Assembly: GCA_020086605.1 (NCBI GenBank)
Contig: JACBWW010000007.1
Location: 20,467,752 to 20,531,751, forward strand
Length of the DNA stretch: 64,000 nt
Direction: 5' to 3'
Source of the DNA: Lanius collurio
Lineage: Eukaryota; Chordata; Aves; Passeriformes; Laniidae
The translations under genes and the position numbers were made by a program. Positions 1 to 64,000 of the stretch are shown here, piece by piece. The notes below the pieces were generated by a model. The model was not told where the DNA came from. It ran no database searches and saw nothing but the letters and a program-made list of their open reading frames with translations. How positions within the stretch are numbered: the stretch's first letter is position 1; every line of letters starts with the position of its first letter.

Positions 1-2574
1 CGATAAATATATAATCACTTCATTAACTAAACTAAATACATATTAACTCAATAGCTAAACTTGCAAGTTGTGATTTCAGGGAAAGTATATTTGCTGCTGG
101 TGATTTGTGTGGCATTTTTGTTATCTGAAATAAAGTAGAGAAACTTAGGGGACTAAAGCCTCTGTATTCTTGTGTTTTACAGAATCCAGTGAATGCACGG
201 TCACAATCTTGGAACACCCACAGGCTGGGTAACCTTCTAGGTCATGACATTGATATGATACAAAGAATAGAGCAGTTAGCGGTCTGACAACCACAATTTT
301 CACCTGTATCTGTTTTGCTGCTTAGTGTCTTCAAGTTTTTATTCACAGTTTTGAAGACTACAATCATTTTTTTTCTCTCCATTAAAATCTGAGATGATAT
401 ATTCTTAGACCTGATGGCCAAGGCTTATGAGGTACTCAACCCCCAGCTCTGTCAATCCCTTATGCTGGTACAAGTCTTATGAAGAAGAATATATTTTATA
501 ACAGTTTTATTTTAGATAACCTCTTTTGCAAAAGCTTTTTATTCCCCATACTAAATTGCAGTATAGCAAGATGAGGTTAAAAGAAAAGAAAGCAAAAATC
601 TGATTTCAACACACCTTTTGGTAAAATCTACCAGTCTCCATGTATCTTAAAATAACACAGGTGATGAGTTACATGAGTTAAAATAATACAAAATAACACA
701 TAAACCTAAATCATCATCCAGAATAATGGGACAGCAATGCCCTATACATTCTTAACCATAACCTCAGTGTGTTTAACAGATATCTGACAAAACCCAGTAC
801 ACTCTGCCATCAAAGAAACTCCCACACAAAGTGAGAGCAACGAGAACAGTTTCTGTAGAGTTCAGAAAATGTTTTACTATCATGTGCTGCTAAAAACACC
901 TGAAAAGTTTGTAAGGTTTGTATTTCCACTGTTACTGATGAAAGGAATATCTCAACACACATATACATGAACAACAGGCATTAGATGTCCATTTCAAACA
1001 AAAAGTACTCGGGTTTCCATCTGAAAGCTTGTGAGGCATACATAGATTCAGAATAATATGGAATGAAAATAAAGAGAATCATGGTTCTTCTAAGTAAACA
1101 ACAAATCTTACCTAAATGTGTACACAGAGAAATATCAAATAAGTTTAAAAGATTTAATGGCATTAGTAATTAAAGTAAAACCTCTCACTGACCACAGAAA
1201 TTAAGATTCTTTTTCATCATACTGAACATCAATCAAGATGCAATGAAAACCTAAACAGCAGTTCTTAATAATGGATCTGGTAAACCAAGAAAAGAAAACA
1301 GTTTCAGAATTGTTGGTTTACTCTTTTCAGTTCTCGAACAACTCAACTTCAAATATTTATGTTTTTACATCACACACTTGAGGGAAAAATCATGATCAAT
1401 TTATTAAAATGAACATTTGCCTACACAAGTACTGCATTTCAAAGTATTCTTCTTCAGACAGCAATAAATCCACCCTTATTATTTGCCTTGCAAGTCATTT
1501 TTCAAACCCTTTGAGCAAGGTGTTTGGTTATCGTGATTGTCCTGGCATTAATATTCAGTATAATGCAACAGTTGTCATGTTTATATTATTTATTTCAGCA
1601 CATTAAAATACTGATTTAATCCACAGCCAATTTGAAAGGAAAACTAAAGTCAGTATTACAAATGCTGTCCTTAAGTAATGTTTAATATTCTGGACATGTA
1701 TAGATGACACCAGTTCCATAGATTTCATGAATGTGAGGTTGAATTATAATTAAGTCTCTAAATGAAATGGCTACTTGTTATTCCTCTGTACTTCCATACT
1801 ATTATGTAGAACTTTCAAAATTATGTCTGTAATAGAGAAAGTTAAGTGTGAGGTTTTTATCCTAAAAAAAGAAAAACTAACAAGACAAAGTAAATACAGA
1901 CATAGCTAATATTTTTCTACAAAGTACAATCATATACATCATTATAAAATATAATAATGATGTACTAGAGTGCTGGAGGTGCCTTGGTACCCTAGTCAGA
2001 CTAATGCTAAGGGCATGTTCTTTGCAGTGATGAAACCTTTCAGCCGTGCTGCTGTAGCAGTGCTTTACTGGAACCTCTCTATTTCTACTTTTGTTTCCAT
2101 GTTGTTATTCTCCTACTGTTGATCTCACAGGCTCGCACCTGCACCTGTGTTGGTACGGTGGGTTATTGTGGGAAGTGGCTATGACTGGTATAGCAATGAC
2201 ACCTCTTTACATGTTTATTCTTTCCTGTTGTTTAGCAGGTTTTAGGTATTTAAAGGTGTTTTATCCAGTTTTCTCCAATATAGAGAAAAACAAACAGCAC
2301 ACAGTAAAATAGACAACAGTCTCTTAAATACTTGACTGTAATTATCCAATAATACTTGTGCACAGAAGCTTTGGCAATCAATATTCATTGATCACACATA
2401 ATTGGTATATCTCAACCTATGCTAATATCATCACAAACAGGAACAAATTATAGCTAATTAGAGAGGGTCATAGCACAGTTATATAGTTCTAGGGACTAAA
2501 GGCAAGGCAAAGAAATCATCATCACTGCTGTCATGTTCCTCCTCATCACTTCTTTCACTGAAACATCCTTCAAA
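1..2574. other. AT-rich unique sequence, no gene seen
   Basis: No open frame here looks like a real exon and no mobile element is recognisable. The only structure I can point to is a perfect 11-bp inverted repeat at 1935-1945 and 1954-1964, listed separately. The rest looks like ordinary AT-rich intergenic or intronic DNA. Confidence 0.6.
1935..1964. repeat. Short perfect inverted repeat (hairpin)
   Basis: The arm TACATCATTAT at 1935-1945 is matched exactly by its reverse complement at 1954-1964, leaving an 8-base AT loop. It could be a chance AT palindrome or the core of an old miniature DNA transposon. No flanking duplication supports the transposon reading. Confidence 0.6.
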
Positions 2575-2579
2575 GGATG
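2575..2579. repeat. Target-site duplication, left copy
   Basis: GGATG lies directly before the LTR start and is identical to 3156-3160. Confidence 0.85.
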
Positions 2580-3155
2580 TGTCCTGGGGTGACGTTATGA
2601 AGCCACTTTCTTGCTTACCCACCTGCTCAAAGCCCAAGGAGGCTGTGCCTTTAGGGTGGACCCGGGGCTGGGGCCATGGGACTGACTTTGGGGCGGTTTA
2701 ACCCCAATGGCTCAGGGCTCTGGGGCTCAGCGGGGCTCGGCAGGGAGTGTGCTGGGAGCACTGTGCTGCTTTTTGGTTTCCTTTGTGTTCCAACTAGCTG
2801 GGAAAAGGTTCTGCTTGTTTTAGTCTTGTTTTTTTTCCTTTCCTTCCCCTTGCCTCACTGCCTCCCTTCCCTCCTCGCTGGTCCGGGGAGCCTGCGAGGG
2901 CAGTCCTGGCTGGCCTGCAGGGTGTCCCTGGCTGGTCTGAATCCACATGTCTGTTCCCTCTCCAGGAATTTGTTGTATTTTAAGGGTTTTTTTTATCCTG
3001 TTCTACCCTGTTTTGTTTGTGTGTTAATAAGCAGTTTGGTTTTTTTTTCCCACTTCCACATCTTATGACCCACTTGTCTCATTGATGGCGGAAAAGGGGA
3101 GGAACACTCACTCCAGAGTGTTTCCTCCTGAAATTTTGTCTCAAAAATTGAGACA
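2580..3155 (+). mobile_element. Solo LTR of an avian endogenous retrovirus (ERVL-like)
   Basis: This 576-bp segment begins TGTCCTGGGGTGACG and ends in a short palindromic stretch finishing GAGACA, so it has the TG...CA ends of an LTR. It is flanked on both sides by the 5-bp direct repeat GGATG, which is the length expected for ERVL-type integration. The segment is clearly more GC-rich than its surroundings. Its start resembles the minus-strand starts of the two LTRs at 23.3 and 30.0 kb, so all three probably belong to related families. There is no internal retroviral sequence on either side, so it is a solo LTR left by recombination between two LTRs. A 130-codon open frame inside it (2676-3068) is chance. 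The family name is not certain. Confidence 0.88.
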
Positions 3156-3160
3156 GGATG
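3156..3160. repeat. Target-site duplication, right copy
   Basis: GGATG lies directly after the LTR end and is identical to 2575-2579. Confidence 0.85.
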
Positions 3161-4117
3161 CTCATTTTGGACCCTGCCAGCCAATGGTGAGTCTTCATCT
3201 TCCCTTGCCCTTGTTTTTGCCGACTTTTCCTCCTTTTCCTCTCTTTCTTCCCCTTTTTATTCTTTCCCCAAAGTGCCTTTCCCTATTCAAGTTGTTGGAT
3301 GCTGTCAGCTGTTGCACCCACTAATAATTAATTTGACCATATGATCTATGGCTATTAAAATCTTAGCCTGTTCTTGTGACATACTGATTTTTAAATCAAT
3401 GGGCTGCTCAAGGAGAGAAAATAACAGTACCAGATCTCCCCCCAAATGACTTTAATTTTTCATTATCATACTGACTTTGTTAAAACCTCTTGGTGACAAT
3501 TTCTTTGAACATTAATAAATTAGTGTTGAATTAAAGATGACAGAATATTTTTCCCATAAGACACACCAGAATTATAGGTTTCCCTTTCATATTACTTTAA
3601 AGAATATAACCCAATGGAATATTAATTTCACCTAAAAATTGTTGATAAAGCAAATATTACTATTTGTATATTTTGAGTAAAATCTTTTATGTTTCATTCA
3701 TTTTTTTAAGGTTATTAATAGGCCTAGTCAAAACCCAGGGTTATTTTCCTAGATTAAAAAGGTACTGCTCAGTTTTGGTTGCAAACACAATAACTCAAAG
3801 ATAATGTGAGGATAACCTTCATATGATCATGTGTTGGAATGATTGGAGAAAGGTTTTAGTCCTTGTTCAGGGCTGGAATGTTTGATCAGGTGGTGTTTCT
3901 CACTGTTCATTTCCCTCTGCCTACTGCAGTGCTGTGGTATAATGTAGGAGGTCCTGGCCCAGTGTGTCCAACAGCACTATGATGTGCCCTCAGTGATCAA
4001 AATAACTAAGAATAAAATCAGTACTATCATGTTAAATTTTAAAATTGGTGTACTTTGGCCCAATAAATAACTAATAGACACATTTAAATAAGTACTAAGG
4101 CAGAATAAATAAATAAC
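3161..4117. other. Unique AT-rich sequence, no gene seen
   Basis: A pyrimidine-rich stretch at about 3198-3270 is followed by ordinary AT-rich DNA. I see no exon or recognisable repeat. Confidence 0.5.
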
Positions 4118-4605
4118 AGGAACATGAAAGATGAGAAAGTGATAAAGACTAAAAAGCATGAATTCAACAAAGGGGAGTCATGCTTGACGAGGTTATTTGC
4201 TTTCTATGAAAAAATTGCTGGCTTGGTAGATGAGGGCAGAACACCGGGTATTGTCTACCTGGAATTCAGTAAGGCTTTTGACAGTATTTCCCTTATGATT
4301 CTCATAGAGGAGTTGATGATGTAAAGATGCTAAGGTGGGTTGAAAATTAGCTACATGGTTGGGCCCAGAGGTTTGTGATCAATCAGTACATTTAGTTGGA
4401 GGATAATGACTAGCAGTGTAGCCCCGGAGTCAATACTGGGTCCAATCCTGTTTAACATTAACATTAAGGATCTGGATGATGGGACAGAATGCACACCAAA
4501 CTGTGAGGAGTGGCTGACACGCCAGAGGGTCATGTTACCATTCAGTGTGACTTTAACAGATTGGAGAAAGGGGTTGACAGGGAACCAGCCTCTGGCACTG
4601 GTGCA
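4118..4605 (+). mobile_element. Decayed CR1 LINE fragment (reverse transcriptase part)
   Basis: Translation at 4124-4324 gives the CR1 reverse-transcriptase block with GESCLTRLFAFYEK, LVDEGR and a YLEFSKAFDS segment, the last being the family's first catalytic-aspartate region. The next block at about 4406-4480 reads ILGPILFNI followed by a DLDDG segment, as in CR1 ORF2. Frame changes and stops (for example TAA just after the first block) show it is inactive. The YADD-type catalytic motif is not intact: the copy skips from the DLDDG block to sequence corresponding to the region after it. Neither the 5' end nor the 3' tail of CR1 is present. Confidence 0.85.
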
Positions 4606-7600
4606 GCACTTGCACATTCAGCAAATGCTTAATGTAATACACTGATACAAGTGCTTCGTCTGCATTCCACTAAGAAAGGCACTCAGGCTCCATCAGATAT
4701 TGATTAAAATGTCATTTACTGGACATAACAGGAGAAGGAAAAAGGAGATAACACAGATAATCCTACATTCCTTCAAATGGTGAGAACCCCAAGTTTCCTA
4801 GGATTGAACAGTACCCTAGTAGTCAGAGCATGGCATTCTGCATAGATCTTTTCTGTGCTGTTTGCCAGTACTGCCATATTTAGAGGTTTTATAGTATTTC
4901 CTCATTAGCAAACAGCTCTATTCACCATTTCTACTGTCAAGTGGAGGAACATTCTATGCAAACATGTTGCTTGCCTTTAAGATACATGAGGTGGTATAAA
5001 GGCCAGGGACCAAGAGGGAGCTGAATATGTAGACTTTCATGTTACAATTAATCAGTGAAGTTCATCTGTCAGACCACACAGCAACGACCTGCACCTGTTC
5101 AGGTAAGCCATTCTGGGAATCACTGGCTCCTTGTTGCACAGTAGCATTCAGGTTAGCACTACTGTACCTCAGCTTAGCTATTGCATTCTCCTATGCTATT
5201 GTGACTACTGTGGTCAAAAAGTGGAAAAGCACTGTAAAAGTCAATCAATAACTTCATGCCACAAATTGGTGTCACAGAGCAATAATATGATTGTTTGTAG
5301 TGAGGTGCATCAAAAAGATGGATAAAGGGAAGATTAGGGTCAAAGGCTGCTGTAATGGAGCAATGGATGCTGCATTTGCAAGAGTTCTAGTACTTTAAAA
5401 TAAAGTTTATTTCCAAATGACTTATCTTGAATTCAACCCTGAGAAAACAGTCTGTAAGAGTTTGAGGAAATATTGTCATTCTGGACTAGACACATAAAGT
5501 GTTCTCGTGTTCATTATCTCAGGCATAATCCTAAAATTTTGTACATCCTGAAATGATATCTAATTAAAGATTATTCATGAGATGGATAAAGGGGAACATT
5601 ACATGACCAAATCCTATCAAATTTGCAGGCAGACTACTTACTTCCTACATTTTAATGTAACAAGGGAGTATGTATTATTAAGAATTTAAATATAGAAGTG
5701 TTCAACAATGACACAGCATTGATCTGCACATGGTATGAACTACTACAGAGAGCACCTGTTGTGTAAGTGGAACAATTAAACAAAGAAATGAGTGTAAATT
5801 ATCCTCCCACATCAAGAAAAGAGTGCTGGGGTTAATAAGATGGAAAAAATGTATGAAATCTATTCAAATTAAAGGCATTCTATAATTAGAATCTTCCCTA
5901 CTGCATTATTCATTATAAAAGAATTAATGGGGAAGAAATGCAGATTTCTCTAGATGAAAAAATAATTTTCATTCATTTCTGTATCCATATAAATTATCTG
6001 ACTTATGAATTAGCTAATAATGTTACTTACCATAGCAGTCATGCTATTACTCCAGTGCCAGGGTTCTGAGGGCATCAGCAGTCCTGACTATCCCAGTCCA
6101 GCTGGGCTTTTGGGCTGCCTCTACCCTGCTTACAGCCTAGGATCCAATTTCAGCTTCCTGGGATTTCCCTCATCCTGTCCACAGGCCAGTGTCTGAACAT
6201 GAGACTCCTAGTGACTGGGCAGTACCCCAAATTCAGCTGCTCTTACTTGTGTCCCTTCTGCCTCACAGGAAGGATTTCAGTGTTCCTACTCTTGCATGTA
6301 AAAGAGAATTCTTTAGCACATCTATTTAGTTAAATGAAATCTCTGACTACTTAATATATATTTTCTCTCTGAATTCCACTCTCATCAGCCATATTATAGC
6401 ATTACTATGCAGCTGGCACAAACACTGTAATGATGTTCTGCGGTGAGTTTAACATTTGTGCTTCTTTCTCAGCACGGCAAATTCTGCATTTCCTTCCCCT
6501 CATATTTGTTATGGACAGTCATACACACATGGTCTGCACAAAGAGGGAAGGAAAGGGGCATGTGGAGCACTGGTGGCAAAATTCCGTGTCTAAATTATGT
6601 TCATAGTTTCATGGGGATTTCTGAAGCTATACCCCGGAAGCAGAAAGAGAGCTTCTGATTTTCCCCCTAAGGTTTCATGAAGTTCAGAGAAACAGCATGA
6701 ATCAACAAATTGCTTAGTAATTATTGCCTGCCTAACACCTTAGAGTCCAGTTTAGCTTGCTTCCAGAAATTGTCATGGTGATTGTAGGGATTCTCTTCTC
6801 TGCATCCTGCAATCTGGTACCACTGCAGATATAAAAGAAGAAGCAGTTCTCATCTTGATTAGCATCTGATAAGATTATCTGATCTGGAAACCTTTAGGAA
6901 TGTAGGAGACTGCTTTTCCTACATCTGCTGGGCTGCCTGTGTCAGTCTTTATTTCCTCCTAGTATGATTGAAGAGCTGGTCTCACCAGCAGTAAGGCTGA
7001 GAATGTGTTAGTAGTAGACAGCTTATTCTGCTTTCTCTGTATGCAATATATACACATATATACATGGCTGGCCTCGCAGAGGGCACAGGTGCATCTGCAT
7101 CATCTTGGTGGGTTTCACACCTGGACAATGGATCTGCTGGTGCTGGAAAAGTCTTGTGAGGGGCCAGGACAAAATGTCCCATCTCAGGACTCTGTAGTTT
7201 GGGTTCTTTTGCCTTTCATCCTGCCTTTGTGCTCCCCTCTACTTGTGGAGATGGGCCTTTGATAGTCTGGTGGTCCTCCTGTGATGAGCCTGAGAACAGC
7301 CAGAACAGGTTAGCAGTTCATTTATCCTACTGGCACTATTCCTTTTCTACTCAATTTGTGTGTGAAGAAGAGCTGCTTATCACTTCACCTAACAATATCC
7401 TTCACTAGGACTCTAACATTTGAATACAAAATCATGTTTATTACACCTGATTTAATGACATATACTGTTTATGCTGTAGGCCTGTGTTGTCTTTGTGGAG
7501 TGCATCTGTAAAGAAATGGCTCATCTACCATGTTTTCAAATCACTTTGCATCATCTAAAATTCATAGAGTCATTTTACATTAATACAATACAGAACAATT

Positions 7601-8519
7601 TTAATTGAGGGATTAATCAGCAATGGATCATTAATTAAATTTTTATTTCTTTAAAACTGTTTGAAACTATTAAGAACTACACTTGGGGAAAATATGTTCT
7701 GGAGAATAAATCCTATCTCCATCTTATTTTATCTTTTGAGTTTTATATATTGCAGAATAAAACTCAAAGACTACAGACACTTTTTCCCAACACAAAGCTT
7801 TGCTTTTGGGGAAGTTTCATTCTGAGTGCAGAATTACTGAATCGTTGTAGAATAATGCATTTTTCTATGTTGCCAATAGAGAAAGACTGATAACTTGCCT
7901 AAGTTTTCTGAATTGCTCCCTGGAGGTACCTAATTTTCCTTACTGAGCGTGAGGCATCATTACTGCCCGCTATGAGAACTACAACTTGGCCAAGTAGGAC
8001 AGACTCTGCTGCCTAGGAACTGCAATACACTGGTTAGGCACCCATAGTACAGCATCTGACTCCAATTCAAAATAAATAGCACTTACCCTGAGCTTCCTGA
8101 GCCAGGAAAAATAAAAAATCCATTACATCACTTAGTATTTTGCAGTTGAAGCTCTGACATCTTCAAATTCAAGGAATGTTCCAATGTTTTCTGATGACAA
8201 AACTGCTTCTTCAGAATTACATAAATTTTAAGTGTAGTCTTTAATGCATTAAAGAAGTTAAATTCTTTCACTGAAGATTTCTATTGATTTGGACAGGGTT
8301 TTGGGGAAAGAAAAGTTAATAAAAATCAGAATTGATTGTCAGTTCATAAAAAAAAACAAAACAAAACACCCCAAAAAATTTCTACTGTGTTTTGCCTGTA
8401 GTGAGAGAAATATTCTCAGGTTAATTACATTCTTTCAAATATTATTGTTGTGTCCCACTCCTAAGAGGAATGAAGCATCCAAGATTCATAAAAGCCCATG
8501 GTAGAAGAAAAACAACAAA
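4606..8519. other. Unique sequence, no gene established
   Basis: Mostly AT-rich DNA. The region around 4995-5106 contains a TATAAA motif and a good splice-donor match (CAG|GTAAGC) and might be an old promoter or LTR piece, but no LTR ends could be found. Two slightly GC-richer stretches (about 6045-6270 and 6970-7330) hold short open frames on both strands without recognisable domains. Around 8349-8380 there is an A/C-rich tract. Confidence 0.45.
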
Positions 8520-8548
8520 TGTCAAAGGTCGAAAAAGTACTTGAAAAT

Positions 8549-8554
8549 TTTATT
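8549..8554 (-). terminator. LTR poly(A) signal
   Basis: AATAAA on the minus strand about 30 bases from the LTR 3' end. Confidence 0.6.
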
Positions 8555-8765
8555 AGTAAATTATACCCTTGGCATGTAAATTGGTACAAGTTAGTCTCTT
8601 ATCATCTAGTAGTGAGAGAAATACAAGCAAAAAAGAAAAGAGGCATATATTAAAAAGAGTGAGAGAGTGAAGGAAGAAAAGAGAACCCCAGTCCTGGGTC
8701 CAGTGTTGATCCAGCCCACAGGGTGTCCAGGGTCGTGGGGGTCTCACCCAGGCTTTGTGGGAGTG

Positions 8766-8776
8766 CCTTTTTATAG
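8766..8776 (-). promoter_or_regulatory. LTR TATA box
   Basis: CTATAAAAAGG on the minus strand inside the 8520-9157 LTR, placed correctly relative to the AATAAA signal at 8549-8554. Confidence 0.65.
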
Positions 8777-9157
8777 ATAAGTTTTTCCTGTCCTGGGGCT
8801 AAAGTTCTCACTTTCTGTGCAAGAGTTAGCATGCACAGTCCATTCTTCTAGACTTTTCTGGAAATTGATAGAATTGCTTCCTTGGTGGTCTTGTTTCTTC
8901 CTTTACTGCTCTTGCCCACTACTTGACTCTTTTCTGATCTCACAATGTACTTTGTTGGGCCTATTTCCAGGAGCCAGAACAGGCCACTTGTCACAGGAAA
9001 ATGCTGCCCCACCTCCGTATGACCCCCTTCTCCAGCCACATCCTATTCTTCCCTGCCTATTTCCATAGAATGTTCTTATGCCACAGTCCTTGGTTGGCTT
9101 CACAGCAATTGGTGTTTGGGACACACACATTAGCCTCTTATCTTCTGGGCTTCTACA

Positions 9158-11425
9158 ATTATCTAAGTGAAAGTTAATAAGGGAACATTATTTTATGTCA
9201 CAAATTTCCAAACTGCATATCCATTAGTGCTATTGTGACCAAGAACTCTAAGTAATATACATTTCTGAAAACTTGACAAAATCTTTCCACAAGTGTCTTA
9301 GTATCCCTTGGGAAAAATATCAATTCCAACCTGAATGTATGTAACATATAACAATATTTATACACATATGATATCCCTCCATAATCTTCTTCTCCACTAT
9401 GCCAAAACCATAATAGATTTTTTGGAGTCTACTCCAGAGAAACTTTCATTTAATCATCCACATTAGCTAGAGTAATTACAATATTCAGTACATGACACTC
9501 CCAGACCTCCAAATAGAATTACCTTGAAGTGTTATTTGTACTGAGATCTTAGTATTCAGAAGATGTTGTGCAATTTCTGCCAAACTCCTGAGATTCGATA
9601 GCTGTAATGTCTTTTATCTGACTTCCATTTTCTTTCAATAAAGTGAGGGAGTATTTTCTTTGACATGTGTAAACCTATCAAAAAGGATAACATCTAAGCA
9701 ACAGAGCACTACCACTAATAAAATCAGAGGTTATGTGATCAAAGTCTGTCACACATCAATCTGTCATGTACATTACTTGTTGCAGACAGATATCCCAGGT
9801 TAATAATTATTTCTGATTGTAAGCCTGGGATACTTTATTGAACATTGAAAAACATTGAAATGTTAAGTTATTGACTATAATTCTGAGATAACACAAATGC
9901 TTACAATATCAGTGTTTATAGGAGACAGACGGGTATCAATGTTTGAAATGCAGTCACCAAAACATTACTTTAATCCTGATCTTTTTCATTAGTGAAACCC
10001 TTACTGTTCAGTTGTTTCTAGACTGAAACATTATGAGTCTTTCATGCTGTGCTTATTTCCAGACAGAGGGCTGTAATGAAAACTTTCAGGGTTGCTGTGT
10101 CTTAGAGGAATACCTGGAGAGCTAGTTCGCTCATGACACTAAAATGCCTGATGTGGGACTGCAGGTGGGACAACAGTCACAGTCTTATCTCCTCAAAATC
10201 TGTGCTCTTTTAGCTGAGATAAATCACATTGTTTGCTTTGGAATTCCCATTATTAACTTTCTCTTTCCCCTATGCCTTCATGCTATTTTGTAGCTCAGTC
10301 TACATTTTATGAGACAAATAAACATCCTTCCACAACTTTCTTGGAGACTTCTAAGGATTAGTCATAATATATCATTTAATGGCTGTTCATAGGATGACAA
10401 ATTACTTTTTACTTATGTAGGTGCTATAAATTCTTTTTTTTTTGGACATCCAGAAGAGCTTTAGATGACATTAATTTTTTTGTGGTTAACTCCCAAACTA
10501 TTCTGAACTTCCATTATATGTTACACTGGGATTGCAATAGGGAGCAACGGACTAGGAAGGAAATCTAATCCTCTGTCAAGAAGGAATGCAGATTTTCAAA
10601 CCAGAGATTAGGCTTGGATTTAGGTCATCCTTCCCAGGTAATGGAATGAGTCGGAAGCATTGATGAGGATGACATTGGGAATTTGTCAGTACTAGTCTGA
10701 TATACATTTACATAAATTTATATATGCTTTAAATAAGAGCTGTACGAGCAATTGCTTTCAATTTTGCAATGTTTTCAGGCTTTTCTTTTCATTGTCCAGT
10801 TTACCTGGAGAAGATGTGTCAGGGGTGAGTAGAAAACAAACATAAATTATGGAAATGGCACGTGAGTCTTTAGACACTGAAGTGTTATTCACTTAGTTGT
10901 CTTGGTAACTTTATAGATGTCTGCCATCACTCGTTCTGAATATTGTATGGCCACACCTTCAGGAAGTTATATTTTTATTGCTTAACATTTCTGAAAACCA
11001 ATATCAAAGCACAAGGAAAAAATTGAAGTCCTTAATATAAATCTGGACAACTGTCATTAAAATTAATATTAATGTACATTCAGTAAATTTTTAAAGGGTT
11101 TTTTTTTGAAAGATCCAAAATATTATGAGAAGTGAAATTTATATCCTACAGGAAAACATTTTAAAACCAGCATTTTCTTTTCTCTCTGTTTCTATTTCTG
11201 TAAGGCCTTTACTCTGGACTGCACAAAAACAATACCTGAAGTGGATACTTCTGAAATGATGAGGTTCAAAATTCCAGTTTGAACTTCATGCACACTTGAA
11301 TTAATGATATATTACATTTGAATGTTTATGTTGGTTTCCAGTATAGCACAATATCCATGTGCAAATTTTAGGTATAAATTTTAATCATCTTATCATTACA
11401 ACCTTTCTCTTTTAAGGTTAATGAT
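9158..11425. other. AT-rich unique sequence, no gene seen
   Basis: No convincing open frame, repeat or RNA gene is visible in this stretch. Confidence 0.55.
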
Positions 11426-11741
11426 TACAACCTTCCAGTACTTGAAGAGAGCCAACAAGAAAGGTGGAAACCCACTTTTTTACAAGGGCATGAGGTAAAA
11501 GGACAAAGAGGAATGGCTTCAAACTGAAAGATAGCTATAGATTAGATATCAGGAAGAAATTCTTTACTCCGAGGGTAGTGAGACATGGGATGTGTGCGGT
11601 CCCTTCCTGGAAGTGTTCAAGGCCAGGTTGGATGGCGATGGAGCAACCTGGTCTAGTGGGAGGTGTCACTGAGCCAGTTCAAGGGTTGAAACTAAAATGA
11701 TCTTAAAGGTCCCTTCCAACCCAAAGCATTCTGATTCTATT
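11426..11741 (+). mobile_element. CR1 LINE, 3' end
   Basis: The sequence follows the CR1 3' end: CCAGTACTTGAAG, an ACAAGGGCATGAG block, TTAGATATCAGGAAGAAATTC, CTGGAAGTGTTCAAGGCC, CTGGTCTAGTGGGAGGTGTC and the terminal AAGGTCCCTTCCAACCC followed by ATTCTGATTCTATT, which is the CR1 tail repeat. It is a 5'-truncated, moderately diverged copy on the plus strand. Confidence 0.93.
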
Positions 11742-13655
11742 ACTTTTTCAAGTGAGTTCACTGGCAAAAACTTGAGATTTTGTAGGGTATTGTAACATAT
11801 ATCTAAAAGTACTGTTGTTGCCCACTATTTTGAGCATCAATGTTCTTCGAGAAAGTTAAAAAATGGAGGAGAATAAAAACAGGCTTATTTGAAATAGGAA
11901 AGGAAAATGCCCATAGTTATGTTCTTACTCTCTAATACAGTATAATCAAACATATTTTGTTGATTGGTGTTGCACTCCATCTTTGAATTGCCTACTTCTG
12001 GTTGCCTCCCATGCAAATAATTTCTGACAATTAGTTATTCTCATTGGTGAAAGTTTTTATTTTTTGTAAGGTAGTTTCAATAGATGTCATAACTTGCATT
12101 TTAATGAACAGTGACCTTCTAGAACTTGTTGAATACCCTAAATGATCAACAGAAAGAATTTCCCATTTTCCATCTCCATAGCTGTGGAAAACCATTGTGG
12201 TTCCTTCAATAGGGACTATCTCATGAATTCTTTGTGTATAGTTATCACAGTTATGACCTTATATGGCAAGAACAAAGCTTTTTATAGCGTAAGAATTTAA
12301 TAACCTCCAGTTTATATTAAACTCCAAGTCCTTATCTATAATTTTGTTTTATTTATTAAGAGGAAAAAAAAAGAAGAAGAAAGTAAAGAAAAAAAGCAAA
12401 GGTTTCTAACAACACTTAAACACACTGCCTTGTTTTTTTTGTTCAGAAAGGAAACAACAATTTCTATTTGAGAAAATTTAACACTCATTGTACTTAAATG
12501 GAATAAGTATATTTAGAAATAATAAGATCATGTTTAAATGAATTACATATCATATAGAAATTAATTAGGCCTAGTATTTTAAATTACATTCAATGGCTTT
12601 GATAGAAACCATAGGAAATACATCACAACTTTTTCTATATCTGTTTTTTATCTTAAACCCTACACATGAATGAGGGCTAAATATGCAGTGGAAAAGATAA
12701 ACATAAGTCTAACTTAGTTAAAATAAATGACAGCATCTTTCAAAAACAAATTACCCTCAGAATTAGTGAGATTCATAGTGAGACTCAGATTTCACCAAGA
12801 CTACATATATTCAATTGAGCATAAATAAAGACTCTGCAATCTTTAATTTGAAATTTTCTTTAACAGCTGCCATGCTTGTTTTGGGAGAGAAGCATAATTT
12901 AGCTTAATCTAGTTTTGCAATAATTTTAATTTAATACTGACTTATAATATCAAGTGTTCATTCCGCTTTTTTGCTCTAGCCTTTCACAGAGAAAGAATGT
13001 CAGACTATGAAATTCCCAAAGCAGAGTTTTTATTAGTACTCCACTATTAACTAAAGCCCTTTTTTCCCCTTTAGTCTTTTTTCTCTTAATTTAACTAGGT
13101 AAGGCAATATTCTCCATAAAAATTTCTTTATATTTCTGTAATATCAAGCTTTCTTTTGATTTAAAAGTTAAACAGCTCAAGTAATTTGAAAGACATTTGA
13201 TAAAGATTTATATTCACCTAGAAAAATCCAAGAAATTGTCTCCTGTTTTTAATCTGGTATTGATTTAGTTCAACTGCATTCGTTGATTTCAGTGGGTTAT
13301 TCAGAATTCATTCTGACTTAATTCAAATTCATGTTTGAATTTTTAGCCTTATTTCCTTATCATAAGATTATTAATTCAAGTTTTATAGTTTTTCTATATT
13401 CAAGGACTGGATTTTGATATACTTTCTGGCATTGAGAAAGACTTCAGTCCACAAATTATCTTCTGCTGTTAATGGCATAATTTAAACTGGAAATAATACA
13501 TAAACTTAATAAAATCATCATCAAGAATAATGCCTTCTATTAAAAATGAAACCTGAAGACATTTTAAGCCTTTAATTGTTTTAGGCCTATCCCATCATCA
13601 GAATTAAAGAAAGGGATTCTTAAAATATGAGATCATTTATTTTAGGTTTTCACTG
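11742..13655. other. AT-rich unique sequence, no gene seen
   Basis: Contains an A/G-rich simple tract at about 12360-12402. Nothing else is recognisable. Confidence 0.55.
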
Positions 13656-13960
13656 TGGCCATGCTGTGGCCTTTCAGTATTTGAAGGGAGTCTGAGAAAG
13701 GTGAGGACAGATATTTTAGTGGGTGTAATGTTTTTAAAATAAAGGAGGCTTGGTTTAGGCTAGGTATAAAGAATAATTTTCTTACAGAGGGTGGTGAAAC
13801 CCTGGCACAGGGTGCCGAGAGAGATGGATGTCCCAACCCTAGAAACATTCCAGGTCGAGTTGAATGTGGCTTTGAGCAACGTGATTAAAATGAAGCATGT
13901 CCCGGTTCCTTGCAGGAAAGCTAAACTAGATGACCTCTGAATATGTCTTCCAACCCAAGT
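13656..13960 (+). mobile_element. CR1 LINE, 3' end (diverged)
   Basis: CR1 landmarks in order are CTTTCAGTATTTGAAGGGAG, a GGTATAAAGAATAATTTTC segment, GGGTGGTGAAACCCTGGCAC, CCCAACCCTAGAAACATTCC, and the 3' block ACTAGATGACCTCTGA followed by CTTCCAACCCAAG. It is more diverged than the 11.4-kb copy and lacks the tail repeat. Confidence 0.87.
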
Positions 13961-16900
13961 TTTTTACAAGTCTGTGAAATGTATGAACTTTCAAAAGTGA
14001 CATTATCTAAGAAATTTCTGAGGATCTGGCTGTTTTATATACATTTGTGGAGGGAACGAACCAACAAAGCACAAATACCCAAACACAAACTAACAGAAAA
14101 ATTGAAAGCCAAAACTGAATTGCAAATTTAGAGTTTTGAAAGAATTACTATGTTTTCTGATATCTGTAGTTGCATGGAAGGACACAGTATGCCCTGATGT
14201 GTCACATGTTCCAACATTTGATATTGGTCTATAAGTGTGAGACAACAGAAAATAAGTAAACAATGGTCAACAATAAATCAAAATTAAGATAATTGCTAAT
14301 TCCATGCAAGAAATGTGTTTTTGGAAACCACTTGACTTTGCAAATAGACTGTTCTATAATGTGTTAACAATAATGTGTTCAAAATTAGCAAAGAATAAAT
14401 TTGCAGGTCATGTCAAACTACATTAAATTGTTTGTTATGAGCTAAATGAATGACAATAAAAGCTTTAGAATGTTTAATGCTTGAGCAGCTTTTCATCTAA
14501 TTTCTTTCTTTCTTTTCTACCTGGCAGAATGACAGTGTAACTCATTAGCCTCTTCTTCATCACCTTTAACTAGTGAAGTCAAAGGTAGAGCTATTTAATG
14601 AAGGTCAAAAACACTAGGGCCTATGGATATTAAGACAAAATGTAGATTTATTTGACAAACTCACAAAATTATTCTACAGTGAGTTTTCATTGAGAAAAGT
14701 GAGAAGTAAAAGGAAAAAAAAGAAATGTTGGCTTAGCAACACTTAAAACTCCCCTAATTTATTACTTTTTTCAATAAGTGGCATGAGAGTAGTTGGTTTT
14801 AGGAGAGAATATACTACTAGTAATTTATTTAAATGAATGGAAAGTGGGCTGGGCAAACTGAACCTTACCTAATGATGTGTTAATTAGATTATCACAGTCC
14901 ATTCTGAAATAGAGTCCTTGTACCAGCACTATGCAGAGGATACCATAACTCGTCTGATGGAGTACTTCAGCCTCGTCTATACAGAAGTACTGAACATTTC
15001 TAACTGCTACAGCATGAATAGAATGCTAATCACTGTCCTATTATCCTACTGGAGTTACTGCAACTGATAAAAGACCAGACAGACTTTTCTGCTTTTTATT
15101 TAGACAGTTAAAAAACAATATCTTAGGCACCTAAATTTGAACTGGCAATTTCATCTTAATTTTGCCATTGTTCTTCAACAAGTTTTGGGAAAAAAAAAGT
15201 ATCTTTTCCCTTATGATAAAATTTCACTGGCCACAGTAACATAAAGAAAGAGGCAGTCAGTGTGTACACAGAATAGTGAAAGATTTCATAAATATCAGCT
15301 GTTGCATCATTTTTCCTATAATTTTCCACCTGACATCTTCCAGCATGTCCTCTACCAGGAGGACAAGAGCAAAGGACTGTTTTCAGATTTCAACAGAAAA
15401 AGTATGAGAGTAAATATTATAATAAAATTGTTTTAATAACAAGATATAGAAAACAAAGAAATAGAAATGCCATCCCTTCAGATGGTTTCATGTAGCACCA
15501 GATGGACCTCAGGAAGGGAGCCACAGCATGCTACACAGAGCCCATCCATGGGAATTTTCAACTTCCCTATGCAATGACTTCTCTAGAGTAACAAACAAAA
15601 CCATACAGCTTGTTTTGAAAGATAGAAATGTTATCTCTTAATGTCCACTACAGCAATCTTAGCTGCCCATATCTAGGACCTATATTTAATAACAGAGAGT
15701 ATCCAGGGCATTTCAGCACAATCTCTTATGCTCTCAAATATAGATAGGGTTATAGTGTGGTGACTCATGATATCATATGGGTTTCTCAAGGTCTAAACAC
15801 AAAATCTAGTATGGCTAATGTGGCTTCCTGTACATCTCTAGTGCCTTAACTCTAAGATCTGCTGCAAGACTCCTAACACATAGCATCAGTAGACACAGAC
15901 TTTTTCCCAAGCATGAAGTGCATGTTTCTATTTGAAAGCAGATTTGGGTTGGTGATTCACACAGAGTCTTTAGAACTTCTGTGAAAAGCCCAGAATTGCA
16001 CACTATAGGGATGCAGTGGCTTCGTTAGAAATATTCCCATTATTATTCATGTTTATACCACTGACCTTACTCCAGGAATTGAAAAAATATCTCAGGTTAT
16101 TTAGGAAGATAATTCCATTATAAGAAAGGAAGTGAGCTTACTAATGGTATGCCATACTTCCCAGTTCTGCTTCTTCCTTATGCCATGAATACAAGAACCA
16201 CAAGCATAGGATGAAAAATAATTTTGGTATTAGGGCTCACAACAAAAGACATCTGCTCATAACCTGTGGAGAAGTTATTTATGGAAGTTTATTTTGTTTG
16301 CTTCTTTGTCTGGAATGTTGTAATGTTTCTAAGCTTATCCTGATAAATAATGTTACATGGAGGTTAAGAGTTGAAGTTCAAGAAATAAGATGTTGTCATT
16401 GCTAAGTGATGATTGCTGTGTAAAACAAAAAACAAAACAACCTGCATATGTTTCCTGTCTTCATAAAAATCTGCAAAGTCGTAGAAGAGATTTTCTTGGT
16501 TCTCACTGAGTGTGACCTTTCTCATTAATTGAGCATACAGATACAGCTGGACTTTTGTTGACAGATAAAAGCCTAAAAAATGTTATGACTCTACAGAAGA
16601 GTTATTAGATCATCTGCTGCTTCTCTGTCTACACATTTAATTCTTGCCCATGGTAGATCCTTTCCCAAAATTTTTTCTTCAAGTACCTTTGTAGTACCAT
16701 CCATTTCTCTCCTCAAGTAAAACATTGCAAGTAGCTTTAAAAATGTCTACAGATGACAGAGGATATTAGAAAGCTAGAGAGACTAGTGATAAATAAAATG
16801 AACCAACCAGGAACCAAAGAATGCATACATCATTTGTAATACAGGATCAGCTGGCTTCCAGGGTTATATAGATTGTTTTCAGGGATATAACCTTGCAACT

Positions 16901-17342
16901 CAAGGAATTACTCATGATATATGCTGAGACATCTTCAAAGATATTAAGTGTCAAAATAATGAGATCAATCACTCTCAAACTGTAGAATATTCTTTTTTGA
17001 GAAATGATGAGATTTCATCCCAGCCAAGCAGTTCAAAAAATTGTTTAAGTAGCTGCCATAGAGCAGATATTGAGAACTGACAAAATGGTATGGGAATTAT
17101 TAGAAGAGGGTTTTGAATGCATATTTTAAATAATTCATCTGTTTTATACACTGTTTATAGATGATGAATGGTCTCTAGAAAGTGTTAACAGTGACAAAAG
17201 GAATATAATCTTAATAATCACACATAGAATTAAAGACTTTTACAATGATTTTTTTCTTATGAAATATAATGCATAAAGTCTCGTGTAAATGTGGTGAATC
17301 ACATAATGGAACTAAGTTATAAATAGTTTACTTGTGGAATAG
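13961..17342. other. AT-rich unique sequence, no gene seen
   Basis: Only an old palindromic repeat remnant near 15118-15145 is suggested. No open frame resembles a known protein. Confidence 0.5.
15118..15145. repeat. Possible ancient amniote repeat remnant
   Basis: TCTTAGGCACCTAAATTTGAA contains the near-palindrome TTAGGCACCTAA, as in old dispersed repeats that I associate with birds and turtles. The match is short and rests on memory of that repeat class. Confidence 0.35.
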
Positions 17343-17880
17343 ACTAGAATATTTCAGTTGGGAAGGAACTGTAGCAATCATTCAGTCCTAGGGCCTGACC
17401 AATTCAGGGCTGACCAACAGTTTAAACATGCTCTTAAGGACATTGTCCAAATCCTTCTTTAACATTGACAGGTTTGGAACATTGACCATCTCTCTAGGAA
17501 GCCGGTTTCAGGGTTTATCCACTCTCTGGGTAGAAAAATGGTTCCTAGCATCCAGTCTAAACCTCCTCTGACACAGGTTTGAACCACTCCCATGAACTGA
17601 ATCCAGGGTCAGGGGGCTCAAGTTCTACTGTTATTATTAAAGACTGAGGGGGAAAAAAATGAAATCTGCATTGAATGCCTCTACTTTTTCTCCGTTCCTA
17701 ATTGTTATATGACCATCTCTAACAAGTATTGCTCCAATGTTTTCTGTAGCCTCCCTCTTGATATTAACAAACTCAAAAAAGCCCTTCTTGCTATCCCAGC
17801 CAACACTGGCCATGGTGCTGTTACTTCTTGAGAGGCCTGACCTGACTTCCAAAGATGATTGCAGGAGGATTGACATTAAA
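17343..17880 (-). mobile_element. CR1 LINE, two blocks on the minus strand
   Basis: Bases 17343-17610 match the minus strand of the CR1 3' end (AGTTGGGAAGGAACTGTAGC, ACATTGTCCAAATCCTTC, CCTCTGACACAGGTTTGAAC). Immediately next to it, 17640-17880 translates on the minus strand to the CR1 ORF2 block just before the reverse transcriptase, with KKGFFEFVNIKREATENIG, a DGHITIRN segment, then EKVEAFNADF. The reverse-transcriptase domain that should lie between the two blocks is missing. Either this copy lost about a kilobase internally or two CR1 copies landed side by side. Confidence 0.85.
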
Positions 17881-18883
17881 TCTGGAGTTTTTTAATAAGT
17901 ATGTGAATATGTAGAAGCAAAGGCAGTTAGTAGTATGCAACCAATACTACACTGCAATAAAGGGAAAAGATCAATGTTGTCTGAGAAAGATACCCTGGAG
18001 AGGTAAAACAAATGAGTATGTTCACATTAAGGTTCATCTGGTAAAAGAGATGTGATTTTTCTTCTGAGAAAATATTTAAAAATGCATCAATGCAATTACT
18101 TCTGTGTGGGAGTAATTATAAATGCCTCCTAATGGATATACTCACATAGTGTTAAAATGCACATATAAAAGTTAAAATTATCCTTTCCAATGATGATAGG
18201 TATATGCAAAACCACAAAGTCATAGGAAGATAATCAATAGAAAGATAACTATGATTCATATGAACATGGAATATCACTGTAATTGCATTTTGCATGATGC
18301 TGAAAGATAATTAGTGCAGTGAGAAATTGTAATATGGATTAAATGCACTGAAAGAAGTACTTTGCTTCAGAAGTAGAGAATGAAGACTGGATGCTCATTG
18401 CCCAAATCCCATTAATCTTCTGAAGATCAGTGGATATGTACCTCTATCTTTCAAAAGCTCATCTAAGAGACTCAGCCTAAATATGTCTTGGGGGTTTAAG
18501 CAAAGACAAAAGAGAAACAAAGTTATAATATGACACCCAGAACAGAGAATAAATTATTAACATTCACAGGTATAAAGAAATTTAGAGGATAAAGTTAAGG
18601 AAAGAAAGATTTAATCTGAAAAACAAATGCTATTTCCAGGTAGTGTTTGCTGATATGTGAGAGATAAGGAAGACTTTTAATCCTCCACTCTATTAAAGAT
18701 ACAATTTCAATAGGAAAAAAAATCCTTCTGTAGCAAAAAAAAATACTTATATTATCTTAAATACTGTAGTAGGTCTTCCCTACCTCTAACTTTTCTCACA
18801 ATTTTGTTACTAAATACTATTTTAGGAATACTATTTTAGTTGTATTCATACGGCAGTTACTCAGAATACTGAATTAAATTATT
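17881..18883. other. AT-rich unique sequence, no gene seen
   Basis: No recognisable feature apart from short A runs near 18715-18750. Confidence 0.55.
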
Positions 18884-18970
18884 TATTCCCCACCATGGCA
18901 GACAGGTTGGAACTAGGTGATGTTTAAGATCCTTTCCAACTCAAACCATTCTGTAATTCTCTGATTCTAT
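18884..18970 (+). mobile_element. CR1 LINE, last ~90 bases
   Basis: CATGGCAGACAGGTTGGAAC, AGATCCTTTCCAACTC and the end repeat ATTCTCTGATTCTATT are the CR1 3' terminus. A T run follows at 18971-18982. Confidence 0.85.
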
Positions 18971-19036
18971 TTTTTTTTTTTTAATATTTCTAAGTGTATA
19001 AATGGACTGGTATCAAGGTGCAACCTGTTTAGTGTT

Positions 19037-19860
19037 AAAGAATGGTGTGACCAGTTTGACCAATCTATCAGACCCACCTACATGATGTGCAAGACAGATC
19101 TCCCTGAGTGAGGCTGGAAACAGAAGGGATGTTCAGGCCTTGTGAGGCTGAAATGTTGAGTGGAGGAAGCCATAGCTGATAACACCATTTTCAGCAGCAA
19201 AGAATGTTTTACTGAATAAGCCTGACAATGTATAATCCTGAAATATATATGGCCGACATTCAAACCCCATGCTATAAAACACCTCTGCTGCATGGTGAAG
19301 TCTTCTAGCACACCTCCCTAAGGTGTGTGAAAATCCTTCCCTCGAGTGGGGACAGCCCTCAAGGTTACTCTCAAGGCCAAACAAAAGTTTTACCCACAGT
19401 TGTTCACATAGGTGAGTAATATCCATCTCTACTTATTGTTTTGCTACCTTTAATATAATTGCTTCAATATAATTTCTTCAATATATTTGCTTTAATATTG
19501 CTTCAGAAATAGTGCACTATACTAGTAGTTACAACTGCACATACTGTGTAGTAAATAATTCTTATTAAACTCTTTTGTCTAAATATTATCACTATTGTAA
19601 TCAATTTAAAGAAATAATTATATTTATATAAATAAATTTGATTTTTCATCATTAATCCTCTGAGATGAACTTTTTTAAAGGTTCAATTGCACCAGTATAA
19701 TCTTTTAAACATTAATCGTTGACTAAGTCTGGGGCTAAGATTGGATCCAGCCACACCTAGACTCCTCTCTGAGGATCAGTTTAGAAAGCAAAGGAGTCTT
19801 TTCTGCAGCTTGTGACACAGCCAGAGGGTTTCTCTAATAAATTTGTCTGATGGTCCCATT
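19037..19860 (+). mobile_element. Probable old LTR-derived sequence
   Basis: The segment has an LTR-like order: a TATA-type motif in GCTATAAAACACC at about 19270, a moderately GC-rich stretch after it, ATTAAACTCTTTTGTCT near 19565, then a GGGGCTAAGATTGGATCC block near 19731-19748 and an AATAAATTTG near 19836. Similar wording occurs in LTRs of avian endogenous retroviruses as I remember them. I could not fix TG...CA ends or a target duplication, so boundaries and family are uncertain. Overlapping minus-strand open frames (77 and 97 codons) show no known domain. Confidence 0.4.
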
Positions 19861-22279
19861 CTGTCCATGAGAGCACCTAAAGTTACAATATTATTAACTG
19901 AAAGGCATCCCTTTTCCAATTTGTTTTATTGTTTTATGCAAAAGTTAAAGAATATATTTTATTACTGTTTTTCTTATGATCTGTTATTTTTGAAGTTAAA
20001 AATTATGATTTTTATAATATATTCTGCTTATTTGCATGGTTAAAGCCATGGTATAAGCTTTCTGTCCCTGCTTCTAAGAATTGCTGCATTTTTATGTGCA
20101 ACAATTTGATGAATGTCCATGAACTGCAGCTAGTTAGGAATATATAAAGGACAGACTATTTTGAGTGCCACAGAAGTCAAGTCTGAAGTCTTGGAGTAGG
20201 GAAATTCAGACCTTTTAGCTCAATTCATAGCTTCACTCTTCTCCTTTTGAAGAACTATGAGTCTTAAGGAATGCAGGAGAGCTGTCTTTGTACTCTTCAG
20301 TGTGTGTCAGTACGGATATTCTCTCCTTTTCTCTAGGAATAGATCAATGGACTGAAAAACGTGATTACTCAAAGAACATGTGCCACTGTTGCTGGTGGTA
20401 AATGCAGTAACCTGGACAGTAGCACTTGTTGCAACTTGAATGGTAATTTGTTAACACAAATATGAAGTCTTTGGCTATGCTTATATCCTGAATAAGAAAG
20501 ACTTTAGTTTATCAATGGAATTATCACCAAAAGAATTATTTGGATAGAGATTTTCCACATTCTTTCTGACTGTGTTAAAAAAAACTCTTAGGAAATTTTT
20601 AATTGGCATGGCATTACATTGAATTATTATATTGTGTATTCAAAATATGTTGATATTGCTCACTTTGCACTACGCTTAAAATGAAAGCTTTGTTTATTTT
20701 TTAATTTTTGTTTTCCTTTGTAATGAATTGCATTTACTGACTGCATTAGATGCCGGCCTCTCTATGAGACAAAGTAATTACAAATAAATTTAGCCCAGCA
20801 ACTAAGTCATATTTTCATCAGCTCTCTATCACTATCAGAGGTTATAAGGCATTACTGGTAGGTCACATCATTTTTTGCCCAACTGTACCACCGCAAAGAG
20901 CAACATAGAAACTCAATAAACAAATTTCAGCCAAGCTGAATGACATGTAGGGAAGTTTGTGAAAGGTATATATTGTATGTTCCATAACTCAAACAGCCAG
21001 TTTTGCAAGGATGACAAGCAGAAGATTCCGTGTCTCAGAAATGTAAGCAATTCCTCACAGAGTGAGTTGATTCAGACAGTCAAAGGGCAAAATGGAACCC
21101 CAGTTTCCATTAAATCTGGTCATCTATATCCTGTCGGCAGCTGGGCATGCCATAGGTCTTCCTAGAAATAGGGAAGTGCTTAAAAAGGTGCAAAATCCAA
21201 ATACCTAAAAAAGATAACACAGTTATAAATTTTTACACTTTGAATAGGTAATCATCCATCAATCAGAAGAAATTTCTTTTACTCTATAAATTTCCCATAC
21301 AAACTAAACATTGTGAATATTGATGTCCATGATTTTTCAGCAGAAAAAAACAAAGGATTAAATACCTTATCAGTTTGAAAAACATTGTATGTTAATGACA
21401 TTTCTATACAAAAGCTCAGTTTTGTTTTGATTTGATGTTTTTTCCTGATGAAATGTCTCCATGCTCTAGAAAGAAGAATTTTGTAACACAGGAGAGAAAG
21501 CTTTGGTGCTACTGTCAACTCTGATGAAGGAGAATAAGGGATTTCACCTTCAAAGCCAAGAGAGAAATGAATAGGTAGTGATAGCAAGGATAAATGTGAA
21601 GCCAATGCAGTCATACCAACCCCCATCCTAGGAGGCCTGACAGAAGCTATTAGGATTCACCCCACAGTTCTCATTTTCACATTAATAGGGTGAGTGACCA
21701 ACAAAGGCTGTCAATGCAGCCTCTGGGCATGGGCTTCACCAGCAGCACATCGTGTGTTATGAATCACCATTGTGATGGCTTTGATGTGAATTCCAATAAA
21801 ATATATTGCAAAAAATAACTCAGGGTGTGTATGTGTGTGTATGTGCATCTGCTCTCTTTATTATTCCCATATATTCCCAATCTGCTGTCAAGGATATCCC
21901 ACAGCAATAAATATTTGTCGAATTAGATCATTTGATATTGCCTCTCCTCAATTTTAAGTAACAATCCCCTATCAATACTGCAAGGAAATGCATAAAGATA
22001 TGCATTTTGGAGGCCAGCTTTCAGTATTCAGACATGCTAAGTCAGCAGAAAACTTGACCCTTCGCTCTTAAAAAATATTTTAATTGGTTATCATGGCCTT
22101 CTCATGGGATGAGGTCTTAAGTAGCAATTGTCTTACTTGGAAAGATTGGAATCCAGAAAGACAAGGCAAAATTCCAAAGAATTAAGTTATAATAAGGACA
22201 AGATCTCAACCTCAATGCCAACCTGATTGTTGGGGGGGTTTATGAGAGATGATGTGCGACTCATAAACTAGTGAGAGAT
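19861..22279. other. Unique sequence, no gene established
   Basis: A TATATAAAGG motif near 20140 is followed by a 32-codon frame starting ATG at 20257. A 115-codon minus-strand frame at 21279-21626 has no recognisable domain. A short TG-rich simple repeat lies at about 21826-21846. Confidence 0.45.
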
Positions 22280-22452
22280 AATCTTGAAGTGCCCTAAACC
22301 TTGGCCTTAAATTGCACCAGGGGAGGTGCAGATTAGATATTAGAAAAAAAAAAATGACTGAAAGAGTGGTTAGACATTGGAATAAATTGTCTAGGGAGGT
22401 GGTGGAGTCACTTTCTCTGGAAGTGTTCAAGAGGTGTCTGGATGTGGCACTT
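22280..22452 (+). mobile_element. CR1 LINE fragment, near 3' end
   Basis: CR1 wording is visible in TTAAATTGCACCAGGGGAGG, AGATTAGATATTAG, GGTGGTGGAGTCACTTTCTC and GGAAGTGTTCAAGAGGTGTC. An A run interrupts it at about 22343-22353. The terminal CR1 tail is absent. Confidence 0.85.
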
Positions 22453-22654
22453 CAGAATGTGTAGACTACAGTATCAGAAGACTACCTGACCTTAATTTCT
22501 GCCCTCAGGAAAATGCTGTAGGAATAGTTTGTTTTCATTGAGCTTTTAGTTTCACTGTTGCCCTGAATTCTTTAGTTGTTAGCAGCCCTGTTTAATTAGA
22601 TGTCTAAGTGCACTTCCACCCTATTTTTCAAATAATGTCCGATATTTCCCCCTG

Positions 22655-22985
22655 AGGGAAGAATGGGAAAGAAAAGGTAAACCACATGAGTTGAGATAAG
22701 AACAATTTAACAGTTGAAACTAAATCTATTACTAATAAATATACTACTAATAATATTATACTGCTGTAATAATTGCAAATTATTATTTGTATTAATATTT
22801 GAATTAATATTAATATTTTACTTAATTAAAAGGAGAGAGGAATAAAACCCAACAGATAGAAGTGAGAAACAATACAATTGCTCACCACCTTTTGACAGAA
22901 GTCCAGCCTGGATCTGAACAGTGAATGGCCCCTTCTGGCAAACTTTCCCCAGTTTATATCTTGGGCATGAGGTTCTTCCCTAGCT
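22655..22985 (-). mobile_element. Truncated ERVL-type LTR, minus strand
   Basis: On the minus strand the fragment contains ATATAAACTGGGG (the TATA region, about 22963-22951), then the GAGCAATTGTATTG block, a GGGTTTTATTCCTCTCTCC block and the TTATCTCAACTCATG end region, in the order I recall for a common avian ERVL-type LTR. An AT-rich microsatellite (ATT and AATATT units, about 22730-22825) has expanded inside it. The U3 part upstream of the TATA box is cut off at about 22985. It shares its TATA-region wording with the LTR at 53713. Confidence 0.7.
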
Positions 22986-23292
22986 TTCAGAAGACCCTAG
23001 CTTATTCAAAAAATCTTGCACCTTAGAGCCCTAAATGCACCCATAGACTCTGCCTGTTTCCCCAGAGGGTTCTGGCTACACATGCTCAGGACAGCTCTGT
23101 GACAACCTGTCTGAGTGTCATGGAAACATACAGCCTGCAAAGATCTGGGGCAGAAAGAGCTGAGAGACAGCTCATCAGGGTTTTGAGGTGTTCTACCCAT
23201 AACATCCTTGTTGTGAAGCTACAGAGATGTGTACTGGTTAATGAAAAACTGGACCATCAGACTGAAAAGTTGGGGGGGGTCCACCGCAACAA
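22986..23292. other. Spacer between two LTR pieces
   Basis: Slightly GC-richer sequence with short open frames on both strands (60-68 codons), none recognisable. A G run lies at about 23272-23279. Confidence 0.4.
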
Positions 23293-23297
23293 AAAGA

Positions 23298-23957
23298 TGT
23301 ATTGATTTGGTCAAATTTAGAAATACATCCTCTGACAGAAGGCAGGTTACAAACCACTCCTCCCCCACCAGGTTCAAGAAACAAAAGAAATTTTCCTAAA
23401 AGAAAAGTGAAAGTGATAAAAACTATTTATTTAACAAACACGCAGGAAAAGGATAATAATGCTTAATAATAAAATCTCTCACTGTGAAGAGAAAAATCTG
23501 GGAAAATGTTAGAGTCCTTCCATAGGTCTCTCTCTCTTTCTCCTCCTTGGAGCTGGGACACAGGCCCACCTCCAGGGGCCAGGGCCTTGGTGGATAGTGG
23601 TGGAGAGTCCTCCCAATGTATTCTGATGTTGAAACAGTGCAGCTAAGAAAAGGGAAAAAACTGAAAGTCTCAGGAAAACAAGATTCATCTTTCCTTCTCT
23701 CTCTGGAGAAAAGGAGCCAAGGGGAAAAAAAAAGGTTTAAAAGAAAAGCAGCAGCTTCCTCCGCCCTCCCTCAGCAGAACGCAGAGCAGTCTATGTTATC
23801 TCTGTGTATGTCCTTGAAAAACACTGCTTTGAGAATACACACTTCTTTTTTTCTCTCTCTCCCCTCTCAGACACAGTTTAAAGGCACAGAAAGGCACAAA
23901 TTAATTCCTGGGCATAGCAACTATAGGGGATACACATCATAACATCATCCCAAGACA
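23298..23957 (-). mobile_element. Solo LTR, sibling of the one at 30037
   Basis: This 660-bp segment aligns along its length with 30037-30703 in the same orientation. Both share the starts TGTA..TTGGTCAAATTTAG and TGTA..TTGACCAAATTTAG, the ACAAACAC.CAGGAAAAGGATAATAATGCT block and the terminal CCAAGACA/CTAAGACA. It is flanked by AAAGA (23293-23297) and AAAGG (23958-23962), a 5-bp duplication with one mismatch. Orientation is set to minus because TGTCTTGGGATGATGTTATG on that strand resembles the start of the 2580 LTR, and because an AATAAA in GTTAAATAA is kept on that strand in both copies. The 108-codon open frame at 23616-23942 is chance. Confidence 0.85.
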
Positions 23958-24029
23958 AAAGGTAGAGGTCTACAGCAAAAACTCCAGATGGACACTTGAT
24001 AGAAAAACTTCCTCAAGTGACACTAAAGG

Positions 24030-24345
24030 GATGATGCCATTTAGAGGCATCATTAGTGATCAGGGTGATGGACCAAAATGCACCCTCTGCAAGCTGAAAT
24101 AAAACGACAGAAGACACTTAGACCTACAATTGTACCTACAAAATTGTCATGAGCGCTAGAAAAAGGAAATTCAATGTTTTGCACCTGAGGTATCAGGAAA
24201 TGTGCTTCAGTATAAGCTAGAAACTGCATGGATGAAAAAACATCCCTGTAGATAAGGACCTGGAGTTCCCTTGGGACAGAGTGTTATAGCTAAGCCAAGA
24301 GTGATAGGAGCTAACTGCACACCAGTGTTGGGCTTCAAGGATAAA
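24030..24345 (+). mobile_element. Heavily decayed CR1 LINE fragment (ORF2 C-terminal part)
   Basis: Short translated pieces in order match CR1 ORF2 after the reverse-transcriptase catalytic block: DGPKCTLCKLK, then a WAEKN..FN..KC-like remnant with FNVLHLR, then DKDLEFP (family form EKDLGVL). Stops and frame changes are frequent. Confidence 0.65.
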
Positions 24346-26519
24346 GCCAGAATTCTGAAGAAAATTATTACCCCCCTTCTCAGCATTCAGCACCCACATT
24401 TTTCATTAATCAGATGATCAAGGTCAAATTGTATTAAGTATTCTTCCTTCACTTAATAGGGAAGATAGTATTCCTGAAAACTAATAAGTTTGTTGCCATC
24501 GAGTTCTCTTCAAATAAGAGATTTGAGTGTTTGCAAGAATGCTATAAATGTCTGTTAACTTTAGTCTAACACTTTAAAAAGGAATAAGTTTTTTAATTTA
24601 ATTTTGTAGCTATACAGCTCAGTAGCAGCAGTTAATTGGTTTGATTGATCAGGAAGTCTAATGTTTGTCTGAGCATTAATGAGTAACACAAAAGAATCCT
24701 GTAAGCATTTTCGCTACTGGAAAAGCATGCCTGATTTCTTGCATGCAGACAAGCAGCTATTTTGAGAAATTCATCAGACAAGGTGTAGATGCAATTTAGA
24801 AGTGTACAAAATAAGATTTTACAGTTAAAACTTCCTCAGGTAACTCCTTCAATTAAGAGACAGATCTTGAATCTTTGTATTTAAAGGACAATGAACATTT
24901 TTTTTTGACTATTCATGAATATATTTAATTTACAGTAAAATTCAAGCAATTCAGCAGAGTTGGTACCTTGGAGTACTTGAGAAGAATCAGTAAGAAATAC
25001 TATTTCTTTTTATTTCTGTTTGTTCTTGTTGGTGGTGGTGGTTACTTTAACTTCTTATTGAGCTTCTTATTCTTATTTAACTTCTTAACTACAGCAATAT
25101 GTAAATAGCAGCAAGAAAAAAAAAGTGCTAACAGATATATTTAGCAGTTAAATGACATTTCCTTCAATCTATTTATTCATCGTCATGCACTTAGAACACC
25201 CAAGTTGTGATTGGTGGTCCCAGAACTGGTTCCCAGCCTTGTCGGCAGTAAATGAGCTTCAAAGCCATGAAATAAACAGCTGCCAAAACCAAAATAAACA
25301 GGACAAAAGACCTAAATCCAACAAGGAAATAGCAAGACTAGGTATTGTATATCATCATCCTACATCTAGAATAAATTTGATATATGAGAAATGTTCCAAA
25401 GTTATTCCAGTGGCAGCTTTAAAGGAAAATGTAGAACTAAGAATAACTTTACGACTACAAACTACAGAAATAATCTTAATGAGATGATCATTCAGGAAGG
25501 AACATGGCAAGAAATCAGACAATAAGTTACATGGTTTTATGACTCTTTAACTACGGAAAATTAACTCACATTTCTTAACGTTGTAATGGCAACAGTATGA
25601 AGTAGCAAACATCCTTCATCAAAAATCTACAGCATTTCACATTTAATACACATAAAGGCATTATCTGTCACATTTTTTTCAAAACTTTTAGTTAATTATT
25701 CAAATACATTTATTTGCTTCATGACTTGTGACCATTCAAAAATGCATATGACATTTACTGTTTTCAAAGGAAATTAGTAGGAAATGCATACACATCACTC
25801 TGTGATTTTCAAATGACAAGAATAGCTTTTAGTAACATAACTGCAAATTTGAAGAAGCAAAGTATCTTATGTACAGGATAAATATCTAATAGGCATGAGA
25901 GGCAGTGCTGTAAATGTTTGCAGACTTAAAATCTCAAACTGAAACTGCTCAATTTAATGTTTTTGTAGGAATGATTAATTCCTTCTGTGTTAGAAGGAAT
26001 GAACAAAGGAAGAACCCAAAAAGGAACAGAGAAAATTGCACAATATACACACTTAATGATAGTTACAATATTGAATTCAATTAATCTTAAAAAGTTATCA
26101 ATAGACTACTAAGTACAGCTGTATCTACACTTTCTTGTTATGAAGTGTTTGAGATGTTGTTCATTTGCTTTTCAGTCCTGAGATCTTGAGGATTCACTTA
26201 TGTCCTGGTAGTAGCAATGCCAGTTGTTGGGCTACAGAGGTAAAATCTTCAATGAGACATGTTGCTTTAACCACCCTCCTGTTCCCTTCTACAGGCTGCA
26301 TGACTCCCTTACCCTGAACAATTTTCTTTCTATTCAAACTATTCTTTTTATTCTTTCTATTCCCAGTTCCCAGGAAGAATTAAGCCATTTAGCTGACAAT
26401 ATTTTTTGCTGCAAACATATTTCTTGTTACATGTCTGTTCTGCTTTCAAGTGAACAGGCCAGGATAGGAAGCAAGTATTATTACTGGCTTATGAAGCAAT
26501 TTTCCTAAAAAATTCCTTC
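24346..26519. other. AT-rich unique sequence, no gene seen
   Basis: A 111-codon frame at 25152-25487 has no recognisable domain, and the stretch lacks good splice sites around it. A GGTGGTGGTGG simple stretch lies near 25031. Confidence 0.5.
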
Positions 26520-27025
26520 AAATTCCTCAAGACCAATTTTTTTTTTTTTTTTCATAGTAGGGTGAGGTTTATTTGCTTTGTTTCTTTTTTAAATAATTTG
26601 GCACCTTGCCTCCTTACACCCCCTGACTGGTATCAGCAGCATAGACAGAACTGCTAACACCTGGCTTTTGACCAGCACTGACTGCATAAACACTGACCCC
26701 TTTACCAGTGCAGGCAGTGTGGGCTGGTGGTGTCCATATTATTCATGCAAGATAGGATCCTCTCAAATCACACCCTCGTTATTGGAGCCAAAGGGTGCCA
26801 TAATTCTTACCCACACTCGAAAGGTTTTTGTCTGAGTGGCTGTTGCTGATGATGCCCTGGACACCAAGTGTCCCTGGCTGTACACTGCAGCATAGCTCTC
26901 TTAACATGTCACATCTGCTGGTGGTGATTGGTGAGTTGCTATATGGGTTTTTTGTTGCTCATCTTTCCTACTACCTCAATAAAGCTTTGTTTTAGAACAT
27001 GTGTCAAACTCTACTGCTCTTCAGA
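26520..27025 (+). repeat. Possible LTR or other repeat remnant
   Basis: A T run at 26538-26551 is followed by about 450 bases that are more GC-rich than the flanks and end in CAATAAAGCTTTG (about 26979-26991), a wording often seen at LTR poly(A) sites. I find no TATA box in a good place, no firm TG...CA ends and no duplication. It could also be an exon of an unspliced or noncoding transcript. Confidence 0.3.
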
Positions 27026-27239
27026 CTGCAAAACTGCATCTGAATTAATAATGATTCTTTGATTACACTGTTAGGATTCCAGTGACACTAACAATAATAA
27101 TATCTATAATATGTGTTTCCTTTTTGACCATAAGAACATGTTGAACATAGCAGACTGTGTCTCCTTTAAGATCTGAATGGGTCTTATACTGAAAGTGTTA
27201 CTTAAAAGATGACAATGGCATCACCATGTGAGTTATCAC

Positions 27240-28345
27240 ATACTAATCACAAAATCACAGAATGGGTCAGGGTTGAAGGGACCACAGTGGATCACCTGGT
27301 CCAACCTCCCTGCTCAAGAAGACTCATCCCAGAGCAAACGGTATTGGATTGTGTCCAGCTGGTTCTTCAATATCTTCAGTGAGGAAGACTCCACAACCTC
27401 TCTGAGAATCTGTCCCAGCATGTACAATACACACACACAGAGAAGTTCTTCATATTCAGGTGGAACCTCTTGTGAATCAGGCCCATTGCCTCGTCCTATT
27501 GCTCAGCAATAAGAGCCCAGGCTGGTTCCATCTTCTTGACACCCTTGCTTCAGATCCTCAGGTCCCTTCTCAATCATCTCTTCTCCACACTAAACATGAC
27601 AGTTCACTCAACCTGTCCTCATAAGAGAGATGTTCCAGTCCCTTAATCAACTTTGTTGCCCTCTGCGGGACCTACTCCAGGAGCTCCATGTCTCTCCTGT
27701 ATTGAGAAGCCCAGAGTGGACACAGCACTCCAGATGTGGCCTCACCAGGGCTGAGTAGAGGGGCAGGATCACCTCTCTTGTCCTGCTGGCAGTGCTCTTC
27801 CCGATGCAACCCAGAATCCCACTGGCCTTCTTGGCCACAAGGATGCACTGCCGGCTCCATGGGTGCTAGCTGTCCACCAGGACCCCCAGGTCCTTCCCCA
27901 CAGAGCTGCTTTCCAGCCCCGAGCCTCTGCTGGCTGTGGGCAGGAGGTTAACCCACCCCAGGTGAAGGAACCTGCATTTGCTTTTGCTGAATTTCAGGCA
28001 GTTCTTCTCTGCCCATCTCTCCAACCTGTTGAGGTCCTTCTGAAGGGGTGCACGCACTCTGGGGTATTGGCCACTCCTCACAGATTTGTTTTGTCACTGA
28101 ACTTGCTGAGGAGTTATCTGCTCCTTTATACAGGTCATTGATTAACAAATTAAAAAATGCTGGGTCCAGTATTGAACCTTGAGAGACACCATGAGTGAAA
28201 GGCCTCCAACTAGACCCTGTGTCAATGATTATGACACTCTGGAATCTGCCATTCAGCCACTTCTCAATTCAATTCACTCTCCACTCCTCTAACCCACACT
28301 TACTGGGTTATACAAGGATGATGTGAGAGACAGTATCAAAAGTAA
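27240..28345 (-). mobile_element. CR1 LINE, 1.1 kb, RT to intact 3' end
   Basis: This is the longest CR1 copy in the window. On the minus strand it runs from the reverse-transcriptase region (a GVSQGSILDPAFFNL-like block, then LINDLYKGAD) through [74 protein letters not shown] to the 3' end near 27240, with a CATTCTGTGATTTTGTGATT tail on the minus strand. Several frame changes and stops show it is dead, and the catalytic YADD-type block is replaced by diverged sequence. A small CA repeat (27430-27439) has grown inside it. It is 5'-truncated at about 28345, as is usual for CR1. Confidence 0.95.
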
Positions 28346-30031
28346 TGTGCTAATAATTGTTCTGTGCTGAAATTTAAGGTTGTATTTTAATTGGTAGGCT
28401 CTTCTTTGTTACGTCTCAGAAGGTGGGATGGAATATGAAGGACTTGTAACAGATCCTTCCCTGGCTTTTTTTTTCTTCACTACCTGCATCAAGGGAGTGC
28501 TTTTTTGACAGCCATATTATTCCCAGTTTTTCAAGTTTTTTTTTCCAATCCAGTAGGAAAATGTACATAAATGAATACTGAGTGGCAGTTTTGAGTGCAA
28601 ACAGAACATGAAGCAGTAGTATTACTTGCCTAATGTGATCTGAAAGTCTTTTCAAAACAACAATTTTCTATCATATCTTATTAATCTTGCACTATGTTGA
28701 GATAGCTGGTATTCTTTAACATGATTTGATAGTCAGTAATGGGATGAGACTTTTCTTTTACCATAACAAACAGCAGTGCAACACAATGCTGACATGACGT
28801 AAAATTCCTGATAATAAATTTAACAGCCCTTTTACTTAACTGAAGACATTTTTAGTACAGCTAAACCTTTATTTTTCCAAGATCATATTTACATGTTTCT
28901 CAAATGTAAAAAGAAAAAATATTTTCAGGGAGACAAAGATGGTTTTCCCCTTCTGATTACTTTTGAAAGTTATTTGATGATGTCAGTGTTCTTTATTTAG
29001 AGGAAAGGTGTAAGAAAAAAATATTGATCAAACTGACAATCATGCAAAGGATTGTGTATTTCTTGGCAATGCAACTACTGCTTAGACATATGCACAAAAA
29101 GGAAGATTTTAAGGATAATTTCTCCTGCATTGAGTATATTTATTACTGGTATTCTTCAAACCCAAATGGAGCCTGAATTTTTCACTGAAAAATTCTATAA
29201 TATTTGATTTTGTTTGGCTTTTAAATTCTAGAAGTACAAACATTAGGTAAAAGCTAACAAAAAAAGCAAGCACCTGACCACAAAGAAATAATTCTTTACA
29301 GCAGAATTTTTGATCTAATTGTATAATTTCTTACCATTGTATTTTTGTTATTATTAGCTTACTCCCAAAATTTAAGAGTTATCAGGGAAAGGAATTCTCT
29401 AATGCATTCCAATTATTACACCTACATTATTAAAATAGAGAGAATGTTGCAGAGCAGTCTTGATTAAGCTTTTCCTTACCTTTGTGAGTTTGCTTTTGCA
29501 GCCTTATGAGAATTTCTCTAAATAAAGCTATTTTTTTTGTGTGTCTATAATGTGTAATTAATGACAAATTTTCTCTCAGTGTAAGAACCTTTTATTGGGT
29601 GTATATATATATCTCAGTAATACTGCAGAAATAACTGAATACTTTACATTTTATTTTCATTGCTTTTGATTCCAGAAATAATAATGTTATCATTTAGTAC
29701 CTGTGATAGCATTTTGTAAAGATTTTTCTTAGACAATTGCCAGCCAATTTTTACTGGTTAATCTGAACCTTATCCACAGGATTTAAGACTGCCTTTTCAC
29801 TTTCAGAACCTGTCATTAATTTTCTTAAATTAAAACTAATTTAATTATGTTGATCATGTATTTGGGTCACAAGTACCATGAGCTGATCAGAGAATTCACA
29901 ATGGCATTACCAACTTGACTATCACCTAAATTACATAACTGTCAAACACCATCCACTTCCAAGCAGCCAGACAAGGATAAAAAGAAGATACTTTCATTTC
30001 ACCTAATTAGGGAAAAAGGAAATTTGTATAT
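28346..30031. other. AT-rich unique sequence, no gene seen
   Basis: No recognisable open frame or repeat. Short TATATATAT run near 29602-29611. Confidence 0.55.
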
Positions 30032-30036
30032 AACAG
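30032..30036. repeat. Target-site duplication, left copy
   Basis: AACAG before the LTR, against ACCAG after it at 30704-30708, one mismatch. Confidence 0.65.
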
Positions 30037-30703
30037 TGTACCAGTTTGACCAAATTTAGAAATATATACTCTGAGAAAAGGCAGATTATAAATCACCCCT
30101 CCCCCCTACCAGGTTTGGGAAAAAAGTGATTCTCCCTGAAGGAAAGTGAAGGAGATAAAACTTTTATTTAACAAACACACAGGAAAAGGATAATAATGCT
30201 AAATGATGAAACCTTTTGCTGTAGAGAGGAAAACATGGCAAAATGTTATAGTCCTCCCTTTGTCCCTCTTCTTCTCAGAGCTGGAATGGGATGGACCCCC
30301 CCTTCTTTGGGGGCCTGGCCTTGGATGGAGAGCAGCCCTGATGTGTTCTGAAGCTGAAGACAACCCAGCAGAGGGAAAAGGAAAATCTGAAGTCCCAAGA
30401 AAATAAAATCTAACTCTCTGTCTCTCTCTCCAGAGGATAAAAAAGATGGGAAAAAAAACCTGGCTGAACAAACAAGCCAAGTGCTTCCATGCTCCTCTCC
30501 CCACCGCCGCAGAAAAGTAATGCTGAGAGAGTGAGAGCCTGTGTTATTTCTGTCTGTCCTTGAAAACACAAAACTGTTTTGAAAAGTCTCACTCAGTTTC
30601 AGTTGTTTTTTTTTCCTCTCTCTCAGGCTCAGGTTAAAAGCATAAGAAGGCATAAAACTAATTTCTGGGCATAGAGCTGTGATAATCACGTCACCCTAAG
30701 ACA
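30037..30703 (-). mobile_element. Solo LTR, sibling of the one at 23298
   Basis: This 667-bp LTR has TG...CA ends (TGTACCAG at the left, CTAAGACA at the right) and is flanked by a 5-bp duplication with one mismatch (AACAG/ACCAG). It is collinear with 23298-23957. Its minus-strand start TGTCTTAGGGTGACG resembles the start of the plus-strand LTR at 2580. The different duplications show that the two siblings are separate insertions, not the two ends of one provirus. Overlapping open frames here (up to 147 codons on the minus strand) carry no known domain and arise from the LTR's mixed composition. Confidence 0.87.
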
Positions 30704-30708
30704 ACCAG
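30704..30708. repeat. Target-site duplication, right copy
   Basis: ACCAG, matching AACAG at 30032-30036 with one mismatch. Confidence 0.65.
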
Positions 30709-30930
30709 GAAAAAAGTTGATAGAAATATTACAATGAAACAGGTTAAATAAACTACAAGATAACTTTTTGCACCTTGATGTTGTTTGAATATTTGCATTA
30801 TTTTTACTCTATTTTTACTCCTATGATTATGCACAGCAGAATTTTCCTGAGGCAAACATACATAGAAAATATAACTAGAAAGTTGAACGAACTAAGCAAA
30901 TTTCAAACCATTTGAGGAATCCTACTGATT

Positions 30931-30936
30931 CCTGAC
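30931..30936. repeat. 6-bp target duplication, left copy
   Basis: CCTGAC immediately before the 5' LTR, identical to 33501-33506. A 6-bp duplication fits alpha/betaretrovirus-like (ERVK) integration. Confidence 0.88.
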
Positions 30937-31226
30937 TGTGCAGGTACCTCTCTTCTGAAGTCCCAGAGGGAGGGACCCTGCAGGGTACAGGTCTGTCCCT
31001 GTCCCTGTCCCCATGTCACATGTGCCCCATACCTGTTCCTGGTTGGTTGCGTTGGGTGCCCGGACCAGGAAGAGAGCAGGGTCCCATGACTGGGGCCTGC
31101 CTGGGAACTCCAGCCATGCGGCTGGAGGAATAAATCATCTCTGAACATCTAAAGAAATATCGCTGCATCTTTCCTTCCAAGTTCATCGCTATCTTCTACT
31201 TGTTGTAAGGATTCCCCATTACAACA
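30937..31226 (+). repeat. 5' LTR (290 bp)
   Basis: Starts TGTGCAGG and ends ATTACAACA. It aligns with 33207-33500 throughout, including the AATAAATCAT block, TTCCTTCCAAGTTCATCGCT and AAGGATTCCCCATTACAAC. The U3 part holds repeated CCCTGT units. AATAAA at 31129-31134 is the likely poly(A) signal. No clear TATA box is seen upstream of it. Confidence 0.93.
31129..31134 (+). terminator. LTR poly(A) signal (5' LTR copy)
   Basis: AATAAA, conserved at the same place in the 3' LTR (33403-33408). Confidence 0.6.
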
Positions 31227-31228
31227 AA

Positions 31229-31246
31229 TGGAGGAGAATGTGGGCA
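31229..31246 (+). promoter_or_regulatory. Candidate tRNA primer-binding site, degenerate
   Basis: TGG starts two bases after the LTR end, and the 18 bases contain AATGTGGG at the place where the lysine-tRNA (Lys1,2) site of betaretroviruses has AACGTGGG. About 11 of 18 positions agree with that site by eye. Position right after the LTR supports it. The match itself is weak. Confidence 0.5.
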
Positions 31247-31297
31247 TTTGATCCCTGAAAATGATTTCTAAAGGTCCGGAGCACACCGATGTGAATT

Positions 31298-31303
31298 GTG
31301 AGT
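31298..31303 (+). promoter_or_regulatory. Candidate splice donor in the leader
   Basis: GTGAGT lies between the primer site and the gag start, where retroviruses keep their main splice donor. It is inside a 14-codon leader frame that opens with ATG at 31261, so a spliced message would carry that AUG, as known for alpharetroviruses. The exon side (ATT) is a poor match. Confidence 0.35.
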
Positions 31304-31350
31304 AATTGAACTTTCTTATTGTCTTGGTTTTGGCTGTACTTTCTGACCAG

Positions 31351-31911
31351 ATGGAGAAATCAGAGGAGTTGTGGCTATCTGAGCCACAGAAAAAAATGTA
31401 CTTGGAACTGAAAGAAATTCTAGCAAAACAAAATGCAAAACTGGACCCAGGACATTTAGAACACTTCTTTAACTGGCTTTTCAAAAATTTCTTTTATGTC
31501 ACTTGAGACTTAATTTTTGATGTTGGTTTTCCTGTGACTAGAGGGGACAATTTTTGGGAAGAAATTGATGAGTTGATAATGATCCAGTCAAGAAGTGGAA
31601 TGGTACTAGAATTGATCCTAGCATCTTTTGCAATTGAAGACGCTCTCATAAAGCATATGCTTGGTCCCAGTAACACCGAGGTGCCTGCGGCTGAGGTGCC
31701 TGTGGTGGAGGCTCCCAGCCCCCCTAAAAGCACAAGCCATAGAGCAGACCCCACCCCTGTATCGGAGGGCACTCCTGAGCGACAGCGGGTGAGAGAGCGA
31801 TGACGAAGATGCTGGATGTGAGAGTGCATTCCCAGGGGTCTCCGAGGTATTCTTACAGTGAATAAAGAAGGACAGCTGGTAGAAATAGCTGCTGAAAAAT
31901 GCAAAAAGTGA
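31351..31911 (+). pseudogene. gag: Decayed gag, matrix-like N-terminal part
   Basis: An ATG at 31351 opens a frame whose first 50 residues include KMYLELKEILAKQNAKLD, then HLEHFFNWLFKNF. After an in-frame TGA (31504-31506) the same frame continues through a FDVGFP segment and NFWEEIDELI, then turns proline-rich. The helix pattern, the W-rich spacing (FFNWLF ... FWEEI) and the proline-rich stretch after about 110 residues fit the matrix region of betaretrovirus-like Gag proteins. I see no N-terminal myristoylation glycine. Further stops lie at 31801, 31816 and 31909, and between 31796 and 31860 an acidic SDDEDAGCESAFPG stretch is read in the next frame, so at least one indel has occurred. Nothing matching capsid or zinc-knuckle nucleocapsid is present. 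Family assignment is by pattern only. Confidence 0.65.
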
Positions 31912-32295
31912 GCCACGAGAGCAGAGGCGCGAGCAACAAGGGCAGCAGTGAGGGCAGCAGCGAGGGCAGCAGCGAGGGCAGAGGTGGCAGAGGCGCGTCC
32001 TGGCAATGGCTGCCCCATGCCGTGTGGCGAGCAACGGTCCGAGCCTGAGCCTCGCACTGAGAAAGGCAGCGGTGATAGCGGCAGTCGCTATGGCGACCGC
32101 GGTGAGCCATGCAGAGCAGAGCCGGAGGGGTGTGGGGGCAGCGAGAAGGGAACCACACAGCCGACAGCAGCAGTGGCGTCATTGCCAGAAGTACAAAGCC
32201 ACGCACAAGTGAACGCCTCACAGGGCGTGGCCATGCAGCTGCATGAAAGCCCAGAAAGCACAGAGCACCTGCACGGAGCTCCAGAGGGGAAGTGA
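31912..32295 (+). pseudogene. GC-rich Ala/Arg/Glu/Gly-rich linker frame
   Basis: In the gag frame, the sequence after the TGA at 31909 stays open for 127 codons and ends at a TGA (32293-32295). It begins with a 12-base tandem repeat (about three GAGGGCAGCAGC-type units, 31941-31980) that encodes alanine and arginine, then becomes rich in Gly, Glu, Pro and Ser. There is no known domain. It could be the low-complexity N-terminal part of the captured Y-box gene, whose relatives also have GC-rich alanine/glycine/proline-rich N-termini, or the rearranged end of Gag. It overlaps the cold-shock frame by about 46 bases in a -1 relation. Confidence 0.5.
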
Positions 32296-32960
32296 GCACA
32301 GCGCCAAACGGCGGTGCAGAGGGGGCCGAAGGCAGAGCAGCCGGCAGGGTCAGTGTGCAGCAGCACCGCCAGACCGGACCCGCACGGCCCCACACACGAT
32401 CCCGAGGAGTCAAGACCCCACCACAGGAATGCGCTGGCGGCCCTGGCGGTCCCGGCTGCGGCAGCTCCAATGCGAGAGCGAGAAAACACGAAAGTGAAAG
32501 CAAGAACAAAGGAACTCGGAAAAATGAAAAGGTTATTGCAGCTAGGGTTTTTGGAACTGTAAAATGGTATAATGTAAAGAAAAATTACGGTTTCGTATCG
32601 AGAATTGATACAGGAGAAAGTATTTTTGTCCATAAATCTGCTATTGTAAAAAATAACCCCAAAAGTGATGTTCCAAGCTTAGAAGAAGGAGAAAGAGTAG
32701 AATTTAAAATTGTACAAGGAAGGAAGGGCCCACAGGCCACATATGTTACAGGCCCTGGGGGTGCTCCTGTCAAAGGAGGTAGATATGCTAGACAATATCC
32801 CCATAATCCCTATCCTTTCCCCTATCCCACCTTCCCCTTTTATTCCATGCCCCTCTATCCCCCATATATGCCCAGGTCAAATTTTCCTTTCTGGTTCCCC
32901 TCACAAAACCAGGCTTTTCCATTTGCCATGAACCCCTTTGCAATGCCAATGGGGGGATAA
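32247..32960 (+). CDS. Captured Y-box-type cold-shock-domain frame
   Basis: A frame open from 32247 to the TAA at 32958-32960 (237 codons plus stop). The cold-shock domain spans about 32529-32764 and includes KVIAARVFGTVKWYNV, the RNP1-type YGFV strand, the RNP2-type IFVH strand, NNPKSD, EEGERVEF and the closing YVTGPGG, all in Y-box order and spacing. These domains bind single-stranded RNA or DNA. The aromatic residues W, Y and F of the binding face and the FVH motif are kept, and the glycine before YGF seen in Y-box proteins is replaced by asparagine. The N-terminal ~90 codons are Gly/Ala/Arg-rich with a GGPGGPG stretch. After the domain comes a Pro/Tyr/Phe-rich tail instead of alternating basic/acidic islands. 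There is no intron, as expected for a captured spliced mRNA. There is no AUG upstream of the domain in this frame, so expression would need frameshifting, splicing or a non-AUG start. Whether it is still expressed is unknown. Confidence 0.85.
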   Translation, partial: KPRKHRAPARSSRGEVSTAPNGGAEGAEGRAAGRVSVQQHRQTGPARPHTRSRGVKTPPQECAGGPGGPGCGSSNARARKHESESKNKGTRKNEKVIAARVFGTVKWYNVKKNYGFVSRIDTGESIFVHKSAIVKNNPKSDVPSLEEGERVEFKIVQGRKGPQATYVTGPGGAPVKGGRYARQYPHNPYPFPYPTFPFYSMPLYPPYMPRSNFPFWFPSQNQAFPFAMNPFAMPMGG

Positions 32961-33189
32961 AAAGGAGGGAGGGAAGAATTAACTGTCATTTCTAAGATTC
33001 CAACAGGCACAGAAAGGAAAAAAACCCTCTCCTGACTCAGTTTCCATCTGAAGCATGCTCAAGTCCTGTCTCCCTTCTGATGCTCCAAAGAAAATCTGTT
33101 TGGACATTTGGGGACTCAAGATAGTGGCTTCTTTTCTTTTAAAATTGTTTTGCTATGTTTATCCAACTGTTCCCAATGTTCTTTTATTT
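32961..33189 (+). other. 3' untranslated part of the retroelement
   Basis: Non-coding sequence between the cold-shock stop codon and the purine tract. It begins with a purine-rich GGAGGGAGGGAAG run. No env or other retroviral frame is visible. Confidence 0.6.
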
Positions 33190-33206
33190 AAAAAGAAAGA
33201 GTAAAT
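33190..33206 (+). promoter_or_regulatory. Polypurine tract before the 3' LTR
   Basis: AAAAAGAAAGAGTAAAT directly precedes the TGTGGAGG start of the 3' LTR, the position where plus-strand DNA synthesis starts in retroviruses. It is broken by a T four bases from the end of the purine run. Confidence 0.65.
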
Positions 33207-33500
33207 TGTGGAGGTGCCTCTCCCATGAAGTCCCAGGGGGAGGGACCCTGCAGGGTGCAGGTCTGTCCCTGTCCCTGCTCCCATGTCACGTGTGCCCCAT
33301 ACCTGTTCCTGATGGGTTGGTTAGGGTGGCCAGGGCCTGGGAAGAGAGCAGGGTCCCATGACTGGAGAGTCTGCCTGGGAACTCCAGCCATGTGGATGGA
33401 GGAATAAATCATCCCTGAACAACGAAACAAATATCGCTTCATCTTTCCTTCCAAGTTCATCGCTGTCTTATAGTTCTTGTAAGGATTCCCCATTACAACG
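33207..33500 (+). repeat. 3' LTR (294 bp)
   Basis: Starts TGTGGAGG and ends ATTACAACG, against ACA in the 5' copy, so the terminal CA has mutated. AATAAA lies at 33403-33408. It aligns with the 5' LTR with about 10% mismatches and a few short indels. Confidence 0.93.
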
Positions 33501-33506
33501 CCTGAC
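33501..33506. repeat. 6-bp target duplication, right copy
   Basis: CCTGAC, identical to 30931-30936. Confidence 0.88.
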
Positions 33507-33984
33507 ACCAAATATTTAGTATCTGAAGCCTCAGGTTTAAGAATGAGATTGTTCTATACCCCTTAGTATTGGATGTAGTTCAGACTTATGCAGGGTAAGC
33601 AACTTGCATGGTGTCAACAACACAGCTATAGCCCTCATGATTATTTGACCCATGGAAGATCAATGGGAAGAAAATTTATTGAACTATTGAAATTTATTGA
33701 GGAGAAATTGGTTGAGCTGTTCTCTCTGAAGTAATGGTTAGAGTAGGAAACAGAGAGAGGAGCAATGAGACTACTACTGCAAGGGCCGGCAATGTGAGAA
33801 AAGGCAAACCAAAGCAAAAGAGCAGAAAAAAGATCAGAGAAAGAGAAGTCGTATCCACTTTAAAAAACTTGAATAAACAGTATGCTTTCAAGTTGGTTTT
33901 GGAGAACAGTACCTAAAGTAACAGCTAGACATCGTGTCTTTCAGACACTAAGTCCTGCTGTAATCCTAACCCATAAATTGTTTT

Positions 33985-34045
33985 CAAAATCCCACTAGGC
34001 GCTTATCTTCATCTTTTGCTGCCTACAAGTCTTTAACATAGCAGT
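33985..34045. repeat. Possible ancient amniote repeat remnant
   Basis: CCCACTAGGCGCTTATCTTC and the following GCCTAC..GTCTTTAA resemble the CACTAGGCGCCTATCTGC-type segment of an old repeat found in turtles and birds, from memory. Diverged and short. Confidence 0.4.
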
Positions 34046-36465
34046 TTCAGTCTCTTTTAATTGCTCCACTGAGTTTCGCACCTCACAGCTGTGGGGACTG
34101 AATGAATATATGGAGGTTTTGAAGCAGTGTGATACCTTGGTAATGAGGTAAGAAGGAGCACAGCAACACCACAAATGGACAGACTAAAGATAGCTTTATT
34201 AACTGCTCAAATGAAGGTTCCTGCTTTAGACAAGCAGCATCTTTAATCTCTTCGTGCTGTCAGAAATACCAATAGCCTTTTTGATCTTCTAGTGTATTCG
34301 TAAGTGGAGTTATGGCCTAATTAATACTGATGAAGAAAAGTTTAATTTGGAACAGAAGGTTTTGTGTGAAGGATATAGCCCAAAGGAATTAGTTCTTTGG
34401 GATTTATCTAATAAAAGATTTATCTTATTTAACTTCTAAATGTTTCCTGAAGGGTTTAATTGTACTCTACTCCTATATAAAATATACAAAAATATATTTT
34501 CCCTCCAAAAATACAGTTTTGACATTAATTATACTAAAAAAAAAAAAAAAAGCAAAAAAAGCAAAATGGCTTTCAAAAGTCTCTGACCAATTTTAATAAT
34601 ACTGAAAAATGTTGTATAACTGGAACACAAAGTCAGCAGGCCACAAAAACCTTAAAAAGTATGATTTAACTAAAGTAAAATTTGAAACGTCTTAAAAGCC
34701 AGCCACAGCAGCAGGAAATATGGTAGGTGAAATATGAAATCTGAGAGAAATGAAACCATCTGCTCTTCCAGACATGAGCTCCCACATTTGATCTCCACCA
34801 TAATCTTGAACTTGTAGCAAATAATGATTGTTGGGAGGAAAGGATTAAAAGCAGAAGAACAGCAAGGAGGATGGTAGATTCACTCAAGTGACCTTGCAGC
34901 TGGGATTGCCAAGGTCTGGAGAATAATAGTGTGGGAAACTCATACGTTATGCCTACTTCTGTTTATCCTCTCTCTGTTTTGAGAAGTAGAATTTCTGTGT
35001 AAAGATAATGTGAGTGTTTTGAGAGACTTGGAGGTACTCTCGTGGACAAGCTTAGGCTCCCTGTGTTGGGAGAGAGAAGATCAAAGCTCAGAGATCATAA
35101 AAAGCACAGAGATCAGAGCATAGTAATAAACTCCATGTGCACAGGCCTCTGATAAATTGGTGAAAACATCAGGCCTCCTGCCTGCTAGCATGAACTAAGC
35201 TGGGTGTGCTTTGGGATGCTCCACTTAAGGTAATGAAGCTAATTTACTCTTTGTATTTCAGCTGTGGTTTTGTGTTTTTTCCAGCTGCCTGCCTGTGTCA
35301 GTTCACACACCAAGGCATCCCAGGTTGTGGGCACTGCGTGTGTCTTTAGCTGAACATGAAAACCAAAACTGGTGCAGATTCCTCCCTCAGTCTTTCTCAA
35401 AGAAAACCAGAGTAGAGAGAGGGTTTCCAGGGAATTGTTTTCATAGGCTCTGAAACTTCTTTCTATGAAGAAAGGCATAGTACTGAGTTGGTGGGAAGAC
35501 TGCTGCCCTTCTGAGAGTAAAATAAATTCCTTTACTGGAGTAATGGAAGATGTGGAAGATATGAGGCCTCAAGCTTCAGTGACCCTGGAAAGATCCAAAC
35601 ACCTCCCTTGTATCTTCTGAGAGTGTTTCCAAGACACCCATCGACAGAATAGTCTTTGTGTGTGTCTAAGAGGATGCTGGGTACCTCATGTCCTTCAGAC
35701 TGACCTAGGGTCAGTCTGCAGCCAAGAATCTGAGACTAAAATGTCTGGAAGTAAAAGAAGCAAAGAAGATCACACATCCTCCACCATTTTTTTTTTTTAT
35801 TTTTTCCTAAATCACCTCCATGCATGAAGAGTCCAAGGAGCAGAGAATGGTACCCAGAGCTCCTGCTCTTAGCTTTGTGTTCTAGCCTCTGAAATACAAA
35901 AGCAAAGTTTCTCCCGGTAAATCCAGAAAAAATCTCCCAAAGTGAAGTAGATTTTGTTCAGTATTTCATCCCAATCCTAATAACAAATAATCTCCTTTCC
36001 CTTTTATCTTTCATATATCCTTTTTTTCCTTTTTTGGTTTTTCAATATTGTCTCACAGGAACTGCTTATATTTTTATCTTTTGTTGATGCCACTGTCACC
36101 ATTTCCATTTTTTTTTTTTGTCAATCTCTCTTCTATATGCCTTTCCTTCACTGGTTTTTAAAAGCTAAACTCTGCCAAAAGACTGAGCATAAAGATCTGC
36201 TCTTAAAACCATGAAGAATGTCTGGAAAGCCTGTGGACTTGGTCTTGAACATAATCTGAAAGATCTTTTTAATAAAATACAGTAAAATGGAAAATTGTTA
36301 TAATATACATGATCAAGGTTTTTGGAAAGTTCATTACAGATTAAGCACATTTCATTTATTTCAATGAAAAACTTTACCAAGTTGAACTGGCTCAACTAAA
36401 ACTAAACAAAACTACATGTACTGCTTCAAACTAGTAAGCAGAACATGGCCTCTTCATACATGTAC

Positions 36466-36520
36466 ATATATATAAATATATAAATCGATATATCAATGTG
36501 TATTTATTTATACATAAAGT
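36466..36520. repeat. AT-rich simple sequence
   Basis: TACATATATATAAATATATAAATCGATATATC-type alternating AT sequence. Low complexity. Confidence 0.7.
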
Positions 36521-38475
36521 TCACATTAGCACTTATGTGATATTAGCACTTTGCTGATATAAGAAGTACACTATAATTCATTTTCCAGACCACAGAAAAT
36601 AATGTAAACATATAAATTTTATAAAAATAATATCTCTACATCTTGAACAGTGGCCAGTTATATCTAGTAAAGCTGATATTTTGTAAGTTTGCAAAAGGAA
36701 AAAGAAAACAGAATTGGAAAACAATACACTATACAATCTGTCATGGGGATTAAACAGATGGTCCAACTGCAGCTGTTCCAAACATTTGGAACTTTTCTAT
36801 AATTTTTAGCGTAAAAGTGAGGAGTTCTTAAACATGAACATTTCTTTGAAAGTGCATTCCTGTTAAAGTGTATCTGTTCAAGCTGTGTACCTCCAAGAAG
36901 TCAAATATGTGATGATTCTGAAAAGGTATTTCTACCCTACCTTATGCAGCCCGCTAAAGGCCCCTGCATTGTTGCACTTTTAAAATTATTTTAGCTTTAA
37001 CGAATCTTCAGATATTCTTTGTTTTTTCCTGATATGATATGATTTTTTTTTTTTTTTTTAATATCAGAATGTTTCACTTGCTGAAACACTCAACAGTCAA
37101 ATCCAGATACACTTACTTTTCTTTTTCTTAAGAGTGTGAAATATATTGTTTGCAGACTGCTAGAGCTTTCTAGTATGAGAGAAACGCATTCAGCACCTGC
37201 AGGAATCAAACAAAACATCCAGTTCCTGTTTCTTGTGTTTATCATTCCTGTGCCTCAGACTAGAACAATATTTTCTTGCATACTGAATATTTGAGATGAT
37301 CAAAACATTCTCAGAAAATTCTGTGAGGAGTTAAAAGGAAACTGTCCATTAATTCACCATTGCAATTTTGACTGTAAGAGAGCAGTACTAAGACATCTTC
37401 AGAAGAATGGTGCCATGATCTGAAATAAAAATCTGTGACTGTGTAATTACACAGTCATGGAGAAAACAATTTGCAAATACCAAAGATAAGATCAGGTTTG
37501 AGGCTTCTGATAAATACTTTGTTCCAGCCTGCAGGAATGATAATGTTCTATGGCTCTTTAATAAGGTTAGACCAATGCATTTTTATTCCCATTTTTATAG
37601 TCCATTGGGGTGAGTTTAAACATAGTCAGTTTGAAGAGTTATGCTTAGTTGTGTGACAGTGATGGAAAAGTTACATGAAGACAATTGGAAAATAAGACAT
37701 TAACTCTGGGAAAATGAAATCTGAAAACTGTCTAATTAATCATAGAATTTATTTATTACTTCTCTTCATGTTCTCTTATTTTGTGGATCCTTGAAACAAA
37801 AACATAAAAGAATCCCTCCATTTTTAATACAAACTGGTATAAATTTAGAACTGTCATTTTAGAAATGAGAAAAATAGAAAATTATTTTAAAAGCTTTTTC
37901 ATTTCTATTTTCAGAGTTTTGGTTCAAGTAGAGAATGTCAGGGAACCCTCAGAAGTCCCTTAGCACACACTTGAGACATTAGATTTAGAATACATGTGAC
38001 AATATCCATAGCACTTATTCTGTTATTTATGGTAGTCTCTACAGCTAGTATTTATGTGCCCTTGAAAGAAAAGGCACATTGAATTCTTATCACTCTTAAA
38101 GTAGAGTTCCCTTAACGTTTGTTAAAATTATTTAAATTTCAAGGATTACCGAGTTGCAGAGGAATGCAAAATGAAGTTACAAAAGCTTTCTCTGAACAGA
38201 TGCTTACCCACTTACAAACACGGTGCAGGAGTAGGAGAAGGTGGTTTCTAAACCTTTATGTTTCCAAAAAGGTAGGTTGAATGCAAAGGGTTTAAATATT
38301 CATTACTCAAGAAAAGCATTGTCTTTCCCATACATGTACTGTTTACCTTCCTTTTGATACTGTTTACCTTACTTTCCTTTTCCTCTGCAGCATTCTTAAT
38401 CTTCTGAAAAAGAAGAAAAACAGCCCAGATTACTGTTATGTTCAAAATACAAGAAATTACAAGGAAAATGAAGAC

Positions 38476-38502
38476 ATGTGTGTGTGTATGTGTGTGTGTA
38501 TG
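38476..38502. repeat. TG microsatellite
   Basis: TGTGTGTGTATGTGTGTGTGTATG, a (TG)n repeat with a few A interruptions. Confidence 0.85.
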
Positions 38503-41500
38503 CTCTAAGAAACCTCTAGCTGAGAGACAGAAAAGTAAACTTTTTTTCAGTTAATGACTTGGCACAATAGGCACTGAGGGAACTACTTTGAAGTGGATTT
38601 GCTTCCCTAGAGGGTTAGGTGTTCCAGTGCATATTTCATTCACACACCTATGGTACAAGTACTTGGCATCTGTTGGTTTGGGTGAAGTTACCTGGCAGGA
38701 AAGAGTGGTGGGCATGCACTGTAATTGGTACCAGCTCGTCACCAAAGATTCTGCACAACAGAACTGAGACACAGGAGAGAGTCAGCCACATGTGTTTTAA
38801 AACAGGTTATTAATGTTAAACATAAGCTTTCTTTTTTCCAGTGGGTGAGACCATGACAGTTTTTGAAAATATATAATCTCTATTTTTAAATTCCAAATAT
38901 ACAATAGCAAGGTGGATAACTGAAAGAATACTGATTAAATGTATAAACAGCTTCCTCCTATATTCCTGTGCAAATGTCAATCTGTATTACAGACAGTAAG
39001 AAAGGATGAGTCCTTCTGGCAGCTATAAGATATTGTCAATGTATTTTAAATGTTCTGTTTCAGGGATTATTTTTTAAAGAAATTCAAAGTTTTTCTAAAA
39101 TTATCTGACTACTGAGGACAAAAGAAACAGAATCATTTGCATTCATATGGGGATGCCTTTCTTATGCTGGCACCATTTATTTCTTGCAGTAAAGCATTAC
39201 AAACTGACTATTGTGATTTTTTTCCCAGAAACTTAAATCCAAAATTGTAGATAGAGCTCTGCTGGGGATTATCAGTGGGATGGATGTGTCTGGCATGAGT
39301 GTTATTCTTGGTTTGGCTTCATTAAAGGAGCCATTACTAGGAAAGACAAGTTGTTGTACACTTTTATTGCTTTCTACCTCTTTCTCTATCAAATCAATAA
39401 TACTGTTTCGTAACGTTGGCTATAGCACCGGTTCTAAATCCATTTCATGCCTGTTGGAAAGAGTTCATTCGCTTTTAAAATGACAAGGAGGAAAAGTGCT
39501 CTTGAACTGTAGAAGCGGACTTCTATTGTTTTAGAAATGTCAATATCCTCTATTCTATGTGTGGATACATAAGTAAAAGTAAATAAAGAAAACGGTAGTT
39601 CTATTATATAACATTTTAAAATATTTTAAAACAAAATAAAAGAAACAAAACAAACAAAAAAAAGCGACCCAGTAAACTATGGGTAGATTCTAGACAGTGA
39701 TTACTGTCTACAAAGGGGTTTATTTTCAGAAATCTCTCATTTTCCTAGTAATTTCTTATCATATTCATGATTGTTATTCCACAGGTCACCAGCAAGTAAT
39801 TCAGATCTTTGGGAAGAGGTCTTTAATGTCTATTATATACCACAAAAATGCCCCTAGTTAAATAAATATGTTTTCCCATTTTGCTAAGGAATTAAACTGG
39901 TGATTTTCAGAGGTGTTCTTGGTGAGAGGTTAAAGAGAAACCATGTTTTTATTCTTCTGATCCATCTAGCACCATCCTGAAGAACTTACTCTCCCACCAT
40001 GTGACAGAGAGAACGTGCTGCCTCTCTACTTCATGCCACAACAGACATCTCTAATATACTGAATGATAATATCAGCAGTATTAACAGGATTTAGTTATTG
40101 AATAATCTAAAGTAATATTCAGTATTTTTTTGTCAAAACTTATCTTGCAATTTGACTACAAAAAAAGAACAGTTTTTACTGTAACTCATCTTACTCTCCT
40201 TCAAAGAATTGGAAAAAAAGTATTTCACTACAACACTAGAAAATGCACTAGATACTGTTTAAATAAAACACCTTTTTGCTCCCCAATTGCTTGACAAATA
40301 TTCTTACTATTTCCTAAGTATAAAATATCTCATTTAGATCTCATATGCAGAACAATACAATAAAATACAATTTTAACACTATCAAAATGTCCTAGAAACA
40401 TTCATTCCAGTCATAAACAAAATGCTTGATATATTTTCTGTAATATCAGTGTGACACTAAGTTCTACCTTAATAGTGCATAAAAAAGCAAAACATCTCTA
40501 TAAAAGGAGAATGGATTTTCCCCAACTTCTTCATGCTGAAATTTAAATTTTGCTGGTACTTTAAACTGTAAGACAATAGATGGCTAGTTTGTCAGATTCT
40601 TTGGATCTGATATTCTTTGCCATTATTTTAAAGAAGCATTTGTCATATCTGACAGTAGGGTGCTTGCAAAACTGGTATTCCTCATGTTTCACAGGATTCC
40701 TTACTCATAAATTTAGCAGTGTAGAAGCAAATGTTTTCTGTTTTGATTAGTTTGGGGTTTTTTTTCCTTATGTCAATTTTTCTGTTTCCATGATACATTT
40801 AAATTATGTATGAAAGCTTGGCAATTGTTGCAAAAAGAGAAGCACTCCCTCCATCATGAGAAAGTTGATAGCATATTAAGGGGAAAGGTACTATATGTAT
40901 TAAAGCAGTATTTAATTAGACCCAGCAGGAAATCCCAATTTTTACACACAGACCTATACACATGTAATTATATCTTATGTTGGACCACGCAGAGAATACA
41001 CATACACACCCCCCATAGACCACATTCAAAATTACATCAAAAGGCTTCTAAAAAACTGCTATTAGATGCTTTATGGTATTTCTTGATTTTTATCTAGTTT
41101 GTTCTCAAGGTTTGGATTCAAGAGGGAAGTTCCCCTGAAGAGGGAACTCCTCTCAGCTAAACATTCTTAACATATATCCTTAAACATGAGAGATCAGGAT
41201 GCCAAGTGATCCCTAAGATTCATTATTTTCTGTTTATTTCAATGAATTATTCAATTCAAATCAAATCATTACGCTACTATACAGTGAAGATGAGATCTGT
41301 ACCCTTATGAATAATTAGGATCATCAGAAAAAACATGGAAATAGTTTTGAATATAAAAAAGGCATGAAAGAAATATTGTAGTTGAATGGAATGCTGATGA
41401 ATGTTTGGTGAGGAAAGAAGGAGTATTTCCTCTAGTATTTTGAATTTATGCCAAGGTTTTCCTACTTAATAAGAACTTTGTAGTAATTGTGTATCTTTTT

Positions 41501-43723
41501 CATGTGAAAATGTTAATTCTGTTATTTACATTCCTTGTTTACATTTGCCAACATTATATTATGCTATTTGGTAAAGTTTCTGAATTTAATGTCAATCAGA
41601 GGGGATTTCCTTGGTCTTTGACAAATAGTATCCAGTGAAATCTATTTAAGAAAGATAGAAAAGAGGAATTTTAAGGTGTGGAGAGCTTGACTAAGGTAGA
41701 AATTCAGTGAAGGGAAAATTCAATGCCTGCACTAGATCTCATGGAGCATAATAATTTCATTATGATATTCACATTTTCCATCTGTTAGCACCTGTGTTTC
41801 ACTGCAACTTGTATGTATCCATCATTTCACCAGGGATCATACATTCTAATATCAAAAGTCATGCTGAGGAGGTGAAAGGAGACTGGAGTCTAGTCTGACT
41901 GAGGGCAAAGATAACCTCTTGGTGATGAATGAAAGATGGTAGAGTAAGAGAAGGCTATGAAACTGAAAACAGGTAAGAGAGAGAGCTGACACATTTAAAC
42001 TCACAAGCCAAGAGAAAGATCTGCAAAGCAATACTGTATAAGAAAATGAAAGGAACAAGGATGCATTTTTTAGAATAGTAAATTTGAGTAAGAAATGGCA
42101 AGATGGTTCAAGTTCTAGTGAAGTTTGTGAAGTTTTCATTCCATACTCAAGCCTTAAATTAGCAGATTTGAATGGTGTTTAAAGATAAGGGAGTACTCAA
42201 ACAATCTATCTATATTAATTTTTAAGAATTTTTTTAAGAATTTTCAAAATTCTTATTTGAGGAACAATTTTTATATGTGAGCAGGTGTTCATGTGTTTCT
42301 TACCCAGTTTTTACATGTGTCCACAGACAAGTCATGATTTTATAGTAAGCCTAGTTGCTTTCAAGTGCCGTAATGGTGCCCTCTGTTCCTGGTTTAGGGA
42401 GCCAAAACTCTGACTTGAGGAAGATAGGTGATGACAGACACCTGTCTTTCAAACCAAGACAGGTGAAAACAGCTGGGTCCATTGAATTTCCCTGTGTGTT
42501 ATCCCAGATGTGCATTAAAAACACGAGACCCAAGAAAATAATTTCATAAGATAAAAAACAAAGAATAATTTTTTCTAGGAAAATAAAAATACCTTCTAAC
42601 TACCTCAAATCAGAAAAATGAACTTGCTATCTGAAAATTGTGTCTTCTGACTTTTCAGAACTGAGCAGTAGTGCTTGAAAGAATCATAGACCTGTTGAAG
42701 AGCTTGTGGTATGCTCTATTTTAGCACAAATAATTTAGAATTTCAGTGTGGGAAAAGTTACACTAGGAACGCTTGAGGTTTTTTTTTGGAAAATTTAATT
42801 ATTTGGAACCATTTGTGTCCATATGTGTCTTCATGTTATTGTGGAAATGCTACTTGAACAAAAAGCCCTAAAAAGCCCTAAATTGATTTTTGGTTTGGTT
42901 TCTCGTAGTTTGGCAAGAAAATGGTGCTCCTGAGTAAATGTAGTGGTTTTCCTACCAGAGTGCACAGTTTTGGCATTGGTATGTCAGTCACAGAAATTGT
43001 TGAGCTAGTGATGGCCTCAAAAAGCAATTTTCTATTAATACTGAGAAATCGTCATCTGTTCATTAACATTAAATTTCTAATAGCAGGTAGAAACCAAGAT
43101 GTTTTCAGAAGGCTATAGAAAGATCTGTCATTACATTGCTTCTCTCTAAGATACTATTATTGGAATAAATCAGTAAAATATATTAAAGTATAGGTAGTTC
43201 TTTTCATTACCATAGGACTGCATAATTTAAATCCAGTACATGATGAATAGAACTGTTGAATCTTTAATGCTGAAGAAAAGCAAAGTAAAAACATAAAATA
43301 AACTAAATAAAATTTATGAGGCAACCATTTTGAGAAAATCTTCATGGGGAAATGTAAGCTTGCTTGAAGGAAAAGTCATCCATTTTATGTCTAGAAAAAC
43401 AGTTTTCTGTGGGAAATTGCTTCTATCTTAGTTAAGAGATTAGAAAATGACATTTTAAAATGGAAGGGGTTTGCTCAGCCACAGCTACGATGTTTGCACA
43501 CAGTATGAGTTTTATTGATGTTTTAGCATTTATTATCATAGTTAGGTTCATATACATCAGGCTTCAAGTTTCAGAACTTTGATTTATTTCAAAGTATAAG
43601 GTTGCATTCATTCAGAAATATTGCTAAGTTCTAGAGGGAATAGCAATTAATTTGTTTGTTAACTTAAGCTGCATAATGTTAATATTTCTGGTCAGGAAGT
43701 ATGGATACACACAAATAAACCAT

Positions 43724-43795
43724 AAAAACATTAACAACAACAACAAAACACCAAAAAAGCCAAAACCCAACCAACCAAAAAAGCCCAACCCACAA
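43724..43795. repeat. A/C-rich tract
   Basis: Runs of CAA, CCAAAAAAG and CCAACC units give a strand with almost no G or T. Similar tracts lie at 50284-50345 and, as the complement, at 58200-58290. Confidence 0.7.
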
Positions 43796-45164
43796 TGCTC
43801 AGGGAATTGTCCTTGAAATATTTGCTATTCCTTCCTTTTTATAGTCCTGCTGGCAGTGTGGCTACATCTTAGGTCATTATTTCTTCTTTACTTTCTTGTC
43901 AATGCATATAAACATTTGGATTAGCAGACTGGAAGTAGCTCAAAGGTATGAAGAAAGTGGCTCACAGTAATCAGATTAGTTCTTTTCAGAGGAAAAGAAG
44001 CTCCACATAAAATGAAATTCAGTCCTTTCTATCTAATTCCTGGTGTACTAAAATGAAAAATGTTCTGAAGGAGCTGTGAGCTCTAGAAGACTTGACCACA
44101 TAGTTACTGTGGGTGAAACTGTCACCCAGTGTTAAGCCAACTCTAGAATTTACACCATCAATAAAGAAAGCCTATAGCTTTCATCTCTAACTTTTTTTGT
44201 AACATATAAACTCTTTATTTTGTTTATTATTGGTAAACGTGACTAAACTGCTGGGCAGAGTAGAAAACAGGGGAGAGAGAATGAGTATGTAGGTAGGTTG
44301 CATGGGCCGTGAATATAGTTTAGTATTCAGATTCCATGGTCTTAAATTTCCAAGATTTACCTCAGTCAGACTGAAAAAGGAAATTCTCCTCCTCTTCCCA
44401 CCCAGTTTTTTGGCAATATGTCTTTCAAATGTTGACTTATGAGGGAAAGTCTAGCTTCATGTAAAGTTTCCTTGAAAGATTTTATTTCAGTTGCCTTTGG
44501 CTAAGTGGTTCCTTTTCCTATTCATGGAAAGCCTTCATTTTCCATATTACTACTTTCTTTTGCCATGCCAAACTGGTTTTGCTTCACAATAATTATGATT
44601 AGCTCTAAATGATTAATTTTCCAACAGACCTAATGCAGCTTAGGAGAGTCTGTAATAAGTTGTTCCAGAAACATTTGCGCAGAAATGTTCTGGAAAACAT
44701 GAAAACATTATGTTTCTAAGGCCACATCTATACTGATGTCTTTTGTGATCTTTTGGCATGACTTGTACCACAAGTATATTATTTCACAAGAGCACTATGA
44801 AGGAAATGAAAGCCAACCCATTCATACTTAAAGGGAATTTCTTTTACAAGAATTTTGTCCACATTTTAAGTTTTCAGAAGTTAAATTTCTTATATCTGTT
44901 GTATTGTGGTGGTAGTATTGGAGAAAAGGAGTTGCTTGTTCAATATTTATCCGTTTCTTCTTGTTGTTCTCTACTGAAATGCAAGACTGGCATGTGTCAA
45001 ATAACTCGTGTTCACTGTTAAGTTCAGAAAAAAATCATTGTGTGTACATTACAGATTCTTCGAAATATTTGATCTGTCACAAGAACCAAGCAAGATTCAT
45101 TTGAAAAGCTCCACTTCCTATGATCAAAAGTAAAGCATTTACTCTGCCATTCTTTTAGTCACTG

Positions 45165-45250
45165 ATACAGACCTTCAGCTGATGTAATCTGGGAAGAGCT
45201 CTGCTGAAGTCAGTGGAGCTCTGCCAATTCATGTGTCTGAAATAAGGCCT
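45165..45250. repeat. Ancient palindromic amniote repeat remnant
   Basis: TCAGCTGATGTAATCTGGG, then AGAGCTCTGCTGAAGTCAGT, then GGAGCTCTGCCAATTCATG. The left and right parts are near reverse complements around the TGAAGTCAGTGG centre. This is the layout of an old repeat common in turtles, crocodiles and birds, recalled from memory. Such copies usually predate the bird radiation. Confidence 0.5.
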
Positions 45251-46744
45251 ATTAAGTGCTACTCTCTGCCTTGATATGTCCTCATTGATTTCAAAACTCT
45301 GTACATTGAATATGGGTCATGCTGCAGGTATTTTATTCCTATGTCAAGCTGTTTATTTTTCACACAGATAATCTCATACTGATTTGAGAGAAGTCTCTTC
45401 TATACTTGGCTCTCCAGAACAAGCTGGAAGACCACAAGTATGGACCATGCTAATACTTAAAGAGATAATAAATAAAGCAGAACACATATGTTGGTAATTT
45501 TTTCATTTATAGTGAGTGAGATCAGTATCTGGCTAAGACTATTAAATATCAAATACCTGATGTGTAAATTAAGATCCAAAACCAGTGAAAAAGTATATTA
45601 TAATCTTTCTTTATGAACATTATGGAATGATAGTAAATTAATAAAACCTACTAGAATGTTAATCAATAAAAAAGAAATTAGGTAGGTAAAAAATATAAAG
45701 AATAGGAATGAAAGATTAATGTATAAATTAAAAATAAATACTACCATTAAAAGTCCTTGCAAAGCAAAAATACAGTACCTGATAAAGTTTGCAGAAAGTG
45801 TATTTAAACAATTTCAGGTTTGCTAAAGTTAATAAATGAGCTACCAAAGAGGCTAATGATTTACAAATCGTTGACAGAAAATTGGCCTAGATTGCAGACT
45901 TGTCAAGAATGTTTTATGGGTGTGAGTTTGTGGTAGTATAATGGATAGTCTTGTTTATGCTTATGTTTCTGCATTAGGGCCCTGATTTAGTTGAATTTTA
46001 ATTAAATTTGTTTCTAATAAGATATATTTATCATTATCTTTCACAGCTTGTAAGAAAGACTTTAGTGCTCATATCAAAATTCAGACAGTGAAAAACATCG
46101 AACACAAGGTGATTTGTGAATCTTTTAATACCTATCTTTCAAACAAGCATGCAGACATAGATTCTTTGTAAGGAAGGCAGATAAGATTTTGCTTGTACTA
46201 TGTACTAGTTGTGTAAATTGTTAATGCGCTACAACAGATGGAATGCATTGTCTGATATGAATAATTTATAAAGAATAGTTTGGGTCATCCACAAATTGGC
46301 TTCAGATAACAACACAGAAATGGTCTCTCATAAGTCTGTGTGGATAAATATTTCTAATTCTAGCTTCTCAGGAGATCTCTTTAGTTAGCAGACTTTTTAC
46401 TGGATGTTACATCTGACTTTCCTTTGATTTACAGGCGATTACTGTGTTCAGAGTTAAACCAGCACAGATCAACATGTTTGGGTTCCAACAAAGCAGAAGG
46501 CAATCTGCCACAGCAGGAAGAGGCATGAGATGTGTCCCTAGAGACAGAGGGGCTATTTCAGTGTACTTGAATTAGATGGTAAGCCTCACTATTGTGGAAG
46601 TGGAATGTTTCAAACATTGCAACCATCAAATTCAGTCTTTCCATGGATGCTGTCAGTTAGGGTGTATGACTAAACAAAGGATAGCTCCTCTTCCTCAAAC
46701 CACTCTCAGTCTTGGGCTTGGAAGTCCTTGGTCTTCCCTGTGCA

Positions 46745-47045
46745 TGGAATAATAGAAACATTTAAATTGGAAAAGCCCTCTGAAATCCTTGAGTCCAACC
46801 TTCAATAGATCACTACTTTGTCAACCAGATGACAGCGCTAAGAGCCATGTCCAGTTGATTCTTGAGTACCTCCGGGGATGATGACTCCACCACTTCCATG
46901 TGAACCCTATACCAGAAAACCCAATGGATTTTGCTGTTTGGGGCATCCTTGTCATTCAACCATATTGGTGAATGGGATAATACTGTTCTGATGGCACACT
47001 CATGACCCCAGATCTTGGGATATGAGAGTTTCAGTGGTCCTCCAG
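46745..47045 (-). mobile_element. CR1 LINE, 3' end (diverged)
   Basis: On the plus strand it reads as the complement of a CR1 end: AATAGAAACATTTAAATTGG, AAAGCCCTCTGAAATCC, TTGAGTCCAACC, CCATGTCCAGTTGATTCTTG, GATGATGACTCCACCACTTC and a final CATCCTTGTCATTCAACC stretch. The minus-strand frame over it is not intact. Confidence 0.82.
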
Positions 47046-49536
47046 GCATAAGTTAGAAAAGTCTTTAGTACACTGATGTCAGGGCTTTGGCTAACACTGG
47101 AAACCAGAAAATAGACTGACTCTTCCTATAGTTTCCTTGGCTTACATTTAATCATGGATATTTTCCCATTTTCTCTATTAGACTTGTTGAGATTTTTTTC
47201 TGCTGTCAGCAGTAGTCTTCAAAGAACAGGTGAGCCAAGGAAGAACTTCCACTATGTCTAATTTTGCTTTATGCAGGTTGAACTTTCTGTATTATGCACT
47301 AATTATCTGCTTGCCCCCTCCAGAGATATGTTTACTCATTCTAAGGTCAGTGTCATGTTATGAAGTAAAAAAATCATGGAAAAAGTCAAAGCACCCTGGC
47401 ATGAATCTTCAGATATGACAGAAGGTGGGAGAAAATAGCAAACATAGCTTTGGAACAGGAAAACTATGGGGTGCTGATCCAAGGCATGGTTTTCAAGTTA
47501 TAGGACTCAGCTACTAAAATGAAGAGGTCCACACAAGGTGACATGAATATGAAGCACTTTATTACCAGCTAATAAACACCAAATTCATAAAAGGACTCCC
47601 CCTGTATATTTATTTTGGGCATCCAAAACTGAAGAAAGCTTTAAAGCAACAGATTCAGGCTTGACATCTGTGAAGGTGATCTTAACACTGAAAAATTATA
47701 TATTTCCGAGATGATTAATTTTGTGTTTTGCAAGGTAGCCTTGAAAGTCAGCAGCCCCACAAACTCACTATTTTAGATTTTATAACTTTTAGTACTTCAC
47801 TGAACTGTAAGAGAAACAGAGGGAAATTAACAGCATAGTAGTAATCTGTATAGTGTTCATTGTGACAACAGCACTGAGCTGAAATGTTTGGTATCAAATA
47901 ACTTTGTAAGGATGACTTTACAGATTAATTCTACCATTGACTCCTTAGGTAAATGTCACTGCTTATAGCAGCTCTTCAGGTCTACTTAGTGAGCTACTAC
48001 TACAGAGACACTACAGACACACTAGAGATACTAATTTTTTTTTTTTTTTTTTAGGGGAAACACTCAAAACCTTATTGCTCTATAGAGCAGCTCTGTAGAG
48101 CAGCTATAGTATAACACTTTTTAATAAACAGACATTGTGCAGCCCTCTATTTGGTAAAAGTACTTCTGCAGTTATATAGAAAACTTCTAGGCTTTGAAAT
48201 GTTCTAAAATATATGGACACTAAAGCATTAGATTTACAATATATTTGTACATGCAGCATTAAGCATAAATGAGGACATGCAATTAGAGCTTTAGCATTGT
48301 CAAAATGAATCCTTACACAACACTGAAATGGTTTCTTGAACTAAAAATTAATTGCTGTTCTTAGTTCATGGCAATTAAATTCTAATATGTTGATCAAAAT
48401 AAAGAAACTAATAAAAGACCATCATAGTTATATTTATTCACCTTGTAGGTACTATACATACATCTGAACTCCTCTTCCAGGCTTCTGACTGCCGAGCTAC
48501 TGCTATAAATTTGATATCATTAATTTAGGATGTGTACTCACTATTTGTAGGACTTTGTTCACTGTTTAATTGTTTTGCCTTCCTTATGAGGACAAGCCAA
48601 AATATTTCAATGGACATTTTATTTGGAAAAGCTTCAGTTTTCCACTTACAGAGCTGTGTTCTGCAAGTTCTCTTTTTTACAGTTTCTACAATGTTACATG
48701 GGGTCCTCATGTTACTAAAGAGCAAAATATCCAAGATGATGAGGTAACATCAACAGAAAGATGATTCAATGATAGTAAATAGGAATTACTTAGGAAAATT
48801 TAGCCATCTCCTGTAGTCTACACTAGATGATTAATGGGAGAATATTTCCCATCCTTCTTATTTTTTTTTTAAAGAAAAAAAAATAGTATTTAAAAAATAT
48901 GTCTTAGAATGTCCCTTTCTTTTTCCTACTGTCCTTGAAACTGTGTATTGGTTATTTGCTGTCTGAAAGAAAATAAACTGCACCTAAATTAATTCTGAGT
49001 TATCATGTCTGGGTATGTCCTATTATCTCATGTAATTTAGTCAAGTTTTGTCCTAGTGTTATGGTAGAAAGGTGAGTCAGCTTCTGAAATGACCTCATTT
49101 TGTGAAATGAAGCCTGAAATGATAACTAATGAACAACAGAAATGCTTTTCTGTGTAGTAAACATGGGGCTTGAATATTATATGTACTATATTATAGTATA
49201 ATATATTATATGCTTACAAAATTAAATTTTCTGGTTATTTTTTTTGTATATATTACACACAAAATAGCACAGACCTCAAGACTCCCCTTGTTAGAATTTT
49301 TGCATTTAGCTTTTTCCTTTGGTAATTCTGTTGTGTTTTCTTCAGCTTGTAAAAGCACAACAGTATATAAAATCATCTGAAAATACAGAACCCAGTTTTT
49401 ATCCTGTGCTATGCATTACCATTATTAGTGATTCTGTTCATTCCGTGCTAGCATATTCTCATTACTGGAATGCATAACTTTTGTTAACAATATTTCAAAA
49501 TCTTTCACAAAGTTGTTAGCCCAATCACACATAATT

Positions 49537-49622
49537 GTTTTTTGGGGTTTTTTTGGGTTTGTGTTTTTTTTTTTTTTTTTTTGGTTTTTGTTTTTTTTTT
49601 TTTTTGTGTGTGTGTGGGGGGG
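49537..49622. repeat. T-rich / GT / G low-complexity tract
   Basis: Long T runs broken by GGGG and GGG, then (GT)5 and a run of eight G. Low complexity and prone to slippage. Confidence 0.85.
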
Positions 49623-50283
49623 TTTAATTATTATTACTATTTTTTTAAGAACTGAGAAACATCAATAATTTCAAGGCTGTTGGGTCAAGAAGCACTTCAG
49701 ATGAAGGAATATAACTCAAGGACATTCAGTACATTTTAAGTTCCTCCAAGAACAGATGAGAATAAAGGGAAGAAGATGAACACTAATTAAAGATTAATTT
49801 AATTGAGAAATGCCTTGACAAGCTCTTTTGTGGAAGGAATAAAATGCTAGTATGAAGAAAAGGAAGGCTGCCTGAGGTAGAAGGCTGCATTACAAAACTC
49901 CAACTGATAACAGCTTTTAATACTTAACATCTTTTGCAGCATCATCCCCACTTCCACAAAAATGAGCAGATGCTTCTCTGCAGAAAAGTAATTATCCTCA
50001 AACTCATGCTATGTTTTTGGTGAGCTGACTGTTGAATTCACATGAGCCCAAGGTTTTGTATTTTGCACAGCTTTATTTAATCACATTCAGGGGTTTCCAT
50101 TCAGTGGTAAATTAAGGCTGCAGAAAAGGCCTTTCTGTGCTCTCTTAGAGTCTGATCATATTTGCTACCACCACAGAGAAGAAATGATTATAAATGTAGT
50201 TCTGACACCAAGACATTTTTCTGTCTTTTTAATCCACTCTATCCCTTACACTTTTTTTGCCATGTTAACCAAAGAAAATCATC

Positions 50284-50345
50284 GAACAAAACAAAACCCC
50301 CAAAAACCAAACCAAACCAAGAGAAAACAAACCACAAAACCAAAA
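50284..50345. repeat. A/C-rich tract
   Basis: AACAAAACAAAACCCCCAAA followed by CCAAACCAAACCAAG-type units, nearly free of T. Confidence 0.7.
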
Positions 50346-53300
50346 TATTCTTCAACAACACAAATAACAAAGAGAAAAAGGTTTGAATGGAATGCAGATA
50401 AAAACTAAAAGTGGTTCCTAAATAGAATTAATACTTGCCTTATTTTCTAATAAAGGTGATGATACTGACTGTGGGAGGAAGGCTCAGGAGAACAGGGGCA
50501 AGGAAACAGAAATAACAAAAGAGGAGGGAACACAGCTTACATTGTTTAGTACACTGAGGGCAGGGAGCCTCAATAAACTCTGCACCAGAGCTGACAAAAG
50601 CTGCCAAAGGTAGCTCAGGTCTGACAGTGGTTATTTTTAATAAACCTATCAACTGCAGGATGATACTTCGCAACTGGAAACAGATTGCAGCATTTCTTCT
50701 GAATAAAAAGGGAGGTGAAGGATAGGGAAGGGAAAGACAGAAAACAACACAGTAGAATGACCTTAAGGCTATATAAATATGAAATGAGAGTCTGAAATGA
50801 GAGTAAAGAATAGCAAAAGACATTTTTCTATATGTAAAAGAAGCTTAAATGCAACATGGACTCACACAGATTACACTGAAAAAAAATTTAACTCTTCTTT
50901 TGGTAAAAAGAATTATTTTCTAGAAGAGGAAACTATTTTAATTAAAATCTACTTGGAGGTCACGAAAATATTTCAGGTATTTATTATGGTACTATTAGAG
51001 AAACTGGCTTAGGAACTGAAATAGGAATTAGTACAGAACCAGTAAACTGATGTAGGAATTGATCAAAGAGGAAGGAGTAGAAAGTAAAATTGAAAGGAGA
51101 AATATCTATGAAGGGATACGCTACCCAATGATAATTCTGTTTTCATAATTTTTATCATATTTTCAAAAATGACCATGACTTGAAGAGTGAATGCTAATAA
51201 AATGTATTGATGAAAAGATCAAGAGGATTATTAACTACAGAAAATTAGAAATAACTGAGTGACCTTCAGGACAAGAATTCTAAAATTGAGTACAAATAAA
51301 GCCATAAAAAATACAAGATGGCACACCTCTAAAAATCTTTTTCCATTATATTCTGGAAATTCATCTGCTGAAAATGAATGAGGAAGAGTAAGGCTGAACT
51401 GGACAAATCTGTCACAAAAAAAAAAAAAAATCAAAAAACCAAAAACCCAGACATGGAAGACATCAATCTAATGTAGCTACAAAAGATAATTTTTGATCCC
51501 AGAGCAAAAGGTTTCTGGAGGAGATTGATAAGTACTACCCATTGTTCAACATACTGATTTTTTCACATCTGAACATTCCATAATCAAGAAAAAGCAAGCA
51601 CTCTAAGAAAAGCAAGTGAAGAAAAGCTTAAATAAGATGACTAAGGAGTAGTATGTTTATATAGCTGGACACTAAGTCTGCATAAAGCTAGAGCTGAGAG
51701 ATATTCACCAGTTCAGTGAGAAAACATATAGTTGTATTTATTTTTGCCTCTGTGCCTGAGAGATAGCCTGGGACTGGGTTATACCACCTGTCACAGTGCT
51801 GATAAAGCTAGCATGCAATTGCAAAGATCTGTTTTGAAGATGTGCTTTAAAAGTTTTTTGCATCAAAAGAGGAAATCCTTTTGCCTTCTAGCCTCCTTCC
51901 AACCCAGAAATAACAAAATAGAGCTGAGGGAAGAAAAACTTTCAGGAGTAAATAGGGACAAGTGACAGAAGAATAGTGGTCATATGACCACTGTCAGGAG
52001 AGAGAGAGAAGAAAGAGATTTTGAAGAGGGACCTTTTGGTCCGGTCTTTTATCCACCCACTCCTGCAACATGGTGGAATAAAAGTAAACACTCTGAGTGC
52101 TCCAAAGAACCACTTGGAGAAATCAGCTTAAACTAATTTAGGTATGTACTGTCGTTCCATGAGTCTAGAAAATCTTGTGCTCTCTTAAGCAGAAAGTTCA
52201 AAAAAAGTTGGAAATGGAAATAAAATTCCTGCATGCAGCTTGAAAAAAAAGACTTTGGTGACAGTCCATTTCTGGGGAATCACCAAACTGTTTGCATGTT
52301 TTTGTCATATTGTAAGTGGCAATACTTCTTCCAAGTCATATTTGCTGGTGTTATCTGAAGGCATTTTAATTCAAACGTGACATTTTTTCCCTTGCAGACT
52401 TATGAAATATTCATGGGGTTATACCTGTAGGTTTCAGCTGTGATACAGGGATTAAAGAACAGGTTGGCAGATGTATTCTGTACACTGTCCAGTGAAAGGT
52501 CAGTGCAAAGTGAAATGAATCTCTTTTAAGCCAACTGTTACCCTACAACCAGAAATAAAAAGAAATTACATTTTCACCTATTAAAGAATTTGAAATGCTT
52601 CTAAAGCACTGTTTGCCAGTGTAATTTCCTCTGAAAATTACATTGATCAAGGAATATATATGTTTTTTATTTAAATCTGGTTTCTTACCATCACTACCGA
52701 GTTTTCATCAGAATAAGATATAACAGAAGAAGACTAAAGAAGAAAATTAAAAATTATTTACTTTTATCTGTTGTCATGCAACTATTTTGAAATCTTTCCA
52801 GGACTTAACCTTCACTTTTCCTGTGCAGTTCAATCCTGTGCAATTAAGTTATTTTAATTACTACATTTTAATCTTTACATTTGCAAATATGGATACATGA
52901 CTGCATAGATGAGTTCCCTATGGTCTGTGGAAAGGAATCTTGAAACAACTATTGTGTGAAAGTTTCACAGTCATGTTGTTCTTATTAGTTATTTCATAGC
53001 TGAACGTTTCTGCCAAATAGTAATAATTTAAAAAACCTCAAACCAATAAACAACAAACAGTTCTCTGGCCATTTTGGTTATTTATAGATCTAGAGAAAAG
53101 TAGGGACTTATTTCTAAGCCCTAAGTAGACTTCATAATTGTTTAGGTTTTTTCTGTGGTTTTGGGACTCTATTTCCTTTTTGGGAAGGATGAACTACTAC
53201 TGTTTTTATTCATCCATGACAGAAATAGGAAAAGAAAAATAAATGATGCTACAAGGTAAATCTCTTTCCAGTAAAAGATAAATTTAGACTGTGGAAGGAA

Positions 53301-53707
53301 AAAGCATTTATTTTTTTAAAGATATGTTTTGACCTGTCAAATTTTTTCTAATTGTGTGTGAGAAATAAGCAGAAAACACCTTTTTTTTTTTTTTTTCCTC
53401 TCCACTCATCAGCCAGTAGAGGGAAGGCATAAAGATACTCTTATTGCAAAACTTTCTGATTCAGTTTCTCGGACAATGAGAGTCATATCCAAGAGGAAAG
53501 AATATTCTTTGGATTCTGTAAGGGTCAAATAATTTAGATATTACTATCTGGACATGCAGAATATCATGATGAGTACTACAGTAGGGTCCTGCCAAAATGG
53601 TTTACAAAGAAAGTAGATTTTATTACTTCTGTCCATCAGACTAATACCAGCCCTTGTATAATCTTGCTAAGCTTGAGAAGCTACAACCTAGTGAGGAGGC
53701 AAGATAT

Positions 53708-53712
53708 CATAT
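53708..53712. repeat. Probable target duplication, left copy
   Basis: CATAT before the LTR, against CATAA after it (54631-54635): 5 bp with one mismatch. Confidence 0.5.
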
Positions 53713-53947
53713 TTTTCTGATTTTATCTGGAGTAGAGTTAACTTTCTTCACAGAAGATAGTGTAGCACTGTGTTTTGTATTTGTGCTAGAAACAGCATTG
53801 ATAACACAGGGGTGTTTATTCATTTCTGAGTAGTGCCTGCAGTGAGCAGCCTTCTTCCCATCCCACCCCACCAGCGAGCAGGCTGGGGGTCCACAAGGCA
53901 TTGGGAGAGAATACAGCTGAGAGAGACAACTCCAAGTGACCAAAGGG

Positions 53948-53979
53948 ACATCCCACACCATATGGCATCATATAAAGCT
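53948..53979 (+). promoter_or_regulatory. LTR core promoter (TATA region)
   Basis: The motif ATATAAAGCTGGGGG sits in the ERVL-type LTR at the usual TATA position, after the CACACCATATGGCATCAT block. Confidence 0.55.
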
Positions 53980-54066
53980 GGGGGAAGGAGGATGAAGGTG
54001 GCATGTTTGGAGTGATGGCTTCCTGAGTCCTTGTTACATGTGATACAGCCTGGCTTTCCTGGAGAT

Positions 54067-54412
54067 CACAGAAACACAGAATAACAGAATATGCTGAGTT
54101 TGAAGGTACCCAGAAGAATCCTTGAGTCCTTCTCCTGGCCCTGCACATTCCCAAGAGTCACACCATGTTCCTGAGAGCATTGTCCAAACACTTCCTGAAC
54201 TCTGTCAGGCTTGGAGCTGTGACTACTTCCCTGGGGAGCCTGTTCCAGTGCCCAGCCACCCTCAGGGTCAAGAACCTTTTCCTGATATCCAACCTAAATC
54301 TCTCCTGACACAGCTTCAGACCATTCCCTCAGGTCCTGTCACTGAACACCACAGAGAAGAGATGAGTGCCTGCCCCTCCTCTTCCCCTCATGAGGAAGTT
54401 GTAGGCTGCGAT
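54067..54412 (-). mobile_element. CR1 LINE 3' end nested in the LTR
   Basis: CACAGAAACACAGAATAACA at the left edge is the complement of the CR1 tail. Then come CTTGAGTCCTTCTCCTGGCC, TGTCCAAACACTTCCTGAAC, TCCCTGGGGAGCCTGTTCC, TCCTGATATCCAACCTAAAT and CTCCTGACACAGCTTCAGACC in CR1 order. GAGAT occurs at both edges (54062-54066 and 54413-54417), so it may be a short target duplication. The copy inserted after the LTR was in place. Confidence 0.9.
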
Positions 54413-54630
54413 GAGATGGTTGAAGTTCTGCCTGCCCACAGAAAGTGGTGAATGAATTCCTTGTTTTGCCCTGTTTGTATATGTGGTTGTTACTTCATCT
54501 GTTGCACTGTCTTTTTCTCAATACTTGAGTTTTCTCATTTTCACTCTTCTAATTTGTTCACCCATCCCACCAGGGGGATGAGTGAGAGGTTGGGTGGTGC
54601 TTGGTTGCCAGCTGGAGTTAAACCATAACA

Positions 54631-54635
54631 CATAA
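54631..54635. repeat. Probable target duplication, right copy
   Basis: CATAA, matching CATAT at 53708-53712 with one mismatch. Confidence 0.5.
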
Positions 54636-56034
54636 ATACTGTACACCACTGGAATTTCTTAAATGCTCTTATTGGCTTCCATCCTCATTTAACTACTCAG
54701 TGTGTGCTCTCAGTTGGACAGCAACTTTACAACTTTAAAGTAAGTCAAGTGGAGCTCACACTAGGCAAAAAATGCTGTGGTTTCAAAAACAAACCAAGAA
54801 TTGATGGAAATACAGTCACAGTTGTTAAAAATCATGACACTGATTATCATTTTTCTATTCTAATTCTCATTTCAGCTTGGTTGAAAAGTCTACTTATTCT
54901 TTCAACATAAACTGTTCTAGGGCATTAGCTTGTTGTTACCTTCCTAGCGGGGCAACAACTTGTCAGGAAGCAGTTATGCAGTGCACAGTACTACTTTGAA
55001 AGAATTAAGCCAGAAATAAAGGGATTGAATTCTTCCTCTGGAGACATTGTTTCTTATTTTTGATGTTTAAATCATCTCAGTTTCATTGGAATGATAAGAA
55101 AGATTATCTAGAGATGACTACTTGAGACATGGGAATAAATCTGTTCATATACCTATTAATCTATCTTCAGTCTGAAACTATATTCTGAAAGCATTTGGTA
55201 TACTGTACACAAGGCAGATTTTTGTTGTGCTGGCATATGAGAGTTCTGAGGGACTCCATGATTTTTACCAGGAAAAGGAAATCCTTACATTCATTATAGC
55301 AGTGCAGCTCTTTTCTTGTCTACTGCAAGAAGCATTCACTCTGTCTGGAAAAAAAATCACCAGTGTTCACTTTCCATCTTTGTAAACAGACAGTTTTGGG
55401 ACATTTATGAAACAGAAGTGCTCCAACACTTTTTAAAACATTGTTTGATATCACTAGCATTCATTAACGCAGAGCTCATAAGATCAAACCCATGTTGGAG
55501 CTAAATCTCTGATGCTTTCTACTTCCAACATGGTCATTTTGTATAATGTAGATGGAAATTAAAGGAATATCAAAATGTTGTGTATCACAGAGGATAAATA
55601 AAGGAGTACAAACAAAATAACAAGAAAGAGGAATGAGTAATAAAAAAAGAGGAAAAATATTTGTTGCAAAATTTCAAGGAACCCACTTATTTTTGGTTGG
55701 TTTGTTTTCTGGAAAATACGTGCCTAATTTTGCTTTAAGCACAAATTTTATACTCCAGTGAACAGGATGTCAGAAGGGAAAAAAAAAGTGGAAAGCCAAC
55801 ATATATTTCCAAAAGCCGTCCTTCAGATCTTCCCTCAAATGGATAAAACAAAACATAGTTATCAGTGTGTGCAAAGTGATGGCCATGAGGGTGATTTTCT
55901 ATCAAGATGAGATTCTCTGACCATTCTTAACCCTGAAGCTTAAACTTGTGCTAGCTGTTGCGCTCTCTCCAGATAACATTATGAGAGATTCCCCAGCAAA
56001 TGTTCTGGGCACAGTGGGAACTGGGAATATACTA
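54636..56034. other. AT-rich unique sequence, no gene seen
   Basis: Nothing recognisable beyond short chance frames. Confidence 0.55.
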
Positions 56035-56140
56035 ATATACTGGTATAATGGGAGGTGTCTCTGCCCATGGCAGGGCAGGCTGGGACTAGATAATCCTTAA
56101 GGTCCAGTCCAACCTCTTAACATTCTATGATACTCAGTTG
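56035..56140 (+). mobile_element. CR1 LINE, last ~105 bases
   Basis: GGGAGGTGTCTCTGCCCATG, GGCTGGGACTAGATAATCC, TTAAGGTCCAGTCCAACC and the end ATTCTATGATACTC form the CR1 3' terminus. Confidence 0.92.
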
Positions 56141-58199
56141 TCATCCTTCCCTAACACAGTTTTTTGGCCCTTGATACCTCTGTTTTATTCTCCTGGCTGG
56201 CATCTGGACTGTAACACTTCAGTTTGGTACTTACACTTTTTTCATGCTTGATGAGGCTTGTATCATCATTAAGCAGATAAATAACATGGAAAAAGCAGTC
56301 TTGGAATCTTTCTTCTTTTGTTGTTGCTGTTTGTATAGTTACAATGATGATAAGAAGTATGGACAAAAATGGTCCCTTAATGCCCTGCAGGTAGGACCTG
56401 CCTCATGGAAAGTGTGACTTTTAGGTTCTAATTCTTTGCATTAGTGAAGGACAAGGAAGATATTTTAATCTACGCAAAGACTGGTCCTCTTTAGGTGTTT
56501 CCCTCCTGCCTCAAAATCATAGCTTGTTAAATGCTTCACACTTCAGGCTGGGGAAAATCTGTATATTTTGAGGTAGGATTGAGAAACCTAGGAGTTTTCA
56601 GAGTGTCTAGGCCTATACTTCTGATGTTCAGATAATCAAATGGTAAATAAGGTGAAGTAGGGTCTTAGATTTTACCTTACATTGATCTAGGCAGGCTAAC
56701 TAAAATTTTAAATATTGTAGATGCTTTCTGTGACAACCAACTTGACAAAAAAATATAAAATGCTATTTCTATATAATAAAAGAAATTATTTTCAGGGAAA
56801 AATCAGACATTGGAAAATAATTTTAGACACTTGATAAATATTTCAGGAAAAAAAAAAAAGGAAGAGCTGGGACAGAGTAAATATGAAATTTTTTTCCAGG
56901 TTTAAACTTCAGTTATCCCAAATGCCATATTCTGATCCTTTAGATATTGTGAAATCTAAAACCTCATTGATTTCAGTAAGGACACTCAGCATCTCCCAGA
57001 AACTACCTTAAACCAAGCAGGATGGGGCATAAAAGTATTTTTAACTCATACTCTTTAAATTCCTCCATTCTCTGACAGAAAGCCTAGTTGTAGAAATAAA
57101 ACATCAATCAATTAATTGGCTGTTTCAGTGTCTGAATTAGGATCATGATACTGGGAAATAGGAAATTTGAGAAAGGCAAATGTACGTCCCTTATTTGTTT
57201 AACAATACAGAAAAACATGATTATTTAATTTTCACAGTATAGAATCTGGAAAACAAGAACTATTGTGCATCTTATGGAGTCATGTTCATAGCACGTGAGT
57301 TTTCTTCATCTGTTATCCCTTCTGCTTCATGTCCTTAGCCATGACAGCAAATTTACTTATGGTTTAAATTTGAAATCATATTACAGGAAGTAGATGTCTT
57401 TGCTTATCGGTACTAGCTTAGAACAAGTTAACCTTTTCTTACTTTTCAAACATCAAACAGGCTGGTGTTTGAAGCATAGTTTAGCCCTTCTTTCACCTAA
57501 TCTTTAATACTTTCCTTCTGGAGCTCATTTCAATTAGAGAAGATCAACTGTTTCTCTGGAGAATATTATCTATATCCAACAATAGGAGTTCTATACTGGT
57601 GACCAAAATGTCCCTGAAATTAGACTGCCAGGACTAGCTACAATTTTTTCACAGTTATAATTAATGAATCAAATTAAGTACTTTGTTTCTGAGATATTAT
57701 TTATATGCATCCAGCTCATACACTCTGAAGGTTATCTTGTCTTTCCTAATAGAATTTCAATACTTATTCATGGATTCTAGGTGCTTCTAACTATGCTGGT
57801 TCAAAAGAAAATCTTAAAATTACATATATTTTTAGGTAATACTAGCTAAAAATAAGGAAGTAATACCTGAAGCTTAAAATGGGTCAAAGAGAAAATAAGG
57901 GACAAAGTTTTTATTTTTTTCACATGGGTGTTATTTCCAAAATCTGATTGTCTGTAAATTGAGTATTTTTCCACAACAAAAACACTTCCAGTTGTCCATG
58001 GACCATAAAGAAGGAACGGAACATTACCCCATATGATCACTACATATAGATACACATTTATAAATTAATAGGTACCAAAGAGTCACAAGAAATAGCCCTT
58101 GTCAGAAATGTAGTCCTCGAGCTCCAGTGGGTTCACAGTGTGTTCTTCTGCCCCATTAATCTGTGTATCTGCTATACCATCTGATTTCAGTGGTCTCTT

Positions 58200-58290
58200 T
58201 TTGTTGTTGTATTTTGTTTGGTTGGTTGCTTAGTTGAGTTTTTTTATGGTTTGTTAGATTTAGTTGTTTTGTTGTTTTTTAGGTTTTTTT
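58200..58290. repeat. T/G-rich tract
   Basis: TTGTTGTTGT, GTTTGGTTGGTTG and TTTAGTTGTTTTGTTG units. It is the complement type of the A/C-rich tracts at 43724 and 50284. Confidence 0.7.
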
Positions 58291-61200
58291 CTGTTTGTAT
58301 GCATGTTTAATGAGCAAATGTAAACACAGATGAGCTTTCACTCTATTTATTGTCTGGTACCAGCTGTCACTAAAGACAAGGTAATGAAAAAGGCCATACA
58401 GGGCTCTAGTCAGAACAGCCTTGAATCAGCAAAATGTTCATTTTATCACTTCATTAATATGTAGAAATCTATGAAATTAGAAAACTTACACAACTCCAAG
58501 CTCCATCATTCACAGAAATGTCTGCAGGCTTAAGAAGGCCCATTTCATAATATCTCACAAGTAGAACAGAAATTGTCCAAATGCCATTGAAGAGCAGGAA
58601 ACCTGAAATGACTCACACATTTATGATGGAGGAACATGACAGCACATGAAGAAAATGTGCTCTTCTTGTTTACCTAGTGATGACTTAGTCATAGCCTCAG
58701 TGTCTTGGTAATGAAAAACTATTGTGGCTGGAATCAGGTTGACCCAATACAAGCAAAGGACTATATCTAAAAGCACACTTCAGGTTTAATTCTGGAGTCA
58801 GTCAGAGTTATTGTAATTCATAAACCATGGCTTGGATTTTTGTCTGAATATGCATGATACCTCTACTCATTTTTTAAACCTATGGAAGATAAGCATTGAG
58901 ATAAAGAACAGTAAAATCAAATGTTACTGCTTTGGAATTAAGGAATCAAAGTGAGAAGGACATGAGTAAACCCTCAAGAACAACACTCAGCTGTACAGAG
59001 CATGTTTAGAAAGAGCAAACGTGGTAAATGACTTTAAAAACTAGATCACAAGGGAAGGCAGGTATAATCAAGCCTTGAGCAAAGTCCCACAAAAAATCTT
59101 ATTTCACAACCAACTCATTTCACAATCAGATCTGTTGATCTAAAGTGTACTTAGGAGAGCTGAAAGCAGTGAGTATAAAAATTAAAAGATGATGGGTTTC
59201 CTACGAAAACAAGTAAGTAAAAAGAAGAGATTATTTTATCTGAGAGCTATTTTTTGTACTCTAAGCAAATGAATAGTCCCCTATCCTTTTCATGAATTTT
59301 TATTACTAAATTGTAGTTTTAGGAGGAAATTAGGTGAATAAAGAGAAGTTAATGAGTACATAGGCTAGAGGAAGTTATTACAAACTTAAAGCATTAAGTA
59401 AAAGGAAAAAATCAAGAAATTAATTTTGAGCTTACGTTCTCTTATGGAACAGAAGTGCCTGTGGTGGTTACTAAGAGAAGATTTTAGCCTATTGTGTTTT
59501 GACACAAGGTTTACATGACAAGGACAAAATTTTACTCTGGCATTTTTCAAAGGCTGAGTGATCAAAGCAAATCAAGGGTACCGAAAATGTTCTCAGAATT
59601 TGTTTTCTCTTTATGATTTTCACTGAAAAAAAGTTAAATTATAATGGGCTGAGTATATTGCTTTTTTCTTCAATTTTAAATAAATTGAACTTCAAATAAT
59701 CAGGCTAGGATGTGAGGATACTTTCTTTGGAGCTGTTGAGTCTGCAGAAGAGAAGAAGAAGACAAGAACTTTCTTGTCTAAACAGTTTTACTAAAATACA
59801 CGGAACACTTAAACTCATTGATTTTACCTGTCTTTCATAGGAAAATGTGGTTTTACCATATTATCTGGTAGTGCCTGTAAATACCTTCTATTTTTCACTT
59901 TTTTATGTTTATATGTTGAAAGAAAATTAATTTAAAAAGTTCTATTTTTCTGAAATGAAACAGCTAATGAAGATAGATAATTTTCATTGTGCAGATTCAG
60001 CAGAAAAATGATTTTTCAGATAAGGAGAAACTGCAGAAATTATTCTTGTTTTCTGAAAATAACATCAATTTGAAATGGAAAATTTGCCACTGAAGAATAT
60101 TTCTCACCAGTCTCTTAAAACACATAAGTTCAGAACATGAAAAGTACATTGCTGTCCATTAATTTAATGAAAAATATAGAAGTTGTAGGCACATACATTA
60201 CTCTTCTTTGTTAGAATTTTTTTCTAATCTTTAAAGTAGATTTTCCTGATATGTAGTATTCATGATACATGTCATGGGAGTAGCACATCTGTATACATGA
60301 CAATGAATCGGTCTCTCAGTGTTTCCAACTATCACCTGCATGATAAATTAGTTATTTTCACAAGACCAGAGAACAATTATTTCATCAGGTATTTGAGTTA
60401 AGAATATGCAATTTTCTTGGCAGTTGTGGCACAGAGATTAAGTTGTTGTGCTTCATTAATTAATATTAAAATCAAGTGCCAGCTACAACAAAACAAGACT
60501 GTTATAGTACTGATCTTCAGGGCATCAGGACATTCCTCTTTGGTCATTGCAGATTTTCTCTGAAGGTGACTTCAGGACAGCTGTGTACAAGTGAAGTGAA
60601 TTAATTTTTTTTTGTGAAATTGAGTGATGTAGGATGTTTAAAATAAATCCTGAAAAGTTTAGAGACTTGAAGGATATTTTCTAGCAGAAGAATTAATACA
60701 TTCCTTTGTTCAAAACCTCATGCTAGTAATTGATTGCAGTGATATTCAACCTCTCATCAGCTGTAAGGCAGATGGATTAAGTTTTGGGCTGGGCTGGTTA
60801 ACTGTTCATGCATTAGAAGTTGTGTTCTTAATACACATTGCCATAAATGGTAGCAGGGTCGGTGAAGGAGGTATTGGTAATGATTTCCAAGTAGTGCCTG
60901 GTTATTCAAAGCAGAGCTCATCATGCAGTGATTTTCCTTTTCTTCCCCAGGTGAAGACTGCTGTCACCACCACACGTGAGAGTAATTTGATTGCACCAAG
61001 TGCAAACAAATCACAGCTTACCAGCCTAATCAATGTAGCCTCCCACTGAAGTTTTAGGTACATATCACATTTAGACTCACAACAAGCAATTGCCTCATTT
61101 GGGATGCTGGTAACTAAATCCCACAACTGAACAGAAATAGCATACCAACTCTTGCTAAATCAAATTTAGCCATCAGATTAGGTCATATTTTACCTTCTTA

Positions 61201-62014
61201 TCCACAGGGTTGTAGAAAAGGTAGAGAAGCACTGGCTGGATACACTCCAGATTTATGTATAATAAAGTCATCCTTCTTTATTGCATGGCAGGTCATATTC
61301 TATGTCATACAAAAATAATTAACAGTTCTGAGTGAGAAAAGTCAGCAAAAGTTACAAATATTGACTTTAGGAATTATGCATTTAGCTCAGCTGTCTGTGT
61401 AGAGCTGTTTTGAGGACACTGTAGACTGAGAGGCCAGTGATTGTGTTCATTACTCTTGAACAGTGAAAGCTGGAAGGGCAGATCTTTACCTTCCAAGGCA
61501 ATCAGTATTATCTGTCAGAACTTCACCAACAGTTTTGATTTATGGGTGCGTAATTCCTCTGTTGTGAAGTAGGTGGTTTAGATTATCCTCAGCTTATTAC
61601 ATTAACCTTACTGTAAAGAAAAAATATCACTTCCCTCCAAATTGAAATTATCTTCTTCATATGATAAATTTGCCACTCATTATTGAAGAAATACCTATGG
61701 CTATTAATGAATAATATTGCGGACACCACGAGAAATGTTTAAATACAAAGGACCTACAAGTTTTTTTGCCTTTCACTAATATTCCTCTAAATGAGAAATC
61801 TTATTCTCATATTCACATTTTTAATTTGAGTCGGAAAGCCAAAAACTTAATGTGAACAAAATGGTGAAGGTTTAGTTTACTATCATCAACAGAGTATGTA
61901 CTAAATATTGAAATAATTTCAAAAGGAAGTGTTGCTGAAATACTGTCAGGAACTTAATTAATTCTGCATTTCACTGTGTTTGTGTTTCAATTAGAAGAAT
62001 GAGATATATGTAAT

Positions 62015-62058
62015 TTTTATTATTAAACATTATTATTATTATTTATTTATTTTGTTAT
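62015..62058. repeat. ATT-rich microsatellite
   Basis: TTATTATTATTATTTATTTATTTTG, a short trinucleotide/tetranucleotide repeat. Confidence 0.8.
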
Positions 62059-64000
62059 TCAAGAGAACACATGAAGTTCTAAGTTAACAACCTGTGGGGT
62101 TGGGAAAATATATAGGAGTGATGGAAACATATTTGTATTCTCATAGAGTAATAAATGATCTTTCATCATTAATAGCCACAGGAAAGGGATGGCAACTCAA
62201 CCAGAATAAATAAGAAAAGAGTATGACAGCCTGTCATTGCCTAATGAAGCTCAGACATTAAAGGTACTCAATCATAGTATTTTACTTGTACACCTGGATT
62301 CTCTTTATTAAAAAGGCATTTACCTAACGATGCATAGTAAGGTATTTTCAGTAAAGGAAGATGGTTTTCCTGATGGAAAGTGGATTGCAAAGGATCAGGA
62401 GAGAAAGAATGCTGTACTACAGTGCTGCAAGGCTGACAGTAAGTGCTAGTCCTGCATGTTTTTGTGCACACCTTCGACTTTGTGCATATGAGCAGTTCAG
62501 TTGTACTTTACATATGACTCTTCATGCACATATAATTACTGGTAAATTTAAAACATATGAGATTAAATTTTGGATGAAGGGGATAAATCCATATAAGTTT
62601 GAAAACCTGGTGAATGTATTTCTAAGGTACTCTTCCACAGAGAGAATTTTTTTGTCTTCAGTGAAAAATGTTTCACATGGTTCAGAAGGATTCTGTTCTA
62701 GATAGAAATAAATTCAAATAAATTAGGAATAGCTGACGGATTTTCCATAAGTAAGAAAGGAGGGAAATTAATCCCATGAATAATTCACTGCAAATTACTC
62801 ACTCAGCTCAACCACACTCAAGGAAATTGATAGTCAAAATAATTGATTATAATTCTATTAATTTTTTCTTGCTTATTCACGGTGAGAAAAATATATACCC
62901 AAGAGTAGTGCCATTCAGAATATCTTTATTTGGATGCTGCAGGAAATTCTGGTGTTATGTTCTCCTGAGGGGAAAATAAAGCAATCTGACAAGTAGCAAT
63001 AATAGGATTTTTCTGATGCTTGCTCATGCATCATGCTGAAAGGGGTAAGGAAATTCATCTTAATTTTTAAAAGGAACTTGTATTTGAAGAAAAATATAAT
63101 TTTGGAAATCCTGAATAGTAAACATCTTTGATTTCTTGTTCATTTGTAATTCAATACATAGATAAAAATAATGATTTTGTAAGTTTTACAAATTTGCTTT
63201 AGCTGCACTTCTGTTTTTTGAGTTTTTTACCTGGAAATAGAGTACAAGTGTGTGTAAAATTGATAGTGATTGCAGAATAACAAAAGATGAAAAAGTAATC
63301 TTATTATTGCATGTTTTCTGCATATATATATAAAAAGGGTCCATGAAATGTTCAGAAGAATTTTTCTAAATTCTATATAAAATTATTCATTTGCACATTC
63401 AGGGTCAAAAGATCATGATATAGCATCATTCTTTGTCCTGTTTGGCTATGACATCTTAGTTCTGACTTGTGTTAGGTTTTGGAACTCTGTGGCTTCTCAT
63501 GTCTCTGGGCTTGTCTTGTCATTTTATCAGCAAGAGATAAATAAATTCTTGTCACAAAACTTATCTCCTTCCAGAAAAAGGTTGATGTGGAAAAAAAAAA
63601 CAAAAAAGAAAAAATTAACATTTTCAGCTTTATTTATATAAATACACTCCCCTTCCCCCCCAACAAAAAAAGCATTTGACATAGCAATGAGACAAATATT
63701 ATCCTAATAACACCTTAATTTGAAGATGTGCTTTGCTAATAAAGAGTTTTAAAACAAGTACCAAGCAGTTTGAGTTAAGACAAAAATAAAATACACACAA
63801 TTTTATTTTAATCAGACACTGCTGATGGAGAAAATGCTATTAAATATTTTGTACTTTTAGCCTCTACATTAGCATTTATTGCATCACTAATATGGTTGTC
63901 ATTTTTCTCAAGCCTCTTTTTTTCTTAGGAAAACATTCTTGATGAGTTCTGCCAAATTTTATTAATTTCAGCAAATATTGAAGGAAGTTCAAGCTGTTGC

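What the first reader, a model, noticed from the sequence alone, without database searches (positions are those of the whole stretch)
30937..33500. LTR retroelement that has captured a Y-box-type cold-shock-domain gene
Seen directly: two direct LTRs of 290 and 294 bp, identical 6-bp flanking repeats CCTGAC, a purine tract, a broken matrix-like gag start, and an intron-free cold-shock-domain frame where the remaining retroviral genes should be. Known: acute transducing retroviruses have partial gag joined to a host gene taken from spliced mRNA. Inference: this is a fossil of such an event, or a non-autonomous ERVK-like family that carries a nucleic-acid-binding cargo. A cold-shock (YBX-like) cargo is not one I know from any described retrovirus or avian repeat family. 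Y-box proteins package mRNA, so the cargo could have helped RNA packaging or translation control of the element.
Basis: partly seen in the sequence, partly recalled or inferred. Interest (0 to 1): 0.93.

Follow-up and report, generated by a model that had tools for sequence, protein, structure and literature searches.

The report
Bird retroelement carrying a Y-box gene
A small virus-like element in a bird genome joins its own matrix protein to an RNA-packaging domain captured from a host gene, and matching proteins in crows and jays suggest that this is a spreading family and not a one-off accident.

Summary
The window has a 2564-bp LTR element: LTRs of 290 and 294 bp (259 of 289 aligned sites identical), exact 6-bp target repeats CCTGAC, a broken matrix (MA) frame, and an intron-free Y-box cold-shock-domain (CSD) frame.

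Crow (Corvus moneduloides) and Florida scrub jay proteins carry the same fusion. P0006 and P0020 are complete: MA, basic linker, CSD, aromatic/proline tail. P0010 and P0013 also join MA to CSD but lack a normal tail. P0006 stands for a cluster of 24 sequences.

A fold of the MA alone has retroviral matrix proteins as its first seven structural matches (four RSV, three MMTV). All 13 element CSDs tested lie on one side of one branch from seven host CSDs (98/99), as one capture would give. A short flank favours YBX1 as donor.

Not seen: LTRs around the corvid genes, a helper, or any assay. The role, RNA binding in place of nucleocapsid, is inferred. My ten literature searches listed no such element.

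The parts
30931..30936 (.). target-site repeat CCTGAC, left copy
   Evidence: exact 6-bp match to 33501-33506
30937..31226 (+). 5' LTR, 290 bp, AATAAA at 31129, four CATC between 31136 and 31187
31229..31245 (+). possible primer-binding site starting TGG two bases after the LTR; no tRNA was assigned by any search
   Evidence: reading; weak
31351..31503 (+). MA-like frame, first part, ends at TGA 31504-31506
   Evidence: 35 of 51 identical to P0020, 0 of 300 shuffles
31507..31803 (+). MA-like frame, second part, and Pro/Arg stretch, ends at TGA 31801-31803
   Evidence: 25 of 70 and 13 of 19 identical to P0020, 0 of 300 shuffles each
31804..32510 (+). GC-rich (62%) linker, frame broken; frame change to the CSD frame lies here
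   Evidence: only P0010 in the CSD frame matches beyond shuffles (1 of 300)
32247..32960 (+). open frame of 237 codons with the CSD and tail, no ATG before the CSD
32553..32753 (+). Y-box type cold-shock domain (Pfam CSD match, residues 103-169 of the frame)
   Evidence: E 1.6e-21; PDB YBX1/YBX2
32772..32957 (+). end of the CSD region and aromatic/proline tail shared by the family
   Evidence: 35 of 58 identical to P0006, 0 of 300 shuffles
33190..33201 (+). short purine tract before the 3' LTR
   Evidence: reading
33207..33500 (+). 3' LTR, 294 bp, AATAAA at 33403, three CATC
33501..33506 (.). target-site repeat CCTGAC, right copy

Best explanation
The window holds a decayed copy of a non-autonomous alpha/beta-retrovirus-like (ERVK-type) family. 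Its one recognisable gene is a fusion of a retroviral matrix domain, a basic linker, a Y-box cold-shock domain taken from spliced host mRNA (YBX1 most likely), and a tail. Shown: the LTR and target-repeat anatomy, the same fused order in corvid proteins, a matrix-like fold, one grouping of the element CSDs. Inferred: copies move with a helper retrovirus's particles, reverse transcriptase and integrase. The CSD supplies the RNA binding that nucleocapsid gives in ordinary Gag; it coats and protects the element's RNA and, through the matrix part, brings it to the helper's assembly sites. My odds are about 0.9 for the family reading and about 0.35 for this role; the figure below is for the whole statement with the role as the leading option.
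Confidence: 0.62

Rival explanations
1. Passenger: a host Y-box cDNA was captured by chance into a defective provirus, as in acute transducing retroviruses. Copies multiply through their LTRs and a helper, and the protein does nothing for the element.
For: The window copy is broken in MA and linker, and several corvid entries lack MA. Survival of the window's CSD and tail frame by chance is 0.02-0.39.
Against: CSD and tail stay recognisable between lineages whose linkers hardly align, and the fusion is open in one frame in P0006 and P0020. That fits selection during spread but is not a dN/dS test.
Confidence: 0.2
2. Co-opted host gene: one or more MA-CSD copies now serve the bird, for example by interfering with related retroviruses in the manner of other gag-derived restriction genes (recalled).
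For: Intact frames in two corvid genera; MA can in principle mix with viral Gag.
Against: Many near-identical members in one species (P0006, 24) look like a spreading family; no orthologous locus was shown.
Confidence: 0.08
3. Several independent captures of Y-box genes by different retroviruses.
For: The CSDs differ a lot between lineages (window to P0020 62%), and host rows do not name one donor.
Against: Shared MA, Pro/Arg stretch and tail around the CSD; element CSDs on one side of one branch, 98/99.
Confidence: 0.05
4. Processed Y-box pseudogene lying by chance between two LTRs.
For: Intron-free Y-box sequence.
Against: The same MA-CSD fusion in one frame in crow and jay proteins and an element-specific tail.
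Confidence: 0.02

Closest known systems
Acute transducing avian retroviruses (truncated gag joined to a host gene; recalled)
   Same: Partial gag starting at MA fused in frame to a host coding sequence without introns; other viral genes not found; helper needed (inferred).
   Different: Cargo is a Y-box RNA-binding domain and not a growth gene; present as many copies in host protein sets; host flank largely replaced by a new tail.
Non-autonomous ERVK-type LTR elements of songbirds, such as corCorLTRK1b near NDP in hooded crow (PMC7341801, passages and section 24)
   Same: ERVK-type; LTR 296 bp there against 290/294 here; 2.25 kb there against about 2285 bp predicted for a P0006-type copy and 2564 bp in the window.
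   Different: The two primers placed in that insertion match the window element no better than the best of 60 shuffles. Its coding content is not given in what I read.
Host Y-box proteins YBX1, YBX2 and YBX3
   Same: CSD 55-58% (window) and 71-73% (P0020) identical.
   Different: N-terminal part replaced by matrix and linker; no significant match to the host C-terminal repeats beyond the first 16 residues.
Retroviral matrix proteins of RSV and MMTV
   Different: Sequence identity 12-16% in those alignments; not recognised by Pfam.

Membership tests
LTR retroelement / endogenous retrovirus | paired LTRs with target-site repeats | tested here: met
   259 of 289 sites identical, CCTGAC on both sides
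LTR retroelement / endogenous retrovirus | gag-derived protein | tested here: met
   matrix-like fold of the MA alone, first seven rows retroviral matrix; by sequence alone not recognised
Alpha/beta-type (ERVK-like) retrovirus | 6-bp target repeat (recalled rule) | tested here: met
   CCTGAC, no longer match
Alpha/beta-type (ERVK-like) retrovirus | placement by reverse transcriptase (pol) | not testable with these tools
   no pol frame in the element and no helper found
Autonomous endogenous retrovirus | protease, pol and env present | tested here: not met
   24 distinct interior frames, only the CSD reached a Pfam cut-off; interior is 1980 bp
Transducing retrovirus (gag-host fusion) | host coding sequence without introns fused in frame to gag | tested here: met
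   P0006 and P0020 single frames; in the window the frame is broken between the parts
Transducing retrovirus (gag-host fusion) | mobilised by a helper virus | not testable with these tools
   inferred only
Y-box protein family | Y-box type CSD with RNA-contact residues | tested here: met
Y-box protein family | C-terminal basic/acidic repeats (recalled) | tested here: not met
   tail not above shuffles against host C-termini, apart from P0003 against YBX1 (32 of 500) and the anchored first 16 residues
corCorLTRK1b (hooded crow NDP insertion) | sequence match to the published insertion | tested here: inconclusive
   two primers of the insertion do not match; the consensus itself was not available

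The most novel reading that the evidence does not exclude
A retroviral lineage in corvid birds has rebuilt Gag by dropping capsid and nucleocapsid and taking in a host Y-box cold-shock domain. The MA-CSD protein holds its own RNA and delivers it to a helper retrovirus's particles, so that the element lives off the helper with a self-encoded RNA-selection factor. The CATC cluster (YB-1 core motif, recalled) in the R/U5 part of its RNA would be a binding site.
Probability: 0.3. Interest if true: 0.88.

Novelty: new variant of a known kind. Interest (0 to 1): 0.77.

Why it matters
Retroviruses such as MMTV, MLV and HIV are reported to depend on host YB-1 for their RNA and particles, but use it in trans. 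A natural family that carries the Y-box domain inside a Gag-like protein would show which part of YB-1 a retrovirus can use when it owns it. It would also show that host-gene transduction can found a lasting, multiplying germline family with a non-oncogenic cargo. Crow and jay genomes would let both be tested.

Tried and rejected
Single-copy capture: set aside, since corvid proteins show the same fusion in several entries.

Donor from the CSD alone: undecided. At 14 sites where the vertebrate rows agree and P0017 differs, P0020 has 5 vertebrate and 6 P0017-like residues, the window 3 and 4. The tree does not name a donor; the window row has a long branch there (0.41), so its place is unsure. 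P0011 and P0012, both partial, were left out of the tree.

Host origin of the tail: unanchored alignment gave nothing better than 232 of 500 shuffles, apart from P0003 against YBX1 (32 of 500). In the anchored 16 residues YBX1 (recalled letters) did best for four of five: shuffles reaching the score were 0 (P0003), 1 (P0001), 4 (P0006) and 7 (P0002) of 5000. YBX2 (recalled) gave 16, 17 and 36 for P0001, P0006 and P0002, 406 for P0003, and for P0007 it did as well as YBX1 (20 against 24).

Selection after insertion: inconclusive. Chance survival of the CSD and tail frame is 0.02 to 0.39, of the whole frame 0.001 to 0.24, by indel rate assumed.

Link to the hooded-crow NDP insertion: the length fits, the primers do not.

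Collections: two single-protein scans of IMG/VR found no relative. The alignment scan gave 18 loci of 32-55% identity within the CSD, which I take for phage or bacterial cold-shock proteins without having examined them. GTDB genomes gave one bacterial CSD hit. tRNA and Rfam scans of the window found nothing.

Literature: ten searches. No listed title or abstract start describes a Y-box or cold-shock cargo in a retroelement. One search listed 10 of 24 papers. The library holds open-licence papers only, and supplements could not be read. Passages of PMC11009239, PMC7757076, PMC5006616 and PMC8310711 gave nothing on such a cargo.

The genome search, which might have held the window's own genome, never answered.

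An earlier count said 12 or more Corvus clusters; the right number is 11.

Full report
What is there. At 30937-33500 lies an element with two direct LTRs (290 and 294 bp; 259 of 289 aligned sites identical, K2P 0.112, 5 gap events), flanked by an exact 6-bp repeat CCTGAC. Each LTR holds AATAAA. Between them are an MA-like frame that starts at 31351 and is interrupted by TGA at 31504-31506 and 31801-31803, a GC-rich stretch, and a frame of 237 codons ending at 32960 that contains a cold-shock domain. That frame has no ATG before the domain, so it was probably the second half of a longer protein. Of 24 distinct interior frames scanned with Pfam, only the CSD reached its cut-off, so no protease, pol or env was recognised in the 1980-bp interior. 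With the crow rate used in PMC7341801 (0.0158 per site per million years) the LTR divergence gives about 3.5 million years; slower avian rates (recalled) give several times more.

Relatives. A search with the CSD frame gave 4 proteins, three of them named as Corvus moneduloides. A profile of these gave 19 proteins at E 1e-10 or better, among the 7986 candidates that were scored: 11 clusters named for C. moneduloides (37 member sequences, 24 of them in P0006), two unnamed ENA fragments, four ordinary Y-box proteins, and two proteins with further Pfam domains. Members may include redundant gene models. A search with the MA part of P0013 gave, apart from itself, P0020 of Aphelocoma coerulescens. 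Both species are Corvidae. P0006 and P0020 are complete fusions of 440 and 437 residues: MA, basic linker, CSD, aromatic/proline tail. P0010 starts at the same MA and ends just after the CSD. P0013 lacks the first residues and its tail looks shifted in frame. P0007 starts inside MA. The other entries lack MA (P0001, P0002, P0003, P0005, P0008, P0009, P0011 and the fragments P0004 and P0012), which may be gene-model or copy differences. No DNA around these genes could be read, so their LTRs are not shown. The searches depend on shared words and are capped, so absence from other birds is not shown.

Collinearity. Best partners of the window pieces: MA part one 35 of 51 identical to P0020, MA part two 25 of 70 (P0020), Pro/Arg stretch 13 of 19 (P0020), CSD 48 of 79 (P0020; 51 of 79 to P0003), tail 35 of 58 (P0006); each at 0 of 300 shuffles. 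Weaker rows: the Pro/Arg stretch does not match P0006 or P0010 (133 and 257 of 300). The linker in the MA frame matches none of the four (55 to 143 of 300). In the CSD frame it matches P0010 (1 of 300) and marginally P0006 (18 of 300), not P0020 or P0013. The window's MA is nearer to P0020 and P0013, while its CSD falls with the P0006 side (96/94, but on a long branch). With three lineages this can be a difference in rate and does not show recombination.

Origin of the cargo. The CSD is of Y-box type, 55-58% identical to vertebrate Y-box CSDs in the window and 71-73% in P0020. The 13 element CSDs form one side of one branch against 7 host CSDs (98/99; 98% of 200 bootstrap trees), as one capture would give; bird YBX1 and YBX2 were not at hand. 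Right after the CSD, in register, P0003 keeps 7 of 16 residues of YBX1 (0 of 5000 shuffles; YBX1 letters recalled). YBX1 is thus the likely donor with moderate confidence; for P0007 YBX2 fits as well. An origin from spliced mRNA follows from the open, intron-free frame.

How it may work. Shown: the anatomy, the fusion, and the kept aromatics W107, F116, F127 and H129 in the 5 rows (their role in RNA contact is recalled from YB-1 structures). [quoted passage not shown] YB-1 affects MLV, MMTV and HIV production (PMC6040738, passages). Inferred: without recognisable capsid, nucleocapsid or enzymes, the element needs a helper; its MA could join helper Gag and its CSD could hold the element's RNA. 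A possible binding region is a group of four CATC in the R/U5 part of the 5' LTR (31136, 31146, 31166, 31184), three of them kept in the 3' LTR (11 of 1000 and 58 of 1000 shuffles). Against this, the whole element has 9 CATC where 8.9 are expected, and the interior 2 where 5.4 are expected. The region was chosen after looking, and CATC as YB-1's core motif is recalled, so it is a lead only.

The crow connection. The hooded-crow insertion near NDP is a 2.25-kb ERVK of subfamily corCorLTRK1b with 296-bp LTRs (PMC7341801, passages and section 24). A P0006-type copy with the window's leader and 3' part would be about 2285 bp. But the two primers that the paper places in the insertion match this element no better than shuffled sequence, so I do not claim identity. 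Anyone holding that sequence can check it at once.

Verdict. The new thing is a Gag-YBX fusion that appears to have become a germline family. Its function is inferred. The species of the window is not known to me; a corvid or other passerine is likely from the relatives.

Noticed in passing
23306-23917 and 30045-30674: An old direct repeat, about 70% identical over 659 alignment columns, whose second copy ends about 260 bp before the element.
   Followed up: no
17414-17591 and 54151-54328: A second pair of old direct repeats, 69% identical over 178 bp.
   Followed up: no
31136-31187 and 33410-33461: Four CATC in the R/U5 part of the 5' LTR, three kept in the 3' LTR; a possible Y-box binding region, chosen after looking.
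   Followed up: partly
proteins P0004 and P0012 (ENA contigs of 705 and 505 bases): Short unnamed contigs encode members of the same family; both look shifted in frame in the tail.
   Followed up: no
49548-49605: The only tandem array at score 80 or more: a T-rich 27-bp unit, 2.1 copies.
   Followed up: no
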